A stretch of 64,000 nucleotides of DNA from Rhodoplanes tepidamans. GTDB lineage: Bacteria; Pseudomonadota; Alphaproteobacteria; Rhizobiales; Xanthobacteraceae. The position numbers and the translations under genes were made by a program. The notes under the pieces are model-generated. The model was not told the origin of the DNA, did not search any database, and worked only from the letters and a program-made list of their open reading frames with translations. Location: the NCBI RefSeq assembly GCF_030813915.1, contig NZ_JAUSUJ010000002.1, positions 248,001 through 312,000 on the forward strand, in the 5' to 3' direction. Shown piece by piece: positions 1 through 64,000 of the stretch (its first letter is position 1; every line of letters begins with the position of its first letter).

Positions 1-1074
1 CTTGGCGCCGAGCCAGCCGAGCAGGATGCAGACCGCCACGAAGATCCAGAAGAAGATCTTGAACAGCGGCCGGTAGGTGCCGGACCTGACCTTGGAGGTG
101 TCGAGCCAGGGCAGGAAGGCGAGGATCAGGATCGAGGCGAACAGCGCGATGACGCCGGCGAGCTTGTTCGGGATGGCGCGCAGGATCGCGTAGAACGGCA
201 GGTAGTACCACTCCGGCACGATGTGGGCCGGGGTGACGCTCGGATTGGCCGGAATGTAGTTGTCGGCGTGGCCGAGATAGTTCGGCAGGTAGAACACGAA
301 CCAGAAGAACAGCAGCATGAAGGCCGAGAAGTAGAACAGGTCCTTCATGGTGGCGTAGGGCGTGAAGGGCACCGTGTCCTGGTCGGACTTGGGCTCGACG
401 CCGGCCGGGTTGTTCTGGCCGACCACGTGCAGGGCCCAGACGTGCAGCACCACGAAGGCGACGATCACGAAGGGCAGCAGGTAGTGGAGCGAGAAGAAGC
501 GGGTCAGGGTCGGGTTGCCGACCGAGTAGCCGCCCCACAGCCAGGTCACGATGGGCTCGCCGACCCACGGGATCGCCGAGAACAGGTTGGTGATCACGGT
601 GGCGGCCCAGTAGCTCATCTGGCCCCAGGGCAGCACGTAGCCGAGGAAGCCGGTCGCCATCATCAGCAGGTAGATGATCACGCCGATGATCCACAGCACC
701 TCGCGGGGCTCCTTGTAGGAGCCGTAGTACATGCCGCGGAACATGTGGATGTAGACGGCGAAGAAGAACATCGCCGCGCCGTTGGCATGGGCGTAGCGCA
801 TCAGCCAGCCGTAGTTCACGTCGCGCATCAGGTGCTCGACCGACGTGAAGGCGAGGTCGACGTTCGGCGTGTAGTGCATCACCAGGATGACGCCGGTGAC
901 GATCTGGATGACGAGGATGAACGACAGGATCGCGCCGAACGTCCACAGGAAGTTCAGATTCCTCGGCGTCGGATAGGCGACGAAGGAATCGTACATCAGG
1001 CTGACGATGGGGAGCCGCGCTTCGAACCACTTGAGGGCGGGATGCGTCGGCTGGAACTTGGAAGGTCCACTCAT
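1..1074 (-). CDS. petB: Cytochrome b of the bc1 complex (3' end outside window)
   Basis: Membrane cytochrome b subunit of ubiquinol:cytochrome c reductase, carrying both b hemes and the quinone sites. The reading frame is open from the ATG at 1074 to the window edge (358 codons). It shows the family's transmembrane pattern, paired histidines for heme ligation (around [13 protein letters not shown]...YIHMFRG and [10 protein letters not shown]...LHVWALH), and the Qo-site PEWYY motif. The start follows the Rieske stop by about 40 bases, so both are one transcript. In many Rhizobiales this gene is fused to cytochrome c1 (fbcH); the missing 3' part prevents telling whether that is so here. Identification is secure. 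Confidence 0.96.
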
Positions 1075-1116
1075 GATGGGTCTCTGTCCGGAGGGCGCTG
1101 CGGTCCGGAGGCCGCG

Positions 1117-1647
1117 TCAGCCGATCTCGATCTTGGAATCGGAAACGAAGCGATAGGGCGGGATCGCCAGGTTCAGCGGGGCCGGTCCTTGGCGGATGCG
1201 GCCGGAATCGTCGTAGACCGAGCCGTGGCAGGGGCAGAACCAGCCATTGTACTCGCCCGACTTGGCGATCGGGATGCAGCCCAGATGGGTGCAGATGCCG
1301 ATCACGACGAGCCACTGCTCGTGGCCGGTCTTGGTCCGGTCCTGGTCGGTCTGCGGATCCTTGAGCTGGCTCATCGGCACGGACTGGGCCTGCTTCACCT
1401 CCTCCGCGGTGCGGTGGGAGATGAAGATCGGCTTGCCGCGCCAGGTCACCTTGATGACCTGCCCTTCGGTGATGGGGGCGAGGTCGACCTCGATCGGCGC
1501 GCCGGCCGCGATGGTCGAGGCGTCCGGGTTCATCTGGGCGATCAGCGGCACCAATGTGAACCCGGCCCCGATCGCGCCGACCGCGCCCGTGGCGATGTAG
1601 AGGAAATCGCGCCGGGTCGGCTCGGATGGCAATGACGGATTGGTCAC
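1117..1647 (-). CDS. petA: Ubiquinol-cytochrome c reductase Rieske iron-sulfur subunit
   Basis: Carries the 2Fe-2S cluster that passes electrons from ubiquinol to cytochrome c1. The 176-residue product starts with a twin-arginine segment (TRRDFLYIATG) running into one hydrophobic anchor, as expected for a Tat-exported Rieske protein that keeps its N-terminal helix. The two cluster-binding boxes CTHLGC and CPCHGS are both intact, supplying two Cys and two His ligands. It is the first gene of the petA-petB unit; the region upstream (1648-1969) should hold the promoter. Confidence 0.97.
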   Translation of the reverse strand: MTNPSLPSEPTRRDFLYIATGAVGAIGAGFTLVPLIAQMNPDASTIAAGAPIEVDLAPITEGQVIKVTWRGKPIFISHRTAEEVKQAQSVPMSQLKDPQTDQDRTKTGHEQWLVVIGICTHLGCIPIAKSGEYNGWFCPCHGSVYDDSGRIRQGPAPLNLAIPPYRFVSDSKIEIG

Positions 1648-1969
1648 AGTCTACGGTCCCTTTCGATACGATGGGCGGGCAACCCGGCGAGGGCCGACCC
1701 TGGTGGGGTCGGCAAGCGGGATCGGCCGCGGCCGAGCTCGCGTGCGGCGCAATCCGCGCCACCTTGAATTCTTTCTATTGGCACCCTTTGCCCGCGGAGC
1801 GCAAGCCCGTCCGGTTGCCCGGAGCCGCATATGGCAAATAGGATGAGGACGCCCTGGTCCGGCGTATTAACGGGGCGTCGCGGACCTGCCCGTGGAGGTG
1901 AGCCCGGTGCTGCCGAACGATCTGTATACAGGGTTCCTCGCCCGGCCGCGAAGGGCGGCTCGTTGACGC
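1648..1969. other. Divergent intergenic region petA / trmL
   Basis: 322 bases between divergently transcribed genes, so both promoters must lie here. The AT-richest part is about 1764-1785. A hairpin with 8-bp arms (1693-1700 and 1706-1713, 5-base loop) would lie in the 5' untranslated leader of petA. I see no convincing coding frame: the open frames here are not supported by any recognisable protein. Confidence 0.5.
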
Positions 1970-2476
1970 ATGCGCATCGCCCTCTACGAGCCCGACATCC
2001 CTCAGAACACCGGGACGATCCTGCGGCTCGCCGCCTGTCTCGGCCTCGCCGCCGACCTGATCGAGCCGGCCGGGTTCCCCACCTCGGACCGGGCGTTCCG
2101 CCGCGCCGGCATGGACTATCTGGCTTACGTGGATCTGACGCGGCACGCCTCGTTCGATGCCTTCGAGGCGTTCCGCCGGGCGCGCGGCCTGCGTCTCGTC
2201 CTGCTCACGACGCAGGCGGCGACGCCGTATCCGGACCACCGCTTCTCGCCCGACGACGTGCTGCTGCTCGGCCGCGAGTCCGGCGGCGTTCCGGCGCGCG
2301 TCCATGCGGCGGCCGACGCCCGGCTGGTGATCCCGATGCGGCCCGGCCTGCGCTCGCTCAACATCGCGGTCGCCTGCGCCATGGTGGCCGGCGAGGCGCT
2401 GCGCCAGACCGGCGGCTTCGACCGGGTCGCCGACCGGGCGCCGGAGCGGCTTCCCGCGGCGCCGGTCCCACTCTAA
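1970..2476 (+). CDS. trmL: tRNA (cytidine(34)-2'-O)-methyltransferase
   Basis: SPOUT-class methyltransferase that methylates the ribose of the wobble base in tRNA-Leu isoacceptors. The 168-residue length is typical. The N-terminus MRIALYEPDIPQNTGT is the family signature, and the C-terminal knot motifs are present as GRESGGVP and LRSLNIAVACAM. Monocistronic by appearance; the stop codon lies inside a perfect 18-bp palindrome (2473-2490). Confidence 0.95.
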   Translation: MRIALYEPDIPQNTGTILRLAACLGLAADLIEPAGFPTSDRAFRRAGMDYLAYVDLTRHASFDAFEAFRRARGLRLVLLTTQAATPYPDHRFSPDDVLLLGRESGGVPARVHAAADARLVIPMRPGLRSLNIAVACAMVAGEALRQTGGFDRVADRAPERLPAAPVPL

Positions 2477-2490
2477 TCTCGCGAGATTAG
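2473..2490. repeat. Perfect 18-bp palindrome over the trmL stop
   Basis: CTAATCTCG followed directly by CGAGATTAG, two 9-bp arms with no spacer, covering the trmL stop codon. No T-run follows, so an intrinsic terminator is unlikely. An operator for the downstream hemF, about 145 bp away, is possible. Function is inference only. Confidence 0.55.
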
Positions 2491-2623
2491 CCGTGGAGGA
2501 CGAGAGCGGTCGCCCTCGGTCCTCGGCCGCCGATCGGTGCCGGCGCCGGCGCGCCGTGCGGGCCGGCCGTCCGGTCCGCCGGCGTCGGTTCCGCAGCCGT
2601 CTGTAACGTATACGAAAAATCGG

Positions 2624-2635
2624 ATGTGATCACAT
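2624..2635. promoter_or_regulatory. 12-bp palindrome overlapping the hemF start codon
   Basis: ATGTGATCACAT is a perfect palindrome whose last two bases are the first two of the hemF ATG. Its core TGTGATCACA looks like two abutted CRP/FNR-superfamily half-sites but lacks their usual central spacer. No good ribosome binding site precedes the ATG, so a protein bound here could block both transcription and translation. Role inferred. Confidence 0.4.
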
Positions 2636-3584
2636 GGCCACCCCCGCCACTCCGCTCACCACCGCGACGGCTCCCGGGCCGGTCTCCTCGCCGCTGCCCG
2701 AGCCGGCCGTGCTCGACACCCGCAAGGGCGAGGCGCGGGCCTGGTTCGAGCGGCTGCGCGACGACATCTGCGCGGCCTTCGAGGCGATCGAGGACGACGC
2801 GCCGGCGGCCCTCTATCCGGACCCGCCCGGCCGCTTCGTCCGCACGCCGTGGCGGCGCACCGAGCGGTCCGGCGCCGACGGCGGCGGCGGCACGATGGCG
2901 ATGATGCACGGCCGCGTGTTCGAGAAGGTCGGCGTCCATGTCTCGACCGTGCACGGCGAGTTCGCGCCGGAGTTCCGCAAGGACATTCCCGGCGCCTCCG
3001 AGGATCCGCGCTTCTGGGCGTCCGGCATCTCGCTGATCGCCCATCCCCGGAACCCGCACGCGCCGGCCGCCCACATGAACACCCGGTTCGTCGTCACCAC
3101 GCGAGCGTGGTTCGGCGGCGGCGGCGATCTCACCCCGGTGCTCGACCGGCGGCGCACCCAGGACGATCCCGACACGGTGGCGTTCCACGCGGCGATGCGA
3201 CGCGCCTGCGACGCGCATGCGCCGGTCGCCGCGTGGGAGCGGCTCAAGGCGTGGTGCGACGACTACTTCTTCCTCAAGCACCGCAACGAGCCGCGCGGCG
3301 TCGGCGGCATCTTCTACGACTGGCTCGATTCGGGCGACTGGGCGGCCGACTTCGCCTTCACCCAGGACGTCGGCCGCGCCTTCCTCGACGTCTATCCGCG
3401 GCTGGTGCGGGCGAACGTCGCGACGCCGTGGAGCGAGGCCGAGCGCGACGAGCAGCTGGTGCGCCGCGGCCGCTACGTCGAGTACAATCTCCTCTACGAC
3501 CGCGGCACCGTGTTCGGCCTCAAGACGGGCGGCAATGTCGAGTCGATCCTGTCGTCGATGCCGCCGCTGGTGAAGTGGCCGTGA
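2634..3584 (+). CDS. hemF: Oxygen-dependent coproporphyrinogen III oxidase
   Basis: Cytosolic enzyme that oxidatively decarboxylates coproporphyrinogen III to protoporphyrinogen IX in heme synthesis, using O2. The 316-residue product has the family landmarks [19 protein letters not shown] and, near the C-terminus, [14 protein letters not shown] followed by [14 protein letters not shown]. The first 30 residues are a low-complexity Ala/Thr/Pro tail not needed by the family. The ATG at 2634 sits in a palindrome and has a weak ribosome binding site; a later start is possible but would cut into the conserved fold. Confidence 0.97.
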
Positions 3585-3630
3585 AGCCGCCTCCGGGGCC
3601 GCCGGCGCCGGGAGGTCGAACGAGGCACGC

Positions 3631-4776
<1,146 letters not shown>

Positions 4777-4934
4777 CCGGGGAAGCGCGAGGAGGGCGGT
4801 CGCCTCCCGGCCCGGCGCGGGCGAGCAGTCCGGGCCGGCCGCGAACGAAGTGCGGCACGGCACGTTTCTCACCAGCACCGTCACGTCGGGACCGGAGGGC
4901 GCGAACCGCCGCCTGCCGACCAGGGAGGCGCGCC

Positions 4935-5993
4935 ATGCCGCAGGACGTCGAGATGCAGGAGGGGCCGACCCGCAGGGATCGGCCGCTGCACCGCCCGGCA
5001 GGGTCCGGGCGGCGTCCGCCCGCCGTCCTCTTCGCGCGGCCGGCCTGGCGCGCCGCGCTGGCGGCGCTGCTGATCGCCGCCTCGGCGCTCGGATCGCCCG
5101 CGACCGCCGAATCGCCCCGGCCCGACGACCTCGAGGCGCTGCGCGCCGCGGCGCTCGACGCCGTCAACCGCGACCGCCGCCGGCACGACCTGCCGGCCCT
5201 GTCGCCGGAGCCGGCTGCCGAGGCCGCCGCGCAGGCGCATGCGGCCGACATGCTGGCGCGCGACTATTTCGCGCATCGCTCGCCGGAAGGCGGGACGGTC
5301 GCCGACCGCCATCAGGAGGCGGGCGGAAGCCGCTGGCGGCTCACCGCCGAGAACATCGCCCGCTGCGAGGCCTGCACGCCCCCCGCCGACCGTGACCGGG
5401 TGGAGCGGCTGCAGGAGGGATGGATGAACAGCCCCGAGCACCGCGCCAACATTCTCCGCCGCGGGCTGTCCGGCTTCGGCTTCGGCCTCGCGGCGAGCCG
5501 GAGCGGCGGCCTCTATGCGGTCCAGGCCTTCGCCGGACCCGGGACACCGCGCGGACTGTCGTCCGGCGAGACGGCAAGCGCGATTCCGCCCGATGCGCAG
5601 GTCCGGCAGGCGCTCGACCGGGTCAATGCGGCGCGCCGCGAGGCCGGCCATCGGCCGCTCGATGCCAGCCCGGCTCTGACCGAGGCGGCCGCATCGCTGC
5701 TGCCGGCGTCCGACGCGCGCGACTTCGCTCTCGGCGACCGCATCGACCTGTTCGGCCACCTGCCGGCCGGCGCGCGACGCAGCTGGGCGTCGCTCGGCAT
5801 GCTGGCCGCCGTGTGCGGCGGCTGCGGGACACGGCCGACCGACGCCGACGTCGCCTTCTTCACCGGCCAGTGGCTCGATGCGAAGGGACGCGACCGCATG
5901 ATGGATCCGGACGCCACCCATCTCGGCTTCGCGGTCGCCGCGAACGGCGACGGCAAGAAGATCGGCCTCGCGCTGCTCGGAACCGCCCGCTGA
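4935..5993 (+). CDS. Secreted protein with two CAP/SCP domains
   Basis: 352 residues. The ATG at 4935 follows a GGAGG box at 4924. After a long N-terminal tail of about 35 residues comes one hydrophobic segment (WRAALAALLIAASALG) that looks like a signal peptide or anchor, so the protein is periplasmic or exported. Residues about 55-195 form a CAP domain (VNRDRRRHDLPAL, MLARDYFAHRSPEG, SPEHRANIL). The second half (about 215-350) repeats the pattern in degenerate form (VNAARREAGHRPL, then WLDAKGRDRMMDPDATHLGFA). Bacterial CAP proteins are poorly characterised; no activity is assigned. Confidence 0.8.
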   Translation: MPQDVEMQEGPTRRDRPLHRPAGSGRRPPAVLFARPAWRAALAALLIAASALGSPATAESPRPDDLEALRAAALDAVNRDRRRHDLPALSPEPAAEAAAQAHAADMLARDYFAHRSPEGGTVADRHQEAGGSRWRLTAENIARCEACTPPADRDRVERLQEGWMNSPEHRANILRRGLSGFGFGLAASRSGGLYAVQAFAGPGTPRGLSSGETASAIPPDAQVRQALDRVNAARREAGHRPLDASPALTEAAASLLPASDARDFALGDRIDLFGHLPAGARRSWASLGMLAAVCGGCGTRPTDADVAFFTGQWLDAKGRDRMMDPDATHLGFAVAANGDGKKIGLALLGTAR

Positions 5994-6025
5994 GGCGTCG
6001 GTGCGGCACGCCGTAGGAGGCGAAG

Positions 6026-6136
6026 ATCGGGGCGACCAAGACCGAAATCATCAAGTGGATGTTCGGGACGACCGGCGGCCAGACCCTGGTCATCCTCGGT
6101 GCGGTGCTCGCCCTGTCGCGCGGCCTGCGGTCCTGA
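6026..6136 (+). other. Possible mini-protein, DUF1640-like tail
   Basis: Short open frame between a TAG at 6014 and a TGA at 6134. It encodes ...KTEIIKWMFGTTGGQT... then a hydrophobic stretch (LVILGAVLALS), which resembles the membrane-anchored C-terminus of DUF1640/CCDC90-type proteins. A perfect AGGAGG lies at 6015-6020, but the codon at normal spacing (6026) is ATC; the only ordinary start is ATG 6059, giving 25 residues. Either a rare AUC start, a mutated ATG, or a decayed fragment. Confidence 0.35.
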
Positions 6137-6155
6137 ACGAACGATCCGCGCCAGA

Positions 6156-7415
6156 TCACCGGGCCGAGGCGCTGCCGGCGAGCGCCGACCGCACGATCGC
6201 GTCGAGCGACGCCGCGTCGGCCGGAAAGCCCTGCGCGATCCACGTCGCCTCGGCGTCCTTCATGGCGGCCCCGAGCGCCGCGCCGGCGAGCCCGTGCGCC
6301 ATGAAGCGGGCGGCCCGGATCGGGAATCGCGGCGCCGTCCACCGCTGCGGCAGGGTCGCGAGGCTCGTCCATGCCCCGGCGGCCGGCTCACCCGCGCCGT
6401 CGCTCCCGGCGCGCGTCCAGGCGAGCAGCAGACGGTCGGCATACGGGCCCGGCCCGAGCCGGTAGAGCAGGACGCGCGCCTCGGCGTCGGACGTCGCCGC
6501 GCCGAGCCGCCACCAGCCCTCCGCCATGACGGCGAGCCGGCGGTGCTCGCCGTTGGTCAGCCGCAGCCGGTCGCGCAGCCGGTCGGCGTCCTCGGCGATC
6601 AGCACGGCGAGCGCCCCCAGCCGTCGGGTCGCATCGGGCGGCAGGCCGAGCGCATGCTCGCGCGCGACCATGGTGGCGAGATCCCACGGGCGGCCGATGC
6701 CGCCGAGCACCAGCTGGAGAATGCCGGCGTCCGCCATGGTGCCGAGCGTTCCGGCCGCGACCGGCGCGACCAGGAGCTTCATCAGCTCCATCCGCACCCG
6801 CTCGCGCGACAGGCCGCGCAGCTTCTCCCGCCCGACGATGCAGGCGTGCAGGCTGGCGGGATCGAAGGCGCCGTTGCCGTAGGAGGCGTGGAAGCGGAAG
6901 AAGCGCAGGATGCGCAGATGGTCCTCGTCGATGCGGCGCTCGGGATCGCCGATGAAGCGCACCCGCCGCGCCTCCAGGTCGGCGAGCCCGCCGACCGGAT
7001 CGTGCAGGGTGCCGTCCGGCGACAGCGACAGCGCGTTCATGGTGAAGTCGCGTCGCGCCGCGTCGATCCCCCAGTCGCGCCCGAACGCCACCGTCGCCTT
7101 GCGGCCGAAGGTCTCGACGTCCTCGCGCAGCGTCGTCACCTCGAACGGCGTGCCGCCGGCGACGATCGTCACGGTGCCGTGGTCGATGCCGGTCGGCACC
7201 GCCTTGAGGCCGGCGGCGCGGGCGCGCCGCATCACCTCCTCGGGCCGCGCCGTGGTGGCGATGTCGATGTCGCCGGGTGGCTCGCCGAGCAGGGTGTTGC
7301 GCACCGCGCCGCCGACCACGCGGGCCTCCTCGCCGTCGCGGTCGAGCAGCGCCAGCACGGCGGCGAGCGGCGCGGCGTCGAGCCAGCCGGCGCCGACGAT
7401 GCGCCGGGCGATCAT
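6156..7415 (-). CDS. cca: CCA tRNA nucleotidyltransferase / poly(A) polymerase family
   Basis: Adds or repairs the 3' CCA end of tRNAs. The product is 419 residues from the ATG at 7415. Seen: the nucleotidyltransferase core RVVGGAVRNTLLG with the catalytic pair GDIDIAT, then RRDFTMNALS and the RRVRFIGDP...ILRFFRF element typical of class II enzymes, followed by an all-helical C-terminal part. The ATG overlaps the stop of the upstream DUF6111 gene (ATGA), indicating translational coupling. A longer open frame upstream is unsupported, because it reads the DUF6111 gene out of frame. Confidence 0.93.
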   Translation of the reverse strand: MIARRIVGAGWLDAAPLAAVLALLDRDGEEARVVGGAVRNTLLGEPPGDIDIATTARPEEVMRRARAAGLKAVPTGIDHGTVTIVAGGTPFEVTTLREDVETFGRKATVAFGRDWGIDAARRDFTMNALSLSPDGTLHDPVGGLADLEARRVRFIGDPERRIDEDHLRILRFFRFHASYGNGAFDPASLHACIVGREKLRGLSRERVRMELMKLLVAPVAAGTLGTMADAGILQLVLGGIGRPWDLATMVAREHALGLPPDATRRLGALAVLIAEDADRLRDRLRLTNGEHRRLAVMAEGWWRLGAATSDAEARVLLYRLGPGPYADRLLLAWTRAGSDGAGEPAAGAWTSLATLPQRWTAPRFPIRAARFMAHGLAGAALGAAMKDAEATWIAQGFPADAASLDAIVRSALAGSASAR

Positions 7416-7675
7416 CGCGTCGTGCCCGGGACGAACCGGCCGTCCTCCATGTGGGCCGGCACGTAGGTCGAGTTCGGCGGCGCGCCGCTGAACTCGGCCA
7501 TCACCACGAGGCTCGCGATCATCAGGGCGAGGGCGGCGAGCGTCAGCCAGCCAACCACGGGCAGGCGCCACGCGCCCGGATCGATCACCCCCTGCCGGGT
7601 CGCCAGCAGGAACACCGCATAGAGCGCGAAGGGGGTGAGGAAAAGGGCGAGCTCGGTGAGTACAGGACGGATCAT
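7412..7675 (-). CDS. DUF6111 family small membrane protein
   Basis: 87 residues with two hydrophobic segments (about 5-25 and 40-62) and a conserved C-terminal tail PPNSTYVPAHMEDGRFVPG, which I recognise as the DUF6111 signature common in Rhizobiales. Inner membrane location is predicted; function unknown. It sits between the NUDIX hydrolase gene and cca and overlaps cca by four bases, an arrangement typical of this order. Confidence 0.85.
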   Translation of the reverse strand: MIRPVLTELALFLTPFALYAVFLLATRQGVIDPGAWRLPVVGWLTLAALALMIASLVVMAEFSGAPPNSTYVPAHMEDGRFVPGTTR

Positions 7676-7724
7676 GATGCGACGCCGCGAGTCCCCGTTC
7701 GCTGCGCCCGCTGCGGGGCGCCGG

Positions 7725-8390
7725 TCATCTCTCGTACACCCGTTCGTAGAGATTGCGGAGAATTCCGGCCGTCACGCCCCAGATGTACCGCTCCTGCCAG
7801 GGCATCACGTAGAACCGCCGCCGCAGGCCTTTCCAGTCGCGGCTGTGCAGGGCGTGGTTCTGCTTGTCCATCAGGAACGCGAGCGGCACCTCGAAGGCGT
7901 CCTCCACCTCGGCCGGGTTGAGGGTCAGCGTATAGCCCGGGGCGACCCGTGACACGACCGGAAGAATGCGGAAGCCGGAGAACGTGCAGTAGAGGTCCAG
8001 ATAGCCGATCGGATCGACGAGCCGGCGATCGAGCCCGACCTCCTCCTCGGCCTCGCGCAGCGCGGCGTCGAGCGGGGTCGCGTCGATCGGATCGATCTTG
8101 CCACCGGGAAACGCGATCTGGCCGGCGTGGTTCGGAAGGCTGGTGGTGCGCTGGGTGAGGATGATGCCCGGTTCCGGACGATCGACGACGCCGATCAGCA
8201 CGGCGGCCGGTCGCGCCGGGATGACGCCCGCTGCCGCCCACAGATCCGGATCGAGGTCGATGTCGCCGCGCGTCGCCGGCTGGTCGGGGTCGGTCAGGGC
8301 CGGCGGCACCGCCATGTCGAGGCGGTCCCGGGCGCGGTCGAAGAAGGCGTGGCCCAGCGTCAGGGGATCGGCCGGCTCGATCGCCGTCAT
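7725..8390 (-). CDS. NUDIX hydrolase, CoA pyrophosphatase type
   Basis: 221 residues from the ATG at 8390. The NUDIX box is complete: GGKIDPIDATPLDAALREAEEEVGL, read here in the pattern Gx5Ex7REUxEExGU with an Asp variation. The preceding LTQRTTSLPNHAGQIAFPGG is the extra motif (UPF0035) of CoA and acyl-CoA pyrophosphatases, which cleave CoA into phosphopantetheine and 3',5'-ADP. The start overlaps the stop of the DUF1285 gene. Substrate is by family, not shown. Confidence 0.9.
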   Translation of the reverse strand: MTAIEPADPLTLGHAFFDRARDRLDMAVPPALTDPDQPATRGDIDLDPDLWAAAGVIPARPAAVLIGVVDRPEPGIILTQRTTSLPNHAGQIAFPGGKIDPIDATPLDAALREAEEEVGLDRRLVDPIGYLDLYCTFSGFRILPVVSRVAPGYTLTLNPAEVEDAFEVPLAFLMDKQNHALHSRDWKGLRRRFYVMPWQERYIWGVTAGILRNLYERVYER

Positions 8391-9025
8391 TGCGGAGAAT
8401 CCTTCGGGGCATGCTCGGCCAGCGCGTCCGCCGGCGTCATCGGAAAGAAGGCGTCGCCCGAGGCGACGCCGAACATCCGCCGGCCGTCGACATCGCGCTC
8501 CTCGCCCAGCGCGACGAGGTCGTAGTAGACCGGGCGGACGACGCGGGCCCACAGGCCGCGCCGGACATGGAGGTAGGGCTTGAGGCCGCCGGTGCCGGCC
8601 TCCGGCTCGAAGCGCAGCGCGTGGTCGGCGCCGCACGTCACCCAGTCGTCGACATTGGTGCGGAACCGCAGGACCGGCGCCCCCTCGGGGCCGGCCTCCT
8701 CGCGGGTCATCTCGACTGCGAGGAAGGGGACGTCGTCGACCGCGATGCCGCACTTCTCCACCGGGGTGACCAGCACGTAGCGGTCGCCGTCGCGCCGCAG
8801 CACCGAGGCGAACAGCTTCACCAGCGCCGCCCGCCCGATCGGGCTGCCCTGGTAGAACCAGGTCCCGTCGGCGGCGATGCGCATCGGGATGTCGCCGCAG
8901 TCGGGCGGATTCCACAGATGCACGGGCGGCGGCCCGTGGCCGGCGGCGGCCCGCACGGCGCCGGCGAGCGCCTCGACCATGCGGCCCGGATCCGCGCCGC
9001 CGCCGCTCTGCCCTTCCTTCGCCAC
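8387..9025 (-). CDS. DUF1285 domain protein
   Basis: 212 residues if the GTG at 9025 is used; an ATG at 8980 would give a shorter form lacking the loosely conserved head. The core HLWNPPDCGDIPMRIA...GTWFYQGSPIGR is the DUF1285 hallmark, followed by VTPVEKCGI and NVDDWV. Function is unknown. It heads the run DUF1285 - NUDIX - DUF6111 - cca, a conserved alphaproteobacterial string, with four-base overlaps at two of three junctions. Confidence 0.88.
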   Translation of the reverse strand: MAKEGQSGGGADPGRMVEALAGAVRAAAGHGPPPVHLWNPPDCGDIPMRIAADGTWFYQGSPIGRAALVKLFASVLRRDGDRYVLVTPVEKCGIAVDDVPFLAVEMTREEAGPEGAPVLRFRTNVDDWVTCGADHALRFEPEAGTGGLKPYLHVRRGLWARVVRPVYYDLVALGEERDVDGRRMFGVASGDAFFPMTPADALAEHAPKDSPQ

Positions 9026-9246
9026 GGTTGGCCTTACCCTGTCCTGTCCCGCGCCCGTCCGCGCGGTGGCCGGAGCCGATCGATCTCCGGACACCCGCTC
9101 CAGGTCGCGTGAACGTGATAGGGCGGTGTCCCGCCCCGACTCATCTCGACAGCCTATGGTGCATAGGTGAGAGTGGAAACGGCCGGACGCAACGGCCGGC
9201 TGGCCCGGTTGATGCATGGCTGTCCGGCGACCGGTGGTTTCCGAGC

Positions 9247-9272
9247 CGTCTTCGAAGTCGATTTCGAAGACG
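9247..9272. promoter_or_regulatory. 10-bp inverted repeat upstream of the moxR operon
   Basis: CGTCTTCGAA and TTCGAAGACG, perfect 10-bp arms separated by six bases (9257-9262). It lies in the 299-base non-coding space between the divergent DUF1285 and moxR genes, 53 bases before the moxR start, and is markedly less GC-rich than its surroundings. Likely an operator or a leader hairpin; no regulator can be named. Confidence 0.5.
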
Positions 9273-9324
9273 ATGCCGGAGCGTTCGAATGGATCGGTCC
9301 GACGGACCCGACGAGGAGTACCGC

Positions 9325-10329
9325 ATGTCGCCGAGCGGCGAGAGCCTGGAAAAGCTGGAAGACATGATCGTCCGCGCCGCGGAGACCACGGCGAACCATG
9401 TCCGGGCGGCGCGGTCGGCGGTCGGCACCGTCATCTTCGGCCAGGACCGGGTCGTCGAGCACGCCATCGTCACCATCCTGGCGGGCGGCCACGCGCTCCT
9501 GGTCGGCGTCCCCGGCCTCGCCAAGACCAAGCTCGTCGACACCATGGGCACGGTGCTGGGACTCGACGCCAAGCGCATCCAGTTCACGCCCGACCTGATG
9601 CCGTCCGACATTCTCGGCAGCGAGGTGCTCGAGGAGAGCCCCGGCGGCAAGCGCAACTTCCGCTTCATTCCGGGGCCGGTGTTCGGCCAGCTGCTGATGG
9701 CCGACGAGATCAACCGCGCCAGCCCGCGCACCCAGTCGGCGCTCCTCCAGGCCATGCAGGAGCAGCACGTCACGGTGGCCGGCGCCCGCCACGACCTGCC
9801 GAAGCCGTTCCACGTGCTCGCCACCCAGAACCCGCTGGAGCAGGAAGGCACCTATCCGCTCCCCGAGGCACAGCTCGACCGCTTCCTGATGGAGATCGAC
9901 GTCGACTACCCGGATCTCGAAGCCGAGCGGAAGATCCTGTTCGACACGACCGGCGCCGAGCAGGCGACGGCGAAGCCGGCCATGACGGCCGACGACCTGA
10001 TGGCGGCGCAGCGCTTGGTGCGCCGTCTGCCGGTCGGCGAGTCGGTGGTCGAGGCGATTCTCCGGCTGGTCCGCTCGGCCCGTCCGGGCGCCGAAGGCCC
10101 CGAAGGCAAGATGATCGCCTGGGGGCCGAGCCCGCGCGCCAGCCAGGCGCTGATGCTCGCCGTGCGTGCGCGCGCGCTGCTGGAAGGGCGTTACGCGCCG
10201 TCGGTCGACGACGTGCTGGCGCTCGCCGAGCCGATCCTGAAGCACCGCATGGCGCTCACCTTCGCGGCGCGGGCCGACGGCGAGACCGTGCCGGGCGTCA
10301 TCGGCCGGCTGAAGAGCCGGATCGGATAG
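9325..10329 (+). CDS. MoxR family AAA+ ATPase
   Basis: 334 residues from ATG 9325, preceded by AGGAG at 9314. MoxR ATPases act as chaperones that assemble or activate partner proteins, often those with von Willebrand A domains. Seen: Walker A GVPGLAKTK, Walker B LMADEINRA, sensor 1 LATQNPLEQEGTYPLPEAQLDRF (arginine finger region) and a C-terminal lid. First gene of a four-gene set with DUF58, BatA/DUF4159 and a membrane GATase-like protein; the next gene starts five bases after its stop. Confidence 0.94.
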   Translation: MSPSGESLEKLEDMIVRAAETTANHVRAARSAVGTVIFGQDRVVEHAIVTILAGGHALLVGVPGLAKTKLVDTMGTVLGLDAKRIQFTPDLMPSDILGSEVLEESPGGKRNFRFIPGPVFGQLLMADEINRASPRTQSALLQAMQEQHVTVAGARHDLPKPFHVLATQNPLEQEGTYPLPEAQLDRFLMEIDVDYPDLEAERKILFDTTGAEQATAKPAMTADDLMAAQRLVRRLPVGESVVEAILRLVRSARPGAEGPEGKMIAWGPSPRASQALMLAVRARALLEGRYAPSVDDVLALAEPILKHRMALTFAARADGETVPGVIGRLKSRIG

Positions 10330-10334
10330 GCCCG

Positions 10335-11372
10335 ATGGCGGCCACCCCCACCGCCTCGCCGAGTCCCGAACGGCTGGCCCCGGAACGGCAGGCGCTCGAT
10401 CGCGCCGGCGCGTCGAGCCGCCATCTCGCGGCCCTGATGCCGCGCCTGGTGCTGGAGGCGCGCCGCGTCGCCGCGACCGTGATCCACGGCCTGCACGGCC
10501 GCCGCCGCGCCGGCCCGGGCGAGAACTTCTGGCAGTACCGCCGCTTCGTCTCCGGCGAGTCGTCCGGGCGCGTCGACTGGCGCCGCTCGGCCCGCGACGA
10601 GCACCTCTACGTGCGCGAGCGCGAATGGGAGGCGGCGCACACGGTGTGGATCTGGCCGGACCGCTCGCCGTCGATGGCGTTCCGCTCGCGGCTCGCCACC
10701 GACACCAAGCTGGAGCGCGCCCTGGTGATGGCGCTGGCGCTCGGCGAGGTGCTGGTGCAGGGCGGCGAGCGCGTCGGCATCCCGGGCCTGATGCCGGTGA
10801 CGGCCAACCGCAACGTCGTCGACCGCATGGTCCAGGCCTTCCTGCACGATCCGTCCGAGCGATCGAGCCTGCCGCCGGCCTTCTCGCCGTCGCCGCTCTC
10901 CGAGGTGCTGGTGCTGTCCGACCTGTGGAGCCCGATCGCCGAGATCCGGCAGACGCTGGCGCAGCTCTCCGCCGCCGGCGCGCACGGGCATGTCGTGCAG
11001 ATCGTCGATCCGGCCGAGGAGACGTTCCCGTATTCGGGCCGCGTCGAGTTCGTCGAGCCGGAGGGGCACGGGGCCGTGACGGCCGGCCGCGCCGAGGCGT
11101 GGCGCGAGGACTACGCGGCGCGCATCGCGCTCCACCGCAGCCAGATCCGCGGCGAGACCGACCGCATCGGCTGGAGCTTCGTCGTCCACCGCACCGACCG
11201 TCCGGCGACCGACCTGATGCTGCAGCTCCACGCCCGGCTGTCCGCCGGGCGCGGCGCCGCGCCGCCGCCGCGGGCCGAGCCGGCCGCCGATGCCGAGGCG
11301 ATCGCCGCGGCGGAAGCCGCCGAAGCGACCGCCGAGGACGCCGGTTCGATCGCGGCAGCGAGGTCCGCATGA
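10335..11372 (+). CDS. DUF58 domain protein
   Basis: 345 residues. DUF58 proteins are the usual partners of MoxR ATPases and contain a vWA-like fold. The key stretch GENFWQYRRFVSGES...VDWRRSARDEHLYVRE is intact. The C-terminal 50 residues are Ala/Glu-rich and disordered. The ATG at 10335 was chosen over upstream in-frame codons because they would overlap moxR. Its stop overlaps the next gene's start (ATGA at 11369-11372), so the products are likely made in fixed ratio. Confidence 0.92.
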   Translation: MAATPTASPSPERLAPERQALDRAGASSRHLAALMPRLVLEARRVAATVIHGLHGRRRAGPGENFWQYRRFVSGESSGRVDWRRSARDEHLYVREREWEAAHTVWIWPDRSPSMAFRSRLATDTKLERALVMALALGEVLVQGGERVGIPGLMPVTANRNVVDRMVQAFLHDPSERSSLPPAFSPSPLSEVLVLSDLWSPIAEIRQTLAQLSAAGAHGHVVQIVDPAEETFPYSGRVEFVEPEGHGAVTAGRAEAWREDYAARIALHRSQIRGETDRIGWSFVVHRTDRPATDLMLQLHARLSAGRGAAPPPRAEPAADAEAIAAAEAAEATAEDAGSIAAARSA

Positions 11373-14191
11373 TCCCCGGCCTCCCGCTCGCCTTCGCCAG
11401 CCCGTTGGTCCTGGTCGGCCTCGTCAGCCTGCCGCTGCTGTGGTGGCTGCTGCGGCTGGTGCCGCCGCGGCCGCGCCGCGTCGACTTCCCGCCGACCCGC
11501 CTCCTGTTCGACATCGTCCCCAAGGAGGAGACGCCGGCCCGCACGCCGTGGTGGCTGACGCTGCTGCGGCTGACGCTGGCCGCCCTGGTCATCCTCGCCG
11601 CCGCCGGGCCGATGTGGAATCCGCCGGTGCCGACCGCCACCGCCCGGGCGCCGCTCGTGGTGCTGATCGACGACGGCTGGTCGGCCGCCTCGACCTTCGA
11701 TGCGCGCCTGCGCACCGCCACCGATCTGGTCGCCCGCGCCCAGGCCGACGGCCGCGGCGTCGCCCTGGTGCCGCTCTCCGAGCCGACCCGCGACATCTCC
11801 TTCGAGACGCCGGACGCCGCCGCGGCGCGGCTGCGCACCATCCGGCCGAAGCCGCACGCGGTCGAGCGCGCCGACGCGCTTCCCGCCATCGGGCGCCTCG
11901 TCGCCGGCACGCCGGAGGCCGAGATCGTCTGGCTCTCCGACTCGGTCGACCTCGGCCGCGGATCCGAATTCGTCGCGGGGCTCCAGAAGCTCGCGGAGGG
12001 CCGCGCCGTCACCGTGGTGGCGGGCGGGGTGCGGCCGGCGCTGGCGCTCGCCGCCGCCGACAACGCCGCCGGTGGCCTCGCCGTGAAGGTGCTGCGCGCC
12101 GAGGCCGACGGTCCGACGGCCGGCACGGTGCGGGCGCTGGATCTGCGTGGCCTGCCGCTCGGCGAGGCGACCTTCGCGTTCGGCAGCGGCGCCCGCGAGA
12201 CCGAGGCGCGGTTCGACCTGCCGGTCGAGATCCGCAACGACATCGCCCGGCTGGAGATCACCGGCGAGGCCTCGGCCGGCGCCGTGCAGCTGCTCGACAA
12301 GCGCTGGCGCCGCCGCACCGTCGGCGTCGTCACCGGCTCGACCACCGAGACGGCGCAGCCGCTGCTCGCCTCCACGTTCTATCTCGGCCGCGCGCTCGGG
12401 CCGTTCGCCGACGCCCGCATCGCCGAGCGCGGCTCGCCGGCCGAGGCGGTGTCCCAGTTCGTCGACCAGCGCCTGCCCATGATGGTGCTGGCCGACGTCG
12501 GCAACGTCGCCGGCGAGGCCCGCGAGAAGCTGTCGCGCTGGGTCGAGGAGGGCGGCGTGCTGGTGCGCTTCGCCGGCCCCCGGCTCGCCGCGGCCGACGA
12601 CGACCTCGTGCCGGTGCGGCTGCGCCGCGGCGGCCGGGTGCTGGGCGGCAGCCTCAGCTGGGAGCAGCCGCAGCGGCTGGCCAGCTTCTCGCACGACGGG
12701 CCGTTCGCCGGACTTCCGGTGCCCGAGGACGTCACGGTCAGCCGGCAGGTGCTGGCCGAGCCGGATTCGTCGCTCGTCGATCACACCTGGGCGGCGCTCG
12801 GCGACGGCACGCCGCTGGTCACGGCCGCCAAGCGCGGCAAGGGGATGGTGGTGCTGTTCCACGTCACGGCCGACACCCGCTGGTCCGACCTGCCGCTGTC
12901 CGGCGCCTTCGTCGAGATGCTCCGCCGCATCGTCGGCCTGTCCGGCGCGACGGTCGGGCCGGAGTCGGGCGCGCAGGCCCAGGGGGCCGGCGACACCGTG
13001 GCGCCGACCCGGCTGCTCGACGGCTACGGCGTGTTCGGCCCGCCGCCGCCGACCGCCCGGCCGGTGGTCGCCGGCTACACGGGCCGCGCCACCGCCGACA
13101 ACCCGCCCGGCTTCTACGGGCCGCCGGAAGGGCTGGTCGCCGTCAACACGCTCGTCGCCGCGGACCGGCCGGTGCCGCTCGACCTCGGGCCGCTCGGCGC
13201 CCGCGTCGAACCGTATCGCGCCAGCGAGCCGCAGGATCTGCGCGGCCCGGTGTTCCTGGCCGCCGTCGCGCTCGCCTTCCTGGACGCACTGGTGGTGTTC
13301 TGGCTCGCCGGCGGGCTCGCCCGCCTGACCGGCTGGCGGCGCGCCCCGGCCGCGCTCCTGCTCGGCGTCGGCCTCGCGCTCGCGCTCGCCGCGGCGGGCC
13401 CGCAGCCGGCCCGGGCGGCCGATCCGCAGGCCGACGCGTTCGCGTCCAAGGCCACCTCGGGCACTCGCCTCGCCTATGTGACGACCGGCAATGCCGAGGT
13501 CGACGCGATCAGCAAGGCCGGGCTGCAGAGCCTCACCGTCTTTCTCGGCCAGCGCACCGCGCTGGAGGCCGGCGAGCCGCTCGGCCTCGACATCGGCCGC
13601 GACGAGCTCGCCTTCTTCCCGCTGATCTACTGGCCGATCGTGCCGGACGCGCCGAAGCCCTCGGCGCAGGCGCTCGCCCGCATCGACGCCTACATGAAGC
13701 AGGGCGGCACCATCCTGTTCGACACCCGCGACGCCGTCGAGGCGGCGCCGGGCGGCGAGACCCGCAGCCCCGGGATGATCGCGCTGCGCGGCATCCTCGC
13801 CTCGCTCGACATCCCCGAGCTGGAGCCGATCCCGCGCGAGCACGTGCTGACCAAGACCTTCTTCCTGCTGCGCGACTTCCCGGGCCGCTTCACGGCCGGG
13901 CGGCTGTGGGTCGAGGCGATGCCGGCCGCCGACCCGGACGGGCCCGACGAGCGCCGCCCGGCGCGCGCCGGCGACGGCGTCTCGTCGATCCTGATCACGT
14001 CGAACGATCTCGCCGGCGCCTGGGCGACGCGGCCGGACGGCCAGGCCCTGCTGCCGCTGGTGCCGGGCGAGCCGCGCCAGCGCGAGCACGCCTTCCGGGC
14101 CGGCGTCAACATCGTGATGTATGCCCTGACCGGCAACTACAAGGCCGACCAGGTCCACGTCCCGGCCCTGCTGGAGCGTCTGGGACAATGA
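11369..14191 (+). CDS. BatA / DUF4159 membrane protein
   Basis: 940 residues. The N-terminus has the BatA-type double-helix anchor (hydrophobic about 8-28, then the PRPRRVDFPPTRLLFD motif, then a second helix near 65-85) followed by a periplasmic or cytoplasmic vWA-like region starting VVLIDDGWSA. A second hydrophobic pair lies near 630-680, and the C-terminal 240 residues are the DUF4159 domain (LAYVTTGNAEVD...LIYWPI...GGTILFDTRD). DUF4159 is a GATase-like domain of unknown activity. Together with MoxR and DUF58 it forms a well-known but uncharacterised alphaproteobacterial operon. Confidence 0.9.
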   Translation: MIPGLPLAFASPLVLVGLVSLPLLWWLLRLVPPRPRRVDFPPTRLLFDIVPKEETPARTPWWLTLLRLTLAALVILAAAGPMWNPPVPTATARAPLVVLIDDGWSAASTFDARLRTATDLVARAQADGRGVALVPLSEPTRDISFETPDAAAARLRTIRPKPHAVERADALPAIGRLVAGTPEAEIVWLSDSVDLGRGSEFVAGLQKLAEGRAVTVVAGGVRPALALAAADNAAGGLAVKVLRAEADGPTAGTVRALDLRGLPLGEATFAFGSGARETEARFDLPVEIRNDIARLEITGEASAGAVQLLDKRWRRRTVGVVTGSTTETAQPLLASTFYLGRALGPFADARIAERGSPAEAVSQFVDQRLPMMVLADVGNVAGEAREKLSRWVEEGGVLVRFAGPRLAAADDDLVPVRLRRGGRVLGGSLSWEQPQRLASFSHDGPFAGLPVPEDVTVSRQVLAEPDSSLVDHTWAALGDGTPLVTAAKRGKGMVVLFHVTADTRWSDLPLSGAFVEMLRRIVGLSGATVGPESGAQAQGAGDTVAPTRLLDGYGVFGPPPPTARPVVAGYTGRATADNPPGFYGPPEGLVAVNTLVAADRPVPLDLGPLGARVEPYRASEPQDLRGPVFLAAVALAFLDALVVFWLAGGLARLTGWRRAPAALLLGVGLALALAAAGPQPARAADPQADAFASKATSGTRLAYVTTGNAEVDAISKAGLQSLTVFLGQRTALEAGEPLGLDIGRDELAFFPLIYWPIVPDAPKPSAQALARIDAYMKQGGTILFDTRDAVEAAPGGETRSPGMIALRGILASLDIPELEPIPREHVLTKTFFLLRDFPGRFTAGRLWVEAMPAADPDGPDERRPARAGDGVSSILITSNDLAGAWATRPDGQALLPLVPGEPRQREHAFRAGVNIVMYALTGNYKADQVHVPALLERLGQ

Positions 14192-14213
14192 GAGACGTCG
14201 TTGCGATGTGCTG

Positions 14214-14352
14214 GTCATTCCGGGGCGGCGCACTCGGGTCGGCGCTTCGCGCCGCCCGAGCACAGGCTCCGCGCCGAACCCGGAATCCAGCGGCATACGC
14301 CGAATTCGCGGCTGGATTCCGGGTTCGCGCCTGCGGCGCGCCCCGGAATGAC
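14214..14352. repeat. Intergenic palindromic repeat, family A copy 1
   Basis: Nested inverted repeat inside the moxR operon. Outer arms GTCATTCCGGGG (14214-14225) and CCCCGGAATGAC (14341-14352); inner arms of 15 bp at 14276-14290 and 14312-14326. The same outer and inner arms recur at 17978-18084. It can fold into a long hairpin and could attenuate transcription between the third and fourth genes or stabilise upstream mRNA. Confidence 0.9.
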
Positions 14353-14375
14353 GACCGGACAAGCTTGGACACCGC

Positions 14376-16448
14376 ATGAACTTCGGCATCTCGTTCGCGC
14401 CGCTCGTTCCCGATTACGTGGTGTGGGCCGCCGCGGCGGTCGCCGGCGTGATCGCGCTGCTGCTGCTCGTCGCCCGCATGCGCGGCGCCTGGATCAGGAC
14501 GCTGGCGCTGGCGCTGCTGGTGCTGGCGCTGGCGAATCCGTCGTTCACCCGCGAGGACCGCGAGCCGCTCTCCTCGGTCGCCGTGATGGTGGTCGACAAG
14601 AGCGCCAGCCAGGGGTTCGGCGACCGTGCCGCGCAGGCGGAGGCGGCGCGTGCCGCGCTCGCCGAGCGGCTGCAGCGCATTCCCGGGCTCGAGCTGCGCA
14701 CCGTCGAGGCCGGCCAGGCCGACGGCGAGACCGACGGCACCCGGCTGTTCGACGCGCTCGGCGCGGCGCTCGCCGACGTGCCGCCGGAGCGGGTGGCCGG
14801 CGCCATCATGCTGACCGACGGCCGCGTGCACGACGTGCCGCCCGACACCGGGGCGCTCGGCTTCGCGGCGCCCGTGCACGCGCTCGTCACCGGCCATCCG
14901 GGCGAGCGCGACCGTCGCGTGGTGCTCGTCTCGGCGCCGCGCTTCGGCATCGTCGGCCAGCAGCAGACCATCACGTTCCGGGTCGAGGACACCGGGGCGC
15001 CGCGGGCGCCCGCGCAGATCCGCATCAGCCGCGACGGCGAGATCATCGAGCGCCGCAGCGTGATGTCGGGCGACCAGGTGCGTGTGCAGGTGCCGATCCC
15101 GCATCCGGGCCAGAACATCGTCGAGATCGAGGCGTCGCCGATCCTCGACGAGCTGACCCCGCTCAACAACCGGGCCGTCGTCTCGATCGACGGCGTGCGC
15201 GACAAGCTGCGCGTCCTTCTCGTCTCGGGCGAGCCGCACGCCGGCGAGCGGACCTGGCGCAATCTCCTCAAGTCCGACGCCAACGTGGATCTCGTCCACT
15301 TCACCATCCTGCGCCCGCCCGAGAAGCAGGACGGCACGCCGATCAACGAGCTGTCGCTGATCGCGTTTCCGACCCGCGAGCTGTTCCAGCAGAAGATCAA
15401 CGAGTTCCAGCTCATCATCTTCGACCGCTACGCGCGCCAGGGCGTGCTGCCAATCATCTATTTCGACAACATCGCCCGCTACGTCCGCGACGGCGGCGCC
15501 GTGCTGGTCGCGGCGGGCCCCGACTATGCGAGCCAGACCTCGCTGTGGCGCACGCCGCTCGAGTCGATCCTGCCGGCGGAGCCGAACGGCAACGTCACCG
15601 AACAGGCGTTCCGGGCCGCGCTGACCGACCTCGGCAAGCGTCACCCGGTCACCCGCACGCTCGAGGGCGCCAATGCCGAGCCGCCGGCCTGGAGCCGCTG
15701 GTTCCGCCTCGTCGACGCCCGCTCGATCGAGGGCATGACGGTGATGAAGGGGCCGGAGGAGAAGCCGCTCCTGGTGCTCGCCCGCGAGGGCGAGGGCCGC
15801 GTCGCGCTCCTGCTGTCGGACCACATCTGGCTGTGGGCGCGCGGCTACGAGGGCGGCGGGCCGCATATCGACCTCTTGCGCCGGCTGTCGCACTGGCTGA
15901 TGAAGCAGCCGGACCTCGAGGAGGAGGCGCTGCGGCTGTTCGCCCGCGGGCGCGAGCTCGTGGTGCAGCGCCAGACCATGGCCGACGCCGCCGCACCCGT
16001 GACGCTGACGGCGCCGTCCGGTGCCACCCGCACCGTGGAGCTCGATCCGGCCGATGCCGGCGTCTGGCGCAAGAGCATCGAGGCGAACGAGCTCGGCCTG
16101 TGGCGCGCCACCGACGGCAAGCTCTCCGCGATGGTCAATGTCGGGCCGCCCAATCCGCGCGAGTTCGCCGAGGTCACCTCGACCACCGACGTGGTGGCGC
16201 CGCTCGCCGACGCGACCGGCGGCAGCGCCCGCCGGCTGTCGGCCCGGCCCGGCGCCGAGGTCGACGTGCCGCGCGTCGTGCCGGTGCGCTCGTCCGAGAC
16301 CTTCAAGGGCGACTCGTGGATCGGCCTGAAGATGCGCGAGGCGAGCGTGGTGCGCGGCGTCGGCGTGCTGCCGATGTTCGCCGGCCTCCTCGGCCTCCTC
16401 CTGCTGGTCGGCAGCCTGGCCCTGACCTGGGCGCGCGAGGGGCGGTAG
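14376..16448 (+). CDS. Membrane protein with class I GATase-like fold (moxR operon)
   Basis: 690 residues. Two N-terminal transmembrane helices (about 12-30 and 40-58), a large central region with a vWA-like start (VAVMVVDKSAS) and a GATase-1-like segment (RDGGAVLVAAGPDYAS...), and one C-terminal helix (FAGLLGLLLLVGSLALTW). It is the fourth partner in the MoxR set. The central region after residue 280 resembles glutamine amidotransferases but I see no clear Cys-His-Glu triad, so a structural role is more likely than catalysis. Probably a partner of the DUF4159 protein in the inner membrane. Confidence 0.82.
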   Translation: MNFGISFAPLVPDYVVWAAAAVAGVIALLLLVARMRGAWIRTLALALLVLALANPSFTREDREPLSSVAVMVVDKSASQGFGDRAAQAEAARAALAERLQRIPGLELRTVEAGQADGETDGTRLFDALGAALADVPPERVAGAIMLTDGRVHDVPPDTGALGFAAPVHALVTGHPGERDRRVVLVSAPRFGIVGQQQTITFRVEDTGAPRAPAQIRISRDGEIIERRSVMSGDQVRVQVPIPHPGQNIVEIEASPILDELTPLNNRAVVSIDGVRDKLRVLLVSGEPHAGERTWRNLLKSDANVDLVHFTILRPPEKQDGTPINELSLIAFPTRELFQQKINEFQLIIFDRYARQGVLPIIYFDNIARYVRDGGAVLVAAGPDYASQTSLWRTPLESILPAEPNGNVTEQAFRAALTDLGKRHPVTRTLEGANAEPPAWSRWFRLVDARSIEGMTVMKGPEEKPLLVLAREGEGRVALLLSDHIWLWARGYEGGGPHIDLLRRLSHWLMKQPDLEEEALRLFARGRELVVQRQTMADAAAPVTLTAPSGATRTVELDPADAGVWRKSIEANELGLWRATDGKLSAMVNVGPPNPREFAEVTSTTDVVAPLADATGGSARRLSARPGAEVDVPRVVPVRSSETFKGDSWIGLKMREASVVRGVGVLPMFAGLLGLLLLVGSLALTWAREGR

Positions 16449-16462
16449 AGCTGCTGTTTCTT

Positions 16463-16603
16463 CCCTCTCCCCTCGTGGGAGAGGGTGGATCGCCGCGAAG
16501 CGGCGAGACGGGTGAGGGGGCTCTCCTCTTGCTCGGAACTCGGGGCGCGCCCCCTCACCCGCCCTCGCTTCGCGAGGGCACCCTCTCCCGCGAGGGGAGA
16601 GGG
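16463..16603. repeat. Long hairpin repeat, family B copy 1
   Basis: Outer arms of 13 bp (16463-16475 and 16591-16603) and inner arms of 10 bp (16511-16520 and 16550-16559) form a two-tier hairpin. It fills most of the 301-base gap after the moxR operon. A related element of the same CCCTCTCC...GGTGAGGGGG design is at 34668-34764. It may end the operon transcript, though there is no U-run. Confidence 0.85.
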
Positions 16604-16749
16604 TCAGTGTCCCCGCGGTACCCCGTTCTCCCAGACGTAACGGCGGGACCGCGATGCGCGGGGGCCGGATGGACGGGGGGCGGGCGGCCGCGTTAAGACG
16701 GGCTCCCTCCCGCGCGCTTTCGGGCCAACCGCGACGACATGGTGATCAG

Positions 16750-17967
16750 ATGAGCGAACCTCACATCCGCGACAACGAGTGGTGGGTCTCCCCCTACAAC
16801 AACGCGCCGGACGTGGTGGCGGCCCGGCAGCTCCCGGCCAAGGTCGAGATCCACGACGCGACGCTGCGCGACGGCGAGCAGACGCCCGGCATCGTCATGG
16901 ACGTGGCCGACAAGGTGGCGATCGCCGAGAAGCTCGCCGAGGTCGGGGTGGAGCGCATCGAGGCCGGCATGCCGGCCGTCTCCGAAATGGACTTCACCGC
17001 CATCAAGGAGATCTCCAGGCTCGGGCTGAAGTCGAAGATCTTCTCGTTCGCGCGCGCCGTCACGGTCGACATCGACAAGGCGCTCGACTGCGGCTGCCAC
17101 GGCGTCATCATCGAGATCCCGATCGGCTATCCCAAGCTCAAGTACCAGTTCAAGTGGACCTGGGAGGACGTTCTGCGCAAGAGCGTCGAGGTCGTGAACT
17201 ACGCCAAGAAGCGCGGCCTCTACGCCGTCTACTTCCCCTACGACACGACGCGGGCCCGCCCCGAGGATCTGGAGAACCTGCTCACCCGGCTGATGCAGGA
17301 GGCGCCGCCCGACTCGATCGGCATCGTCGACACCATGGGCTGCGCGCTGCCCGAGGCGATCAAGCACATGGTGCGGCGGGTGAAGCAGCTCACCAGCCTG
17401 CCGGTCGAGGTGCACACCCACAACGACTTCGGCATGGCGGTGGCGACCGAGCTGGCCGGCGTCGAGGCCGGCGCGTCGTGCATCCACTCCTGCGCCAACG
17501 GGCTCGGCGAGCGCACCGGCAACGCCGCGCTCGAGGAGCTGATGGTCGCGCTGCACGTGCTGTACGGCTACGACGAGCAGTACCGGCTCGACAAGCTGCC
17601 GGAGCTCGGCGCCCTGGTCAGCCGCATCACCGGCGTGCCGATCGCCGCCAACAAGCCGATCCTCGGCTCGAAGAACTTCACCCGTGAATCCGGGATCGGG
17701 GTGGACCTCGTGGTGCGCGAGCCGCTCGCCATGTTCGGCACCCATCCGGCCCTCACCGGCCGCGCCGGCGACGTGGTGCTCGGCAAGAAGAGCGGCAAGG
17801 CGTCGATCACCTACACGCTGGAGAAGCTCGGCCTGCCGATCCCGGAGGACGGGCTCGTCAACGAGATGCTCAAGCAGGTGAAGGACAAGGGCATCGCCAA
17901 GCGCGGCCTGGTCAGCGACGAGGAGTTCCTCGCCATCGCCCGCGACGTGATGGCCGTGAAGGCGTGA
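16750..17967 (+). CDS. LeuA-like alpha-isopropylmalate / homocitrate synthase family protein
   Basis: 405 residues. DRE-TIM metallolyase that condenses acetyl-CoA with an unknown 2-oxo acid. Motifs: the divalent-metal and substrate loop DATLRDGEQTPG, the metal-binding HTHNDFGMAVATE, and the NGLGERTGN loop. It lacks the C-terminal LeuA regulatory (allosteric leucine) domain, having only about 100 residues after the barrel, so it is probably not the main leucine-pathway enzyme. Substrate cannot be read from sequence. It is preceded and followed by palindromic repeats and looks monocistronic. Confidence 0.85.
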   Translation: MSEPHIRDNEWWVSPYNNAPDVVAARQLPAKVEIHDATLRDGEQTPGIVMDVADKVAIAEKLAEVGVERIEAGMPAVSEMDFTAIKEISRLGLKSKIFSFARAVTVDIDKALDCGCHGVIIEIPIGYPKLKYQFKWTWEDVLRKSVEVVNYAKKRGLYAVYFPYDTTRARPEDLENLLTRLMQEAPPDSIGIVDTMGCALPEAIKHMVRRVKQLTSLPVEVHTHNDFGMAVATELAGVEAGASCIHSCANGLGERTGNAALEELMVALHVLYGYDEQYRLDKLPELGALVSRITGVPIAANKPILGSKNFTRESGIGVDLVVREPLAMFGTHPALTGRAGDVVLGKKSGKASITYTLEKLGLPIPEDGLVNEMLKQVKDKGIAKRGLVSDEEFLAIARDVMAVKA

Positions 17968-17977
17968 GGCGGAGCGG

Positions 17978-18084
17978 GTCATTCCGGGGCGCCGCGCAGC
18001 GGCGAACCCGGAATCCAGCAACGAACTCCGCATTTGCCTCTGGATTCCGGGTTCGCGGACCTGCGGTCCGCGCCCCGGAATGAC
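17978..18084. repeat. Intergenic palindromic repeat, family A copy 2
   Basis: Outer arms GTCATTCCGGGGC (17978-17990) and GCCCCGGAATGAC (18072-18084); inner 15-bp arms at 18004-18018 and 18040-18054 identical to those of copy 1 at 14276. Only the spacers differ in length and sequence between copies, which is how mobile palindromic units behave. Confidence 0.9.
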
Positions 18085-18110
18085 CGGGATGCCGCATCGT
18101 CAGAAGACAA

Positions 18111-18137
18111 AGGCCGCCGCAACCGGCGGCCTCTTTG
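18111..18137 (+). terminator. Intrinsic terminator after the LeuA-like gene
   Basis: Stem AGGCCGCC (18111-18118), loop GCAACC, stem GGCGGCCT (18125-18132), followed by CTTTG and preceded by ACAA. A short but classical rho-independent shape, placed 14 bases before the acetyltransferase start. Confidence 0.65.
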
Positions 18138-18151
18138 TTCGTAGACGATGC

Positions 18152-18724
18152 ATGCCCACCGACAGGAGCGATCCGCTGACCACCGAAAAGCAGAAGATGC
18201 TCGCCGGCGCGCTGTACCGGCCCGGCGATCCGGAGATCCAGGCCGACCAGGCGGCCACCAAGGCGTGGATGGCGCGCTACAACGCGATGATGGACAGCGC
18301 CTCGGCGGAGCGGCGCGTGCTCCTTCGCGAGCGGTTCGCGGCGGTCGGCGAGGGGGCCGTGATCCGGCCGCCGTTCTTCTGCGACTTCGGCTTCAACATC
18401 GCGCTCGGGCGTGACGTCTTCCTCAACTTCAACTGCGTGATCCTCGACGTCGTCGCGGTGACGATCGGCGACGGCACCCAGATCGGCCCGGCCGTGCAGA
18501 TCTACGCGGCCGACCATCCGCGCGATCCGCAGGCGCGGCGCGACGGGCTCGAGTTCGGACGGCCCGTCGTGATCGGCAGGAACGTCTGGATCGGCGGCGC
18601 CGCCGTGATCCTGCCGGGCGTCACGGTCGGCGACGACGCCGTGATCGGCGCCGGCAGCATCGTCACCCGCGACGTGCCGGCGGGCGCCACGGTCGCCGGC
18701 AATCCGGCGCGCCGGCTGCGCTGA
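18152..18724 (+). CDS. Maltose/galactoside O-acetyltransferase family protein
   Basis: 190 residues. Left-handed beta-helix acetyltransferase (LacA/Maa/NodL type) using acetyl-CoA. The N-terminal Mac domain (EKQKMLAGALYRPGDPE) is followed by hexapeptide repeats, including DFGFNIALGRDVFLNFNC, the catalytic histidine in YAADHPRD, and IGRNVWIGGAAVILPGVTVGDD. Sugar acceptor unknown. Start ATG 18152 was preferred; an ATG four bases earlier is in another frame. Confidence 0.92.
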   Translation: MPTDRSDPLTTEKQKMLAGALYRPGDPEIQADQAATKAWMARYNAMMDSASAERRVLLRERFAAVGEGAVIRPPFFCDFGFNIALGRDVFLNFNCVILDVVAVTIGDGTQIGPAVQIYAADHPRDPQARRDGLEFGRPVVIGRNVWIGGAAVILPGVTVGDDAVIGAGSIVTRDVPAGATVAGNPARRLR

Positions 18725-18725
18725 G

Positions 18726-18747
18726 GCGCGGCGCCGCGGCGCCGCGC
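18726..18747. terminator. GC palindrome between convergent genes
   Basis: GCGCGGCGCC, two bases, GGCGCCGCGC: perfect 10-bp arms between the convergent acetyltransferase and htpG genes. Probably a bidirectional transcription stop, although no T-run flanks it. Confidence 0.45.
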
Positions 18748-18766
18748 TCGGGCCGCGGCGGTGGCC

Positions 18767-20749
18767 TCAGTGCGCGGCGAGGCCGCGCGTCACCAGCCGG
18801 TTGAGCCGCATGGCGAAGGCGGCCGGATCGTCGGGCAGCTCGCCGTCGAGGATCTGCGCCTGCTCGAACAGCAGCATCGCGAGGTCGGCCGCCTCGTGGG
18901 CGTGTCCGGCGCCGCTCTCGCGGGCGACGGCGCCGACCAGCGCGTGCCGCATGTTCAGCTCCAGGACCGGCCTGGTGCCGGAGCTGCGGTTCTGCTTGGC
19001 GAGCAGCCGCTCCAGCTCGCGGTCCGGCCCGAAGCCCCCGGCGACCAGGCAGGCGGCGCTGTCGGTCAGGCGCTGCGACGCCTTCACGTCGGAGACACGG
19101 TCGCCGAGCGCCAGCTTGACCGCGGCGATCACGCTCGCCTCGTCGACCGCCGTCTCGGCCGCCTTCTCCGCCTCCGCCCTGGCCTCCTCGGCGAGCGGCA
19201 CCAGGCTGAAGTCGACCTCGCCCTGGCTCAGCGACTTGAAGCCCTTGCCCTGGAAGTCGAGCCGCAGCGAGGTCCACAGCGCGTCGACCGGGTCGGTGAG
19301 CAGCAGAACCTCGATGCCGCGCGCCTTCGCCGCCTCGAGCTTGGGATTGGCCTTGAGGCGGTCGAGGTCCTCGCCCGCCAGATAGTAGATCTCGGTCTGG
19401 TTCTCGCGCAGCTCGGCGACGTACTGGGCGAGCGTGCGCCGCTCCCCCCGGGTGGAGGTGAAGCGGGCGAGGCCGAGGATCTGCTCGCGCCGGTCGGGCT
19501 CCTCGTAGAGGCCCTCCTTGATCACGGCGCCGAACGTCTCCCACACGGTCGCGAACCTGTCCGCGTCCTTCGACGCGACGCTCTCCAGCTCGGAGAGCAC
19601 CTTGCCGGTGATCGCCTTGCGCATCGCCGCGACCTGCGGGTTGTTCTGCAGCATCTCGCGCGACAGGTTGAGCGGCAGGTCCTCCGAGTCGACGACGCCG
19701 CGCACGAAGCGCAGCCAGCTCGGCAGCAGCGACGCGTCGTCGGTGATGTAGACGCGGCGCACATAGAGCTTGAGGTGGCTCTTGCGGGCCGGATCGTAGA
19801 GGTCGAACATCGAGCTCGACGGCACGAACAGCAGCACCGCGTAGGACTGCCGGCCCTCGGCCCGGTAGTGCAGCGTCACCGCCGGCTCGTCGAAGGCGCC
19901 GCAGATCGAGCGATAGGCCTGGGTGTAGTCCTCCGGCTTCAGCTCGGACTTCGAGCGCTGCCACACGGCGCTCGCGGTGTTGATCTGGCGCGGCTCGCCG
20001 GCCTTCTCGTCGCCGGCCTTCGCCTCGTCCGCCTCGTCGCCGTCCGCCTTGCCGGCCGGGACGGCCAGCATGATCGGGAACTGGATGTGGTCCGAATAGG
20101 CGTGGACGACCCGCTCGATCTCCCACGGCTCTAGATACTTCCGGGCGTCCTCCTTGAGGTGCAGCACGATCTCGGTGCCGCGCGGGAGCGCGGCGGCGTG
20201 CGCGCCGGCCGGCTCGACCTCGAAGCCGGCGCTGCCGGTGGAGCGCCACACGAAGGCCTCGTCCGCGCCGGCCCGCCGGCTCGTCACCTCGATGCGGTCG
20301 GCCACCATGAACGCGGCGTAGAAGCCGACGCCGAACTGGCCGATCAGGCCGCCGCCGTCCTTCGCCTCGGCGAGTCTGGCGATGAAGGCGCGGGTGCCGG
20401 AGCGCGCGATGGTGCCGAGATTGTCGATCAGCTCCTGGCGGTCCATGCCGACGCCGTTGTCGGCGACCGTCAGGGTGCCGGCCGCCTTGTCGGGCGTGAT
20501 GCGGATTTTCAGGTCGGGGTCGTCGGCGAGCAGCTCCGGCCGGGCGATCGCCTCGTACCGCAGCCGGTCGCAGGCGTCGGAGGCGTTGGAGATCAGCTCG
20601 CGCAGGAAGACGTCGGTCTCGGAATAGACCGAGTGCACCATCAGGTGCAGCAGCTCGGCCACCTCGGCCTGGAACGGATGGACCTCGGCGTGCGGCGCGG
20701 GGCTGGCGGGAGTGGCCTCGGAGGCGTCGGGAGGGGCGGCGTCGGTCAT
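18767..20749 (-). CDS. htpG: Hsp90-family chaperone HtpG
   Basis: 660 residues from ATG 20749. ATP-dependent cytosolic chaperone. The N-terminal ATPase motifs [21 protein letters not shown] and [15 protein letters not shown] are all present, followed by the middle domain ([24 protein letters not shown]) and the C-terminal dimerisation part. A 20-residue acidic linker ([18 protein letters not shown]) sits at about 227-244. The much longer upstream open frame is unsupported. Confidence 0.97.
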
Positions 20750-20837
20750 GGCGTCCACTCGGAATCGTGATGGAAACGAGGGGGATATAGCGGGGATATC
20801 GGCGGTCGCAAGAGGGGGTGGGCGGATCGCCCGGACG

Positions 20838-21023
20838 CTGGGTGCGCCGCCCGTTCGCGTCCTGGTGGCCGACGGCTCCGTGATCGGCGGAAATCTGCCG
20901 CCCGCCGTGGCGCGGCTGATGCGGGACTGGACCGCCTTGCGGCAGGAGGCCCTGATGCGAAACTGGCTCGCGGCACGCGAGGAAGGACCGTTGGAGTTCA
21001 TTGGAGGTCTGGACGATGATTGA
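20838..21023 (+). pseudogene. Truncated DUF4160 fragment
   Basis: The frame ending at 21023 encodes [16 protein letters not shown]...[18 protein letters not shown]...GPLEFIGGL, matching the C-terminal half of DUF4160 proteins. The expected N-terminal part (start to about the PPHFHV motif) is absent in all three frames upstream; the space is taken by the htpG upstream region. A GTG at 20865 could yield 52 residues. It overlaps the start of the DUF2442 gene by eight bases, the normal layout of the DUF4160-DUF2442 pair, so this is probably a decayed module. Confidence 0.55.
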
Positions 21024-21285
21024 CGTCGTCGGGATCAGGAAGCTCGGCGGCTACGTGCTCGCGATCGAGTTTTCCAACGGTGCGATCGGAACGAGGGATT
21101 TCTCGTTCGTCCGGCAGAAGACCGAACCCATGGCGGAGCCGCTGAAGGACCCCGCCTGTTTCGCCCGCGTGATCGTGCACGACGGCGCCCCGACCTGGCC
21201 GAACGGCTACGACTGGGACCCGATCGCCCTGCACGACGAGATGCAGGCGGAAGGCCTCCTGAAGCGCGTCGACGCCGCCGAGTAG
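21016..21285 (+). CDS. DUF2442 domain protein
   Basis: 89 residues. The pattern [20 protein letters not shown]...[28 protein letters not shown] is the DUF2442 signature. These small proteins usually pair with DUF4160 and the pair has been suspected of a toxin-antitoxin-like role, without proof I can cite. Here the partner is 5'-truncated, so this copy may be solitary. An upstream TTG (21001) is less likely than ATG 21016. Confidence 0.85.
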
Positions 21286-21341
21286 ACGCCCCTCCGTCTC
21301 GAGACGGACAGGACGTCCCGCACAAAAAACCGTCCGCCCCG

Positions 21342-21368
21342 TGTCACACCGCCATGGGCCGCTTCGTC
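21342..21368 (+). promoter_or_regulatory. ECF41-type promoter
   Basis: TGTCACA at 21342-21348, a 16-base spacer, then CGTC at 21365-21368. This is the consensus reported for ECF41 sigma factors. It lies 50 bases before the carboxymuconolactone decarboxylase-like gene, which is followed directly by an ECF41 sigma gene, so the pair is predicted to be autoregulated. Confidence 0.75.
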
Positions 21369-21418
21369 TTGTGGTCGGAGCCGCCGCGGAGCGGCCGACG
21401 GAGCGAACGGAGAGCGAG

Positions 21419-21883
21419 ATGACGGAGCGCGTGACGAACTGGCTGGGCCGCAGGAACGACGGCGTCGCCGCCATGGCCGGGGTGGAGACCTGGGTCGGCA
21501 GGCAGCTCGACCACACCCTCCTGGAGCTGATCAAGACGCGGGTGTCGCAGATCAACGGCTGCGCCTTCTGCCTGCACATGCATTCCGCCGACGCCCTGAA
21601 GGCCGGCGAGAGCGTCGCCCGCCTCCTGCTGCTCGACGCCTGGGAGGAGTCCGCCCTCTACACGCCGCGCGAACGGGCGGCGCTCGCCTGGGCCGAGGCG
21701 CTCACCCGGGTCGCCGACACGCATGCGCCGGACGCCGCCTGGGAGGAGGTCCGGGCCCATTTCTCCGAGGACGAGGTGATCGCGCTGTCGATCGCGGTCG
21801 GGATGATCAACGCGTGGAACCGGCTGGCGATCGGCTTCCGGGTGCAGCATCCTGCCGACCGGGCGGCCGCGGCGGCGGCCTGA
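21419..21883 (+). CDS. Carboxymuconolactone decarboxylase-like (AhpD-fold) protein
   Basis: 154 residues. AhpD-type helical protein with the redox/proton-relay motif INGCAFCLHMHSADA (CxxC-x2-H arrangement CAFCLHMH), typical of small peroxidase-like or oxidoreductase members. ECF41 sigma factors are characteristically encoded beside such a gene, which is their conserved target. It is 16 bases upstream of the sigma gene and directly downstream of the ECF41 promoter. Substrate unknown. Confidence 0.9.
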   Translation: MTERVTNWLGRRNDGVAAMAGVETWVGRQLDHTLLELIKTRVSQINGCAFCLHMHSADALKAGESVARLLLLDAWEESALYTPRERAALAWAEALTRVADTHAPDAAWEEVRAHFSEDEVIALSIAVGMINAWNRLAIGFRVQHPADRAAAAAA

Positions 21884-21898
21884 ACCCGGAGCCCCCGC

Positions 21899-22819
21899 AT
21901 GGACGAGCCGGCGAACGACGAGACGACGCGCGAGCGGGGGGTGGACGATCCCGCCCGGGACTTCGAGGCGCATCGCCGGCATCTCGTCGGCCTCGCCTAT
22001 CGCATGCTCGGCTCGGTCGCCGAGGCCGAGGACGCCGTGCAGGACGCCTATCTGCGCTGGCACCGGGCCGACCGCGCTGCGGTCGGCGACGCCCGTGCGT
22101 TCCTGTCGCGCACCGTGGCGCGGCTGTGCCTCGACCGGCTGCGCGCCGCCAAGGCGCGCCGCGAGACCTATGTCGGGCCGTGGCTGCCGGAGCCGCTGCT
22201 CGACGCCGAGGCGCTCGCCGCCGACACGGCGAGCGAGTACGCGTCCGACCTCTCGGTCGGGCTGCTGATGGCGCTGGAACGCCTGTCGCCGCTGGAGCGC
22301 GCCGCCTTCCTGCTGCACGACGTGTTCGACGTGGGCTTCGCCGAGGTGGCGGCGCTGATCGGCCGCAGCGAGGCGGCGTGCCGACAACTGGCGACGCGGG
22401 CCCGCGCCCATGTCCGGGCCGCCCGGCCGCGCTTCGCGGTGGCGCCCGAGGAGGGCTCGCGCCTGGTCGCCGCCTTCGCCGAGGCGGTGCAGCGGGCCGA
22501 CGCCAGCGGGCTGGCGAGGCTGCTCGCCGCCGACGCGGTGCTGCACAGCGATGGCGGCGGCCGCAAGACCGCGGCCCTCAACCCGATCGTCGGGCGCGAC
22601 CGGGTCGCCCGCTTCTTCGCCGGCATCGCCGCCAAGTTCCCGGACGTGCTGGCGGCGAGCCGCGGCGCCTCGATCAACGGCCTGCCCGGCCTGATCGTCA
22701 CCGAGGCCGACGGCAGCGTGCAGACCCTGGCGTTCGAGATCGTCGACGGCTCGATCGCGGCGATCTACTTCGTCCGCAATCCGGACAAGCTGGCGCATCT
22801 CGCGCCGCGCCTGCACTGA
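21899..22819 (+). CDS. ECF41-family RNA polymerase sigma factor (SigJ-like)
   Basis: 306 residues. Sigma region 2 (HLVGLAYRMLGSVAEAEDAVQDAYLRW) and region 4 (LSPLERAAFLLHDVFDVGFAEVA) are followed by a SnoaL-like C-terminal domain in place of an anti-sigma factor. All three ECF41 marks are visible: WLPEP in the linker, DGGG, and NPDKL near the end. In the family the C-terminal domain both activates and restrains the sigma factor. Cotranscribed with the AhpD-like gene. Confidence 0.95.
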   Translation: MDEPANDETTRERGVDDPARDFEAHRRHLVGLAYRMLGSVAEAEDAVQDAYLRWHRADRAAVGDARAFLSRTVARLCLDRLRAAKARRETYVGPWLPEPLLDAEALAADTASEYASDLSVGLLMALERLSPLERAAFLLHDVFDVGFAEVAALIGRSEAACRQLATRARAHVRAARPRFAVAPEEGSRLVAAFAEAVQRADASGLARLLAADAVLHSDGGGRKTAALNPIVGRDRVARFFAGIAAKFPDVLAASRGASINGLPGLIVTEADGSVQTLAFEIVDGSIAAIYFVRNPDKLAHLAPRLH

Positions 22820-22932
22820 GGGGCGGAGCGGGTGCGATCACGGACCGGCGCGGGCTGCGGCGGGATCGAAACGGCGGGGGGCGAACGGCGTTCGCCCCCC
22901 GGGAAACGCGGGATCGGCGTGCGCCGCCGCGA

Positions 22933-23181
22933 TCAGTAGATCGAACCCTTCGCCCGATCGAACAGCGACTCCTCCGAGCCGACCGTCGGTCCCGGCGTCC
23001 CGCCGGACGCGTAGGAGTCGTGCACGGCGCTGCCGCGGACGCGCATGGCGGCGTCGGCGGTCACGCTGCCCGCGACCAGCACGGCGGCGAGCCCGAAGGC
23101 GAACAGGGCGGCCTTGGAGAAGGTGGTCTTGAAGGAGGCGATCTCGGAGGAGGCGGTCTTGGAGGAGGCGGTCTTGGCCAT
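22933..23181 (-). CDS. Small secreted protein with a variable repeat N-terminus
   Basis: 82 residues, not recognised. It begins with KTASSKTASSEIASF, then a hydrophobic signal peptide (AALFAFGLAAVLVAGSV) and a likely cleavage site ADAA; the mature part is about 37 residues. The ATG at 23181 is supported by a GGAGCCACTCC leader with weak ribosome binding. The N-terminal repeat is coded by 15-bp tandem units (see 23116-23175). Confidence 0.65.
   Translation of the reverse strand: MAKTASSKTASSEIASFKTTFSKAALFAFGLAAVLVAGSVTADAAMRVRGSAVHDSYASGGTPGPTVGSEESLFDRAKGSIY
23116..23175. repeat. 15-bp tandem repeat within a coding sequence
   Basis: Four units of 15 bp: 23161-23175 and 23146-23160 are identical (GGAGGAGGCGGTCTT), 23131-23145 differs at three positions, 23116-23130 is more diverged. 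The unit is a multiple of three, so copy change would add or remove five residues (KTASS) before the signal peptide without a frameshift. Confidence 0.85.
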
Positions 23182-23387
23182 GGAGTGGCTCCTGGTCTCG
23201 AAACGATGGGCGATCGTCGCCGCACCTGTCACGAGATACGGCCGGGGCCACCCGGAGTTACGCCGCGGCGCTTCACGAGCCTGTGCCGGCAGGGCGAGGC
23301 CCGGCTGGCCGAACCGTGATCGGCGCCCGCGTAACGATCCCGGTTTAGCCGCTTTCGCGCCGCGTGGGCCGCGGTGACGCGCCGGGC

Positions 23388-24707
23388 TCAGGGCCCGGCG
23401 CCGGCCACGGCGGCCTGTCCCGGCAGACGCAGCCGCCGGCCCGTCACCAGCACGGCGGCGACCGAGGCGGCGAGGCAGGCCGTCACGGCGACGAGGCCGG
23501 CATGGGCGCTGCCGGTGAGGGACATGCTCCAGCCGACCAGGGTGGGCCCGAGAAAGCCGCCGAGATTGCCGACCGAATTGATCAGCGCGATGCCGCCGGC
23601 TGCGGCGGTGCGCTCGAGGAACTGGGGCGGCAGGCCCCAGAACGGCCCGAGCGTCGCGTAGATGCCGACCGTGGCGACCCCGAGCGCCGCGATCGACCAC
23701 AGGTTCGGCGGCAGCAGCACCGCGGCGAGCAGGCCGGCGGCGCTCAGCATGGTCGGCAGCGCGACATGCATCACCCGCTCGGCCCGGCGGTCGCTGCGGC
23801 GGCCCCAGAGGAGCATCGCGACGGCGCTGATCGCGTAGGGGACGGCGACCAGGAGCCCGACCTCCTCGATGCCGTAGCCGAGCGCCTTGATGAGTTGCGG
23901 CAGCCACATCCCGACCCCGTAGAGGCCGACCACGATGCCGAAATAGGCGAGGCCGAGCAGCCAGACGCGGCCGTCGGCCAGCGCCGGGCCGAGCGCGGCG
24001 TGCAGCCGGTGCGGGCTGCGGGCGCGGTCGGCGGCGAGGTTCTTCGCGACGACGTCGCGCTCCGCGTCGGAAAGCCAGCGCGCGCTCGCCGGGCCGTCGG
24101 GGAGCCAGGCCAGCACGGCGAGGCCGAGGGCGCAGGCCGGCAGGCCTTCCAGGATGAACAGCCACTGCCAGCCGGACAGGCCGAGAAAGCCGTGGGTCTG
24201 GAGCAGCAGGCTCGACAGCGGCGCCCCGACCGCGCTGGCGATCGGCACCGCCATCATGAACAGGCCGACGAAGCGCGCCAGCCGCTCCTGCGGGAACCAG
24301 TACGTCAGATAGAGGATCATGCCGGGCAGGAAGCCGGCCTCGGCGACGCCGAGCAGGAAGCGCAGCACGTAGAAGCTCGTCGGCCCCTGCACGAAGGCCA
24401 TGCCGGCCGAGACGAGCCCCCAGGTGATCATGATGCGGGCGATCCACACCCGCGCCCCGACCCGCTCCAGGATCAGGTTGCTCGGCACCTCGAACAGAAA
24501 GTAGCCGAGAAAGAAGATCCCGGCGCCCCAGCCGTACACGCTCGCCGAGAGCCCGAGCTCGGCATTCATGGTGAGCGCCGCGAACGACACGTTCACCCGG
24601 TCGAGAAACGCGACCAGATAGAGCACCATCATGAACGGGATCAGCCGGAGCGCGATCTTCTTGTAGAGAGCGTCGTCCGCCGCGTGGCGCGCATCGTCGT
24701 GGGACAT
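23388..24707 (-). CDS. MFS transporter, anion:cation symporter (ACS) type
   Basis: 439 residues with 12 predicted membrane helices. Typical ACS family: RLIPFMMVLYLVAFLDRVNVSFAAL in helix 1, GVAEAGFLPGMILYLTYWFP in the helix 4-5 region, and a loop of about 40 residues between helices 6 and 7. Such carriers move organic anions (tartrate, glucarate, phthalate-like) with protons. Start ATG 24707 is followed by MSHDDARHA. No catabolic genes lie beside it, so the substrate is open. Confidence 0.9.
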   Translation of the reverse strand: MSHDDARHAADDALYKKIALRLIPFMMVLYLVAFLDRVNVSFAALTMNAELGLSASVYGWGAGIFFLGYFLFEVPSNLILERVGARVWIARIMITWGLVSAGMAFVQGPTSFYVLRFLLGVAEAGFLPGMILYLTYWFPQERLARFVGLFMMAVPIASAVGAPLSSLLLQTHGFLGLSGWQWLFILEGLPACALGLAVLAWLPDGPASARWLSDAERDVVAKNLAADRARSPHRLHAALGPALADGRVWLLGLAYFGIVVGLYGVGMWLPQLIKALGYGIEEVGLLVAVPYAISAVAMLLWGRRSDRRAERVMHVALPTMLSAAGLLAAVLLPPNLWSIAALGVATVGIYATLGPFWGLPPQFLERTAAAGGIALINSVGNLGGFLGPTLVGWSMSLTGSAHAGLVAVTACLAASVAAVLVTGRRLRLPGQAAVAGAGP

Positions 24708-25301
24708 GAGTGATCCTCGGGCGATCCTCGGCGCCGACCGGATCGTCGGGTGCGCGAGGCGAGGTACGCTGCCCGGCCGCCCGGCGCAAGGGGACGTGCC
24801 CGCGTGGCGGATGCGCTCGGTACGTGGGTCCGCTCGCCCGCGCGGTTCGTGGCGGCGCTGGGGGCGGAACAGCGCCCGTTCGGCCCCGACGCGCGTTCGG
24901 TGAGGCTGCCGTGCTCGGGACTGCGGGGTCGGCATCGTCGGGGAGCTCGGGATTTCGGTCGGCGAACGCGCCGCCGAACTGCTCGCACGCGGCGCCCGGA
25001 ACGCCGTCCAGTCCCTCGTGCGCGCCGCCGCGCCCTCCTGGCCCGATTCGCGGCCGAAATCGCCCCGACCGAGCCCACCGGCGACCACTCTCGGCCCTCC
25101 AGGTCTGAAGCGGGTTTCTTGCCCGGCCTCGCAGCGAAGGCCCGGGACGATGTGGCCGGGAGCCCAGCTGCCGCTTCACGCTCCATCCGGATCATGATTG
25201 CTGTCACGGGTCGGCTACACGCTCGATTTTACGACTGAATCTTCGTGTACCCCCCTTGCTTTGGCAGAACGTTTAATGAACATTGGATCGAGACGGCTGG
25301 G
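24708..25301. other. Gap between MFS transporter and methyltransferase block
   Basis: 594 bases without a supportable gene. The left part (24708 to about 25180) is very GC-rich with low-quality Arg-rich open frames on both strands, none recognisable. At about 25190 the composition shifts to AT-richer sequence that continues into the methyltransferase gene, which I take as the left edge of the acquired block. No direct repeat, tRNA end or integrase is visible. Confidence 0.45.
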
Positions 25302-26483
25302 ATGACGATGAAGATTGCTGGATTGTTTGCTGGCGTCGGTGGGCTTGAGCTCGGGCTGCATCAAGGCGGCCACGAGAGCGTTTTGCTGTCCGAAATTTGG
25401 GAGCCCGCACGTGCGGTCCTTGCGGAGCGGTTCTGCGACGTTCCGAACATCGGCGATGTCGAAAGGTTGAAATCACTGCCTGCCGATGTCGGTCTGCTCA
25501 CCGCCGGTTTTCCTTGCCAGGACCTCAGCCAGGCCGGCAGGACGGCGGGAATCAATGGCCGAAAGTCGGGCCTGGTCGGCCACGTTTTTCGGCTGATCGA
25601 CCAAAGCAGGCCTCGATGGGTGTTGCTTGAGAACGTGTCATTCATGCTGCAACTCGATCGCGGCAGCGCAATGGACAGGCTGGTGTCCGCCTTCGAGGAG
25701 CGCGGCTATCGATGGGCGTACCGGGTCGTCAACTCGCTCGCGTTCCTGCCGCAGCGACGGGAACGTGTCTTCTTCCTCGCGAGTACCGAAGGCGATCCAT
25801 CGGACGTTTTGCTCGTGGACGAGGCGGAGCCTCGGGTTCAAGCAACCGATCTCCGCACCCACGCGCACGGCTTCTACTGGACGGAAGGCACTCGCGGCCT
25901 GGGCTGGGGACCCGACTGTGTTCCGACGTTGAAGAATGGCTCGACGGTCGGGATTCCGTCGCCACCCGCAATCCTCCTGCCGAACGGCGAGATCGTCACA
26001 CCCGATATACGCGATGCGGAACGGCTCCAGGGATTCCGGGCAGATTGGACGAAACCGGCCGCCGCTGTCGGGCGCGCTTCGTTCCGATGGTCGTTGGTCG
26101 GCAACGCGGTGACTCGACCGGTGGCGGCGTGGATCGGGAGGCGTTTGACGAAACCTGGTCGCTTCGATCGCTCGCGGGATTCGGCAACGTTCACGAGCGT
26201 GCGTTGGCCGCGGGCAGCCCGCTTCGACGGCGAGACACGGCGCGAAGTCCACATCTCCGCCTTCCCGGCTTGGAAGATCAGACCGCCGCTACAAGAGTTT
26301 CTGAAATACGAACCAACCTTGTTGTCGGAACGGGCAACCGCTGGCTTCCTGTCGCGAATCGAGAAGAGTTCACTTCGTTTCGTGCCCGGGTTCAAGGAAC
26401 GTGTCCGCTCCCATCTCGACCATGTACGCGCCATCGACCGGTTCGTCGACGATCGATTTCCCCGCCTTCACGCCGCGGAATGA
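25302..26483 (+). CDS. DNA (cytosine-5-)-methyltransferase
   Basis: 393 residues from ATG 25302 (an ATG at 25308 is nearly as good). C5-MTase motifs in order: I GLFAGVGGLELGL, IV GFPCQDLSQAG with the catalytic Cys, VI LLENVSF, VIII QRRERVFFLAS, IX RDAERLQGF and X GNAVTRPVAAWIG. The target recognition stretch between VIII and IX is short (about 80 residues), while about 110 residues follow motif X. The recognition site cannot be read. First gene of a three-gene block with vsr and an unknown gene. Confidence 0.95.
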   Translation: MTMKIAGLFAGVGGLELGLHQGGHESVLLSEIWEPARAVLAERFCDVPNIGDVERLKSLPADVGLLTAGFPCQDLSQAGRTAGINGRKSGLVGHVFRLIDQSRPRWVLLENVSFMLQLDRGSAMDRLVSAFEERGYRWAYRVVNSLAFLPQRRERVFFLASTEGDPSDVLLVDEAEPRVQATDLRTHAHGFYWTEGTRGLGWGPDCVPTLKNGSTVGIPSPPAILLPNGEIVTPDIRDAERLQGFRADWTKPAAAVGRASFRWSLVGNAVTRPVAAWIGRRLTKPGRFDRSRDSATFTSVRWPRAARFDGETRREVHISAFPAWKIRPPLQEFLKYEPTLLSERATAGFLSRIEKSSLRFVPGFKERVRSHLDHVRAIDRFVDDRFPRLHAAE

Positions 26484-26902
26484 AGCCCCCTGTTTGCGAA
26501 CGCCCGATAGACCCGAAGCGCTCCGCGTTGATGCGTCGCGTGAGGCAACGCGGCACCAAGCCGGAAGACGACGTAGCAGTCGTGCTCCGCGAGCTGAGAT
26601 TGGGCTATCGGCGCAATGTGAGATCGCTCCCGGGCTCTCCTGATTTCGCCAACAAGCGGAGGAAGTGGGCCATCTTCGTGAATGGATGTTTCTGGCACAG
26701 ACACGAGGAGTGTGCCCGAACCACGACGCCGTCGCGCAATCGGGACTTTTGGGTGGCGAAGTTCGACAGCAACGTCCGAAGGGATGCAATCAAAACCGAG
26801 GCACTCCGAAAGCTGGGCTTTCGCGTCGTGGTCGTTTGGGAATGCGAGACGATCGATGCGCCCCGGATCAGACGGCAGCTCCGATCGTTGACCTCACGGT
26901 AG
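26480..26902 (+). CDS. vsr: Very short patch repair (Vsr) endonuclease
   Basis: 140 residues. Nicks DNA at T:G mismatches that arise by deamination of 5-methylcytosine, and so accompanies C5-MTases. Seen: LMRRVRQRGTKPE at the N-terminus, LPGSPDF with the catalytic Asp, and IFVNGCFWHRHEEC with the zinc- and catalysis-linked Cys and His residues, then the conserved WECE. The ATG overlaps the MTase stop (ATGA), so expression is coupled. Confidence 0.95.
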   Translation: MKPPVCERPIDPKRSALMRRVRQRGTKPEDDVAVVLRELRLGYRRNVRSLPGSPDFANKRRKWAIFVNGCFWHRHEECARTTTPSRNRDFWVAKFDSNVRRDAIKTEALRKLGFRVVVVWECETIDAPRIRRQLRSLTSR

Positions 26903-26907
26903 TCGTC

Positions 26908-27741
26908 ATGGCGAAATCGAAGAATTCCACGACGAGACGTTTCTCGACCGAAACCCGATCTCTTACCGAGGACAGTATTGGGCGAGAGCTCTCATGGGCC
27001 GGGCCGAGGGATGCAGCCGCGGACGGTAGCAGCACCGACAAGAAGAACTACGCCGAGTCCTTGTCTCGTGCACTGGCTCAGCGATTCGCAGATGCGCTCC
27101 GCAGCTCTTTTTCCGGGATTCTGCCGGACGCCTCCGGGGCGGGACAGGAATCCAAGGCGCGAACCGGGAAGGGTCTGAAGAAGCTCGACGTGAACTATTC
27201 CACCATCGAGCTCGGGCTCGGCCTCGGCGTATCGATCAAGACCATCAATTTCCGCGACGCGAAAACGAAGCGATATACGAAGAACTACACCCGCGTCGAC
27301 AACGAGCTGAGAGCCGAGGCGGCGGATTATCACGAACGACAGCCTTATGCGGTACTCTGCGCCGTCGTCTTCCTACCTTTGGATGCCTGCGACGACGGGA
27401 GTTCCGCTCCGTCCAGCTTCGGGCAGGCCGTTCAGATTCTCCGCTATCGGGCCGGTCGTGAAAAGCCGGTCGACGATTCGACATTGTTCGAGCGGATTCT
27501 CATCGGCCTCTATGACGTGAGCCCGAACGACTTCGGACGTGTCGCGTTCTTCGACGTCATGGACGCACCGCCGCGAACCGGTCGACCGGCATCGTTGATG
27601 TCGTTCAAAGACGCCATCGGAGCGATCGTCGATGCCTACGACCAGCGGAACAAAACGACGTTCAAGTGGGCGGAAGGTACGACCGAAGTCGTCGTGCCCC
27701 CCGAACCGGAAGCCGAGGAAACCGAAGAAGACGGTGGCTGA
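26908..27741 (+). CDS. Unknown protein, candidate restriction endonuclease
   Basis: 277 residues, not recognised as a named family. It starts five bases after vsr and shares the lower GC. The N-terminal 25 residues are Ser/Thr/Arg-rich and the C-terminus is acidic (PEPEAEETEEDGG). The middle contains LDVNYSTIELGLGLGVSIKTINFRD, where D, E and a hydrophobic-x-K element could form a variant PD-(D/E)xK nuclease core. No helix is long or hydrophobic enough to span a membrane. Position after a C5-MTase and Vsr is the usual place of the cognate restriction enzyme; this is inference. Alternative: an orphan MTase accessory or control protein. Confidence 0.6.
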   Translation: MAKSKNSTTRRFSTETRSLTEDSIGRELSWAGPRDAAADGSSTDKKNYAESLSRALAQRFADALRSSFSGILPDASGAGQESKARTGKGLKKLDVNYSTIELGLGLGVSIKTINFRDAKTKRYTKNYTRVDNELRAEAADYHERQPYAVLCAVVFLPLDACDDGSSAPSSFGQAVQILRYRAGREKPVDDSTLFERILIGLYDVSPNDFGRVAFFDVMDAPPRTGRPASLMSFKDAIGAIVDAYDQRNKTTFKWAEGTTEVVVPPEPEAEETEEDGG

Positions 27742-27755
27742 CGCGGGTCACCGCC

Positions 27756-29567
<1,812 letters not shown>

Positions 29568-29693
29568 GCGCGGGGGATATCATCCGCCCCGCGCAGCGGC
29601 AAGGCGAGCCGGTGGCGCAGGAGGGCCCCGGCAGCACGGCACGGGTCACCCCCTCGCCCCGCCCGGCGGGGAGAGGTGAAGAGGGAGCGCCGG

Positions 29694-30485
29694 CTACTCC
29701 GCGGCCAGAGCCTGGGCGACCGCGAAGGGCTGCACCTCGGGCCGGCGGCCGGCGCGGGCCACCACCACATGGTCGGTGGGCACCGCGGTCCAGCCGGAGC
29801 GGTCCTCGTCCAGCGGCTCGGAGACGCACACCACGTCCTGGCCGGCGGCCCGGTAGTACAGGGTGTTGGCCTCGTCGTTGGCGGCGTAGCGGAAGGCGTA
29901 GAGGTCGCGGCCGTTGGCGATCGCCGCGGTGAAGCGCAGCGCATCGGCGCGGCCGTTCTCGCGGGTCATCGCCGTGATGGCCGCCATGGTCCGCGCGGTG
30001 GCGCCGACCGGGTCGCGGTCGAGCCCGGCCCCGAGGATCGCCAGGAACACGGCCTCCGAGTCGGTCGTTCCGGTGCGCGAGCCGTACAGCTCGTCCGGGA
30101 TCAGCCCTTCGACCCGCCGGCGGATGCGGTTCCAGTCGCCGATGAAGCCGTTGTGCATGAACAGCCAGTTGCCGCAGGCGAAGGGATGGCAGTTCGGCCG
30201 GGTGATCGGGGTGCCGGTCGCCGAGCGCACATGGGCGAAGAACAGGTGCGAGCGGATGTGGCGGCAGAGATAGCGCAGGTTCTCGTCCGACCAGGCCGGG
30301 CGCACCTCGCGGTAGAGGCCGGGCTCCGGATGGTCGGCGTACCAGCCCAGCCCGAAGCCGTCGCCATGGGTGGCGGCCGTCGATTCGAGGGCGTGGATGC
30401 TCTGGGCGACCAGGGAGCGCGCGGGCGCCGTGACGTAGTGTTCGAGTGCGATCGTCTCGCCCCGATAGGCGATCCAGCGGCACAT
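29694..30485 (-). CDS. Class II glutamine amidotransferase (YafJ-like)
   Basis: 263 residues. Ntn hydrolase fold with the nucleophile Cys at position 2 (MCRWIAYRGE), then DGFGLGWY, HVRSATG and NCHPFACGNWLFMHNG, the glutaminase active-site pattern. The synthase partner of this family is not fused here, and no amide acceptor is known. Start MCRW is required because Cys2 must become the N-terminal residue after Met removal. Confidence 0.92.
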   Translation of the reverse strand: MCRWIAYRGETIALEHYVTAPARSLVAQSIHALESTAATHGDGFGLGWYADHPEPGLYREVRPAWSDENLRYLCRHIRSHLFFAHVRSATGTPITRPNCHPFACGNWLFMHNGFIGDWNRIRRRVEGLIPDELYGSRTGTTDSEAVFLAILGAGLDRDPVGATARTMAAITAMTRENGRADALRFTAAIANGRDLYAFRYAANDEANTLYYRAAGQDVVCVSEPLDEDRSGWTAVPTDHVVVARAGRRPEVQPFAVAQALAAE

Positions 30486-30682
30486 GGGGACATGCTCCTT
30501 CCCGGCCGCGGCATGTCGGCCCGACCGGCCGATTCACCCGCTATATTCGCAATGCGGCAGGGGGAAGGTCAAATCGGGTTTCTCCGGACCCCGGCCCGGC
30601 TTCCGGCCGGGGCCGCCCGGGCCCCCGGCCCCGGCCGAGCCGGTGCCGCGGACCGCCCGGCTCGGCGGCGGCCCGGAACGAC

Positions 30683-30708
30683 AGCGGCCGGGCAGGGGCC
30701 CGGCCGCT
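30683..30708 (-). terminator. Hairpin downstream of ahcY
   Basis: AGCGGCCGGGC (30683-30693), loop AGGG, GCCCGGCCGCT (30698-30708), perfect 11-bp arms 51 bases past the ahcY stop. It is the best candidate for the ahcY terminator, though a U-run is not evident on the minus strand. Confidence 0.45.
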
Positions 30709-30758
30709 CGCTTTCCCGTACCATCGGGGCCGCGCCGTGCCGCGCGGCGACCGGCCGC

Positions 30759-32186
30759 TCAGTACCGGTACATCTCCGGCTTGAACGGGCCCTGCTGGGG
30801 CACGCCGATATAGGTGGCCTGCTTGTCGGAGAGCTGCGTCAGCTTGGCCCCGACCTTGGCGAGGTGCAGGCGCGCGACCTTCTCGTCGAGGTGCTTGGGC
30901 AGCGTGTAGACCTTGCGCTCGTACTTGCCCGGGTTGGTGAAGATCTCGATCTGGGCGAGCGTCTGGTTGGTGAACGACGCCGACATCACGAAGCTCGGAT
31001 GGCCGGTGGCGTTGCCGAGATTCACCAGCCGCCCCTCGGACAGCAGGATGACGCGGTGCCCGTCCGGGAACTCGACCTCGTCGACCTGCGGCTTGACGTT
31101 GTGCCACTTGAAGTTCTTCAGGCCGGCGACCTGGATCTCCGAGTCGAAGTGGCCGATGTTGCAGACGATGGCGCGGTCCTTCATCTTGCGCATGTGGTCG
31201 ACCGTGATCACGTCGAGATTGCCGGTCGCGGTGACGAAGATGTCGGCGCGCGGCGCCGCGTCGTCCATGGTGACGACCTCGTAGCCCTCCATGGCGGCCT
31301 GCAGGGCGCAGATCGGATCGATCTCGGAGATCATCACCCGGCAGCCGGCGTTGCGCAGCGAGGCGGCCGAGCCCTTGCCGACGTCGCCGAAGCCCGCCAC
31401 CATGGCGATCTTGCCGGCCATCATCACGTCGGTGCCGCGGCGGATGCCGTCGACCAGGCTCTCGCGGCAGCCGTAGAGATTGTCGAACTTCGACTTGGTG
31501 ACCGAGTCGTTGACGTTGATGGCGGGCCACAGGAGCTGGCCCTTCTTCTGCATCTCGTAGAGGCGGTGCACGCCCGTCGTGGTCTCCTCGGTGACGCCGC
31601 GGATCGCCTCGGCGTTCCGCTTGTACCAGCCGGGCTGCTCCTTGATCCGCTTCGCGATGGCGGCGAACAGGACCTCCTCCTCCTCGTTGGTCGGCTTGGC
31701 GATCAGCGCGGTCTCGCCGGCCTCGACGCGGGCCCCGAGATGGATCAGCAGCGTCGCGTCGCCGCCGTCGTCGAGGATCATGTTCGGGGTGCCGCCGTCG
31801 CCCCACTCGAAGATCCGGTGGGTGTAGTCCCAGTAGTCGACCAGGCTCTCGCCCTTGACGGCGAACACCGGGGTGCCGCCGGCCGCGATCGCTGCCGCGG
31901 CGTGGTCCTGGGTCGAGTAGATGTTGCACGAGGCCCAGCGCACGTCGGCGCCGAGCGCCTTGAGCGTCTCGATCAGCACCGCGGTCTGGATGGTCATGTG
32001 CAGCGAGCCGGCGATGCGGGCGCCGCGCAGCGGCTGCTCCGGGCCGTACTCGTCGCGGGTCGCCATCAGGCCGGGCATCTCGGTCTCGGCGATGGCGATC
32101 TCCTTGCGGCCCCAGTCGGCGAGGCCGATGTCCTTCACGGCGTAGTCGGGGGCGGCGGCGGACGCGGGCTTCGCGGAAGCGGTCAT
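30759..32186 (-). CDS. ahcY: Adenosylhomocysteinase
   Basis: 475 residues. Hydrolyses S-adenosylhomocysteine to adenosine and homocysteine with bound NAD, clearing the product of methyl transfers. Seen: [15 protein letters not shown] near the N-terminus, the insertion typical of the long bacterial/plant form, NAD site [10 protein letters not shown], and the C-terminal KPEMYRY that reaches into the neighbouring subunit's active site. A SAH-type operator lies about 120 bases upstream at 32304. Confidence 0.98.
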
Positions 32187-32303
32187 GGAGATCCCTGGGT
32201 GCTGATGGAAACGGGCGCGCCCCGGCGCCTGCGGCCGACAGGGGCCGAGCGCCGGGCGGCGTCGCCAGCCCTATAGCAGGGCTCGGCGAACCCCGCAAGA
32301 AAC

Positions 32304-32323
32304 ACATAAAGACTTCTTTATGT
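32304..32323. promoter_or_regulatory. Candidate SahR-type operator for ahcY
   Basis: ACATAAAGACTTCTTTATGT: 9-bp perfect arms with a two-base centre, in an AT-rich island. It resembles, from memory, operators of the ArsR-family SAH/methionine regulator (SahR) of Proteobacteria, and lies 118 bases before the ahcY start. The regulator gene itself is not in the window. Confidence 0.6.
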
Positions 32324-32375
32324 CGTTAAGCCGCAGTTAGGGATGGTGGGCCAATGCCCCGTCATGCCCTGGGGG

Positions 32376-32678
32376 CTACGATTCGCTCTCCTCGCCGGGC
32401 CGAGGTTGCCGTCTGGCGCCGTGCAGGATGCGAAGGATCGTGACTACGTCCTCGCCCACCTCGTAATAGATGACGTAAGGATAGCGGACGAGCGGGATGC
32501 GCCGGATGCTCGGGCGCTCGTCCACCCGCTCGGCCGCCTCGGGATGCCGGCGGATGCGGTCGAACGCCTGGCGGAGGCTCGCCTCGACATGGGCCGCACC
32601 GGAAGGACTTCGTTCGCCGATGTATCCGAGGAGCTCGTCGAGCTCGGCTGCCGCCGCGTGCGAAAGCTCGAGCCTCAT
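32376..32678 (-). CDS. RelE/ParE-family toxin
   Basis: 100 residues. Compact RelE/ParE fold: MRLELSHAAAAELDELLGYI, then RIPLVRYPYVIYYEV, and ILRILHGARR at the C-terminus, the pattern of ParE toxins that act on gyrase. Its start overlaps the antitoxin stop by four bases (32675-32678). Target (gyrase or mRNA) not determined. Confidence 0.9.
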   Translation of the reverse strand: MRLELSHAAAAELDELLGYIGERSPSGAAHVEASLRQAFDRIRRHPEAAERVDERPSIRRIPLVRYPYVIYYEVGEDVVTILRILHGARRQPRPGEESES

Positions 32679-32908
32679 GATGTCCGGTGCTTGGCGAAGA
32701 TCGCTTCGACCTCGGCCTCGGTCACGACCTCACCGCGTCGGACCTGGTCCACGGCTTCGTCGAGCTTGTCCAGTTCCTCGCGGGTCGCCCGGTAGCGGTC
32801 GCCGCGGACCTCGCGATCGATCTGCGACGCGATCTCGGCCAGATCGCGCTGCGCCCAGTCCGGCCACGATTCGGCGCGGGCGAGAACGTCCCGAAGTGTC
32901 TTGCTCAT
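32675..32908 (-). CDS. ParD/RelB-like antitoxin
   Basis: 77 residues from ATG 32908. A Glu/Asp/Arg-rich mostly helical protein (LRDVLARAESWPDWAQRDLAEIASQIDREV) followed by LDEAVDQVRRGEVVTEAEVEAIFAKH, the toxin-binding tail typical of ParE partners. The antitoxin precedes and overlaps the toxin, as usual. An upstream ATG at 32959 is unlikely, being in the leader region. Confidence 0.85.
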   Translation of the reverse strand: MSKTLRDVLARAESWPDWAQRDLAEIASQIDREVRGDRYRATREELDKLDEAVDQVRRGEVVTEAEVEAIFAKHRTS

Positions 32909-33030
32909 GGCCCGGACGATAGCACGGGCCATCCGCCCGGCAAGCCGGACCAGGACCATGGGGCCTCGGCCGAAGGCGTCCCGGCTGCCGTCCGGCGCAC
33001 GCGATCTCGGGTGCGCAGGCGCGCAGCGCC

Positions 33031-33378
33031 TCAGTCGTCCTCGCCGAAGCGGTTGCCGATCAGCTCCTCGAGGGCGGCGATCACGGCGTCGGCGTCGCTG
33101 CCGAGCGCCTCCACCATGATGGTGGTGCCGGGAGCGGCGGCCAGCATCATCAGGCCCATGATCGAATCCCCGCCGACCGTCTGGCCGCAGCGGGTGACGA
33201 ACACCCGGGCCTCGAAGCGCTCGACCGTCTGGACGAACTTGGCCGAGGCGCGGGCGTGCAGGCCCTTCTGGTTGATGATGGGGATGTGGCGCACCACGGC
33301 GCCCTCGCGCGGTGCCGGGAACTCCGACCCGCAGGGTCCGTCGACCGCGTCGATCTCGTCGCTCATCGCCCGGCTCAT
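33031..33378 (-). CDS. ptsH: HPr phosphocarrier protein
   Basis: 115 residues. Phosphocarrier of the PTS. Active-site His in QKGLHARASAKFVQ; the regulatory serine region is DSIMGLMML. Start GTG/ATG choice: ATG at 33378 overlaps the EIIA stop (coupled), a second ATG at 33366 is also possible. The N-terminus is about 25 residues longer than in E. coli HPr. Here it works with EIIA-Man and HprK as a regulatory rather than sugar-transport PTS; no EII transporter is nearby. Confidence 0.93.
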   Translation of the reverse strand: MSRAMSDEIDAVDGPCGSEFPAPREGAVVRHIPIINQKGLHARASAKFVQTVERFEARVFVTRCGQTVGGDSIMGLMMLAAAPGTTIMVEALGSDADAVIAALEELIGNRFGEDD

Positions 33379-33776
33379 TTCCCGGCCAGAACCCGGCTTG
33401 CGATGGTGATGTACTTGCGTCCCGATTCTTGCGCCGCCGCGACCGATTCGGCCAGCGGGCACTCGGCCCGGATCTTGGCGAGCTTCACCAGCATCGGCAG
33501 GTTGATGCCGGCCAGCACCTCGACATTGGGCAGGCTCATCACCGAGATGGCGAGGTTGGAGGGCGTGCCGCCGAACATGTCGGTCAGGATCGCCACCCCG
33601 TCGCCGGTGTCGACCCGGCCGACCGCGTCGATGATCTCCTTGCGGCGAAGCTCGACATTGTCGTTCGGATCGATCGTGACGGTCTCGATCTGGCTCTGCG
33701 GACCCACGACGTGCTCCAGCGCGGCCCGGAACTCGACGGCGAGCCGACCGTGGGTCACGAGTACGAGGCCGATCAT
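33375..33776 (-). CDS. PTS EIIA, mannose family (ManX-like)
   Basis: 133 residues. Phosphoryl-accepting EIIA domain of the Man family, with the active His in MIGLVLVTHGRLA and the DMFGGTPSNLA motif. In Hyphomicrobiales this protein, HPr and EI form a chain without sugar permeases that signals to regulators. Start ATG at 33776 follows an AT-richer stretch. Confidence 0.93.
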   Translation of the reverse strand: MIGLVLVTHGRLAVEFRAALEHVVGPQSQIETVTIDPNDNVELRRKEIIDAVGRVDTGDGVAILTDMFGGTPSNLAISVMSLPNVEVLAGINLPMLVKLAKIRAECPLAESVAAAQESGRKYITIASRVLAGK

Positions 33777-34132
33777 CGGAATACCTCGCGGCGCGTGTGC
33801 TGCGCCGCACGAAAATACGAATGGATCATGACATCCCGGGGCCCGAGCGCAAGTGCCCGGCTCCCCGGCCCGTGCGTCCGCGGGGTGTCCCCGATGGCCG
33901 GCGCGGTGCGGACGGCCGCGCGCCGGGCGTCGCCGATACCCCGGCGCCCGGAGGCGGGCAAGCCGCGCCGGCCTGCATCCACACACCGCCGCGCCGAGGG
34001 GCCGACGCCGCGGATCCTTTCAGACCCGCGGCTAAATTCAAGTTGTCATTCGTTAATAGGCAGGCGTGACCATTCCGTGAAGAACCTGCGACGCGACGCC
34101 CCGCCGGACCGCGGCACCGCCACCGTCCCGGG
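33777..34132. other. Gap between HprK and EIIA genes
   Basis: 356 bases, mostly GC-rich, with one AT-rich run at about 34030-34065. A promoter for the EIIA-HPr pair is expected here because the transcript direction is minus and the hprK stop is at 34133; no -35/-10 pair is clear enough to place. I see no gene. Confidence 0.4.
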
Positions 34133-34582
34133 TCAGGGCGAGACCGGCGTCCCGGGGGGCGGTCCCGCCAGCGCCGCCAGCAGGACCGGCAGGGGGTCGA
34201 CGCCGGCCGGCAGGCCGAGACGCGGCAGCGTGACGCCCTCGATGGTGACGATGGTCGCCCGGTCCTGCGGCATCCGTTCGGCCGCCGGATCGGCGAGGTC
34301 GACCACGAGGCCGACCACCGCGACCGGCTCGTGCGGCAGCCGGCGCAGGCCCAGGCCGCGCACCTCGATCAGCCCGGCGAGAGTCTCGGCCGGCCGCGCC
34401 AGCAGGCGGCCGCCCGCCGCCGTGACCGCCGTGCGGTCGTCCGCCACCAGCCGGGCGAACCGGCCCGCCCCCGCGTCGAGGAGCCGCAGGGCGAGCCGCG
34501 ACTTTCCCGCTCCCGACGGCCCGCGGATCAGCACCGCCCGGGCCCCGACCAGCACGGCGGAGGCGTGGATGGTGGGAGTCAT
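34133..34582 (-). CDS. hprK: HPr kinase/phosphorylase, short form
   Basis: 149 residues. Phosphorylates HPr on serine. Walker A GPSGAGKSRLALRLL and the EVRGLG motif are intact. The N-terminal domain of the firmicute enzyme is missing, as is normal in alphaproteobacteria. It follows chvG in the chvI-chvG-hprK-EIIA-HPr order typical of Rhizobiales. Confidence 0.95.
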   Translation of the reverse strand: MTPTIHASAVLVGARAVLIRGPSGAGKSRLALRLLDAGAGRFARLVADDRTAVTAAGGRLLARPAETLAGLIEVRGLGLRRLPHEPVAVVGLVVDLADPAAERMPQDRATIVTIEGVTLPRLGLPAGVDPLPVLLAALAGPPPGTPVSP

Positions 34583-34667
34583 GGCCGCCCGCGCCGGCGG
34601 GCGGCGAGCGTGTCGCGGCCGGACCGACAGGTGTGCCGGTGCATCGCCGCAGATCGCAGCCTGCTCT

Positions 34668-34764
34668 CTCCCCCCTTGTGGGGGAGAGGTGGAGAGGGGG
34701 GTGAGCCACGATCACCGCGCCCGCGGCTCACCCCCCTCTCTGTCCCTTCCCCACAAGGGGGGAG
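34668..34764. repeat. Long hairpin repeat, family B copy 2
   Basis: Outer arms of 16 bp (34668-34683 and 34749-34764) and inner arms of 16 bp (34692-34707 and 34725-34740), both perfect, form a cruciform-capable two-tier structure between hprK and chvG. Related in design to 16463-16603. As the genes run on the minus strand, it could reduce read-through from chvG to hprK. Confidence 0.85.
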
Positions 34765-34806
34765 GGAACGCAGGAGGCGAGAGGCCCATGCGGACATTGG
34801 TCCGGC

Positions 34807-36993
34807 TCACATCGCCGGCAGGCGGACGACGAAGCGGGCGCCGAGCACCGGCGGGCCGTCGCCGCTGTCGGGACCCGGGTCCGGCCCGAGGCGGTTCTCG
34901 GCCCAGATGCGCCCGGCATGCGCCTCGACGATCTGCTTGGAGATCGACAGGCCCAGGCCGGAGTTCTGGCCGAAGCCCTGGTCGGGGCGGTCCGTGTAGA
35001 AGCGCTGGAAGATCTTGTCGAGCGCGTCGGGGCGGATGCCCGGCCCGTCGTCCTCCACGGTCACCTCCAGCTCCTTGTCGCGGCGCCGGCAGGTCACCCG
35101 CACGATGCCGCCCTCCGGCGAGAACGAGCGGGCATTGTCGATCAGGTTGTGCACCACCTGGCCGAGGCGCGAGTCGTGGCCGGAGATCTGGAAGCTGCGC
35201 GGTCCGCCGCCCTCGAAGGCGAGCGACACCCGCACGCCGTTGACGCCCTTGCCGCGCTTCACCTCGTTGGCGACCGCCACCACGGTGGTGAGCAGGCGGC
35301 GCAGGTCGACGGTGCCGGAATCGTTGCGCTGCAGCTCGGCGTCGAGCCGGCTGGCGTCGGAGATGTCGGAGATCAGCCGGTCGAGCCGCTTCACGTCGTG
35401 CTCGATGACGGCGAGCAGGCGCGCCTGGCTCTCCGGCGTCTTGGCCCGCGGCAGGGTCTCGACGGCGCTGCGCAGCGAGGTCAGCGGATTCTTCAGCTCG
35501 TGCGCCACGTCGGCCGCGAAGCTCTCGATCGCCTCGATGCGGCTGTAGAGCGCGTTGGTCATGTCGCGCAGCGCGCCCGAGAGATGGCCGATCTCGTCGC
35601 GCCGGCCGGTGAAGTCGGGAATCTCGACGCGCGTCTTGATGCGCCGGCGCACCCGCTCGGCGCCGTCGGCGAGGCGGCGCACCGGCCCGGCGATGGTGCC
35701 GGCGAGCAGGAGCGACAGCACGAACATGATGCCGGCGGCGATCAGCGACACCTTCAGGATCGCCAGCCGCTCGGCCTCGACGATCTGGTCGATGTCGCCG
35801 CCCTGGGTGGAGAGCAGCAGGGCGCCGCGCACCACCCGCGAGCGCTGGATCGGGATCGCCACCGACACGATGACGTTGCCGCGGTCGTCGACCCGCACCA
35901 CGCTCGCCTTCTGGCCGGCCAGCGCCTGGGCGATCTCCGGATAGGCGCGGCCGTTCTCCTCCGGTCCGAGCTCGCGGTAGCGCGGCAGGTCGCCGCGGCC
36001 CATCCAGCGCCGGATCGAGCCGACGGTGCGCTCGACCGCGCCGGGCTTCTCGGCCGTCGGCGGCGGCAGGTCGTAGCGCAGCACGTCGCCGCGGCCCAGG
36101 AACGTGCGGCTGTCCATGAACAGCGTGCCCTCGCGGTCGTAGATGCGGGCGCGCGTGTTGGTCGGGGTGACGAGCCGGCGCAGCAGCGGCGCCACCTGCT
36201 CGGGGTTGAGCGGAAACTCGTAGCCGAACAGGACGTCGTCGGAGGGGCCGTAGCTCTCGCCCGCCTGCAGCTCGAGCAGGCGCTGCGGGTCGATCGTGAT
36301 GGTGTCGGTGTCGACCGTCGCCGAGGAGGCGATGGCGCCCGAGATGATCTCGCCCTGCACCAGCAGGCTGTGCACCCGCGCGTCGATCAGGCCGGCCCGG
36401 AACTGGGTCAGGTAGAGGATGCCGACCACCAGGGCCAGCAGGCCGGCGACGTTGAGGAAGACGATGCGCCGGGTGAGGCTGGAGAAGGTCAGCGCCGTGA
36501 ACAGCTTCCAGGCCGGCTGCATGGCCCGGCCGAGGCGGTCGAGGCGCAGCGTCCGGGCGACCGGGGTGCCGACCGCGGCGAGAACGCCGACGGTGGTCCG
36601 GTGCACCGTGACGAGCGCGTCGCCGACGGCGCGGCCGCCGCGCACCAGCGGGGCCGCCAGCATGGCGACGCGCAGCCGGGCCCGGCGCAGGGCGCGCCGC
36701 AGGCGGGCGATGCGGCGCAGGCCGGCGATGCCGAACATGCCCGAGAGGACCGGCTCGTCGCGGGCCGGCGACGCTCCGCCCGGCGCGGCGCGCTCGGCGG
36801 AGCGCCGGATCTGCTCGGTGGCGGGCTGCAGCCAGAAGCGGGCGGCCCGGCGCAGCGGCCGCATCAGCCGCCGCAGCGTCCGGCGGTGCCGGCGGCGGGC
36901 GGGCGGGACCTGCGTCGGCACGGCCGGGGGCGCCGCGCGGGTCTCGACCGGGGTGTCTCCGGTGGTGTCGCGGTCGGCAAGTCGATCGAGCAC
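34807..36993 (-). CDS. chvG: Sensor histidine kinase ChvG (ExoS)
   Basis: 728 residues. Membrane sensor controlling acid/host-response and envelope genes. Two transmembrane segments (about 178-197 and 425-447) flank a periplasmic sensory region; then HAMP, HisKA with FAADVAHELKNPLTSL, and HATPase with NLIDNARSF, DDGPGI and NSGLGLSISKQI. The first 155 residues are an Arg-rich cytoplasmic extension not usual in ChvG; a start at Met158 would restore the ordinary length. Pairs with the adjacent chvI. Confidence 0.94.
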   Translation of the reverse strand: MLDRLADRDTTGDTPVETRAAPPAVPTQVPPARRRHRRTLRRLMRPLRRAARFWLQPATEQIRRSAERAAPGGASPARDEPVLSGMFGIAGLRRIARLRRALRRARLRVAMLAAPLVRGGRAVGDALVTVHRTTVGVLAAVGTPVARTLRLDRLGRAMQPAWKLFTALTFSSLTRRIVFLNVAGLLALVVGILYLTQFRAGLIDARVHSLLVQGEIISGAIASSATVDTDTITIDPQRLLELQAGESYGPSDDVLFGYEFPLNPEQVAPLLRRLVTPTNTRARIYDREGTLFMDSRTFLGRGDVLRYDLPPPTAEKPGAVERTVGSIRRWMGRGDLPRYRELGPEENGRAYPEIAQALAGQKASVVRVDDRGNVIVSVAIPIQRSRVVRGALLLSTQGGDIDQIVEAERLAILKVSLIAAGIMFVLSLLLAGTIAGPVRRLADGAERVRRRIKTRVEIPDFTGRRDEIGHLSGALRDMTNALYSRIEAIESFAADVAHELKNPLTSLRSAVETLPRAKTPESQARLLAVIEHDVKRLDRLISDISDASRLDAELQRNDSGTVDLRRLLTTVVAVANEVKRGKGVNGVRVSLAFEGGGPRSFQISGHDSRLGQVVHNLIDNARSFSPEGGIVRVTCRRRDKELEVTVEDDGPGIRPDALDKIFQRFYTDRPDQGFGQNSGLGLSISKQIVEAHAGRIWAENRLGPDPGPDSGDGPPVLGARFVVRLPAM

Positions 36994-37112
36994 GGGCCGT
37001 GCGCCTCGCGAGTTGATCAGGGCGTCTCGTCGGTTCGGGTCGAGCGGTCGCGCCGCCGATCACGGCGCGGCACCGACCGGCCCGGCGTGCCGCGTCGCCC
37101 GAAAGCCGTGCC

Positions 37113-37811
37113 CTATTCCTTGAACCGGTAGCCGACGCCGTACAAGGTCTCGATCATGTCGAACTCGTCGTCGGCCTGCTTGAACTTCTTGCGCAGCCGC
37201 TTGATGTGGCTGTCGATGGTGCGGTCGTCGACATAGACCTGATCGTCGTAGGCGGCGTCCATCAGGGCGTTGCGGCTCTTCACCACCCCGGGTCGCTGGG
37301 CCAGCGCCTGGAGGATCAGGAACTCGGTGACCGTGAGGGTCACCGGCTCGCCCTTCCAGGTGCAGGTGTGGCGCTCCGGATCCATGCGGAGCTGACCGCG
37401 CTCCAGCACCTTGGCCGAGTCGGTCTCCTTCGGGGCGGCGCCGTCCTTCGGCGTCGCCCGCCGCAGCACCGCCTTCACCCGCTCGACCAGCAGCCGCTGC
37501 GAGAACGGCTTCCGGATGAAGTCGTCGGCGCCCATCTTGAGGCCGAACAGCTCGTCGATCTCCTCGTCCTTCGAGGTGAGGAAGATGACGGGCACGTCGG
37601 ACTTCTGGCGTAGGCGGCGGAGCGTCTCCATGCCGTCCATGCGCGGCATCTTGATGTCGAGGATCGCGAGGTCCGGCATCGAGGTCTTGAACCCGTCCAG
37701 CGCCGAGGCGCCGTCCGTGTACGTCATGATCCGGTACCCTTCGGCCTCGAGCGCGATCGAAATCGAGGTGAGAATGTTCCGGTCGTCGTCGACGAGCGCG
37801 ATGGTCGGCAT
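37113..37811 (-). CDS. chvI: Response regulator ChvI
   Basis: 232 residues, OmpR class. Receiver with phosphoacceptor Asp in [13 protein letters not shown] and Lys in [10 protein letters not shown], then a winged-helix DNA-binding domain ([16 protein letters not shown]...[12 protein letters not shown]). Upstream lies a nested palindrome (37877-37909) that could bind ChvI or another regulator. Confidence 0.97.
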
Positions 37812-37876
37812 GGGCCTCTTTTCCCGTTGTCGGGCAAACTCTTCGGGCCTTGAAGCCCGGAAAGCTGGGCCGAAAT

Positions 37877-37909
37877 GTGACCCCTCCCGCCGTACGGCGG
37901 GGCGGTCAC
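37877..37909. promoter_or_regulatory. Nested palindrome between chvI and hugZ-like gene
   Basis: Inner perfect 16-bp palindrome CCCGCCGTACGGCGGG (37886-37901) flanked by GTGACC (37877-37882) and GGTCAC (37904-37909). It sits between divergent genes, so it may control chvI, the flavoprotein gene, or both. Confidence 0.5.
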
Positions 37910-38030
37910 CAGTGCGCCTTGCGCGACCGACTCTAGTGAGTCACACGCGATTTCGCCATACCGGGATCGAATCCGGCTGGATTTCGGCGTTTCGGCGGCC
38001 GACAGTCGGGCCCCGACCAGGAGACCTTCC

Positions 38031-38813
38031 GTGACCGACCTGAAGCCTCCGCGGCCCGGCACGATGCCCGGGCGGATTCCCGAAAACGCCAAGCTTCCCG
38101 AGGACTTCGATCCGCCGGTCGTGGCCCGGCAGCTGCTCCGCGCGGGCCGCTCCGGCACCCTCGCCACCAACGACCGGAATACCGGCCACCCGTTCGGGTC
38201 GCTCGTCAATGTCGCGACCGCCCCGGACGGCTCGCCGGTGCTGCTGACCTCCCGGCTCGCCACCCACACGGCCAACCTGGAGCGCGACGGCCGCGCCTCG
38301 ATCCTGATCGCCACGGTCGGCAAGGGCGATCCGCTCGCCCATCCCAGGCTCACCGTGCTGGGCGACATGGTCCGCGACGACGACCCCGTCCTGCGGCGCC
38401 GCTTCCTGGCGCGCCACCCCAAGGCCGAGCTCTATGCCGGCCTGCCGGACTTCGCCATCTGGCGGATGATCGTCGCCGCCTTCCACCTGAACGGCGGCTT
38501 CGCCCGCGCCGCCGACCTCGCGCCCGAGGCGGTGCTGACCGGCGTGGCCGGCGCCGAGGAGCTGCTCGCCGCCGAGGAGAGCGCCGTCGCCCACATGAAC
38601 CAGGACCACGCCGAGGCGGTGAAGCTCTACGCCACCGTGCTGGCCGGCGGTCCGGAGGCGGCGTGGCGCGTCACCGGCGTCGACCCCGACGGCCTCGACC
38701 TCGCCGCCGGCGACCTCACCCGCCGGGTGCCCTTCCCGGAGCGCGTCACCACGGCGGCGGGGCTGCGCACCGTGCTGAAGCGCATGGCCGACGAGGCGCG
38801 GGCCAAGGCCTGA
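38031..38813 (+). CDS. HugZ-like pyridoxamine 5'-phosphate oxidase-fold protein
   Basis: 260 residues from GTG 38031, preceded by a CAGGAGACC ribosome site. A split-barrel flavin-binding domain (SGTLATNDRNTGHPFGSLV) is followed by a DUF2470 domain (AHMNQDHAEAVKLYA...), as in HugZ/HutZ heme-oxygenase-like proteins. Heme degradation is the family's best-known role; here no heme-uptake genes are adjacent, so this stays a guess. Confidence 0.85.
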   Translation: MTDLKPPRPGTMPGRIPENAKLPEDFDPPVVARQLLRAGRSGTLATNDRNTGHPFGSLVNVATAPDGSPVLLTSRLATHTANLERDGRASILIATVGKGDPLAHPRLTVLGDMVRDDDPVLRRRFLARHPKAELYAGLPDFAIWRMIVAAFHLNGGFARAADLAPEAVLTGVAGAEELLAAEESAVAHMNQDHAEAVKLYATVLAGGPEAAWRVTGVDPDGLDLAAGDLTRRVPFPERVTTAAGLRTVLKRMADEARAKA

Positions 38814-38835
38814 GCAGCAGCCCCACACACCGTTC

Positions 38836-38879
38836 GTCCCCGCGAAGGCGGGGACCCAGGGGCACCCAGCGGGTGCCCC
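38836..38879. terminator. Two hairpins between convergent genes
   Basis: GTCCCCGC-GAAG-GCGGGGAC (38836-38855) followed by GGGGCACCC-AGC-GGGTGCCCC (38859-38879). The first resembles a widespread alphaproteobacterial repeat unit. They lie between the convergent hugZ-like and tetR genes and probably stop transcription from both sides. Confidence 0.5.
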
Positions 38880-38882
38880 TGC

Positions 38883-39494
38883 TCAGACTCCCGGCTTCGC
38901 GGTCGACACCGCGGCGACGAAGGCGCGGAACGCCCCCACCACGTCCCGGGTGAGCGAGAAGCCGGCCTCGCCGCGCAGCCACGCGTTCACCAGGCCGGAG
39001 AGCAGGCCGTAGCAGGCCAGGCCGGCGGTCGCCGCGGGCCACTCCGGCTTCAGCCGGCGGCCCCGCTCGGCGGCTTCGAAGATCGTCGTGATCGCCTGCC
39101 GCAGGTCGGCCTCGAAGCGGCGCAGCCGGTCGGGCGCCTCGGCGGCCGCGAAGGCCGCGAGCGTCGTCTCGAACTGCCGGTCGGCCGCTCCCTGCTCCAT
39201 GTCGCCGAACGCCCGGACGATGACGGCCTGGAACTCGTCGAGCGGGTCGAGATCCGGGTCCACCCTCACGCGCTCCGCCAGCCGCTGCAGCGGAAGCCCG
39301 CGCCGGTCCGCGAGCGCGAGCAGCAGCCCGCGCTTGTCGTGGAAATGCCAGTGCACCGCGCCGCGCGTGAACCCGGCCGCCTCGGCGATCTCCTCGACCG
39401 AGACGGCGGTGATGCCCTTCGCCCGAAACAGGCGCTCGCCGACGGCGAGGATGCGCTCCCGCGTCTGCTCGGCCTCCTCCTTTGTCCGTCGCAT
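38883..39494 (-). CDS. TetR-family repressor, AcrR/TtgR type
   Basis: 203 residues. HTH in VSVEEIAEAAGFTRGAVHWHFHDKRGLLLAL, the AcrR-like signature, and a ligand-binding C-terminal domain. Start ATG 39494 chosen because the longer frame reads into the promoter. No efflux pump lies beside it, but an AcrR-like operator does (39519-39540). It may control the divergent MotB-like gene, itself, or a pump elsewhere. Confidence 0.9.
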   Translation of the reverse strand: MRRTKEEAEQTRERILAVGERLFRAKGITAVSVEEIAEAAGFTRGAVHWHFHDKRGLLLALADRRGLPLQRLAERVRVDPDLDPLDEFQAVIVRAFGDMEQGAADRQFETTLAAFAAAEAPDRLRRFEADLRQAITTIFEAAERGRRLKPEWPAATAGLACYGLLSGLVNAWLRGEAGFSLTRDVVGAFRAFVAAVSTAKPGV

Positions 39495-39518
39495 CGTCAG
39501 GATCCGATTAAGATGCCG

Positions 39519-39540
39519 TATACATACATCTGTTTGTATA
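39519..39540. promoter_or_regulatory. AcrR-like operator
   Basis: TATACATACATCTGTTTGTATA: arms TATACA and TGTATA with a ten-base centre, in an AT-rich patch 25 bases upstream of the tetR start. It resembles the acrAB-type operator TACATACAT...ATGTATGTA. Autoregulation is the simplest reading. Confidence 0.65.
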
Positions 39541-39616
39541 TTTCTGCCCGAGGGGCGGCCGAACCGTCGGGAGGCTCCCGGCGAGGCCGGGACCCAGGTT
39601 CGGCAGGAGCGGCGCG

Positions 39617-40438
39617 ATGGCAAGGCGAAAAGTGGGAGGGCACGGGCACGGATGGTTCGTCACCTTCGCCGACCTCATGGCCCTGCTGGTCGCCTTCTTC
39701 GTGATGCTGTGCGCCTTCTCGACCCAGGATCAGCAGAAGCTCCAGGTCGTCGCCGGCTCGATGCGCGACGCCTTCGGGGTCCAGGCCAACATCCGTTATT
39801 CCGGCATCATCGAGGTGCCGGGCCTGCCGACCCGGCCGAAGCTCAAGAACGCCGCCCGGATTCCGCCCGAGGAGGCGTCGACCAGTCCGACGCCGGACCA
39901 GCACGACCGCAACCGCACCGCGGGCGTCCGGCAGGCCCAGGACCGTGCCTTCGCGCTGGCGGCGGCCTCGCTCCGGCAGGCCCTGCAGGACATGCCGGAG
40001 CTGACCGAGGTGTCGAAGCACATCATGATCGAGGAGACCCGCGAGGGCCTCAATGTCGAGATCGTCGACCAGGATGGCCGCTCGATGTTTCCGGAAGGAT
40101 CGGGCGAGCCCTACGAGCGCACCCGCCGGCTGATCGAGCGAATCAGCGTGCCGCTGCGCGCCTCGCCGTTCCGCCTCTCGATCACCGGGCACACCGCGGC
40201 GAGTCGGGCCGTGGCACGCCCCGGCTACGGCCCGTGGGAGCTGTCGTCCGAGCGGGCCAATGCGGTCCGGCGCATCCTCGAGGCGGAAGGGGTGCCGGGC
40301 ACCGCGTTCTTCGGGGTGACCGGCAAGGCCGACGTCCAGCCGCTGTTTCCCGAGGACCCCTACGTCGCCGCCAACCGGCGCGTCACCATCTCGCTGATCC
40401 GCGAGGAGCCGCCGCTCCCGCTGGAGCTGAAGCACTGA
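39617..40438 (+). CDS. MotB/OmpA-type membrane protein
   Basis: 273 residues. One N-terminal membrane helix with the stator-type motif WFVTFADLMALLVAFFVML, including the conserved Asp in FADLM, followed by a flexible linker and a C-terminal OmpA-like peptidoglycan-binding domain (ITGHTAASR...SSERANAVRRIL). This is MotB architecture, but no MotA or flagellar gene is next to it. It may be part of a flagellar or flagellum-independent stator whose partner lies elsewhere. Confidence 0.88.
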   Translation: MARRKVGGHGHGWFVTFADLMALLVAFFVMLCAFSTQDQQKLQVVAGSMRDAFGVQANIRYSGIIEVPGLPTRPKLKNAARIPPEEASTSPTPDQHDRNRTAGVRQAQDRAFALAAASLRQALQDMPELTEVSKHIMIEETREGLNVEIVDQDGRSMFPEGSGEPYERTRRLIERISVPLRASPFRLSITGHTAASRAVARPGYGPWELSSERANAVRRILEAEGVPGTAFFGVTGKADVQPLFPEDPYVAANRRVTISLIREEPPLPLELKH

Positions 40439-40573
40439 CGCGGCGCGAGCGCCCGCGCCGCTCGCGTTTCGGGCGAGTGTTTCGAGATGCGAAACGGCCG
40501 TTTTCACGCGTGCATTCGTGTGCCGGCGGGGTCTACGATCGCCGGCGTCGTAACTTCCGGGAGTTCTCCAGAC

Positions 40574-41629
40574 ATGAACCGATTGCTGCTCGCCGGGCTC
40601 GCGCTCGGCCTTCTCGGCTCGACCGCGCTCGCCCAGACCTCGGCCCCCGCCCAGGCCCCGAAGAAGGAGCCGATCGCGTTGCGCGACATGGGCTCGTTCC
40701 ACATCGGCGGCCGCACCGTCGAGGTGACCGGCAAGCCGGTGCGCGAGGTGGTGTTCGCGGCCGGCGGCACGCCCGCCAAGATGGATCCGAACGGGCCCTA
40801 TCTGGTCGAGCAGATGTACGTGCAGTACTTCCTGCCGCAGAACCGCAAGGGCAAGTACCCGCTGCTGATGTGGCACGGCGGCGGCCTCACCGGCGTCACC
40901 TACGAGACGACGCCGGACGGCCGCGACGGCTGGCTCAACATGTTCGTGCGCAAGGGCTGGGACGTCTACAACTCCGACGCGGTCGAGCGCGGCCGCTCGG
41001 GCTATCCGAGCCCGGACATCTGGCCGAGCTCGCCGATCTTCCTCGCCAAGGGCAACGCCTTCGAGCGCTTCCGCATCGGCCAGGGCCCGGGCTCGTGGAG
41101 CCCCGATCCGGCCAAGCTGAAGGTGCTGCCCGGCAACCAGTTCCCGGTCGAGGCCTACGACAACTTCGTGCGTCAGAACGTGCCGCGCTGGCTCGACAGC
41201 GACAAGCCGATCGTCGCCGCCTACACCGAGCTGGTGCAGAAGGTCTGCCCCTGCGTGATCCTGTTCCACAGCCAGGCCGGCGGCTTCGCCTTCCGGATCG
41301 CCCAGGAGCATCCCGACAAGGTCAAGGCGCTGGTGGCGATCGAGCCGGCCGTGCCGGGCGACCCGGCCAAGGCGGCGGCCCTGAAGGACGTGCCGATCCT
41401 CATGGTGTTCGGCGACTACATCAAGGACGACTCGCGCTGGCCCAAGATGCGCGCCAAGGACGTCGCCTTCGGTGACGCCGTCAAGGCGGCCGGCGGCAGC
41501 GTCGACGTCGTCGACCTGCCCGAGGTCGGCATCAAGGGCAACTCGCACATGCTCATGATGGACAAGAACAACGGCCGGATCGCCGACCTGGTCCAGGATT
41601 GGCTCGTCAAGAAGGGCCTGGTGGAGTAG
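40574..41629 (+). CDS. Secreted alpha/beta-hydrolase (esterase-like)
   Basis: 351 residues with a clear signal peptide (LLLAGLALGLLGSTALA, cleavage near AQT). Core of an alpha/beta hydrolase: LLMWHGGGLTG, nucleophile elbow LFHSQAGGFAF (variant of GxSxG with the first Gly replaced), and the His near GNSHMLMMD. Similar periplasmic esterase-like proteins are common and unassigned. Start ATG 40574. Confidence 0.85.
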   Translation: MNRLLLAGLALGLLGSTALAQTSAPAQAPKKEPIALRDMGSFHIGGRTVEVTGKPVREVVFAAGGTPAKMDPNGPYLVEQMYVQYFLPQNRKGKYPLLMWHGGGLTGVTYETTPDGRDGWLNMFVRKGWDVYNSDAVERGRSGYPSPDIWPSSPIFLAKGNAFERFRIGQGPGSWSPDPAKLKVLPGNQFPVEAYDNFVRQNVPRWLDSDKPIVAAYTELVQKVCPCVILFHSQAGGFAFRIAQEHPDKVKALVAIEPAVPGDPAKAAALKDVPILMVFGDYIKDDSRWPKMRAKDVAFGDAVKAAGGSVDVVDLPEVGIKGNSHMLMMDKNNGRIADLVQDWLVKKGLVE

Positions 41630-41691
41630 GGCGACACCCGACACCCGAACGCGTGACGGCCGGGCTTCGGCCCGGCCCCGATGCCCGGCCG

Positions 41692-41829
41692 CGTGCCCCG
41701 GACAAGGCGCGGCAGGCCGCAGGCCTGATGCGCCGCAGAGCCGGGGCCCAGGGGCGGCACGGCAACCACCTCGCCCGATCGCCCCCGGGTCCCGGTTCGC
41801 GGCGCGTGGCGCCGCGCCCGGACACGATG
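41692..41829. repeat. Dispersed repeat, family C copy 1
   Basis: A roughly 140-base element with imperfect outer arms (CGTGCCCCGGACAAGGCG... and ...GCCGCGCCCGGACACG), holding GATGCGCCGCAGAGCCGGGGCCCAGG in its centre. Further copies at 52193-52341 and 61526-61664. Sits between convergent genes here. Confidence 0.85.
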
Positions 41830-41857
41830 CCTTAGTCGAGGCGGAGACCGCCCGTCC

Positions 41858-42643
41858 TCAATCCCGCCGGAACACCACCGAGGCGAGCCAGCCGGTCATC
41901 AGTGCCATCATGGCGGTGACGATGCCGTAGAGGAGGCCGTTGTCGACCGCCGCGGTGGCCACGAAGCGCTCGAAGCCGACCTTGGTGATCTCGAAGGCCG
42001 AGGTCGAACGGGTCACCAGGGCGCCGTCGTGGAACAGCTTCACGTCGACCTCGTAGGTGCCGACCGGCGCCTCCGCCGGCACCGGGATCGACGCCTGGAA
42101 CAGGGTCGGCGACAGCATCGTCACCGCGGTCGGATCCTCGATGTAGAGCTTGCGCTCGGTCTTGAGGCGCAGGAACGCCTGCCGGAACGGGTCGTCGGTG
42201 ACGACGTCGGCGATGTCGGGCCCGATCTGCTGCGGCAGCACCACGTTCCGGTGTCCGATCTGCAGCCGGCGCAGCCGGTCCGGCGGCAGGATGCGGTCGA
42301 ACGGCCTCGTGCCGAGCACCGCCAGATAGGCCGGCACGTCGATGAAGGTGCGCGAGTCGACGTTGATCCAGATGCCGAGCATCCGGTCCTTGCGCAGCGT
42401 CTTGAGGGTCTGGCGCGGACCCACCACGGTGGCGATCACGTCGAAGCCGCCGCGCCGCACCGGCGTCGTGCCGTCGCCCTCGACGGCGCCGAACAGCACC
42501 ACCTCGGCGCCCGTGAACACCGAGTTGATCAGCACCCGGTGGGTCGACAGCGAGGTGACGAGCCGCTCCGCCGCGCCCGCGCCGCCGCCCGGCGCGAGCA
42601 GGCCGGCCGCCACGATCGCGAGGACGAGGAGCGCGCGTCTCAT
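41858..42643 (-). CDS. TIGR02186 family membrane-anchored protein
   Basis: 261 residues from ATG 42643. Signal peptide, a large extracytoplasmic region (LVTSLSTHRVLINSVFTGAEVVLFGA...) and one C-terminal helix (LLYGIVTAMMALMTGWLASVVF). This is the TIGR02186 pattern, nearly always next to a TauE/SafE-type permease, as here (four-base overlap). Probably one transport or sensing unit; function unknown. Confidence 0.88.
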   Translation of the reverse strand: MRRALLVLAIVAAGLLAPGGGAGAAERLVTSLSTHRVLINSVFTGAEVVLFGAVEGDGTTPVRRGGFDVIATVVGPRQTLKTLRKDRMLGIWINVDSRTFIDVPAYLAVLGTRPFDRILPPDRLRRLQIGHRNVVLPQQIGPDIADVVTDDPFRQAFLRLKTERKLYIEDPTAVTMLSPTLFQASIPVPAEAPVGTYEVDVKLFHDGALVTRSTSAFEITKVGFERFVATAAVDNGLLYGIVTAMMALMTGWLASVVFRRD

Positions 42644-43569
42644 CGGTCGCCCTCCATCAGCCGGAACGAGAACATCTCGCCCGGCGTCACGAACAGGTTG
42701 ACGGCGAAGCGCAGGCCGACCGCCAGCACCAGCAGTCCGAGCATCAGCCGCAGCCGCTCGGAGCGCATCTTCTGGCCCGCCTGGGCGCCGAACTGCGCCC
42801 CGATGACGCCGCCGACCATCAGGATCAGGGCGAGCAGCGCGTCGACCAGGTGGTTGGTCGCCGAGTGCATCACGGTGGCGCTCGCCATGGTGACCAGGGT
42901 GAGCACCATCGAGGTGCCGATCACCACGTTGGTCGGAACGTGCAGCAGGTAGATCAGCGCCGGCACCAGGATGAAGCCGCCGCCGATGCCCATGATGGCG
43001 CCGAGGAAGCCCATCACGAAGCCGATCCCCCACACCGGGATCACCGACACGTAGAGGCGCGACTGCTTGAACCGCACCTTGAGGGGCAGGCCGTGCAGCC
43101 AGGTGTGGCCGCCCGGATGGCGGGCCGGCGGCGCCTGCTTGTCGCGCTGCAGCCGGATGATCGCCTGCACGCTCTCGGCCACCATCAGGCTGCCGACCGA
43201 GGAGAGCAGGATCACGTAGGACAGGGCGATCACGAGGTCGAGCTGGCCGAGCGCGCGCAGCAGCGTGAACAGCCAGACGCCCGCGGCGGTGCCGATCAGG
43301 CCGCCGATCAGCAGCATGAAGGCGAGCGCCAGATCGATGGCGCGGCGGCGCCAGTAGTTGAGCGCGCCCGAGAAGGACGAGGCGGCGATGTGGCTCGACA
43401 CGGTCGCCACCGCGACGGCCGGCGACACCCCGATGAAGATCAGCAGCGGCGTCATCAGGAAGCCGCCGCCGATGCCGAACATGCCCGAGATGAACCCGAC
43501 CGCGATCCCCATCGCGAAGACGAGGAAGACGTTGACCGGGAGGTCGGCGATCGGGAGATAGATGTCCAC
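42640..43569 (-). CDS. TSUP family permease (TauE/SafE-like)
   Basis: 309 residues, eight or so helices arranged as two similar halves (GMFGIGGGFLMTPLLIFIGV and GAIMGIGGGFILVPALIYLL). TSUP proteins export sulfite, sulfonates or related anions. Coupled by ATGA overlap to the TIGR02186 protein. Substrate is by family only. Confidence 0.92.
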   Translation of the reverse strand: MDIYLPIADLPVNVFLVFAMGIAVGFISGMFGIGGGFLMTPLLIFIGVSPAVAVATVSSHIAASSFSGALNYWRRRAIDLALAFMLLIGGLIGTAAGVWLFTLLRALGQLDLVIALSYVILLSSVGSLMVAESVQAIIRLQRDKQAPPARHPGGHTWLHGLPLKVRFKQSRLYVSVIPVWGIGFVMGFLGAIMGIGGGFILVPALIYLLHVPTNVVIGTSMVLTLVTMASATVMHSATNHLVDALLALILMVGGVIGAQFGAQAGQKMRSERLRLMLGLLVLAVGLRFAVNLFVTPGEMFSFRLMEGDR

Positions 43570-43745
43570 GGCTTCACGTCCGCGGCCTGGTCCGGGGACG
43601 CACGCCGGTGAGTGTACGGGGTCGTGACGACGTCGCGATGCAGCGAGGCCCTACAGGCTCGATCCGCGATCCAAACTCAAGTGAAAATTGACCGCTCGCG
43701 GCGATCGGTCCCGGCCCGCACGCGGCGGGCCCGGTGCCGGTCGGC

Positions 43746-46700
43746 TCACAACCGGGCCGCCTGCTCGAGCGGAATCCGGCTCTTCGGCTTCGGCCGCCCC
43801 TGGCCGGAGGCGGCGTCCTCCCAGCCGCCCGGCGGCGGCGGCACCGTCACGGCCTCCTCGGGCGGGGCGAGCGGCACGAAGCTCTGGGCGGCGAGGCGGG
43901 CGGCGGTCAGGCTCTGCTGGTCGAGCTGCCGGGCGAGGTCGTCGCGCTTGCGCGCGGCGTCCTTGTCGCCCTTCTGGGCCGCGATCGCGAACCACTTGTA
44001 GGCCTCGGCGAGATTCTGCTCGGTGCCGATGCCGCGGGCGTGCAGGACCGCGAGGTTGTACTGGCTGTCGGCGACCCCGTGGCGGGCCGCCCGGGTGAAC
44101 CACTGCACCGCGGTGGCGAAGTCCGGCTTGCCGTCGATGCCCTCGGCATACAGCACGGCGATGTTGTGCATGGCGTTGGCGTTGCCGCGCTCGGCGGCCG
44201 CCAGGTACCAGCGCCGCGCCTCGACGAGGTCCTTCTTCACGCCGTTGCCCTTCTCGTACAGGCTGCCCAGCCGGAACTGGGCGGGCGCCAGCCCGGCGTC
44301 GGCGGCGCGCTGGAACCAGGGCAGGGCGGCGGCGAGGTCGGCCGGCACGCCGCGCCCTTCGGCGTAGCGCATGGCGATCTCGTAGGCGGCGGCCGGGTTG
44401 CGGGCGGCGACGCCGGCGATCAGCGGCCTGGTCGCGAGCGCGGCCGGCAGGGTCTCGGGCCAGCTCTCGCCGGCGCCCGGGGCGGCGGCCGAGGAGGCCG
44501 CCGGGGCGGACGGGGTCGCCATCAGGGGCGCCGGAAGCGGCGTCGCGGGCGGCGGCACCAGGCGGGCGACCGGCACGGTGCCGGTCACCTCGGGCGCCGG
44601 CGTCGCCGGCGGAACGGTCGCGGTGCGGGTCGGCGCCGCGGACGGCGCGGCCGGCACAGTCGCCGGCGCCGCCACCACGGGCGGGGCGGACGGCCGCGCG
44701 GCCGGCGACGGCGCCGGCGGCGTGGCGGCGGGGGCCGGCGGAGCGAGCAGCGAGGTCTCGTCCTTCAGCTTGGGCAGGTGCTTCTCGATCAGCGCCTTGG
44801 CGGTCGGCGAGGCGTTCGAGAGCTTGCGGGCCGCGGCGGCGAGGTCGGAGGGCGGCACCAGCTCGGTGAGCTGCGCGCCGGCATGGCCCGGGGCCGCCTT
44901 GTCGGCCACCGAGGCGCCGGCCGTCGGCTCCGGCGTCTCGACCACGGCGATCGGCGCTGCGCCGTCGCCGCCCCACGGGCCGAACGACTTCAGGCCGATC
45001 GGCACCAGCGCGAGCGCGATGACGATCACGCTGGTCGTCATGAACAGCGCCTTCACCCGGTCGGTGAGGCGGCGGCCGCGGCTGCCGTCGGCGGCGTCGC
45101 CGGCTCCCGCGGCGGCCTGCGGCCCGGGCTGCTCGCTCGCCGCCTGGGCGGCGCGGCGCGCGGCGAGGATGAAGTTCGGCTTCGCCCCGGACCCCGCCGG
45201 GGCCTCGGCGGCGGCGCCGAGGGCCGCCTGCGAGGCGGCGATGCGGTCGGCGGCGCTGCGGCTGCCGCGCTGCCAGGGCGGGCCGGAGCCCGGCTCGATC
45301 GGCGCGTCGGGCGCCAGGGCGCCGGACACCGCCGGCGGCGCTGCCGGCTCGGCCGGGCGCGGCGGCGGACCGATCGGGATGGCGAAGCCGTTCAGCCGCG
45401 GCCCCGGCGCCGCCGCGGGCGCGGCGGCGGCCGCTGCGGCAGCCGGCGCGGCCGGGCTCGGCTCGAACGTGGCCGGCATCTCGGCCGGGGACGGGCGGCG
45501 GGCGGTGCCGCGCAGGTCGGTCTCGATGGCGGCGAGCCGGTCGGCCATGCGGCCGAGCGTGCCGTGCGCCGCCTCCAGCGACTCGCGGGTGCGGCGGTCG
45601 GCGTCCTCCTGGCTGCGCCGGATGGTCTCGACGTCGCGGGCGAGCGCCGCGAAGGCCGGGCTCGGCTCCGCGGTCGCGGCGCGCTGCGCCTGCAGGGCCT
45701 CGACATGGGCGAGGAGGTCGGCCATGCCGCGCTCCAGCGCCGGCAGCATGTCCAGCCGCGATTCCGACTGCTCGATCTTGCGGACGAGATCGGCGATGCG
45801 CTGCTCGAGCGGGGCGAGCCCGGGATGGTCGAGGGCCGAGCGCTCGATGCGGTCGAGCTTGTCGGCAAGCATGCGGATGCGGTCCTCGACCTGCGCCACC
45901 ATGGCGGCGTCGAGCGTGCCGGCACCGATGCGGTCGAGCTTGTCGTCCAGCCGGCTGATCTTGTCCTCGATGGGGGCGAGCGACGGGCGCTCGTCGGCGA
46001 GGAGGTCGAACTTCTCCAGCCGCTCGGCGAGCGAGGCCATCAGCGGCTCGAGGGTCGGCGACACCGCCGCCGCGGGAGCGCCGTCGCCCGGCTCCGCCGG
46101 CGCTGCGGCCTTGGCGGCGTTCTGGGCCGCCAGCGTCTCGGCGATGCCGCTGATCTGGCGTTCGAGGCTGGCGAGCAGGTCGTGCTGGGGCGAGCCGGAG
46201 ACCGGCTGCGGCGCCGCCGGGGCCTGCTCGATCTTCTGCGACAGGGTGCGCACCTCGGCGACCAGGGCGGCGAGCGCGTCGCCCGACGCCACCGTCGAGA
46301 CGATGCCGCGCAGGGTGTCGACGGCGTCGCGGAGCTGGTGCAGGACGGTCGCGTCGAAGCCCTCGACCGACACCTGGTCGATCTTGCGGAACAGCGTGTT
46401 GACCGAGCCGGCGAGCTCGCCCGGCGCGAGCCCGCGCAGCGCCTCGCGCACCTCGGCGAGCCCCTGGTCGAGCGGGGCCAGCACGGCCGGGTCGAAGCCG
46501 CTGCCGCGGCTCTCGTCGAGGCGGCCGGCGAGGGCCCGCACCTCGCCCTCCAGGGCCTCGAAGGCGTGGCGCGGCACGAGATCGTGGATGGCGCGGCCGA
46601 TGCGGCGCAGCTCCTCGCGCAGCTCGGAGGCGATCTCCTCGGCCCGGCAGGGCGAGCGCAGCGTCTCGATCTGGGCGGTGATCAGGCGCAGCTGCTCCTC

Positions 46701-47249
46701 GAGCCGCGACAGGTCGGGCGCCGCCGGGGCGAGCGCGGCCGGATCCATCACCGGCGCGAACATGCTCGGGACGGCCGCCGGACCCTCGCCGTCGAGCGCG
46801 CGCTGGCGCGCCGCGATCTCGGCGACGACGCGATCGAGCGGACTGTCCTGCGCGGCGGCGGGCGCCGCCGCCTTGCCGTCCGCCGTGTCGAGGGTGGTGT
46901 GGACGAGGCGCTCGAGCTGGCGGGTGATGCCTTCGAACCGATTGCACAGCGCGACGAGATCGCGGTCCGGCATGGATCGCCGCGGCGCCGGGGCGTCGGC
47001 CCGCGGCACAGCGCGCGGCGTCGCCGGCGCGGTGGCGGCCGGGGCGGGCGCCGGCTCGTCGTCGACCGCGACGAGGGGCGCGGCCGGGGCCGTGGTGGTC
47101 GCGAAGTCGGACGGGTCGGACGTGCGCTCCTCGGGGATGACCGAGCTCAGCCACCGCCGGAACGACGATCCGGCCCGGCGAGCCGCATCGGGAGTCGCAT
47201 CCCGCGCGTCGCGGCGACCCCCTTTGACGTATCCTGGCGCGCCTGTCAT
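43746..47249 (-). CDS. Very long Sel1-repeat protein, PodJ-like
   Basis: 1167 residues. The N-terminal segment (residues 1-40, [30 protein letters not shown]) matches the start of rhizobial PodJ/Sel1 polar proteins, which fixes the ATG at 47249. Then a long coiled-coil region with many Leu heptads up to about 750, Pro/Ala-rich linkers, one membrane helix (FMTTSVIVIALALVPIG), a Pro-rich periplasmic stretch, and three to four Sel1 repeats (ALPWFQRAADAGLAPAQFRLG, ARRWYLAAAERGNANAMHN, AVQWFTRAARHGVADSQYN, AYKWFAIAAQKGDKDA). Likely a cell-pole organiser. Confidence 0.85.
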   Translation of the reverse strand: MTGAPGYVKGGRRDARDATPDAARRAGSSFRRWLSSVIPEERTSDPSDFATTTAPAAPLVAVDDEPAPAPAATAPATPRAVPRADAPAPRRSMPDRDLVALCNRFEGITRQLERLVHTTLDTADGKAAAPAAAQDSPLDRVVAEIAARQRALDGEGPAAVPSMFAPVMDPAALAPAAPDLSRLEEQLRLITAQIETLRSPCRAEEIASELREELRRIGRAIHDLVPRHAFEALEGEVRALAGRLDESRGSGFDPAVLAPLDQGLAEVREALRGLAPGELAGSVNTLFRKIDQVSVEGFDATVLHQLRDAVDTLRGIVSTVASGDALAALVAEVRTLSQKIEQAPAAPQPVSGSPQHDLLASLERQISGIAETLAAQNAAKAAAPAEPGDGAPAAAVSPTLEPLMASLAERLEKFDLLADERPSLAPIEDKISRLDDKLDRIGAGTLDAAMVAQVEDRIRMLADKLDRIERSALDHPGLAPLEQRIADLVRKIEQSESRLDMLPALERGMADLLAHVEALQAQRAATAEPSPAFAALARDVETIRRSQEDADRRTRESLEAAHGTLGRMADRLAAIETDLRGTARRPSPAEMPATFEPSPAAPAAAAAAAAPAAAPGPRLNGFAIPIGPPPRPAEPAAPPAVSGALAPDAPIEPGSGPPWQRGSRSAADRIAASQAALGAAAEAPAGSGAKPNFILAARRAAQAASEQPGPQAAAGAGDAADGSRGRRLTDRVKALFMTTSVIVIALALVPIGLKSFGPWGGDGAAPIAVVETPEPTAGASVADKAAPGHAGAQLTELVPPSDLAAAARKLSNASPTAKALIEKHLPKLKDETSLLAPPAPAATPPAPSPAARPSAPPVVAAPATVPAAPSAAPTRTATVPPATPAPEVTGTVPVARLVPPPATPLPAPLMATPSAPAASSAAAPGAGESWPETLPAALATRPLIAGVAARNPAAAYEIAMRYAEGRGVPADLAAALPWFQRAADAGLAPAQFRLGSLYEKGNGVKKDLVEARRWYLAAAERGNANAMHNIAVLYAEGIDGKPDFATAVQWFTRAARHGVADSQYNLAVLHARGIGTEQNLAEAYKWFAIAAQKGDKDAARKRDDLARQLDQQSLTAARLAAQSFVPLAPPEEAVTVPPPPGGWEDAASGQGRPKPKSRIPLEQAARL

Positions 47250-47560
47250 GTGGATACCCGGCTCATACGCATCGAACGGAACCGCGACAAAGTTCGCGCC
47301 GACGCCCATTCGTTAACGAACGATGGAATCGGGACACGGTCGGCGATCCTCGTCCCGACTTTCGACGGGGCACGGTAAAGAAGCGGTTAAATGGAACTAA
47401 CCGCGGCGCGATTTCGACGGAGTGCGACACCGGTGCCATGCGCCGGGTGGGCCGGAGGGGGAGCCGGAAGGGGGGCCGCTGGCGCCGGCACGACCGCCGC
47501 GACGCCCGGCCACGGACCGCCTGCCGGCCTCGTACAGTCTCAAGGAACGGATCGGACGAG
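47250..47560. promoter_or_regulatory. Divergent promoter region, PodJ-like / thioesterase
   Basis: 311 bases. Contains a 12-bp palindrome TTCGTTAACGAA (47309-47320) and an inverted repeat GCGGTTA (47383-47389) / TAACCGC (47398-47404) with 8-base spacer. The latter resembles paired GTTAA half-sites; it does not fit the CtrA consensus TTAA-N7-TTAA exactly. No gene in the gap. Confidence 0.45.
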
Positions 47561-47974
47561 ATGAGCAGTTCATCGGGCCTCTTCGTCGGGCTGAAGGGAC
47601 GCGCCGCCCTGGTGGTGGGCGACGAGCACACGGCCGTGCGGGTCGGCAGCGGCGGCGTCACGGCGCTGGCGACGCCCGTGATGGTCACGCTGATGGAGGC
47701 GGCGGCCGTGGACGCGGTCGCCGATGCGATGCCGGACGGCCAGCAGAGCGTCGGCACCCGGCTCGACGTCGACCATCGCGCCGCCACGCCGCTCGGCATG
47801 CGGGTCGAGGCCGAGGCCGAGCTGGTCGCCGTCGACGGCCGCACGCTGACCTTCCGGGTGGTCGCCCGCGACGCCGTCGAGATCATCGGCGAGGGCACCC
47901 ATGTGCGGGCCGTGATCGACACGCCCCGCTTCGACCAGCGCCTCGCCCGCAAGGCGGCAGCCCCCGGCGCGTGA
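47561..47974 (+). CDS. FlK-like thioesterase
   Basis: 137 residues. Hot-dog fold acyl-CoA thioesterase of the fluoroacetyl-CoA-thioesterase type: ATPVMVTLMEAAAVDAV, GTRLDVDHRAATPLGM with the catalytic-region His. Start ATG 47561. The physiological substrate is unknown; relatives are not restricted to fluoroacetate. Confidence 0.88.
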   Translation: MSSSSGLFVGLKGRAALVVGDEHTAVRVGSGGVTALATPVMVTLMEAAAVDAVADAMPDGQQSVGTRLDVDHRAATPLGMRVEAEAELVAVDGRTLTFRVVARDAVEIIGEGTHVRAVIDTPRFDQRLARKAAAPGA

Positions 47975-48079
47975 GGCGTCCGTCTCGCGGCTTTCGGGTG
48001 GCGCGATCGCGACCGGCGTGATTCCCTTCCCGGCGCGGCGGCCCGCCGCCGCGCAATGCCGAACTGCGGAAGGATCCCC

Positions 48080-48538
48080 ATGCCCAAGATCGACCTCGAC
48101 GCCGTCCCGCTCGACACCGGAAGCCTCTATCCGGCGCAGTTCCGCGCCGCGGTCGAGGGGCGGGCGCGCAAGCGGCTCGGGCCGGCCGCGGGGCTCACCC
48201 AGTTCGGCGTCAACCTGTGCCGGCTGAAGCCGGGGGCGGCCTCGTCGCAGCGCCACTGGCACGCCGCCGAGGACGAGCTCGTCTACGTGCTGGAGGGCGA
48301 GGTGGTGCTGTGCGAGGACGCCGGCGAGACGGTGCTGCGCCCGGGCGACGTGGCCGCCTGGAAGGCCGGGGTCGCCGACGGCCACTGCCTGGTCAACCGC
48401 TCCGAGCGCGACGCGGTGTTTCTCGAGATCGGCACCCGGGCGGCGGCCGAGACGGTCGACTATCCGGGCATCGACATGCAGATGCGCCGCGACGGCGCCG
48501 GCCCGCGCTACGTGCGCCGCTCCGGCGAGCCGTACTGA
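48080..48538 (+). CDS. Cupin-domain protein
   Basis: 152 residues from ATG 48080, preceded by GGAAGG. One cupin barrel with the metal motif QRHWHAAEDELVYVLEGEVVL and the second box PGDVAAWKAGVADGHCLVN. Similar to single-domain cupins thought to act on sugars or as isomerases; no substrate can be given. Confidence 0.88.
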   Translation: MPKIDLDAVPLDTGSLYPAQFRAAVEGRARKRLGPAAGLTQFGVNLCRLKPGAASSQRHWHAAEDELVYVLEGEVVLCEDAGETVLRPGDVAAWKAGVADGHCLVNRSERDAVFLEIGTRAAAETVDYPGIDMQMRRDGAGPRYVRRSGEPY

Positions 48539-48688
48539 CCGGCGGCCGGGGCGTCCGCCGAGATGGCGGCGCCGGCCGCTTGCGCCGGCCCGCCGCAGCC
48601 GGCAAGATCGGCGACCCGACAAGAACAAGAGACGTTCGGGACGGAAACGCCTCAGACGGAACCCCGTCGCCCCGGGAGGAGCCTTCGC

Positions 48689-49861
48689 ATGTCCGCCACT
48701 CGCCGATTCGTCTCGGCCGGCCTGCTCACGGTCGCGCTCGCCCTGCCGCTGTCGCTCGGCGCCCCGGCCGCGCAGGCCGGCGTGAAGATCGGCGCGGTCC
48801 TCTCCGCCACCGGGCTCGCCGAGTATCTGGGCGCCCCGGAGAAGCGCACCCTCGAGCTGTGGGTCGAGGCCATCAACGCGGCCGGCGGCGTCGACGGCGA
48901 GACGATCGACCTGATCGTCCACGACGACGGCGGCGAGCCGGAGGTGGCGCGCGCGCTGGCGACCCGGCTGGTCGAGCAGGACAAGGTGGCGGCCGTGATC
49001 GGCGGCACCACCACGGCGACCACGCTCGCCATGATCCCGGTCCTCGAGGCGGCGCAGGTGCCCTTCGTGTCGCTCGCCGGTGCCGTGCAGATCGTCGAGC
49101 CGGTGCGCAAATGGGTGTTCAAGACGCCGCACACCGACCGGATGGCCTGCGAGAAGATCTTCGCCGACCTCAAGCGCCGCAAGCTGACCACCATCGCGAT
49201 CGTCTCCGGCACCGACGCCTTCGGCCGCTCGATGCGCGAGCAGTGCGTCAAGGTGGCGCCCGCCGGCGGCATCACGGTCGCCCACGAGGAGACTTATGGC
49301 CCGGCCGACACCGACGTGACGGCGCAACTCTCGGCCGTGAAGGCCCGGCGCGGCCTGCAGGCCGTCGTCGTCGCCGGCCACGGCCAGGGACCGGCGATCG
49401 TCACCCGCAGCTACCGCCAGCTCGGGATCGGCCTGCCGCTGTACCAGAGCCACGGCGTCGCCTCGAAGCAGTTCATCGCGCTCGCCGGCCCGTCCGCCGA
49501 GGGCGTGCGGCTGCCGGCCGCCGCCCTGCTGGTCCCCGACAAGCTCGCCGAGGGCGACCCGCAGAAGGCGGTCGTCCAGGCCTATGCCCGCACCTGGCAG
49601 CAGAAGACCGGCCAGCCGGTGTCGGCCTTCGGCGGGCACGCCTATGACGGGCTGATGCTCGTGGTCGAGGCGGCGAAGCGCGCCGGCGGCTTCGACCGGG
49701 CGAGGCTGCGCGACGAGCTCGAGCGCACCCGCGGCCATGTCGGCACCGGCGGGGTGGTGACCATGTCGCCGACCGACCACACCGGCCTCGATCTCTCGGC
49801 CCTGCGCATGCTGGAAATCCGCAAGGGCGACTGGGTGCTGGTCTCCGAGCAGGGCTCCTGA
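48689..49861 (+). CDS. ABC-type branched-chain amino-acid binding protein
   Basis: 390 residues, ATG 48689 with a strong GGGAGGAG ribosome site. Signal peptide (LLTVALALPLSLGAPAAQA), then a periplasmic type I binding-protein fold (LSATGLAEYLGAPEKRTLELWVEAINAAGGVDG, AVIGGTTTATT) of the LivJ/LivK class. No permease or ATPase gene is near, so it is an orphan receptor here. Confidence 0.9.
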   Translation: MSATRRFVSAGLLTVALALPLSLGAPAAQAGVKIGAVLSATGLAEYLGAPEKRTLELWVEAINAAGGVDGETIDLIVHDDGGEPEVARALATRLVEQDKVAAVIGGTTTATTLAMIPVLEAAQVPFVSLAGAVQIVEPVRKWVFKTPHTDRMACEKIFADLKRRKLTTIAIVSGTDAFGRSMREQCVKVAPAGGITVAHEETYGPADTDVTAQLSAVKARRGLQAVVVAGHGQGPAIVTRSYRQLGIGLPLYQSHGVASKQFIALAGPSAEGVRLPAAALLVPDKLAEGDPQKAVVQAYARTWQQKTGQPVSAFGGHAYDGLMLVVEAAKRAGGFDRARLRDELERTRGHVGTGGVVTMSPTDHTGLDLSALRMLEIRKGDWVLVSEQGS

Positions 49862-50112
49862 GCGGCGCCGGGGCGGGTCCGGCGCGGCACCGCCGTCCGG
49901 CTCCATGCCGCTGGCCCAAAACGAGAATTGCTCCAATGGAGCGGTTGTTTGACCTATGACAAGGCGACCCGCGGTCCCGCCTGCCCAATCTCGGCGCGGG
50001 ACGGCGGTCGGCCGGCCCGCGGCGCCGATCCGGGCGGCCGCCCCATGACAGCCGACTTCGCGGGACCCGGGGTCCCGGCTGCGGAGATCCGGCGCGCCCG
50101 CGAGGACGGTCG

Positions 50113-50442
50113 ATGACCAATTCAGACATCATGCTCGCCCTCAAGGAGGTCATCGACCCCGAGATGGGCATCTCGATCGTCGATCTCGGCCTGGTCTACC
50201 GGGCCGACTGGACGGCCGAGGGCATCGTCGTCGACATGACCACCACGGCGCCGAGCTGTCCGTTCGGCGAGGTGATGGCCTGCGCCGCCAAGGCGGCGCT
50301 GCGCCGGCAGTTCGCCGAGACGCCGAGCATCCGGGTCCGTCTCCTGTGGGATCCGCCGTGGAGCCCGGAGCGGATGACCGAGGAAGGCCGCTTCGCGCTC
50401 GGCTGGGTGCCGGGCGAGCCGTTCTCCGACACCAGGCACTGA
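50113..50442 (+). CDS. DUF59 / SufT-PaaD-like protein
   Basis: 109 residues. DUF59 (MIP18) domain with the family core VIDPEMGISIVDLGLVY and TTTAPSCPFGEVM, with the conserved Cys. Proteins of this kind help insert iron-sulfur clusters or, as PaaD, serve an oxygenase. No phenylacetate genes are present, so SufT-type assembly is more likely. Confidence 0.9.
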   Translation: MTNSDIMLALKEVIDPEMGISIVDLGLVYRADWTAEGIVVDMTTTAPSCPFGEVMACAAKAALRRQFAETPSIRVRLLWDPPWSPERMTEEGRFALGWVPGEPFSDTRH

Positions 50443-50658
50443 CCCCGGGCGCTGACCCCGGGGCGACGCCCGGCACCGGCCGCCGGAGCGGCGGCCCTGC
50501 CCGCGGCGGCCGCCGTCTCGCCCGCCGATCACGTTTGTGTACAAACGATCCCTCCCGCCGTCGAACCGGTTGCTCTCGCCGGCTCCGGGGTGGTTGACTG
50601 CGCTCGCCGCGGCACGGGCGCCCGCCCGCCGGCGCGGCCAGTCGAGGGAGAGGGCAGG

Positions 50659-50874
50659 ATGGCCGAGGAGGTGCGCGCACCGCTGGCCGGGACCGTGCAG
50701 TCGGTGCTGGTCGAGGCCGGCGCCGCGGTCGAGGCCGACGACGAGCTCGCCGTGCTGGCGAGCGGCGGCGCCGAGCATCTGATCTACGCGCCCTGCGCCG
50801 GCACGGTGCTGGCCGTGCGGGTGGCCGAGAAGGCCGCGGTCGCGGCCGGCGACGTGCTTCTGCTGATCGACTGA
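50659..50874 (+). CDS. Biotinyl/lipoyl-like domain without the modified lysine
   Basis: 71 residues from ATG 50659. The hammerhead fold is recognisable at both ends (VRAPLAGTVQSVLVEAGAAVEADDELAVL and YAPCAGTVLAVRV...GDVLLLID), yet where the EAMKM motif should be, this one has ASGGAEHL. No lysine is available for biotin or lipoate, so it cannot be a carrier in the usual sense. It precedes an acyl-CoA dehydrogenase gene by 99 bases. Confidence 0.7.
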   Translation: MAEEVRAPLAGTVQSVLVEAGAAVEADDELAVLASGGAEHLIYAPCAGTVLAVRVAEKAAVAAGDVLLLID

Positions 50875-50973
50875 GCGACCGACACCCGCGCCGGGCGGGC
50901 CCCGGTCCGGCCCCGCGATCCCGCCGGTCCGGGCGACCACGTTTCCCACCAGTCACCTCAACACGGGACTCCG

Positions 50974-52134
50974 ATGCATTTCGATCTGAACGACGAACAA
51001 CGCATGGTCCAGGAGACGGCGCGGCGCTTCGCGCTCGAGGACATCGCGCCGACGCTCGTGGAGGAGGAGAAGGCGCACGCCTTCAAGCCCGAGCGCGTGG
51101 CCCGCATGGGCGAGCTCGGCTTCTTCGGCTGCGCCCTGCCGGAGGAGCTCGGCGGCACCGGGCTCGGCTTTCTCGAGTCGGTCCTGATGGCCGAGCAGGT
51201 GGCCAAGATCTCCGCGTCCTGGCGGCTGCCCTTCAACATGCAGAATCTCGGGCCGGCCCTGACGGTGACGAAGTTCGGCACGCCGGAGCAGAAGCAGAAA
51301 TACGTGCCCGGCTGGGTCGCCGGCACCCGGCTCGGTTTCTTCGCCATGACCGAGCCCAACACCGGCTCCGACGTCGCCAGCATGAAGACGCATGCGATCG
51401 ACAAGGGCGACCACTGGGAGGTCCACGGCACCAAGATGTGGATCTCGCAGGCGCATGTCGGCGACGCCGGCCTGCTCTACGCCTACACGGACCGATCCGC
51501 CGGCAACCGCGGCATGACGGCCTTCATCATCGAGCCCAAGGCCTGGGCCGGCGTCTCGGCGCGGCCGATCGAGACCAAGCTCGGCCTGCACTGCGCGCCG
51601 ACCGGCGAGTTCGTCTTCGACGGCATGAAGGTGCCGAAGGAGAACGTGCTCGGCACGCCGGGCGACGGCTTCCGCATTTGCATGTGGCAGCTCAACCAGA
51701 CGCGGCTCGGCTGCGCGGCGGGCGCGCTCGGCGTCGCCGGCGGCTGCCTCGACCTCGCGGTCGACTACGCCAACGGCCGCACCCAGTTCGGCAAGCCGAT
51801 CTCGCAGCACCAGATGGTGCAGGCCCAGATCGCCGACATGGTCGCCGAGCACCAGGCCGCCCAGATGCTGGTCTACCGCGCCGCCTGGCTGAAGGACCAG
51901 GGCAAGCCGAGCCAGTACGAGACCTCGGTCGCCAAGCTGTTCGCCTCCGAGGCGGCCGTGCACGCCGCCAACGAGTGCATGAAGATCTTCGGCTCCTACG
52001 GCTTCTCGACCGAGTACCCGGCCGAGCGCTTCTATCGCGATGCGAAGTCGCTGCAGATCGTCGAGGGCACCTCGAACATCCAGCGCATGATCATCGCCGG
52101 CATGGCCTGCGGCTTCACGCCCAACCGGGAGTGA
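50974..52134 (+). CDS. Acyl-CoA dehydrogenase
   Basis: 386 residues. FAD-dependent alpha,beta-dehydrogenase of acyl-CoA. Seen: FAD/substrate motif FAMTEPNTGSDVASM, KMWISQAHVGD, and the C-terminal IVEGTSNIQRMIIAG, whose Glu is at the position of the catalytic base. Chain length specificity is not readable; glutaryl- or crotonobetainyl-like subclass possible. Confidence 0.93.
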   Translation: MHFDLNDEQRMVQETARRFALEDIAPTLVEEEKAHAFKPERVARMGELGFFGCALPEELGGTGLGFLESVLMAEQVAKISASWRLPFNMQNLGPALTVTKFGTPEQKQKYVPGWVAGTRLGFFAMTEPNTGSDVASMKTHAIDKGDHWEVHGTKMWISQAHVGDAGLLYAYTDRSAGNRGMTAFIIEPKAWAGVSARPIETKLGLHCAPTGEFVFDGMKVPKENVLGTPGDGFRICMWQLNQTRLGCAAGALGVAGGCLDLAVDYANGRTQFGKPISQHQMVQAQIADMVAEHQAAQMLVYRAAWLKDQGKPSQYETSVAKLFASEAAVHAANECMKIFGSYGFSTEYPAERFYRDAKSLQIVEGTSNIQRMIIAGMACGFTPNRE

Positions 52135-52192
52135 GCCGGCGACAGGCGGGGCGCACCCCGAGGGACGAAACGGCTTTCCCGTCTCTCGGCCG

Positions 52193-52341
52193 CGTGCTCC
52201 GGACAAGGCGCAGCCGGTCGGAGACCTGATGCGCCGCAGCGCCGGGGCCCGGGGGCGGCGCGGCAAGAGGTCCCCGGACCACCTCGCCCGATCGCTCCGG
52301 GGCCCGGGTCACGGCGCGGTGCGCCGCGCCCGGGACACGAG
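52193..52341. repeat. Dispersed repeat, family C copy 2
   Basis: Same element as at 41692 and 61526: CGTGCTCCGGACAAGGCG at the left, GATGCGCCGCAGCGCCGGGGCC in the middle, GCGCCCGGGACACGAG at the right. It occupies the main part of the 378-base gap before the DUF3551 genes, which otherwise holds nothing recognised. Confidence 0.85.
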
Positions 52342-52512
52342 GCCCGTCCCGGCGCGCGGCAGCGGCGCCGACGCGTTTCCGGGCAGCGGGCTCGTGGCTC
52401 CCCGGGGACGCCGCCCGACGCATCTGAACCAAACGGTCCGCCGCGGTTTCTAAGAGACACAGCCGCGGCGGGCGGAGGTCGTCCGCGCGCGAAACGACCC
52501 ATGGAGATTCCG

Positions 52513-52788
52513 ATGCGCTCCTCGCTGCTCGCGCTCGCGGCCCTCGGGGCCGTGCTCGCCCTCGACACCGCCCCGGCCAGTGCCCAGACCGGCCCCATCT
52601 ATCCGTGGTGTGCGCAGTATGGCGGCCGCGGCGGCGGCGGCACCAACTGCTACTTCGCCAATCTCTGGCAGTGCCAGCAGGCGATCAGCGGCAACGGCGG
52701 CTGGTGCTACCGCAACCCGTTCTCCGCCTACGGGTCCGAGCAGCCGCGCGACCGCCGGCGCTCGCGCCAGGAGCAACGCCGGTACTGA
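52513..52788 (+). CDS. DUF3551 secreted protein, copy 1
   Basis: 91 residues. Signal peptide followed by GPIYPWCAQYGGRGGGGTNCYFANLWQCQQAISGNGGWCYRNPF, a four-cysteine DUF3551 module, then an Arg-rich tail. Start ATG 52513 has GGAGAT just upstream; an upstream ATG at 52501 is less likely. First of three tandem paralogs. Probably periplasmic with two disulfides; function unknown. Confidence 0.88.
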   Translation: MRSSLLALAALGAVLALDTAPASAQTGPIYPWCAQYGGRGGGGTNCYFANLWQCQQAISGNGGWCYRNPFSAYGSEQPRDRRRSRQEQRRY

Positions 52789-52889
52789 CCGCGCCGCGCG
52801 CGGCACCTGCACAAGGTCGTGATCGTTACGCATGCCGGGGGACCTCGCGGGCGTGATAGCGTGGCGCATCGAATCTCCAGGAGGTCGCG

Positions 52890-53174
52890 ATGCGCGCGCT
52901 TCTCGTGACGGCCGGGCTGGCCGCGGCGATCGTCGCCGCCGGTGCGTCGGCCGGCCACGCCCAGGTCCCCTCGCCGGTCGGTCCGATCTATCCGTGGTGC
53001 GCCGATTACGGCGGCCGCGGCGGCGGCGGCACCAACTGCTACTTCGCCAATCTCTGGCAGTGCCAGCAGGCGGTCAGCGGCAATGGCGGGTTCTGCTACG
53101 AGAACCCGTTCGCCTGGTCGCAGGCGCCGGCAGGAGTCGCCAGGCCGCGCAAGGCGAAGCGGCACTCCGGCTGA
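52890..53174 (+). CDS. DUF3551 secreted protein, copy 2
   Basis: 94 residues. Signal peptide (LLVTAGLAAAIVAAGASAGHA) and the same GPIYPWCADYGGRGGGGTNCYFANLWQCQQAVSG module with four cysteines. Separated from copy 1 by 101 bases containing its own leader and ribosome site, so each copy may be expressed separately. Confidence 0.88.
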   Translation: MRALLVTAGLAAAIVAAGASAGHAQVPSPVGPIYPWCADYGGRGGGGTNCYFANLWQCQQAVSGNGGFCYENPFAWSQAPAGVARPRKAKRHSG

Positions 53175-53276
53175 TCGCGCCGACCGGCCGCCGAACCGGC
53201 CTGCGCCGGCCTCCCTGCCGGCGCCCGGCCCGGCGTGGTAGCGTACGCCGCGAATCCTCGATGCTGGAGATTGTCG

Positions 53277-53561
53277 ATGCGTGCCCTGACGATCGCTGTC
53301 GGTCTCGCCGCGGCGGCGCTCGCCGCCGGCGCCGGGCCGGCCCGCGCCCAGGTCCCCTCGAAGGTCGGTCCGATCTATCCGTGGTGCGCCCAGTACGGCG
53401 GGGCATTCGGCGGCGGCACCAACTGCTATTTCGCCGAGCTGTGGCAGTGCCGGCAGGCGATCGTCGGCACCGGCGGCTGGTGCTACGAGAACCCGTTCGC
53501 GTGGTCGGTCCCGCCGGCCGCGCCGCCGCCGCGCCGCAAGGCCCGGCGGCCCGCCCGGTAG
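53277..53561 (+). CDS. DUF3551 secreted protein, copy 3
   Basis: 94 residues from ATG 53277 with CTGGAGATTG upstream. Same architecture, but the glycine-rich turn differs (YGGAFGGGTNC) and the C-terminal tail is Pro/Arg-rich. All four cysteines are kept. The set looks like a recent tandem amplification. Confidence 0.88.
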   Translation: MRALTIAVGLAAAALAAGAGPARAQVPSKVGPIYPWCAQYGGAFGGGTNCYFAELWQCRQAIVGTGGWCYENPFAWSVPPAAPPPRRKARRPAR

Positions 53562-53619
53562 ACCCCGTGCGGCGCCGGATCGGCTCCCGCCCGGTGCGGC
53601 AGGGCGGGGGAGGGGCACC

Positions 53620-54432
53620 GTGACCACGCTGCTCCGCCTCTGCCTGATCGGGCTCGCCGTCTACGCCGTCCTCGTCGCCGTCCTCTACGTCGCCCAGCGC
53701 CGGCTGATGTATCTGCCGGAGACCCGCCGCACGCCGCCCGTGGCCGCCGGCCTGCCGCAGGCGGAGGAGATCGAGCTCTCGACCGCCGACGGCGAGCGTC
53801 TGGTCGCCTGGCACGTGCCGCCGCGCGACGGCCGGCCCGTCCTCCTCTATCTGCACGGCAACGGCGGCGCGCTGCGCCACCGGGCGGAGCGCTTCGCGGC
53901 GCTGGCGCGGGACGGCTTCGGGCTGCTGGCGGTGTCGTATCGCGGCTTCGGCGGCTCGACCGGGGCGCCGACCGAGGCCGGGCTCCTCGCCGACGCCGAG
54001 GCCGGGCACGCGCTGCTCGCCGCCCGCTACGGGCCCGGCCGCATCGTCGCCTTCGGCGAGTCGCTCGGCACCGGCGTCGCGGTGGCGCTGGCCGCCACCC
54101 GCGAGGTCGCGCGCCTGATCCTGCAGGCGCCCTACACCTCCACGGCCGACGTCGCCCGCATCGCCTATCCGTTCGTGCCGATCGGGGTCCTGATGAAGGA
54201 CCAGTTCCGTTCGGACCTGCGCGCGCCCGCCGTCACGGCGCCGACCCTGGTCCTGCACGGCACCCGCGACAGCGTGATCCCGATCGCCTTCGGCGAGCGG
54301 CTCTACGCGCTGCTGCGCGCGCCCAAGCGCTTCGTCCGCCTGCCCGGCGCCGACCACGAGGATCTCGACGACTTCGGCGCCCTCGACGCGGTGCGGGACT
54401 TTCTGGCGCGGGAGCCGGACGAGGCGCGGTGA
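53620..54432 (+). CDS. Alpha/beta hydrolase, membrane-anchored
   Basis: 270 residues from GTG 53620. One N-terminal helix (LCLIGLAVYAVLVAVLYVA) anchors a serine hydrolase of the BEM46/esterase group: oxyanion region LYLHGNGGALRHR, nucleophile GESLGTGVA, His in LPGADHEDLDDF. Role not known. Confidence 0.9.
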   Translation: MTTLLRLCLIGLAVYAVLVAVLYVAQRRLMYLPETRRTPPVAAGLPQAEEIELSTADGERLVAWHVPPRDGRPVLLYLHGNGGALRHRAERFAALARDGFGLLAVSYRGFGGSTGAPTEAGLLADAEAGHALLAARYGPGRIVAFGESLGTGVAVALAATREVARLILQAPYTSTADVARIAYPFVPIGVLMKDQFRSDLRAPAVTAPTLVLHGTRDSVIPIAFGERLYALLRAPKRFVRLPGADHEDLDDFGALDAVRDFLAREPDEAR

Positions 54433-54481
54433 GCGATCGGCTCCGGCGGCGCCGGTCGCGGCGCGTGCGATCGAGCGTCGG

Positions 54482-55414
54482 TCAGTTGAACGTCGTGTAG
54501 ATCTTGCCGGGCTCGCCGCCGACCCGGCGGAAGCCCTCGACGGCCGGCGGGTAGCCCTGGCGGATGCCCAGCGCGCGGGCATAGGAGCCGGCCGCCTTCT
54601 CCTTGTCGTTCATCCGCTCGTAGGCGAGGCCGCGGCTGGTCCAGGCCTGCACGTTCTGCGGCTCCAGCTCGACCGCGTCGTCGAGGTCGCCGGCGGCGGC
54701 CTTGAGGTCGCCCACCGCCAGATAGGTGAGGCCGCGGGCGATGAACGGCTCGGCCTGCTGCTGCGACAGGCCGATGGCGGTCGAGAAGTCGTCGATGGCG
54801 TACTGGTACTGCCGCTGGCTCTGATAGAGCAGGCCGCGGTTGTAGTAGGCCTGGGCGTTGTCGGGCCGGATCTGGACCGCCTTGTTGAAGTCCTGCAGGG
54901 CGCGCAGCAGCTCGCCCTTGTCCCGGTAGGCCATGCCGCGGCCCACATAGGCGACCGCATAGGCGGGATCGATCTGCAGGGCGCGGTCGTAGTCGGCGAG
55001 CGCCTGGTCGAGCTTGCCGGTCTGCCGCCAGGCGAGCCCGCGATTGGCGTAGGCCTGGGCGTAGTTGGGATCGAGCTGGATCGCCTTGTCGAAGTCGGCG
55101 AGCGCGTCCTGGTAGCGGCCGGACTGGCCGAGCACCGAGCCGCGCATGTTGTAGGCCTGCGGGTCGTTGGGATTCTTGGCCAGCACCGCGGTGAGCGACG
55201 ACAGGTTGGCGGGCGAGGCCGCCGAGGTCGCGTCGTCGACCACGGTGGTCGGCATGTTCATGATGGTCGAGCAGCCGCCGAGCGCCAGCGCGGCGGCCAC
55301 GAGGCCGGCGGCGAGCAGCTTCGATGCGGGGAGGGGGCGCGCCGCGGCGCGGCGCACCGGGAGGCCGGTGCGGCTCGGGCCAGACCAGCCGAGACTCTCG
55401 CAACCGGGTGTCAT
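54482..55414 (-). CDS. TPR-repeat outer membrane lipoprotein
   Basis: 310 residues from ATG 55414, whose leader reads AGGAAGGCC. A lipobox (LALGGCST) with the modified Cys near residue 48, then at least six TPR motifs (ALADFDKAIQLDPNYAQAYANRGLA and repeats). Similar to NlpI-type scaffolds. Likely outer membrane or periplasmic, in protein assembly or turnover. Confidence 0.88.
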   Translation of the reverse strand: MTPGCESLGWSGPSRTGLPVRRAAARPLPASKLLAAGLVAAALALGGCSTIMNMPTTVVDDATSAASPANLSSLTAVLAKNPNDPQAYNMRGSVLGQSGRYQDALADFDKAIQLDPNYAQAYANRGLAWRQTGKLDQALADYDRALQIDPAYAVAYVGRGMAYRDKGELLRALQDFNKAVQIRPDNAQAYYNRGLLYQSQRQYQYAIDDFSTAIGLSQQQAEPFIARGLTYLAVGDLKAAAGDLDDAVELEPQNVQAWTSRGLAYERMNDKEKAAGSYARALGIRQGYPPAVEGFRRVGGEPGKIYTTFN

Positions 55415-55613
55415 GGCCTTCCTCGTGACGCGACGTGACATGCCGCGCTCGGGGCAGCGGCTTGTCCCTGGGTCACGGACAAAGGCGGCGATCTTGCGGC
55501 GACGCCGCCATTTCACGCGATTTCGGACGCGCGTGAGCTCGAACTCGCGCTCACGCGAGATCGCGGCGGGCGGCGGGGCCGTCCGCTCGCGCTCGGTCGA
55601 TCGGCAGGGCGTG

Positions 55614-55910
55614 TCAGCGCGGGGCGCTGCTGCGGAAGCCGCCGCCGGCACCGGCCGGGCGGGCGCCCGGACCACCCGCGCGCACCGCGGGCTTCGGCTT
55701 GCCGGGGATGAGGCCCTCGCGCTGGGCGCGCTTGCGGGCGAGCTTGCGGGCGCGACGGATCGCCTCGGCCTTCTCCCGCGCCTTGCGCTCGGAGGGCTTC
55801 TCGTAGTGACCGCGCAGCTTCATCTCGCGGAAGATGCCCTCGCGCTGCATCTTCTTCTTGAGCGCCTTGAGGGCCTGGTCGACGTTGTTGTCGCGAACGA
55901 GTACCTGCAC
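55614..55910 (-). CDS. rpsU: 30S ribosomal protein S21
   Basis: 98 residues from GTG 55910 (AGAGGACG upstream). Starts [21 protein letters not shown], the standard S21 opening, with the basic helical body [15 protein letters not shown] and a Gly/Pro/Ala-rich tail of about 30 residues common in alphaproteobacteria. Involved in mRNA start selection on the 30S subunit. Confidence 0.95.
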
Positions 55911-56306
55911 GAAGCGTCCTCTCGAATGGCTTGTCGGTTGATCTGGCGGGCCGTCCGCCAGCGGTCGAACGATCGCGCGGGCTCCCAGGTGGGGGGCGTC
56001 TACCAGAAAGCGCCGGCGAAGTCCATCATGCGTCGCGACAACGCCGCGATCTCCGGAGCGATCCGGTCGGGGCTCACGGGCGCGCGCGGCTGACGAGCGC
56101 CGACGGGAGCGATCGACCTCTGGCCGAACAGGTATCCCGCAGAGACAAAGGCGGCCGCGCGCTTTAGACGTGCCCCCCGAAATCGTGCCCTGAAATCGAT
56201 AAGGAGCCCGCAGGGGCCCTTCGTCGGCCTTCAAAAAACCCAGGGATCGCCACAGGATGGAGACAGCACGGCGCGACCGCCGGTGACCCGAACGATTGCC
56301 CGTCAT
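55911..56306. other. Gap between rpsU and purK
   Basis: 396 bases. It must contain the rpsU promoter and the end of the purK transcript. I see no gene, no clear terminator and no operator; open frames here are not recognisable. Confidence 0.4.
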
Positions 56307-57404
56307 TCAGTCGAACAGCACCCGGTTCACGTGGCCCATCTTGCGGCCGGGGCGGACGATCGGCTTGCCGTAGAGGTGCACGGAGGCGCCCGGGACGGCG
56401 AGCCAGGTCTTGTGCTCGTCCACCTCGGCGCCGATCAGGTTGATCATCTCGGCGCGGCCGTGCCGCACCGGCACGGCGAGCGGCCAGCCCGCCACAGCCC
56501 GGATGTGCTGCTCGAACTGCGACACCGTGCAGCCATCCTGGGTCCAGTGGCCGGAATTGTGGACCCGCGGCGCGATCTCGTTGACCAGCACGCGGCCACC
56601 GCCGCCGGCATCACCGGCGACCCAGAACATCTCGACCGCCATCACGCCGACATAGCCGAACGCCTCGGCGATCCGCCCGGCGATTTTTCGCGCGGCCTCG
56701 GCGATCTCCGTCGGCACGGCGGCCGGGACGCGGGTCACCTTCAGGATGTGATCGCGATGCTCGTTCTCGCACAGGTCGAAGGCCTGGACGGTGCCGTCGA
56801 GGCCGCGGGCGACCACCACGGAGACCTCGCGCTCGAACGGCACGAAGGCCTCCAGGATCGCCGGCTGCCGTCCGATCTCGTCCCAGGCGATCCCGGGATC
56901 GTCGCCGGCCCGGATCGTCACCTGGCCCTTGCCGTCGTAGCCGAACCGGCGGGTCTTCAGCACCGCCGGCCGGCCGACCGCGGCCAGCGCCGCGTCGAGC
57001 CCGGCGCGGTCGTCGACCGCGGCGAACGGCGCCGTCTCGATGCCCAGCGCGGTGACGAAGGTCTTCTCCAGGAGGCGGTCCTGGGTGGTCGCCAGGATCT
57101 TCGGGTCGGGCAGCACCGGCTTGCGGGCCGACAGGAACGTCGCCGTCTCGGCCGGGACGTTCTCGAACTCGTAGGTGACGACGTCGACGTCGTTGGCGAA
57201 GCGGTCGAGCGCCTCCTTGTCGGTGTAGTCGGCCTCGGTCACGCGGCGGACCACGTCGAAGGCGCAGGACTGCGGGTCCGGGCACAGCACGTGGCATTTG
57301 AAGCCGAGGCGGGCGGCGGCGAGCGCCAGCATGCGGCCGAGCTGGCCGCCGCCGAGAATCCCGATGGTGGCGTCCGGGCCGAGCGGACGCGGGGCGACGA
57401 TCAC
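56307..57404 (-). CDS. purK: 5-(carboxyamino)imidazole ribonucleotide synthase
   Basis: 365 residues. ATP-grasp enzyme that carboxylates AIR to N5-CAIR in purine synthesis. [20 protein letters not shown] at the N-terminus, the ATP-grasp lid ([13 protein letters not shown]), and [12 protein letters not shown] near the end. The start is GTG 57404, overlapping the purE stop (GTGA at 57401-57404), so the two are translationally coupled. Confidence 0.96.
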
Positions 57405-57898
57405 GCGGAGGCCTCCTCGGACGGCGCCTCGGCGACGCTCTCGGTCTGGCGGCGGCGCCAGTCCTCCAGGCGGGCGGCGAGGCCGTCGTCGCCGATCGCC
57501 AGGATGGCGGCGGCGAGCAGGGCCGCGTTGACGGCGCCGGCGCGGCCGATGGCGAGCGTGCCGACCGGCACGCCGGGCGGCATCTGGACGATCGAGTAGA
57601 GCGAATCGACCCCCGACAGCGCCTTGGATTCCACCGGCACGCCGAGCACCGGCAGCGGCGTCATGGCGGCCGTCATGCCGGGCAGGTGGGCGGCGCCGCC
57701 GGCGCCCGCGACGATCACCCGAAAGCCGGCCGCCTTGGCGCCCTTGGCGAAGGCGACCAGCCGGTCCGGGGTGCGGTGGGCCGAGACGATGCGGGTGACG
57801 TGGCCGACGCCGAGCGCCGTCAGGGTCTCGGCGGTGTGCCGCATGGTGGCCCAGTCGGACTGGCTGCCCATGATGATGGCCACCGGGGTCGCGGTCAT
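57401..57898 (-). CDS. purE: N5-carboxyaminoimidazole ribonucleotide mutase
   Basis: 165 residues. Converts N5-CAIR to CAIR, the step after Pur[13 protein letters not shown] is the PurE nucleotide-binding motif, followed by SAHRTPDRL and the conserved [14 protein letters not shown]. Upstream partner of purK. Confidence 0.97.
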
Positions 57899-58069
57899 GG
57901 CTCTCTCGGAACTGCGGGGCGCCGCGGCAGACGCGGCCCGGATGCGCGGTTCTATGGCCGGTGCGCCCGGCTGGCAAGCGAGCCGGCGGGGGCGGCGCCG
58001 GCCCCGGCGGGCTTCGGCCCGAGTCCCGAATCACGTAGATCCGGAGCATCACGGGGCGCGGCGACCGCG

Positions 58070-58816
58070 ATGCGGGGCAAGACGGCGGAACGGCAGACGC
58101 AGCAGGCCGCAGCGGGCCCGGGCAAGCCGTCGCGGGCGACCGCGGCGACCGCCGACGAGGCGTTCGCTTCGCCCGCATCGAAGCCCGACGCGCGGGCCCG
58201 CTCGCGGCCGGGGCAGCTCGCCTCGGAGGCCGACCGGCTGGAGGCGGGCGTCGTCCAGACGCTCGCCCGCGAGGTCGAGGCGCTGCGCGCCGCGCTCGCC
58301 GCCGCGCAGGTCCGGGTCGCCGAGCTCGAGGCCCGTGCCGACCACGATCCGCTGACCGGCCTGCTCAACCGCCGCGGCTTCGAGCGCGAGCTCGCCCGCG
58401 CCGCGGCGCATGTGCAGCGCTACGGCGGCCGGCTGGTGCTGATCTATCTCGATCTCGACGGCTTCAAGCCGGTCAACGACACCCACGGCCACGCCGCCGG
58501 CGACGCGGTGCTGCGCGCCGTGGCCGAGGTGCTGCGCGCCCATGTCCGCGCCTCCGACCTGGTCGCCCGGCTCGGCGGCGACGAGTTCGCCGTGCTCCTG
58601 TGGAATCTCGCCGACGCCGACGCCGACGCCAAGGCGGCGGCGCTGGAGGCGATGATCGCGGCGGTCCGGGTGCCGTGGGCCGAGGCCGAGATCGCGGTCG
58701 GCGCCTCGGCCGGGACGGCGCCCCTGACCGACCCGTCGGCCGCCGCCGAGGCGCTCGCCCGCGCGGACGCCGCCATGTATGCGCGAAAGCGCCGGCGCGG
58801 CAGGCGCGACCGCTGA
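58070..58816 (+). CDS. Diguanylate cyclase (GGDEF)
   Basis: 248 residues. Cyclic-di-GMP synthase with the catalytic GGDEF in RLGGDEFAVLL and an inhibitory I-site RASD exactly five residues before it. The N-terminal 80 residues contain a short coiled coil (LEAGVVQTLAREVEALRAALAAAQ) and no known sensor or membrane helix, so it is cytosolic. ATG 58070. Confidence 0.93.
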   Translation: MRGKTAERQTQQAAAGPGKPSRATAATADEAFASPASKPDARARSRPGQLASEADRLEAGVVQTLAREVEALRAALAAAQVRVAELEARADHDPLTGLLNRRGFERELARAAAHVQRYGGRLVLIYLDLDGFKPVNDTHGHAAGDAVLRAVAEVLRAHVRASDLVARLGGDEFAVLLWNLADADADAKAAALEAMIAAVRVPWAEAEIAVGASAGTAPLTDPSAAAEALARADAAMYARKRRRGRRDR

Positions 58817-58844
58817 CGCCGACGGCCCGTGGTGCTCGGGCGGG

Positions 58845-59048
58845 TCAGGCGATGATGTCGGGCGTGATCTGGTCTTCGATGAAGGAGATGCGGTCCTTCA
58901 GCCAGAGCTTGCGCTTCTTCAGCCGCTGGACCTGGAGAATGTCGGAACCCGGCGTGTCCTGCAGCACCGCGATCGCGACGTCGAGGTCGCGATGCTCCTG
59001 GCGCAGGCGCGCGAGCTGTCCCTTGAGGTCGGCTTCGTTCTCGTTCAT
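58845..59048 (-). CDS. DUF465 family protein, copy 1
   Basis: 67 residues from ATG 59048. Helical hairpin: LARLRQEHRDLDVAIAVLQ, then QRLKKRKLWLKDRISFIEDQI. DUF465 is a small conserved alphaproteobacterial family with no known activity. It sits divergently to a second copy at 59335. Confidence 0.9.
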   Translation of the reverse strand: MNENEADLKGQLARLRQEHRDLDVAIAVLQDTPGSDILQVQRLKKRKLWLKDRISFIEDQITPDIIA

Positions 59049-59334
59049 CGGACCGCGTTCGCCACCGGACCGTCTGGTCACGGGACCGTCAGGTCGCAGG
59101 ACCGCTGCACCGGCCGCGGTCCTGGCATGCCCGGGTCGAACGATCGCGGCCTCTGGCCGCATGTATCGCCCGGCGGCGGCGTTTTTTCAAGTTTCCCAAT
59201 GTGCGCTTCGGCGGTAGCGGCAACCATCACGAAACGGTGTCGTGCGCTGCACAAACGATCGCCGTCGACTCTAAAGTGTCATCGTGGCAGACTGTCATCG
59301 TCAGGCAGCAATCTGACATGAGGAGAATCGCCAC

Positions 59335-59511
59335 ATGGCCACGCTCTCGCTTGCTGAACTCGAACAACGGCACCGGATGCTGGAAGCGGAAATCTCTGAA
59401 GCCCTCCAGCATCCGTCAGTCGATGATCTCCAGCTCGTCGAGTTGAAGCGTCGGAAACTGCAGCTCAAGGATGCCATCGTTCGGATGAAGCACCAGAGCA
59501 GCGTACACTGA
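59335..59511 (+). CDS. DUF465 family protein, copy 2 (58 residues)
   Basis: 58 residues, so short that size cutoffs may miss it. ATG 59335 follows AGGAG at 59321. Shares the family core with copy 1: LEQRHRMLEAEI followed by LKRRKLQLKDAIVRM. A terminator follows. Two DUF465 genes head to head, with about 290 bases between them, look like an old duplication. Confidence 0.85.
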   Translation: MATLSLAELEQRHRMLEAEISEALQHPSVDDLQLVELKRRKLQLKDAIVRMKHQSSVH

Positions 59512-59551
59512 GGTTCAGTCGCAAGACATTATCGAGGTTTGTTTGGTAGAT

Positions 59552-59589
59552 CCGCCGGCTCTCGGGAACGAGGCCGGCGGTTCTGTTTT
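59552..59589 (+). terminator. Terminator after DUF465 copy 2
   Basis: CCGCCGGC (59552-59559), 13-base loop, GCCGGCGG (59573-59580), then TTCTGTTTT. A classical intrinsic terminator 40 bases after the stop of the 58-residue gene. Confidence 0.75.
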
Positions 59590-59661
59590 CGGGGGACGCG
59601 GTTCGTCTGCGCGGCGGTGCCGCGCTCTTCGTCACGTCCGGGTGACCGGCTCCCGGTCACG

Positions 59662-60303
59662 TCAGATCTTGCGCAGCTCGGCGGCGGCACGGGCCAGCAC
59701 CTCGACGATGCGGGCCTCCGCCTCGGCGTCGCCGCGGAACCGGTCGGCGGCGATGTCGCGCAGATTGTCGACCGCGGCATCGACCAGCCGCGAGACGCGG
59801 GGGCCGCGCTCGGTCTCGTCGCGCTCGGCCCGGCGGCGCCAGCGCTCCGCCTTCTCGCCGACCGCCGCCAGCCGCTCCAGCACGGCCTCGACCAGCGCCT
59901 TGTTCTCGGCCAGCGCGCCGCGGCCATCTTCGGTGATGGTGTACAGCTTCTTGCTGCCCTCGGTCTCGCCGGTCACCCAGCCGGCCTCCTCCAGCCAGGT
60001 CAGGGTCGGGTAGACGACGCCGGGGCTCGGCGCGTACCAGCCCGCGGTCTTCTCCTCCAGGACCTTGATGATCTCGTAGCCGTGCCGCGGCTGCTCGGCG
60101 ATCAGCGCCAGCGCCAGCAGGCGCAGGTCGCCCTGGGCCAGCATGCGGCCGACCCGGCCGAAGTCGCCACCCCCGAAGCCATGGTCCCGGCCGCCGCCGA
60201 AGCCCGGTCCGCCGCCGAAGCGGCCGCGGCCGCCGTGCCGGCCGGCCGCCCAGTGGCCGCCGTGGCCGTGATGATCGTGGTGATCGCAATGTGGTGCGTG
60301 CAT
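59662..60303 (-). CDS. PadR-family regulator with a His/Gly-rich N-terminus
   Basis: 213 residues from ATG 60303. The first 45 residues hold a dense His/Asp cluster (HAPHCDHHDHHGHGGHW) and a Gly/Phe/Arg-rich part, then the PadR winged helix (GDLRLLALALIAEQPRHGYEIIKVLEEK...SPGVVYPTLTWLEEAGWV). A metal or small-molecule input through the His cluster is plausible. A 14-bp inverted repeat lies immediately upstream (60315-60373). Confidence 0.88.
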   Translation of the reverse strand: MHAPHCDHHDHHGHGGHWAAGRHGGRGRFGGGPGFGGGRDHGFGGGDFGRVGRMLAQGDLRLLALALIAEQPRHGYEIIKVLEEKTAGWYAPSPGVVYPTLTWLEEAGWVTGETEGSKKLYTITEDGRGALAENKALVEAVLERLAAVGEKAERWRRRAERDETERGPRVSRLVDAAVDNLRDIAADRFRGDAEAEARIVEVLARAAAELRKI

Positions 60304-60314
60304 GGTGTTCTCCT

Positions 60315-60373
60315 GTCTTCGATATATCGCTAGATAGGGCATCGACAGACATAACGCAAGATATATCGAAGAC
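60315..60373. promoter_or_regulatory. Long inverted repeat at the padR promoter
   Basis: GTCTTCGATATATC (60315-60328) and GATATATCGAAGAC (60360-60373) are perfect 14-bp inverted copies with a 31-base spacer, the AT-richest sequence of the neighbourhood. They lie between padR and the divergent Bug receptor gene. The most likely role is PadR operators that control both genes. Confidence 0.7.
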
Positions 60374-60457
60374 GGTTGCCGTCTGGCCGGGACGCTTGCC
60401 GGCGGGCGATCCGACTGGTTTCCTCGCGGGGTGAGGAAACCAACAAGGAGAAGCGCA

Positions 60458-61507
60458 ATGCGCGCGGAGTTTTCGCGGCGCCGGGTTCTGGCGCTGGCGG
60501 CGGCGCTCGCCGTGCCGACGGCGGGCGGGGCGGCGGCCCAGGGCGGCGGCCAGCCCGCGGGCCAGTCCGCAGGGCCGCAGCCCGCAGGGCCGCAGCCCGC
60601 AGGGCCGCAATGGCCGACCCGGCCCGTCACCCTGATCGTCCCGTTCCCGGCCGGCGGCGGCAACGACGCCATGGCCCGGATCGTCGCCGACAAGCTCACC
60701 GGCGCGCTCGGCCAGCAGGTGCTGGTCGACAACCGGGGCGGGGGCGGCGGCAACATCGGGACGCGGGCGGTCGCGCGCGCGCAGCCCGACGGCTACACGC
60801 TGCTGCTCGGCCACACCGGGACGATGTCGGTCAATCCGAGCCTGTTCGCCGGCGCCGGCTACGACCCGCGCAAGGATTTTTCGCCGATCGGCCTGATGGC
60901 GACCATGCCGGTGGTGCTGCTGGCGCATCCGTCGTTCCCGGCCAGGACCGTCGCCGACGTGATCGCCGCCGCCAAGGCGGCGCCCGGCAGGATCAGCATC
61001 GGCACCTCGGCGGTCGGCACCGGCGGCTACATGACGGCCGAGCTGTTCAAGGCGAGTGCCGGGATCGACGTGACGCTGGTTCCCTACAAGGGGACCGGGC
61101 CGCTGATGAACGACCTGGTCGGCGGTCACGTGCCGGTCGCCTTCGGGGTGCTGGCGCCGGCGCTCGGCAACATCGAGGCGAAGACGCTGCGGGTGATCGC
61201 CGTGATGAGCCGCGAGCGCTTCCCGCTGCTGCCCGACGTGCCGACCGCCGACGAGTCCGGCCTGCCCGGCTTCGAGTCGGTGCTGCACTACGGCCTGCTG
61301 GCGCCGGCCGGCACGCCGCAGCCGATCGTCGCCCGCATCAACGCGGCGCTTCAGGCGCTGGTGAAGACCGAGGAGGTGGCGAAGCGCATCCGTGCCGAAG
61401 GCGGCGCCCCGCTCACCAGCACGCCCGAGGAATACGCCGCCGACATCGACCGCGAGGAAAAGAAGTGGAGCGCCCTGGTGCGGCGGCTGGGGCTGAAGGG
61501 GGATTGA
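60458..61507 (+). CDS. Bug/TctC-type tripartite tricarboxylate receptor
   Basis: 349 residues, ATG 60458 with AAGGAG upstream. Periplasmic binding receptor with a signal peptide (RRRVLALAAALAVPTAGGAAA) and then family motifs PTRPVTLIVPFPAGGGNDAMAR and VDNRGGGGGNIG. A Gly/Pro/Gln linker coded by 15-bp repeats (60569-60609) follows the signal. No TctA/TctB permease is near, which is common in this family. Confidence 0.9.
   Translation: MRAEFSRRRVLALAAALAVPTAGGAAAQGGGQPAGQSAGPQPAGPQPAGPQWPTRPVTLIVPFPAGGGNDAMARIVADKLTGALGQQVLVDNRGGGGGNIGTRAVARAQPDGYTLLLGHTGTMSVNPSLFAGAGYDPRKDFSPIGLMATMPVVLLAHPSFPARTVADVIAAAKAAPGRISIGTSAVGTGGYMTAELFKASAGIDVTLVPYKGTGPLMNDLVGGHVPVAFGVLAPALGNIEAKTLRVIAVMSRERFPLLPDVPTADESGLPGFESVLHYGLLAPAGTPQPIVARINAALQALVKTEEVAKRIRAEGGAPLTSTPEEYAADIDREEKKWSALVRRLGLKGD
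60569..60609. repeat. 15-bp tandem repeat in the Bug receptor gene
   Basis: GCAGGGCCGCAGCCC repeated: 60569-60583, 60584-60598 and a partial third unit 60599-60609. In frame, coding for AGPQP units in a flexible linker after the signal peptide. Copy number can vary without a frameshift. Confidence 0.85.
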
Positions 61508-61525
61508 TGGGCTGAGATGCGGTGC

Positions 61526-61664
61526 CTCGTGCCCCGGACAAGGCGCATCGGGCCAACGGCCTGATGCGCCGCAGAGCCGGGGCCCAGGGCGACGCGGCAA
61601 TCACCGCGTTTGCTCGCTCCTGGGTCCCGGGTCGCGGCGCTACGCGCCGCGCCCGGGACACGAG
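61526..61664. repeat. Dispersed repeat, family C copy 3
   Basis: Third copy of the element at 41692 and 52193: CTCGTGCCCCGG at the left and CCCGGGACACGAG at the right, with GATGCGCCGCAGAGCCGGGGCCCAGG inside. Between convergent genes. Confidence 0.85.
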
Positions 61665-61679
61665 ATCGTGCTGTCCTCT

Positions 61680-63308
61680 TCACGCCTCCCGCGCCATCTC
61701 GCGCAGCTTGTACTTCTGGATCTTGCCGGTCGAGGTCTTCGGGATCTCGGTGAACACCACGTGGCGCGGGCACTTGAAGTGGGCGAGGCGGTCGCGGCAC
61801 CAGGCGATCAGATCCTCGGGGCTGGCCGTCCGGCCCTCGCGCAGCTCGACGAAGGCGCACGGCGTCTCGCCCCACTTCTCGTCGGGCTTCGCCACCACGG
61901 CGACGGCGGCGACGGCCGGGTGCTTGTAGAGCGCGTCCTCGACCTCGATGGAGGAGATGTTCTCGCCGCCCGAGATGATGATGTCCTTGGCGCGGTCCTT
62001 GAGCTGGACGTAGCCGTCCGGATGCATCACGCCGAGATCGCCGGAGTGGAACCAGCCGCCCGCGAAGGCCTCGTCGGTCGCTCTCTTGTTCTTCAGATAG
62101 CCCTTCATCACCACGTTGCCGCGGAACATCACCTCGCCCATCGCGGTGCCGTCGGCCGGCAGATCCTCCATGGTGGCGGGGTCCTTCACGGCGAGCCCGT
62201 CGAGCCCGACATAGGGCACGCCCTGCCGCGCCTTCAGGGCGCCCCACCGGTCGACCGCGAGGGCGTCCCAGTCGCGGTGCCAGTCGTTGATCACCGACGG
62301 CCCGTAGGTCTCGGTGAGGCCGTAGAGATGGGTCACCTCGAAGCCGGCCTCCTTCATGGCGACCAGCACGGATTCGGGCGGCGGCGCCGCCGCCGTGAAG
62401 AACTGCACCGTGCCGGCGAGCGGCTTGCGCTCGGCGTCGGTGGCGTTGAGCAGCGTCGACATCACGATCGGCGCGCCGCACAGATGGGTGACGCCGTGCG
62501 CCGCCATCAGGTCGTACATCAGCGAGGCGCGCACCTGGCGCAGGCAGACATGGGTGCCGGCGACCACCGAGATCGACCACGGGAAGCACCAGCCGTTGCA
62601 GTGGAACATCGGCAGGGTCCACAGATAGACCGGATGCTTGCCCATCGCGCAGTTGACGACGTTGCCGACCGCCAGCAGCGAGGCGCCGCGGTGGTGATAG
62701 ACGACGCCCTTGGGATTGCCCGTCGTGCCCGAGGTGTAGTTCAGCGAGATCGCGTCCCACTCGTCGCCGGGATGCGCCCGCGCGAAGTCCTCGCTGCCTT
62801 CGGCGACGAAGTCCTCGTAGTCGAGCGCCCCGATGCGCTCGCCGGGGCCGGCGAACTCGGGATCGTCGTAGTCGACGACGAGCGGCTTCACCTTGGCCGC
62901 GTCGAGCGCCGGCTTCATCACGCGCGAGAACTCGCGGTCGACGATCACCACCCTGGCCTCGGCGTGGTCGAGCGAGAAGGCGATGATGGCGGCGTCGAGC
63001 CGGGTGTTGAGGGTGTTGAGCACGGCGCCGGTCATCGGCACCCCGTAGTGGCATTCGAGCATGGCGGGCGTGTTGGCGAGCATCACCGAGACGGTGTCGC
63101 CGCGGCCGATGCCGCGCTTCGCCAGCGCCGAAGCGAGCTTTTTTGCACGAATATGAAAATCACGATAAGTCCGGCGCAGCGGTCCGTGCACCACGGCGAG
63201 GTGGTCCGGATGCACGCGGGCCGCCCGCTCGAGGAACACGAGCGGGGTCAGCGGCTGGTGGTTGGCGGGATTGCGGGCGAGATCGGTGTCGTAGGCGTTC
63301 GAGGCCAT
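61680..63308 (-). CDS. Acyl-CoA synthetase (AMP-forming)
   Basis: 542 residues. Activates a fatty or aromatic acid to its CoA thioester with ATP. The AMP motif NYTSGTTGNPKGV, then GLTETYGP, the hinge SGDLGVMHPDGYVQLKDR, and the catalytic Lys region PKTSTGKIQKYKLR are complete. N-terminus MASNAYDTDLARNPANHQPL is typical of the medium-chain group. Acid substrate not determined. Confidence 0.93.
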   Translation of the reverse strand: MASNAYDTDLARNPANHQPLTPLVFLERAARVHPDHLAVVHGPLRRTYRDFHIRAKKLASALAKRGIGRGDTVSVMLANTPAMLECHYGVPMTGAVLNTLNTRLDAAIIAFSLDHAEARVVIVDREFSRVMKPALDAAKVKPLVVDYDDPEFAGPGERIGALDYEDFVAEGSEDFARAHPGDEWDAISLNYTSGTTGNPKGVVYHHRGASLLAVGNVVNCAMGKHPVYLWTLPMFHCNGWCFPWSISVVAGTHVCLRQVRASLMYDLMAAHGVTHLCGAPIVMSTLLNATDAERKPLAGTVQFFTAAAPPPESVLVAMKEAGFEVTHLYGLTETYGPSVINDWHRDWDALAVDRWGALKARQGVPYVGLDGLAVKDPATMEDLPADGTAMGEVMFRGNVVMKGYLKNKRATDEAFAGGWFHSGDLGVMHPDGYVQLKDRAKDIIISGGENISSIEVEDALYKHPAVAAVAVVAKPDEKWGETPCAFVELREGRTASPEDLIAWCRDRLAHFKCPRHVVFTEIPKTSTGKIQKYKLREMAREA

Positions 63309-63402
63309 TGGGCGGTTCTCTCCCTGGACGAGCCACTCCAGGGTAGCGGAGCCACCGCGGGCGTAAAGCCGCGTGCGGCGCCCTGCCGCTCGTCCTTTCG
63401 GG

Positions 63403-63900
63403 TCAGTCGCCGCGTTCGGGCAGCGCCGAACGGGCCGCCTCGGCGAGCGGCCAGGAGATGGCGAACACCTGGCCGTCCCAGGTCTCGACCGTGAGCCACA
63501 GGCCCTGGTCGCCCGTCACGGTCTCGGGAAACGGCACATGGGCGTGCAGGCGGGCCGGATTGCCGTGCAGAATGTCCTCGCCGGGCTGCTCGGGCGGCAC
63601 CGCGCCGACATGCAGGACGGCGGTGCGGATCCGGCCCCGGCCCCCGTCGCAGAAGCGCGCCGCGTAGTCCTTCACCCGGCCGCCGTCGTGGTCCGTCCGC
63701 GGAGGCGCCGTCGAGACCTCGGCGAGCGTCACGGTGAACGGCCCGACGGCGCGCTCCGGCAGCACCCGCGCGCCGAGCCCCGGCACCGGCTGGTCGGCCA
63801 GATAGACGGGCGTCAGCGCGAGCGGCGCCAGCAGGACGAGGCCGTTGAGATGATAGCGGCTCCGCCGCCAGAGTCGTCGCCACCGGCCGTCGCGCATCAT
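63403..63900 (-). CDS. Unknown single-pass membrane or secreted protein
   Basis: 165 residues from ATG 63900 (ATGATG; two Met codons). One N-terminal helix (YHLNGLVLLAPLALTPVYLA), then a beta-rich domain with no motif I know (ARLHAHVPFPETVTG...WDGQVFAISWPL). It starts two bases after the stop of the partial gene at the right edge, so the two are one unit. Confidence 0.6.
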   Translation of the reverse strand: MMRDGRWRRLWRRSRYHLNGLVLLAPLALTPVYLADQPVPGLGARVLPERAVGPFTVTLAEVSTAPPRTDHDGGRVKDYAARFCDGGRGRIRTAVLHVGAVPPEQPGEDILHGNPARLHAHVPFPETVTGDQGLWLTVETWDGQVFAISWPLAEAARSALPERGD

Positions 63901-63902
63901 CC

Positions 63903-64000
63903 TCACTCCGCCGGCTGCGGCGCATCCGCCGGCGCACCGCGAAACAGTGCCGCGGTCTCGCGGGCCGTGCGCGTCGTCCACACCTGGACGCCGCTCGCCA
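63903..64000 (-). CDS. Partial gene at the right edge
   Basis: The last 32 codons of a minus-strand gene: ...SGVQVWTTRTARETAALFR... then a Pro/Ala tail and a stop at 63903. The visible part does not allow identification; the Trp-rich membrane-exit-like end would fit a PepSY-type membrane protein, which is a guess. Confidence 0.45.
   Translation of the reverse strand, partial: ASGVQVWTTRTARETAALFRGAPADAPQPAE

Follow-up and report, generated by a model that had tools for sequence, protein, structure and literature searches.

Operons in which a C5-cytosine DNA methyltransferase and the mismatch endonuclease Vsr are combined with a restriction enzyme are known, for example those of NaeI and NgoMIV. 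Vsr repairs T:G mismatches which are formed by deamination of methylcytosine. For enzymes of the CCGG family (NgoMIV, Cfr10I and relatives), the acid of the (D/E)XK motif is described as relocated to a later helix, giving a PD-XXK-E arrangement (PMC551604, PMC4652773), with a K-x12-13-E spacing and, in the putative site of BsaWI, an upstream glutamate E92 (PMC4652773).

The window analysed here, a stretch of 64,000 nucleotides from Rhodoplanes tepidamans, carries a block of three plus-strand genes (M, V and R). The block is flanked upstream by a minus-strand frame and on the other side by a minus-strand gene, which we take to be lepA. The features of the block are as follows:

25302 to 26483, plus strand: C5-cytosine DNA methyltransferase gene (M); PF00145 with 146.6 bits, TIGR00675, PADLOC PDLC03324 with 615 bits.
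26480 to 26902, plus strand: Vsr mismatch endonuclease gene (V); PF03852 with 74.4 bits, TIGR00632 with 115.3 bits, above the TIGR00632 cut-off.
26908 to 27741, plus strand: proposed restriction endonuclease gene (R), 277 AA, putatively XhoI-related and of PD-XXK-E type, based on linkage, structure model, conservation and profile comparisons.

In the Pfam profile search, M scored above the PF00145 cut-off; its open frame begins at 25245 and an alternative start is located at 25308. The start of vsr overlaps the 3' end of M by 4 bases, and its stop codon (26900-26902) precedes R by five bases, as had been described in the initial annotation for this 277-residue ORF. Translation of ORF 26908-27741 (plus strand) gives a protein which contains LDVNYSTIELGLGLGVSIKT. 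The reduced GC content reported earlier for the block was also recovered (0.624 for M, 0.605 for vsr and 0.598 for R; 0.612 for the three genes together versus 0.717 for the window), and an AT-richness of this degree was reached by 2 of 616 segments of 2440 bases. Scans for promoters and terminators gave no signal above shuffled sequences, and no second candidate restriction gene besides R is present within the three genes. In two genomes of the same genus without an R match, a partial second lepA 3' end is found a few hundred bases 3' of the full-length lepA (L119:3802-3929 and L121:836-1005), perhaps a trace left by insertions at this site.

Copies of R with 94% and 77% identity were found in two related genomes. 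The dN/dS value in comparison to the 94% copy, from Rhodoplanes elegans, is 0.076, and the gene is under strong purifying selection. Because of these copies and this dN/dS value, R is not a chance ORF. With the protein as query, Pfam, PADLOC and NCBIfam (E ≤ 1) gave no family, and neither PHROGs (E ≤ 5) nor the PDB sequences (E ≤ 10) contained a match; the protein was also sought in phage records together with PHROGs and was found in neither. Of 67 aligned family members, 14 were weakly matched by the PADLOC REase_II family PDLC03558 (best E 0.00022), and matches to any other library family were confined to a single member or two, such as DUF2486 (one member, E 1.2e-4). PDLC03558 itself was found in none of 299 genomes and 14 control genomes searched for it. 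A literature search, with REBASE outside its scope, found no publication describing the family; family neighbours may already be entered as putative in REBASE.

Relatives of R were collected by direct whole-genome searches, which detected R in 3 genomes each when 60 close genomes and 385 genomes of the class were screened (the own genome being counted in both), and by a pattern scan of 84,980 species genomes, which gave 101 relatives. For the neighbourhood count, the best 80 of the 101 were kept; these include near-copies and thus do not represent 80 independent events. A methyltransferase gene adjoins R in 76 of these 80 loci. In the four others, R starts at most 64 bases from the upstream contig end, with about 3.6-5 kb present downstream. 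The partner is of the C5 type, matching M of the window, in 18 loci, 16 of which also have Vsr, and of the N6 type in 58 (by match to the methyltransferase of locus L004, which is N6 type by Pfam). Gene orders in the C5 group vary between M-V-R, M-R-V, R convergent to V-M, and others. Relatives located mostly away from methyltransferases, which would have refuted the initial annotation, were not observed. With a methyltransferase beside it in 76 of 80 loci, R behaves like a restriction enzyme, and its earlier assignment as the restriction enzyme of the operon gains computational support from sequence and model.

Mobile elements were inspected as well. Seven plasmid records matched R and, of six inspected, four have R directly after an N6 methyltransferase gene, while on a Mesorhizobium amorphae plasmid (L009) R is convergent with such a gene. 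The relative on a Pseudomonas sp. FeN3W plasmid (L006:5875-6693) is divergent but shows D, S-x-K and E completely; neither methyltransferase query matched within about 6 kb on either side, and this relative is possibly solitary or associated with a different kind of partner. When the family and the distant groups described below are taken together, R is annotated as ‘hypothetical protein’ in all 18 annotated plasmid records, and a methyltransferase gene adjoins in 17 of them. Viral contigs gave no match with the window's R protein alone and none with group I (see below), whereas the family alignment detected three loci, each with R after an N6 methyltransferase gene. Two further loci differ from the usual layout. 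In genome G333, R is apparently split, its C-terminal part facing V-M and its N-terminal part lying on a different contig (L010/L024, L012). In Anaeromyxobacter oryzae (L025:5863-6722), additional partial matches to a C5 methyltransferase and Vsr follow the M-V-R set.

A search with a family member, repeated with one of its distant matches, gave three further groups (I, II and III) of proteins with 296-357 residues. Twelve of their loci were inspected (L096-L098, L108-L116). In every one, the gene is annotated as hypothetical and overlaps or abuts a preceding N6-type methyltransferase gene, the partner being annotated as N-6 methylase in nine and as ‘subunit M’ in L097, and recognised by a PADLOC profile match in L096 and L098. 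In profile comparisons, the R family matched group I with E 2.4e-12 and a score of 89.0 (maximum of 100 column shuffles 27.2), and groups II/III with E 3e-8 and a score of 63.2 (maximum of 100 column shuffles 21.6), both E-values referring to a single comparison. Taken by itself, the C5 clade has only weak links to group I (E 5e-4) and to groups II/III (E 0.003). The PADLOC family PDLC03540 weakly matched three group I proteins (best E 0.0014).

Proteins of the XhoI family (PF04555) were found in 7 of 398 genomes, and six of these proteins were aligned. Groups I-III together matched XhoI with E 3.3e-6 (single comparison), a probability of 87.8% and a score of 48.2, compared with a maximum of 22.0 in 100 column shuffles; with just three group I sequences, the values were E 2e-4 and 46%. 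Direct profile comparison of the R family with XhoI was not significant (E 0.19), and its shuffle null was unusable due to one outlier of 132.6 in 100. The XhoI link is therefore transitive, via the three groups, and spans at most 48-56 aligned columns. PF04555 matched neither the window's R nor 67 family members at E ≤ 0.1, and its gathering cut-off was not reached; the lone group I match, L098, obtained 11.7 bits versus a cut-off of 25. Through these intermediate groups, a distant relationship of the R family to XhoI is likely. Avoidance of the R target site was also considered. Among palindromic hexamers, CTCGAG had the lowest score over 400 kb of the own genome (0.52 of the expected number), but it is also avoided (0.39; 399 kb) in a genome of the same genus without an R match, hence, the test is uninformative about M-V-R. 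In the same-genus genome G003, ACCGGT occurs 3 times versus 127 expected, and CACGTG and CAGCTG are rare as well, which suggests that other restriction systems are present there.

The active site was analysed in 88 aligned family rows. The codons concerned are:

27187 to 27189, plus strand: D94, proposed metal-binding Asp; D in every one of the 88 aligned rows of the family.
27232 to 27234, plus strand: S109, where the canonical acid would be located; S in 87 rows and D in the remaining one, versus E in all six aligned XhoI-family rows.
27238 to 27240, plus strand: K111, proposed catalytic Lys; K in 88 of 88 rows.
27316 to 27318, plus strand: E137, proposed relocated acid, in the model helix 124-144; E in 87 rows and D in the remaining one, versus T in five and S in one of the six XhoI-family rows.

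No substitution occurs at D94 or K111. Column 109 holds Ser where D or E is expected, so that the canonical acid-x-Lys motif is lacking, and column 137 lies in the helix which follows the S-x-K strand. At the sequence level, R thus displays the PD-XXK-E arrangement: D and K are kept, the acid before x-K is lost and an acid is present in the following helix. In the joint alignment, S-x-K of the R family is placed over E-x-K of XhoI, and E137 over T or S; all six XhoI-family proteins combine E-x-K with T or S at column 137. The earlier proposal that Ser takes the (D/E) place before x-K agrees with these columns. Conversely, column 137 is E or D in all 100 rows with S-x-K or D-x-K (88 from the family, 12 from the groups), and the 12 proteins of groups I-III have S-x-K throughout. 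On the simplest reading of these sequences, the carboxylate shifted between strand and helix, in one direction or the other, and D and K stayed. The sole row of 88 with D-x-K, from the M. amorphae plasmid (L009:5845-6612), keeps the helix Glu and could be an intermediate state. E101, named as a catalytic residue in the initial annotation, was rejected as its column falls short of the 88% conservation that was required across the rows. The altered site itself stands with Ser109; the replacement acid had been left unnamed, and conservation indicates E137, which is probably the relocated catalytic acid completing the site of R.

A different functional acid would leave R a PD-(D/E)XK restriction enzyme, with E133 of the same helix or E81 in the catalytic role and E137 being structural. 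Column 133 is acidic in all 88 rows (D in 68, E in 20) as well as in those of the XhoI family, and column 81 holds E in 85 of the 88; an upstream glutamate also has a precedent in E92 of the putative BsaWI site (PMC4652773). However, an acid that XhoI rows possess at column 133 in any case does not compensate for the E lost at column 109. Since, of the two helix columns, 137 alone changes reciprocally with 109, E137 is favoured over 133, and a different functional acid is considered rather unlikely.

The AlphaFold model of R (67 aligned sequences; pLDDT 89.9, pTM 0.85) is an alpha/beta protein with a helix at 42-64, strands at 95-99 and 103-112, a helix at 124-144 and a strand at 149-157. The model of an N6-clade member (57 sequences; pLDDT 91.0, pTM 0.89) has the same order; both run from a long helix through a strand pair, which ends in S-x-K, to a second long helix and then to strand, helix and strand. 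This order agrees with the alpha-beta-beta-beta-alpha-beta core of PD-(D/E)XK proteins, whereas Foldseek against the PDB gave no significant match: none of 310 matches for R and none of 276 for the N6-clade member reached E ≤ 0.001. A confident non-nuclease fold, which would have spoken against the initial annotation, was likewise absent among them. Weak matches include acetyl-CoA carboxylase and aminotransferases, and the first ten for R include SfsA, two XisH-type proteins, YaeQ, BstEII and Mus81-Eme1; we take these six to be of PD-(D/E)XK fold and the other four not. In a viral structure library, one unnamed protein matched at E 3e-4. BstEII was considered as the nearest relative and rejected, as the Foldseek matches were weak (E 0.22 and 0.57) and profile searches found no sequence match. 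In its order of helices and strands, the predicted structure is compatible with a PD-(D/E)XK-type core.

Every library searched lacks a nuclease label for R, and accessory genes travel with methyltransferases too, hence, R might have an accessory role in the methyltransferase operon, as a control protein or a specificity factor, and not be a nuclease. Against such a role stand the invariant D and K and the near-invariant E in a model of PD-(D/E)XK order, the distant XhoI-family homology, the lack of a rival restriction gene in the block and the pairing of one family with two chemically different methyltransferases, which together make it very improbable. A modification-dependent nuclease cutting methylated DNA, or a decayed enzyme, as the Ser in the acid place could signal, is hardly credible, since a methylation-dependent cutter next to its own methyltransferase would be suicidal unless the targets differ, and decay is contradicted by the dN/dS of 0.076 and the conserved columns. 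R is very probably a restriction endonuclease of PD-(D/E)XK-type fold, as judged from sequence and model.

The change of methylation partner was analysed in a tree of 99 rows with the 12 rows of groups I-III, all N6-linked, as outgroup; the position of its root serves for drawing only. In this tree, all 19 C5-linked rows fall together (100/98), and so do the 12 outgroup rows (100/99). The N6 rows need two changes on the drawn tree, and one in 50% of the bootstrap trees. L006, beside the C5 group, and L011, within it, have long branches, and the tree program flagged long branches that meet. A single C5 group together with N6-linked outgroups suggests that N6 was replaced once by C5 plus Vsr. 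Because of the long branches, the two N6 changes and the root placed for drawing only, the direction of exchange is one that we infer from the N6-linked outgroups. It is fairly likely that, in one R clade, the N6-adenine methyltransferase gave way to one of C5 type together with Vsr.

In the proposed system, M, V and R would constitute a Type II restriction-modification operon; close linkage of the restriction gene to the methyltransferase gene, a criterion for this type, is found in the window operon. M would methylate a cytosine within the target site and V would repair the T:G mismatches left when methylcytosine made by M is deaminated. R would cut the same site when unmethylated, a target shared by M and R being presumed. 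In the active site, D94 and K111 would occupy their usual places, the acid before x-K would be replaced by Ser109, and E137 of the next helix would supply the carboxylate. The R family would derive from the same stock as XhoI, the clade of the window having replaced the N6 partner by C5 plus Vsr. Taken jointly, we lean towards the view that the XhoI stock has a large branch, so far unrecognised, in which the acid was relocated separately from NgoMIV/Cfr10I and which includes intermediate groups with a helix E or D; one clade of this branch then changed from N6 to C5 plus Vsr, so that two methylation chemistries protect one restriction enzyme family, possibly at related targets.

Naming the R family would complete the restriction systems of the plasmid records with an adjoining methyltransferase gene and may yield new target specificities. 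If the kinship to XhoI is true, R and XhoI would form a natural pair for studying the movement of a carboxylate within one fold, and also the change from one protecting methylation to another. The undescribed nuclease family suggested by the initial annotation is indeed absent from the libraries searched, but it is apparently distant kin of XhoI, and its arrangement is known from NgoMIV/Cfr10I-type enzymes (PMC551604, PMC4652773).

XhoI and PaeR7I (PF04555) resemble R in being restriction enzymes of similar length, in the common columns D94, K111, N126 and an acid at 133, and in an adjoining frame with an NPPY motif (read by eye) typical of N6 methyltransferases. They differ in that the XhoI rows have E-x-K and a helix T or S, whereas the R family has S-x-K and a helix E. 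With NgoMIV, Cfr10I, Bse634I and BsaWI, R shares, by its sequence, the acid in a later helix (PMC4652773, PMC551604). The spacing of K111-x25-E137 is longer than the K-x12-13-E given for CCGG enzymes (PMC4652773), the R-(D/E)R recognition triplet of that family is absent from the R sequence, and no enzyme of this type was among the PDB sequence matches up to E 10. Compared with the C5 methyltransferase, Vsr and restriction enzyme operons of NaeI and NgoMIV, the restriction family differs according to the PDB searches, and the gene content and logic are the same.
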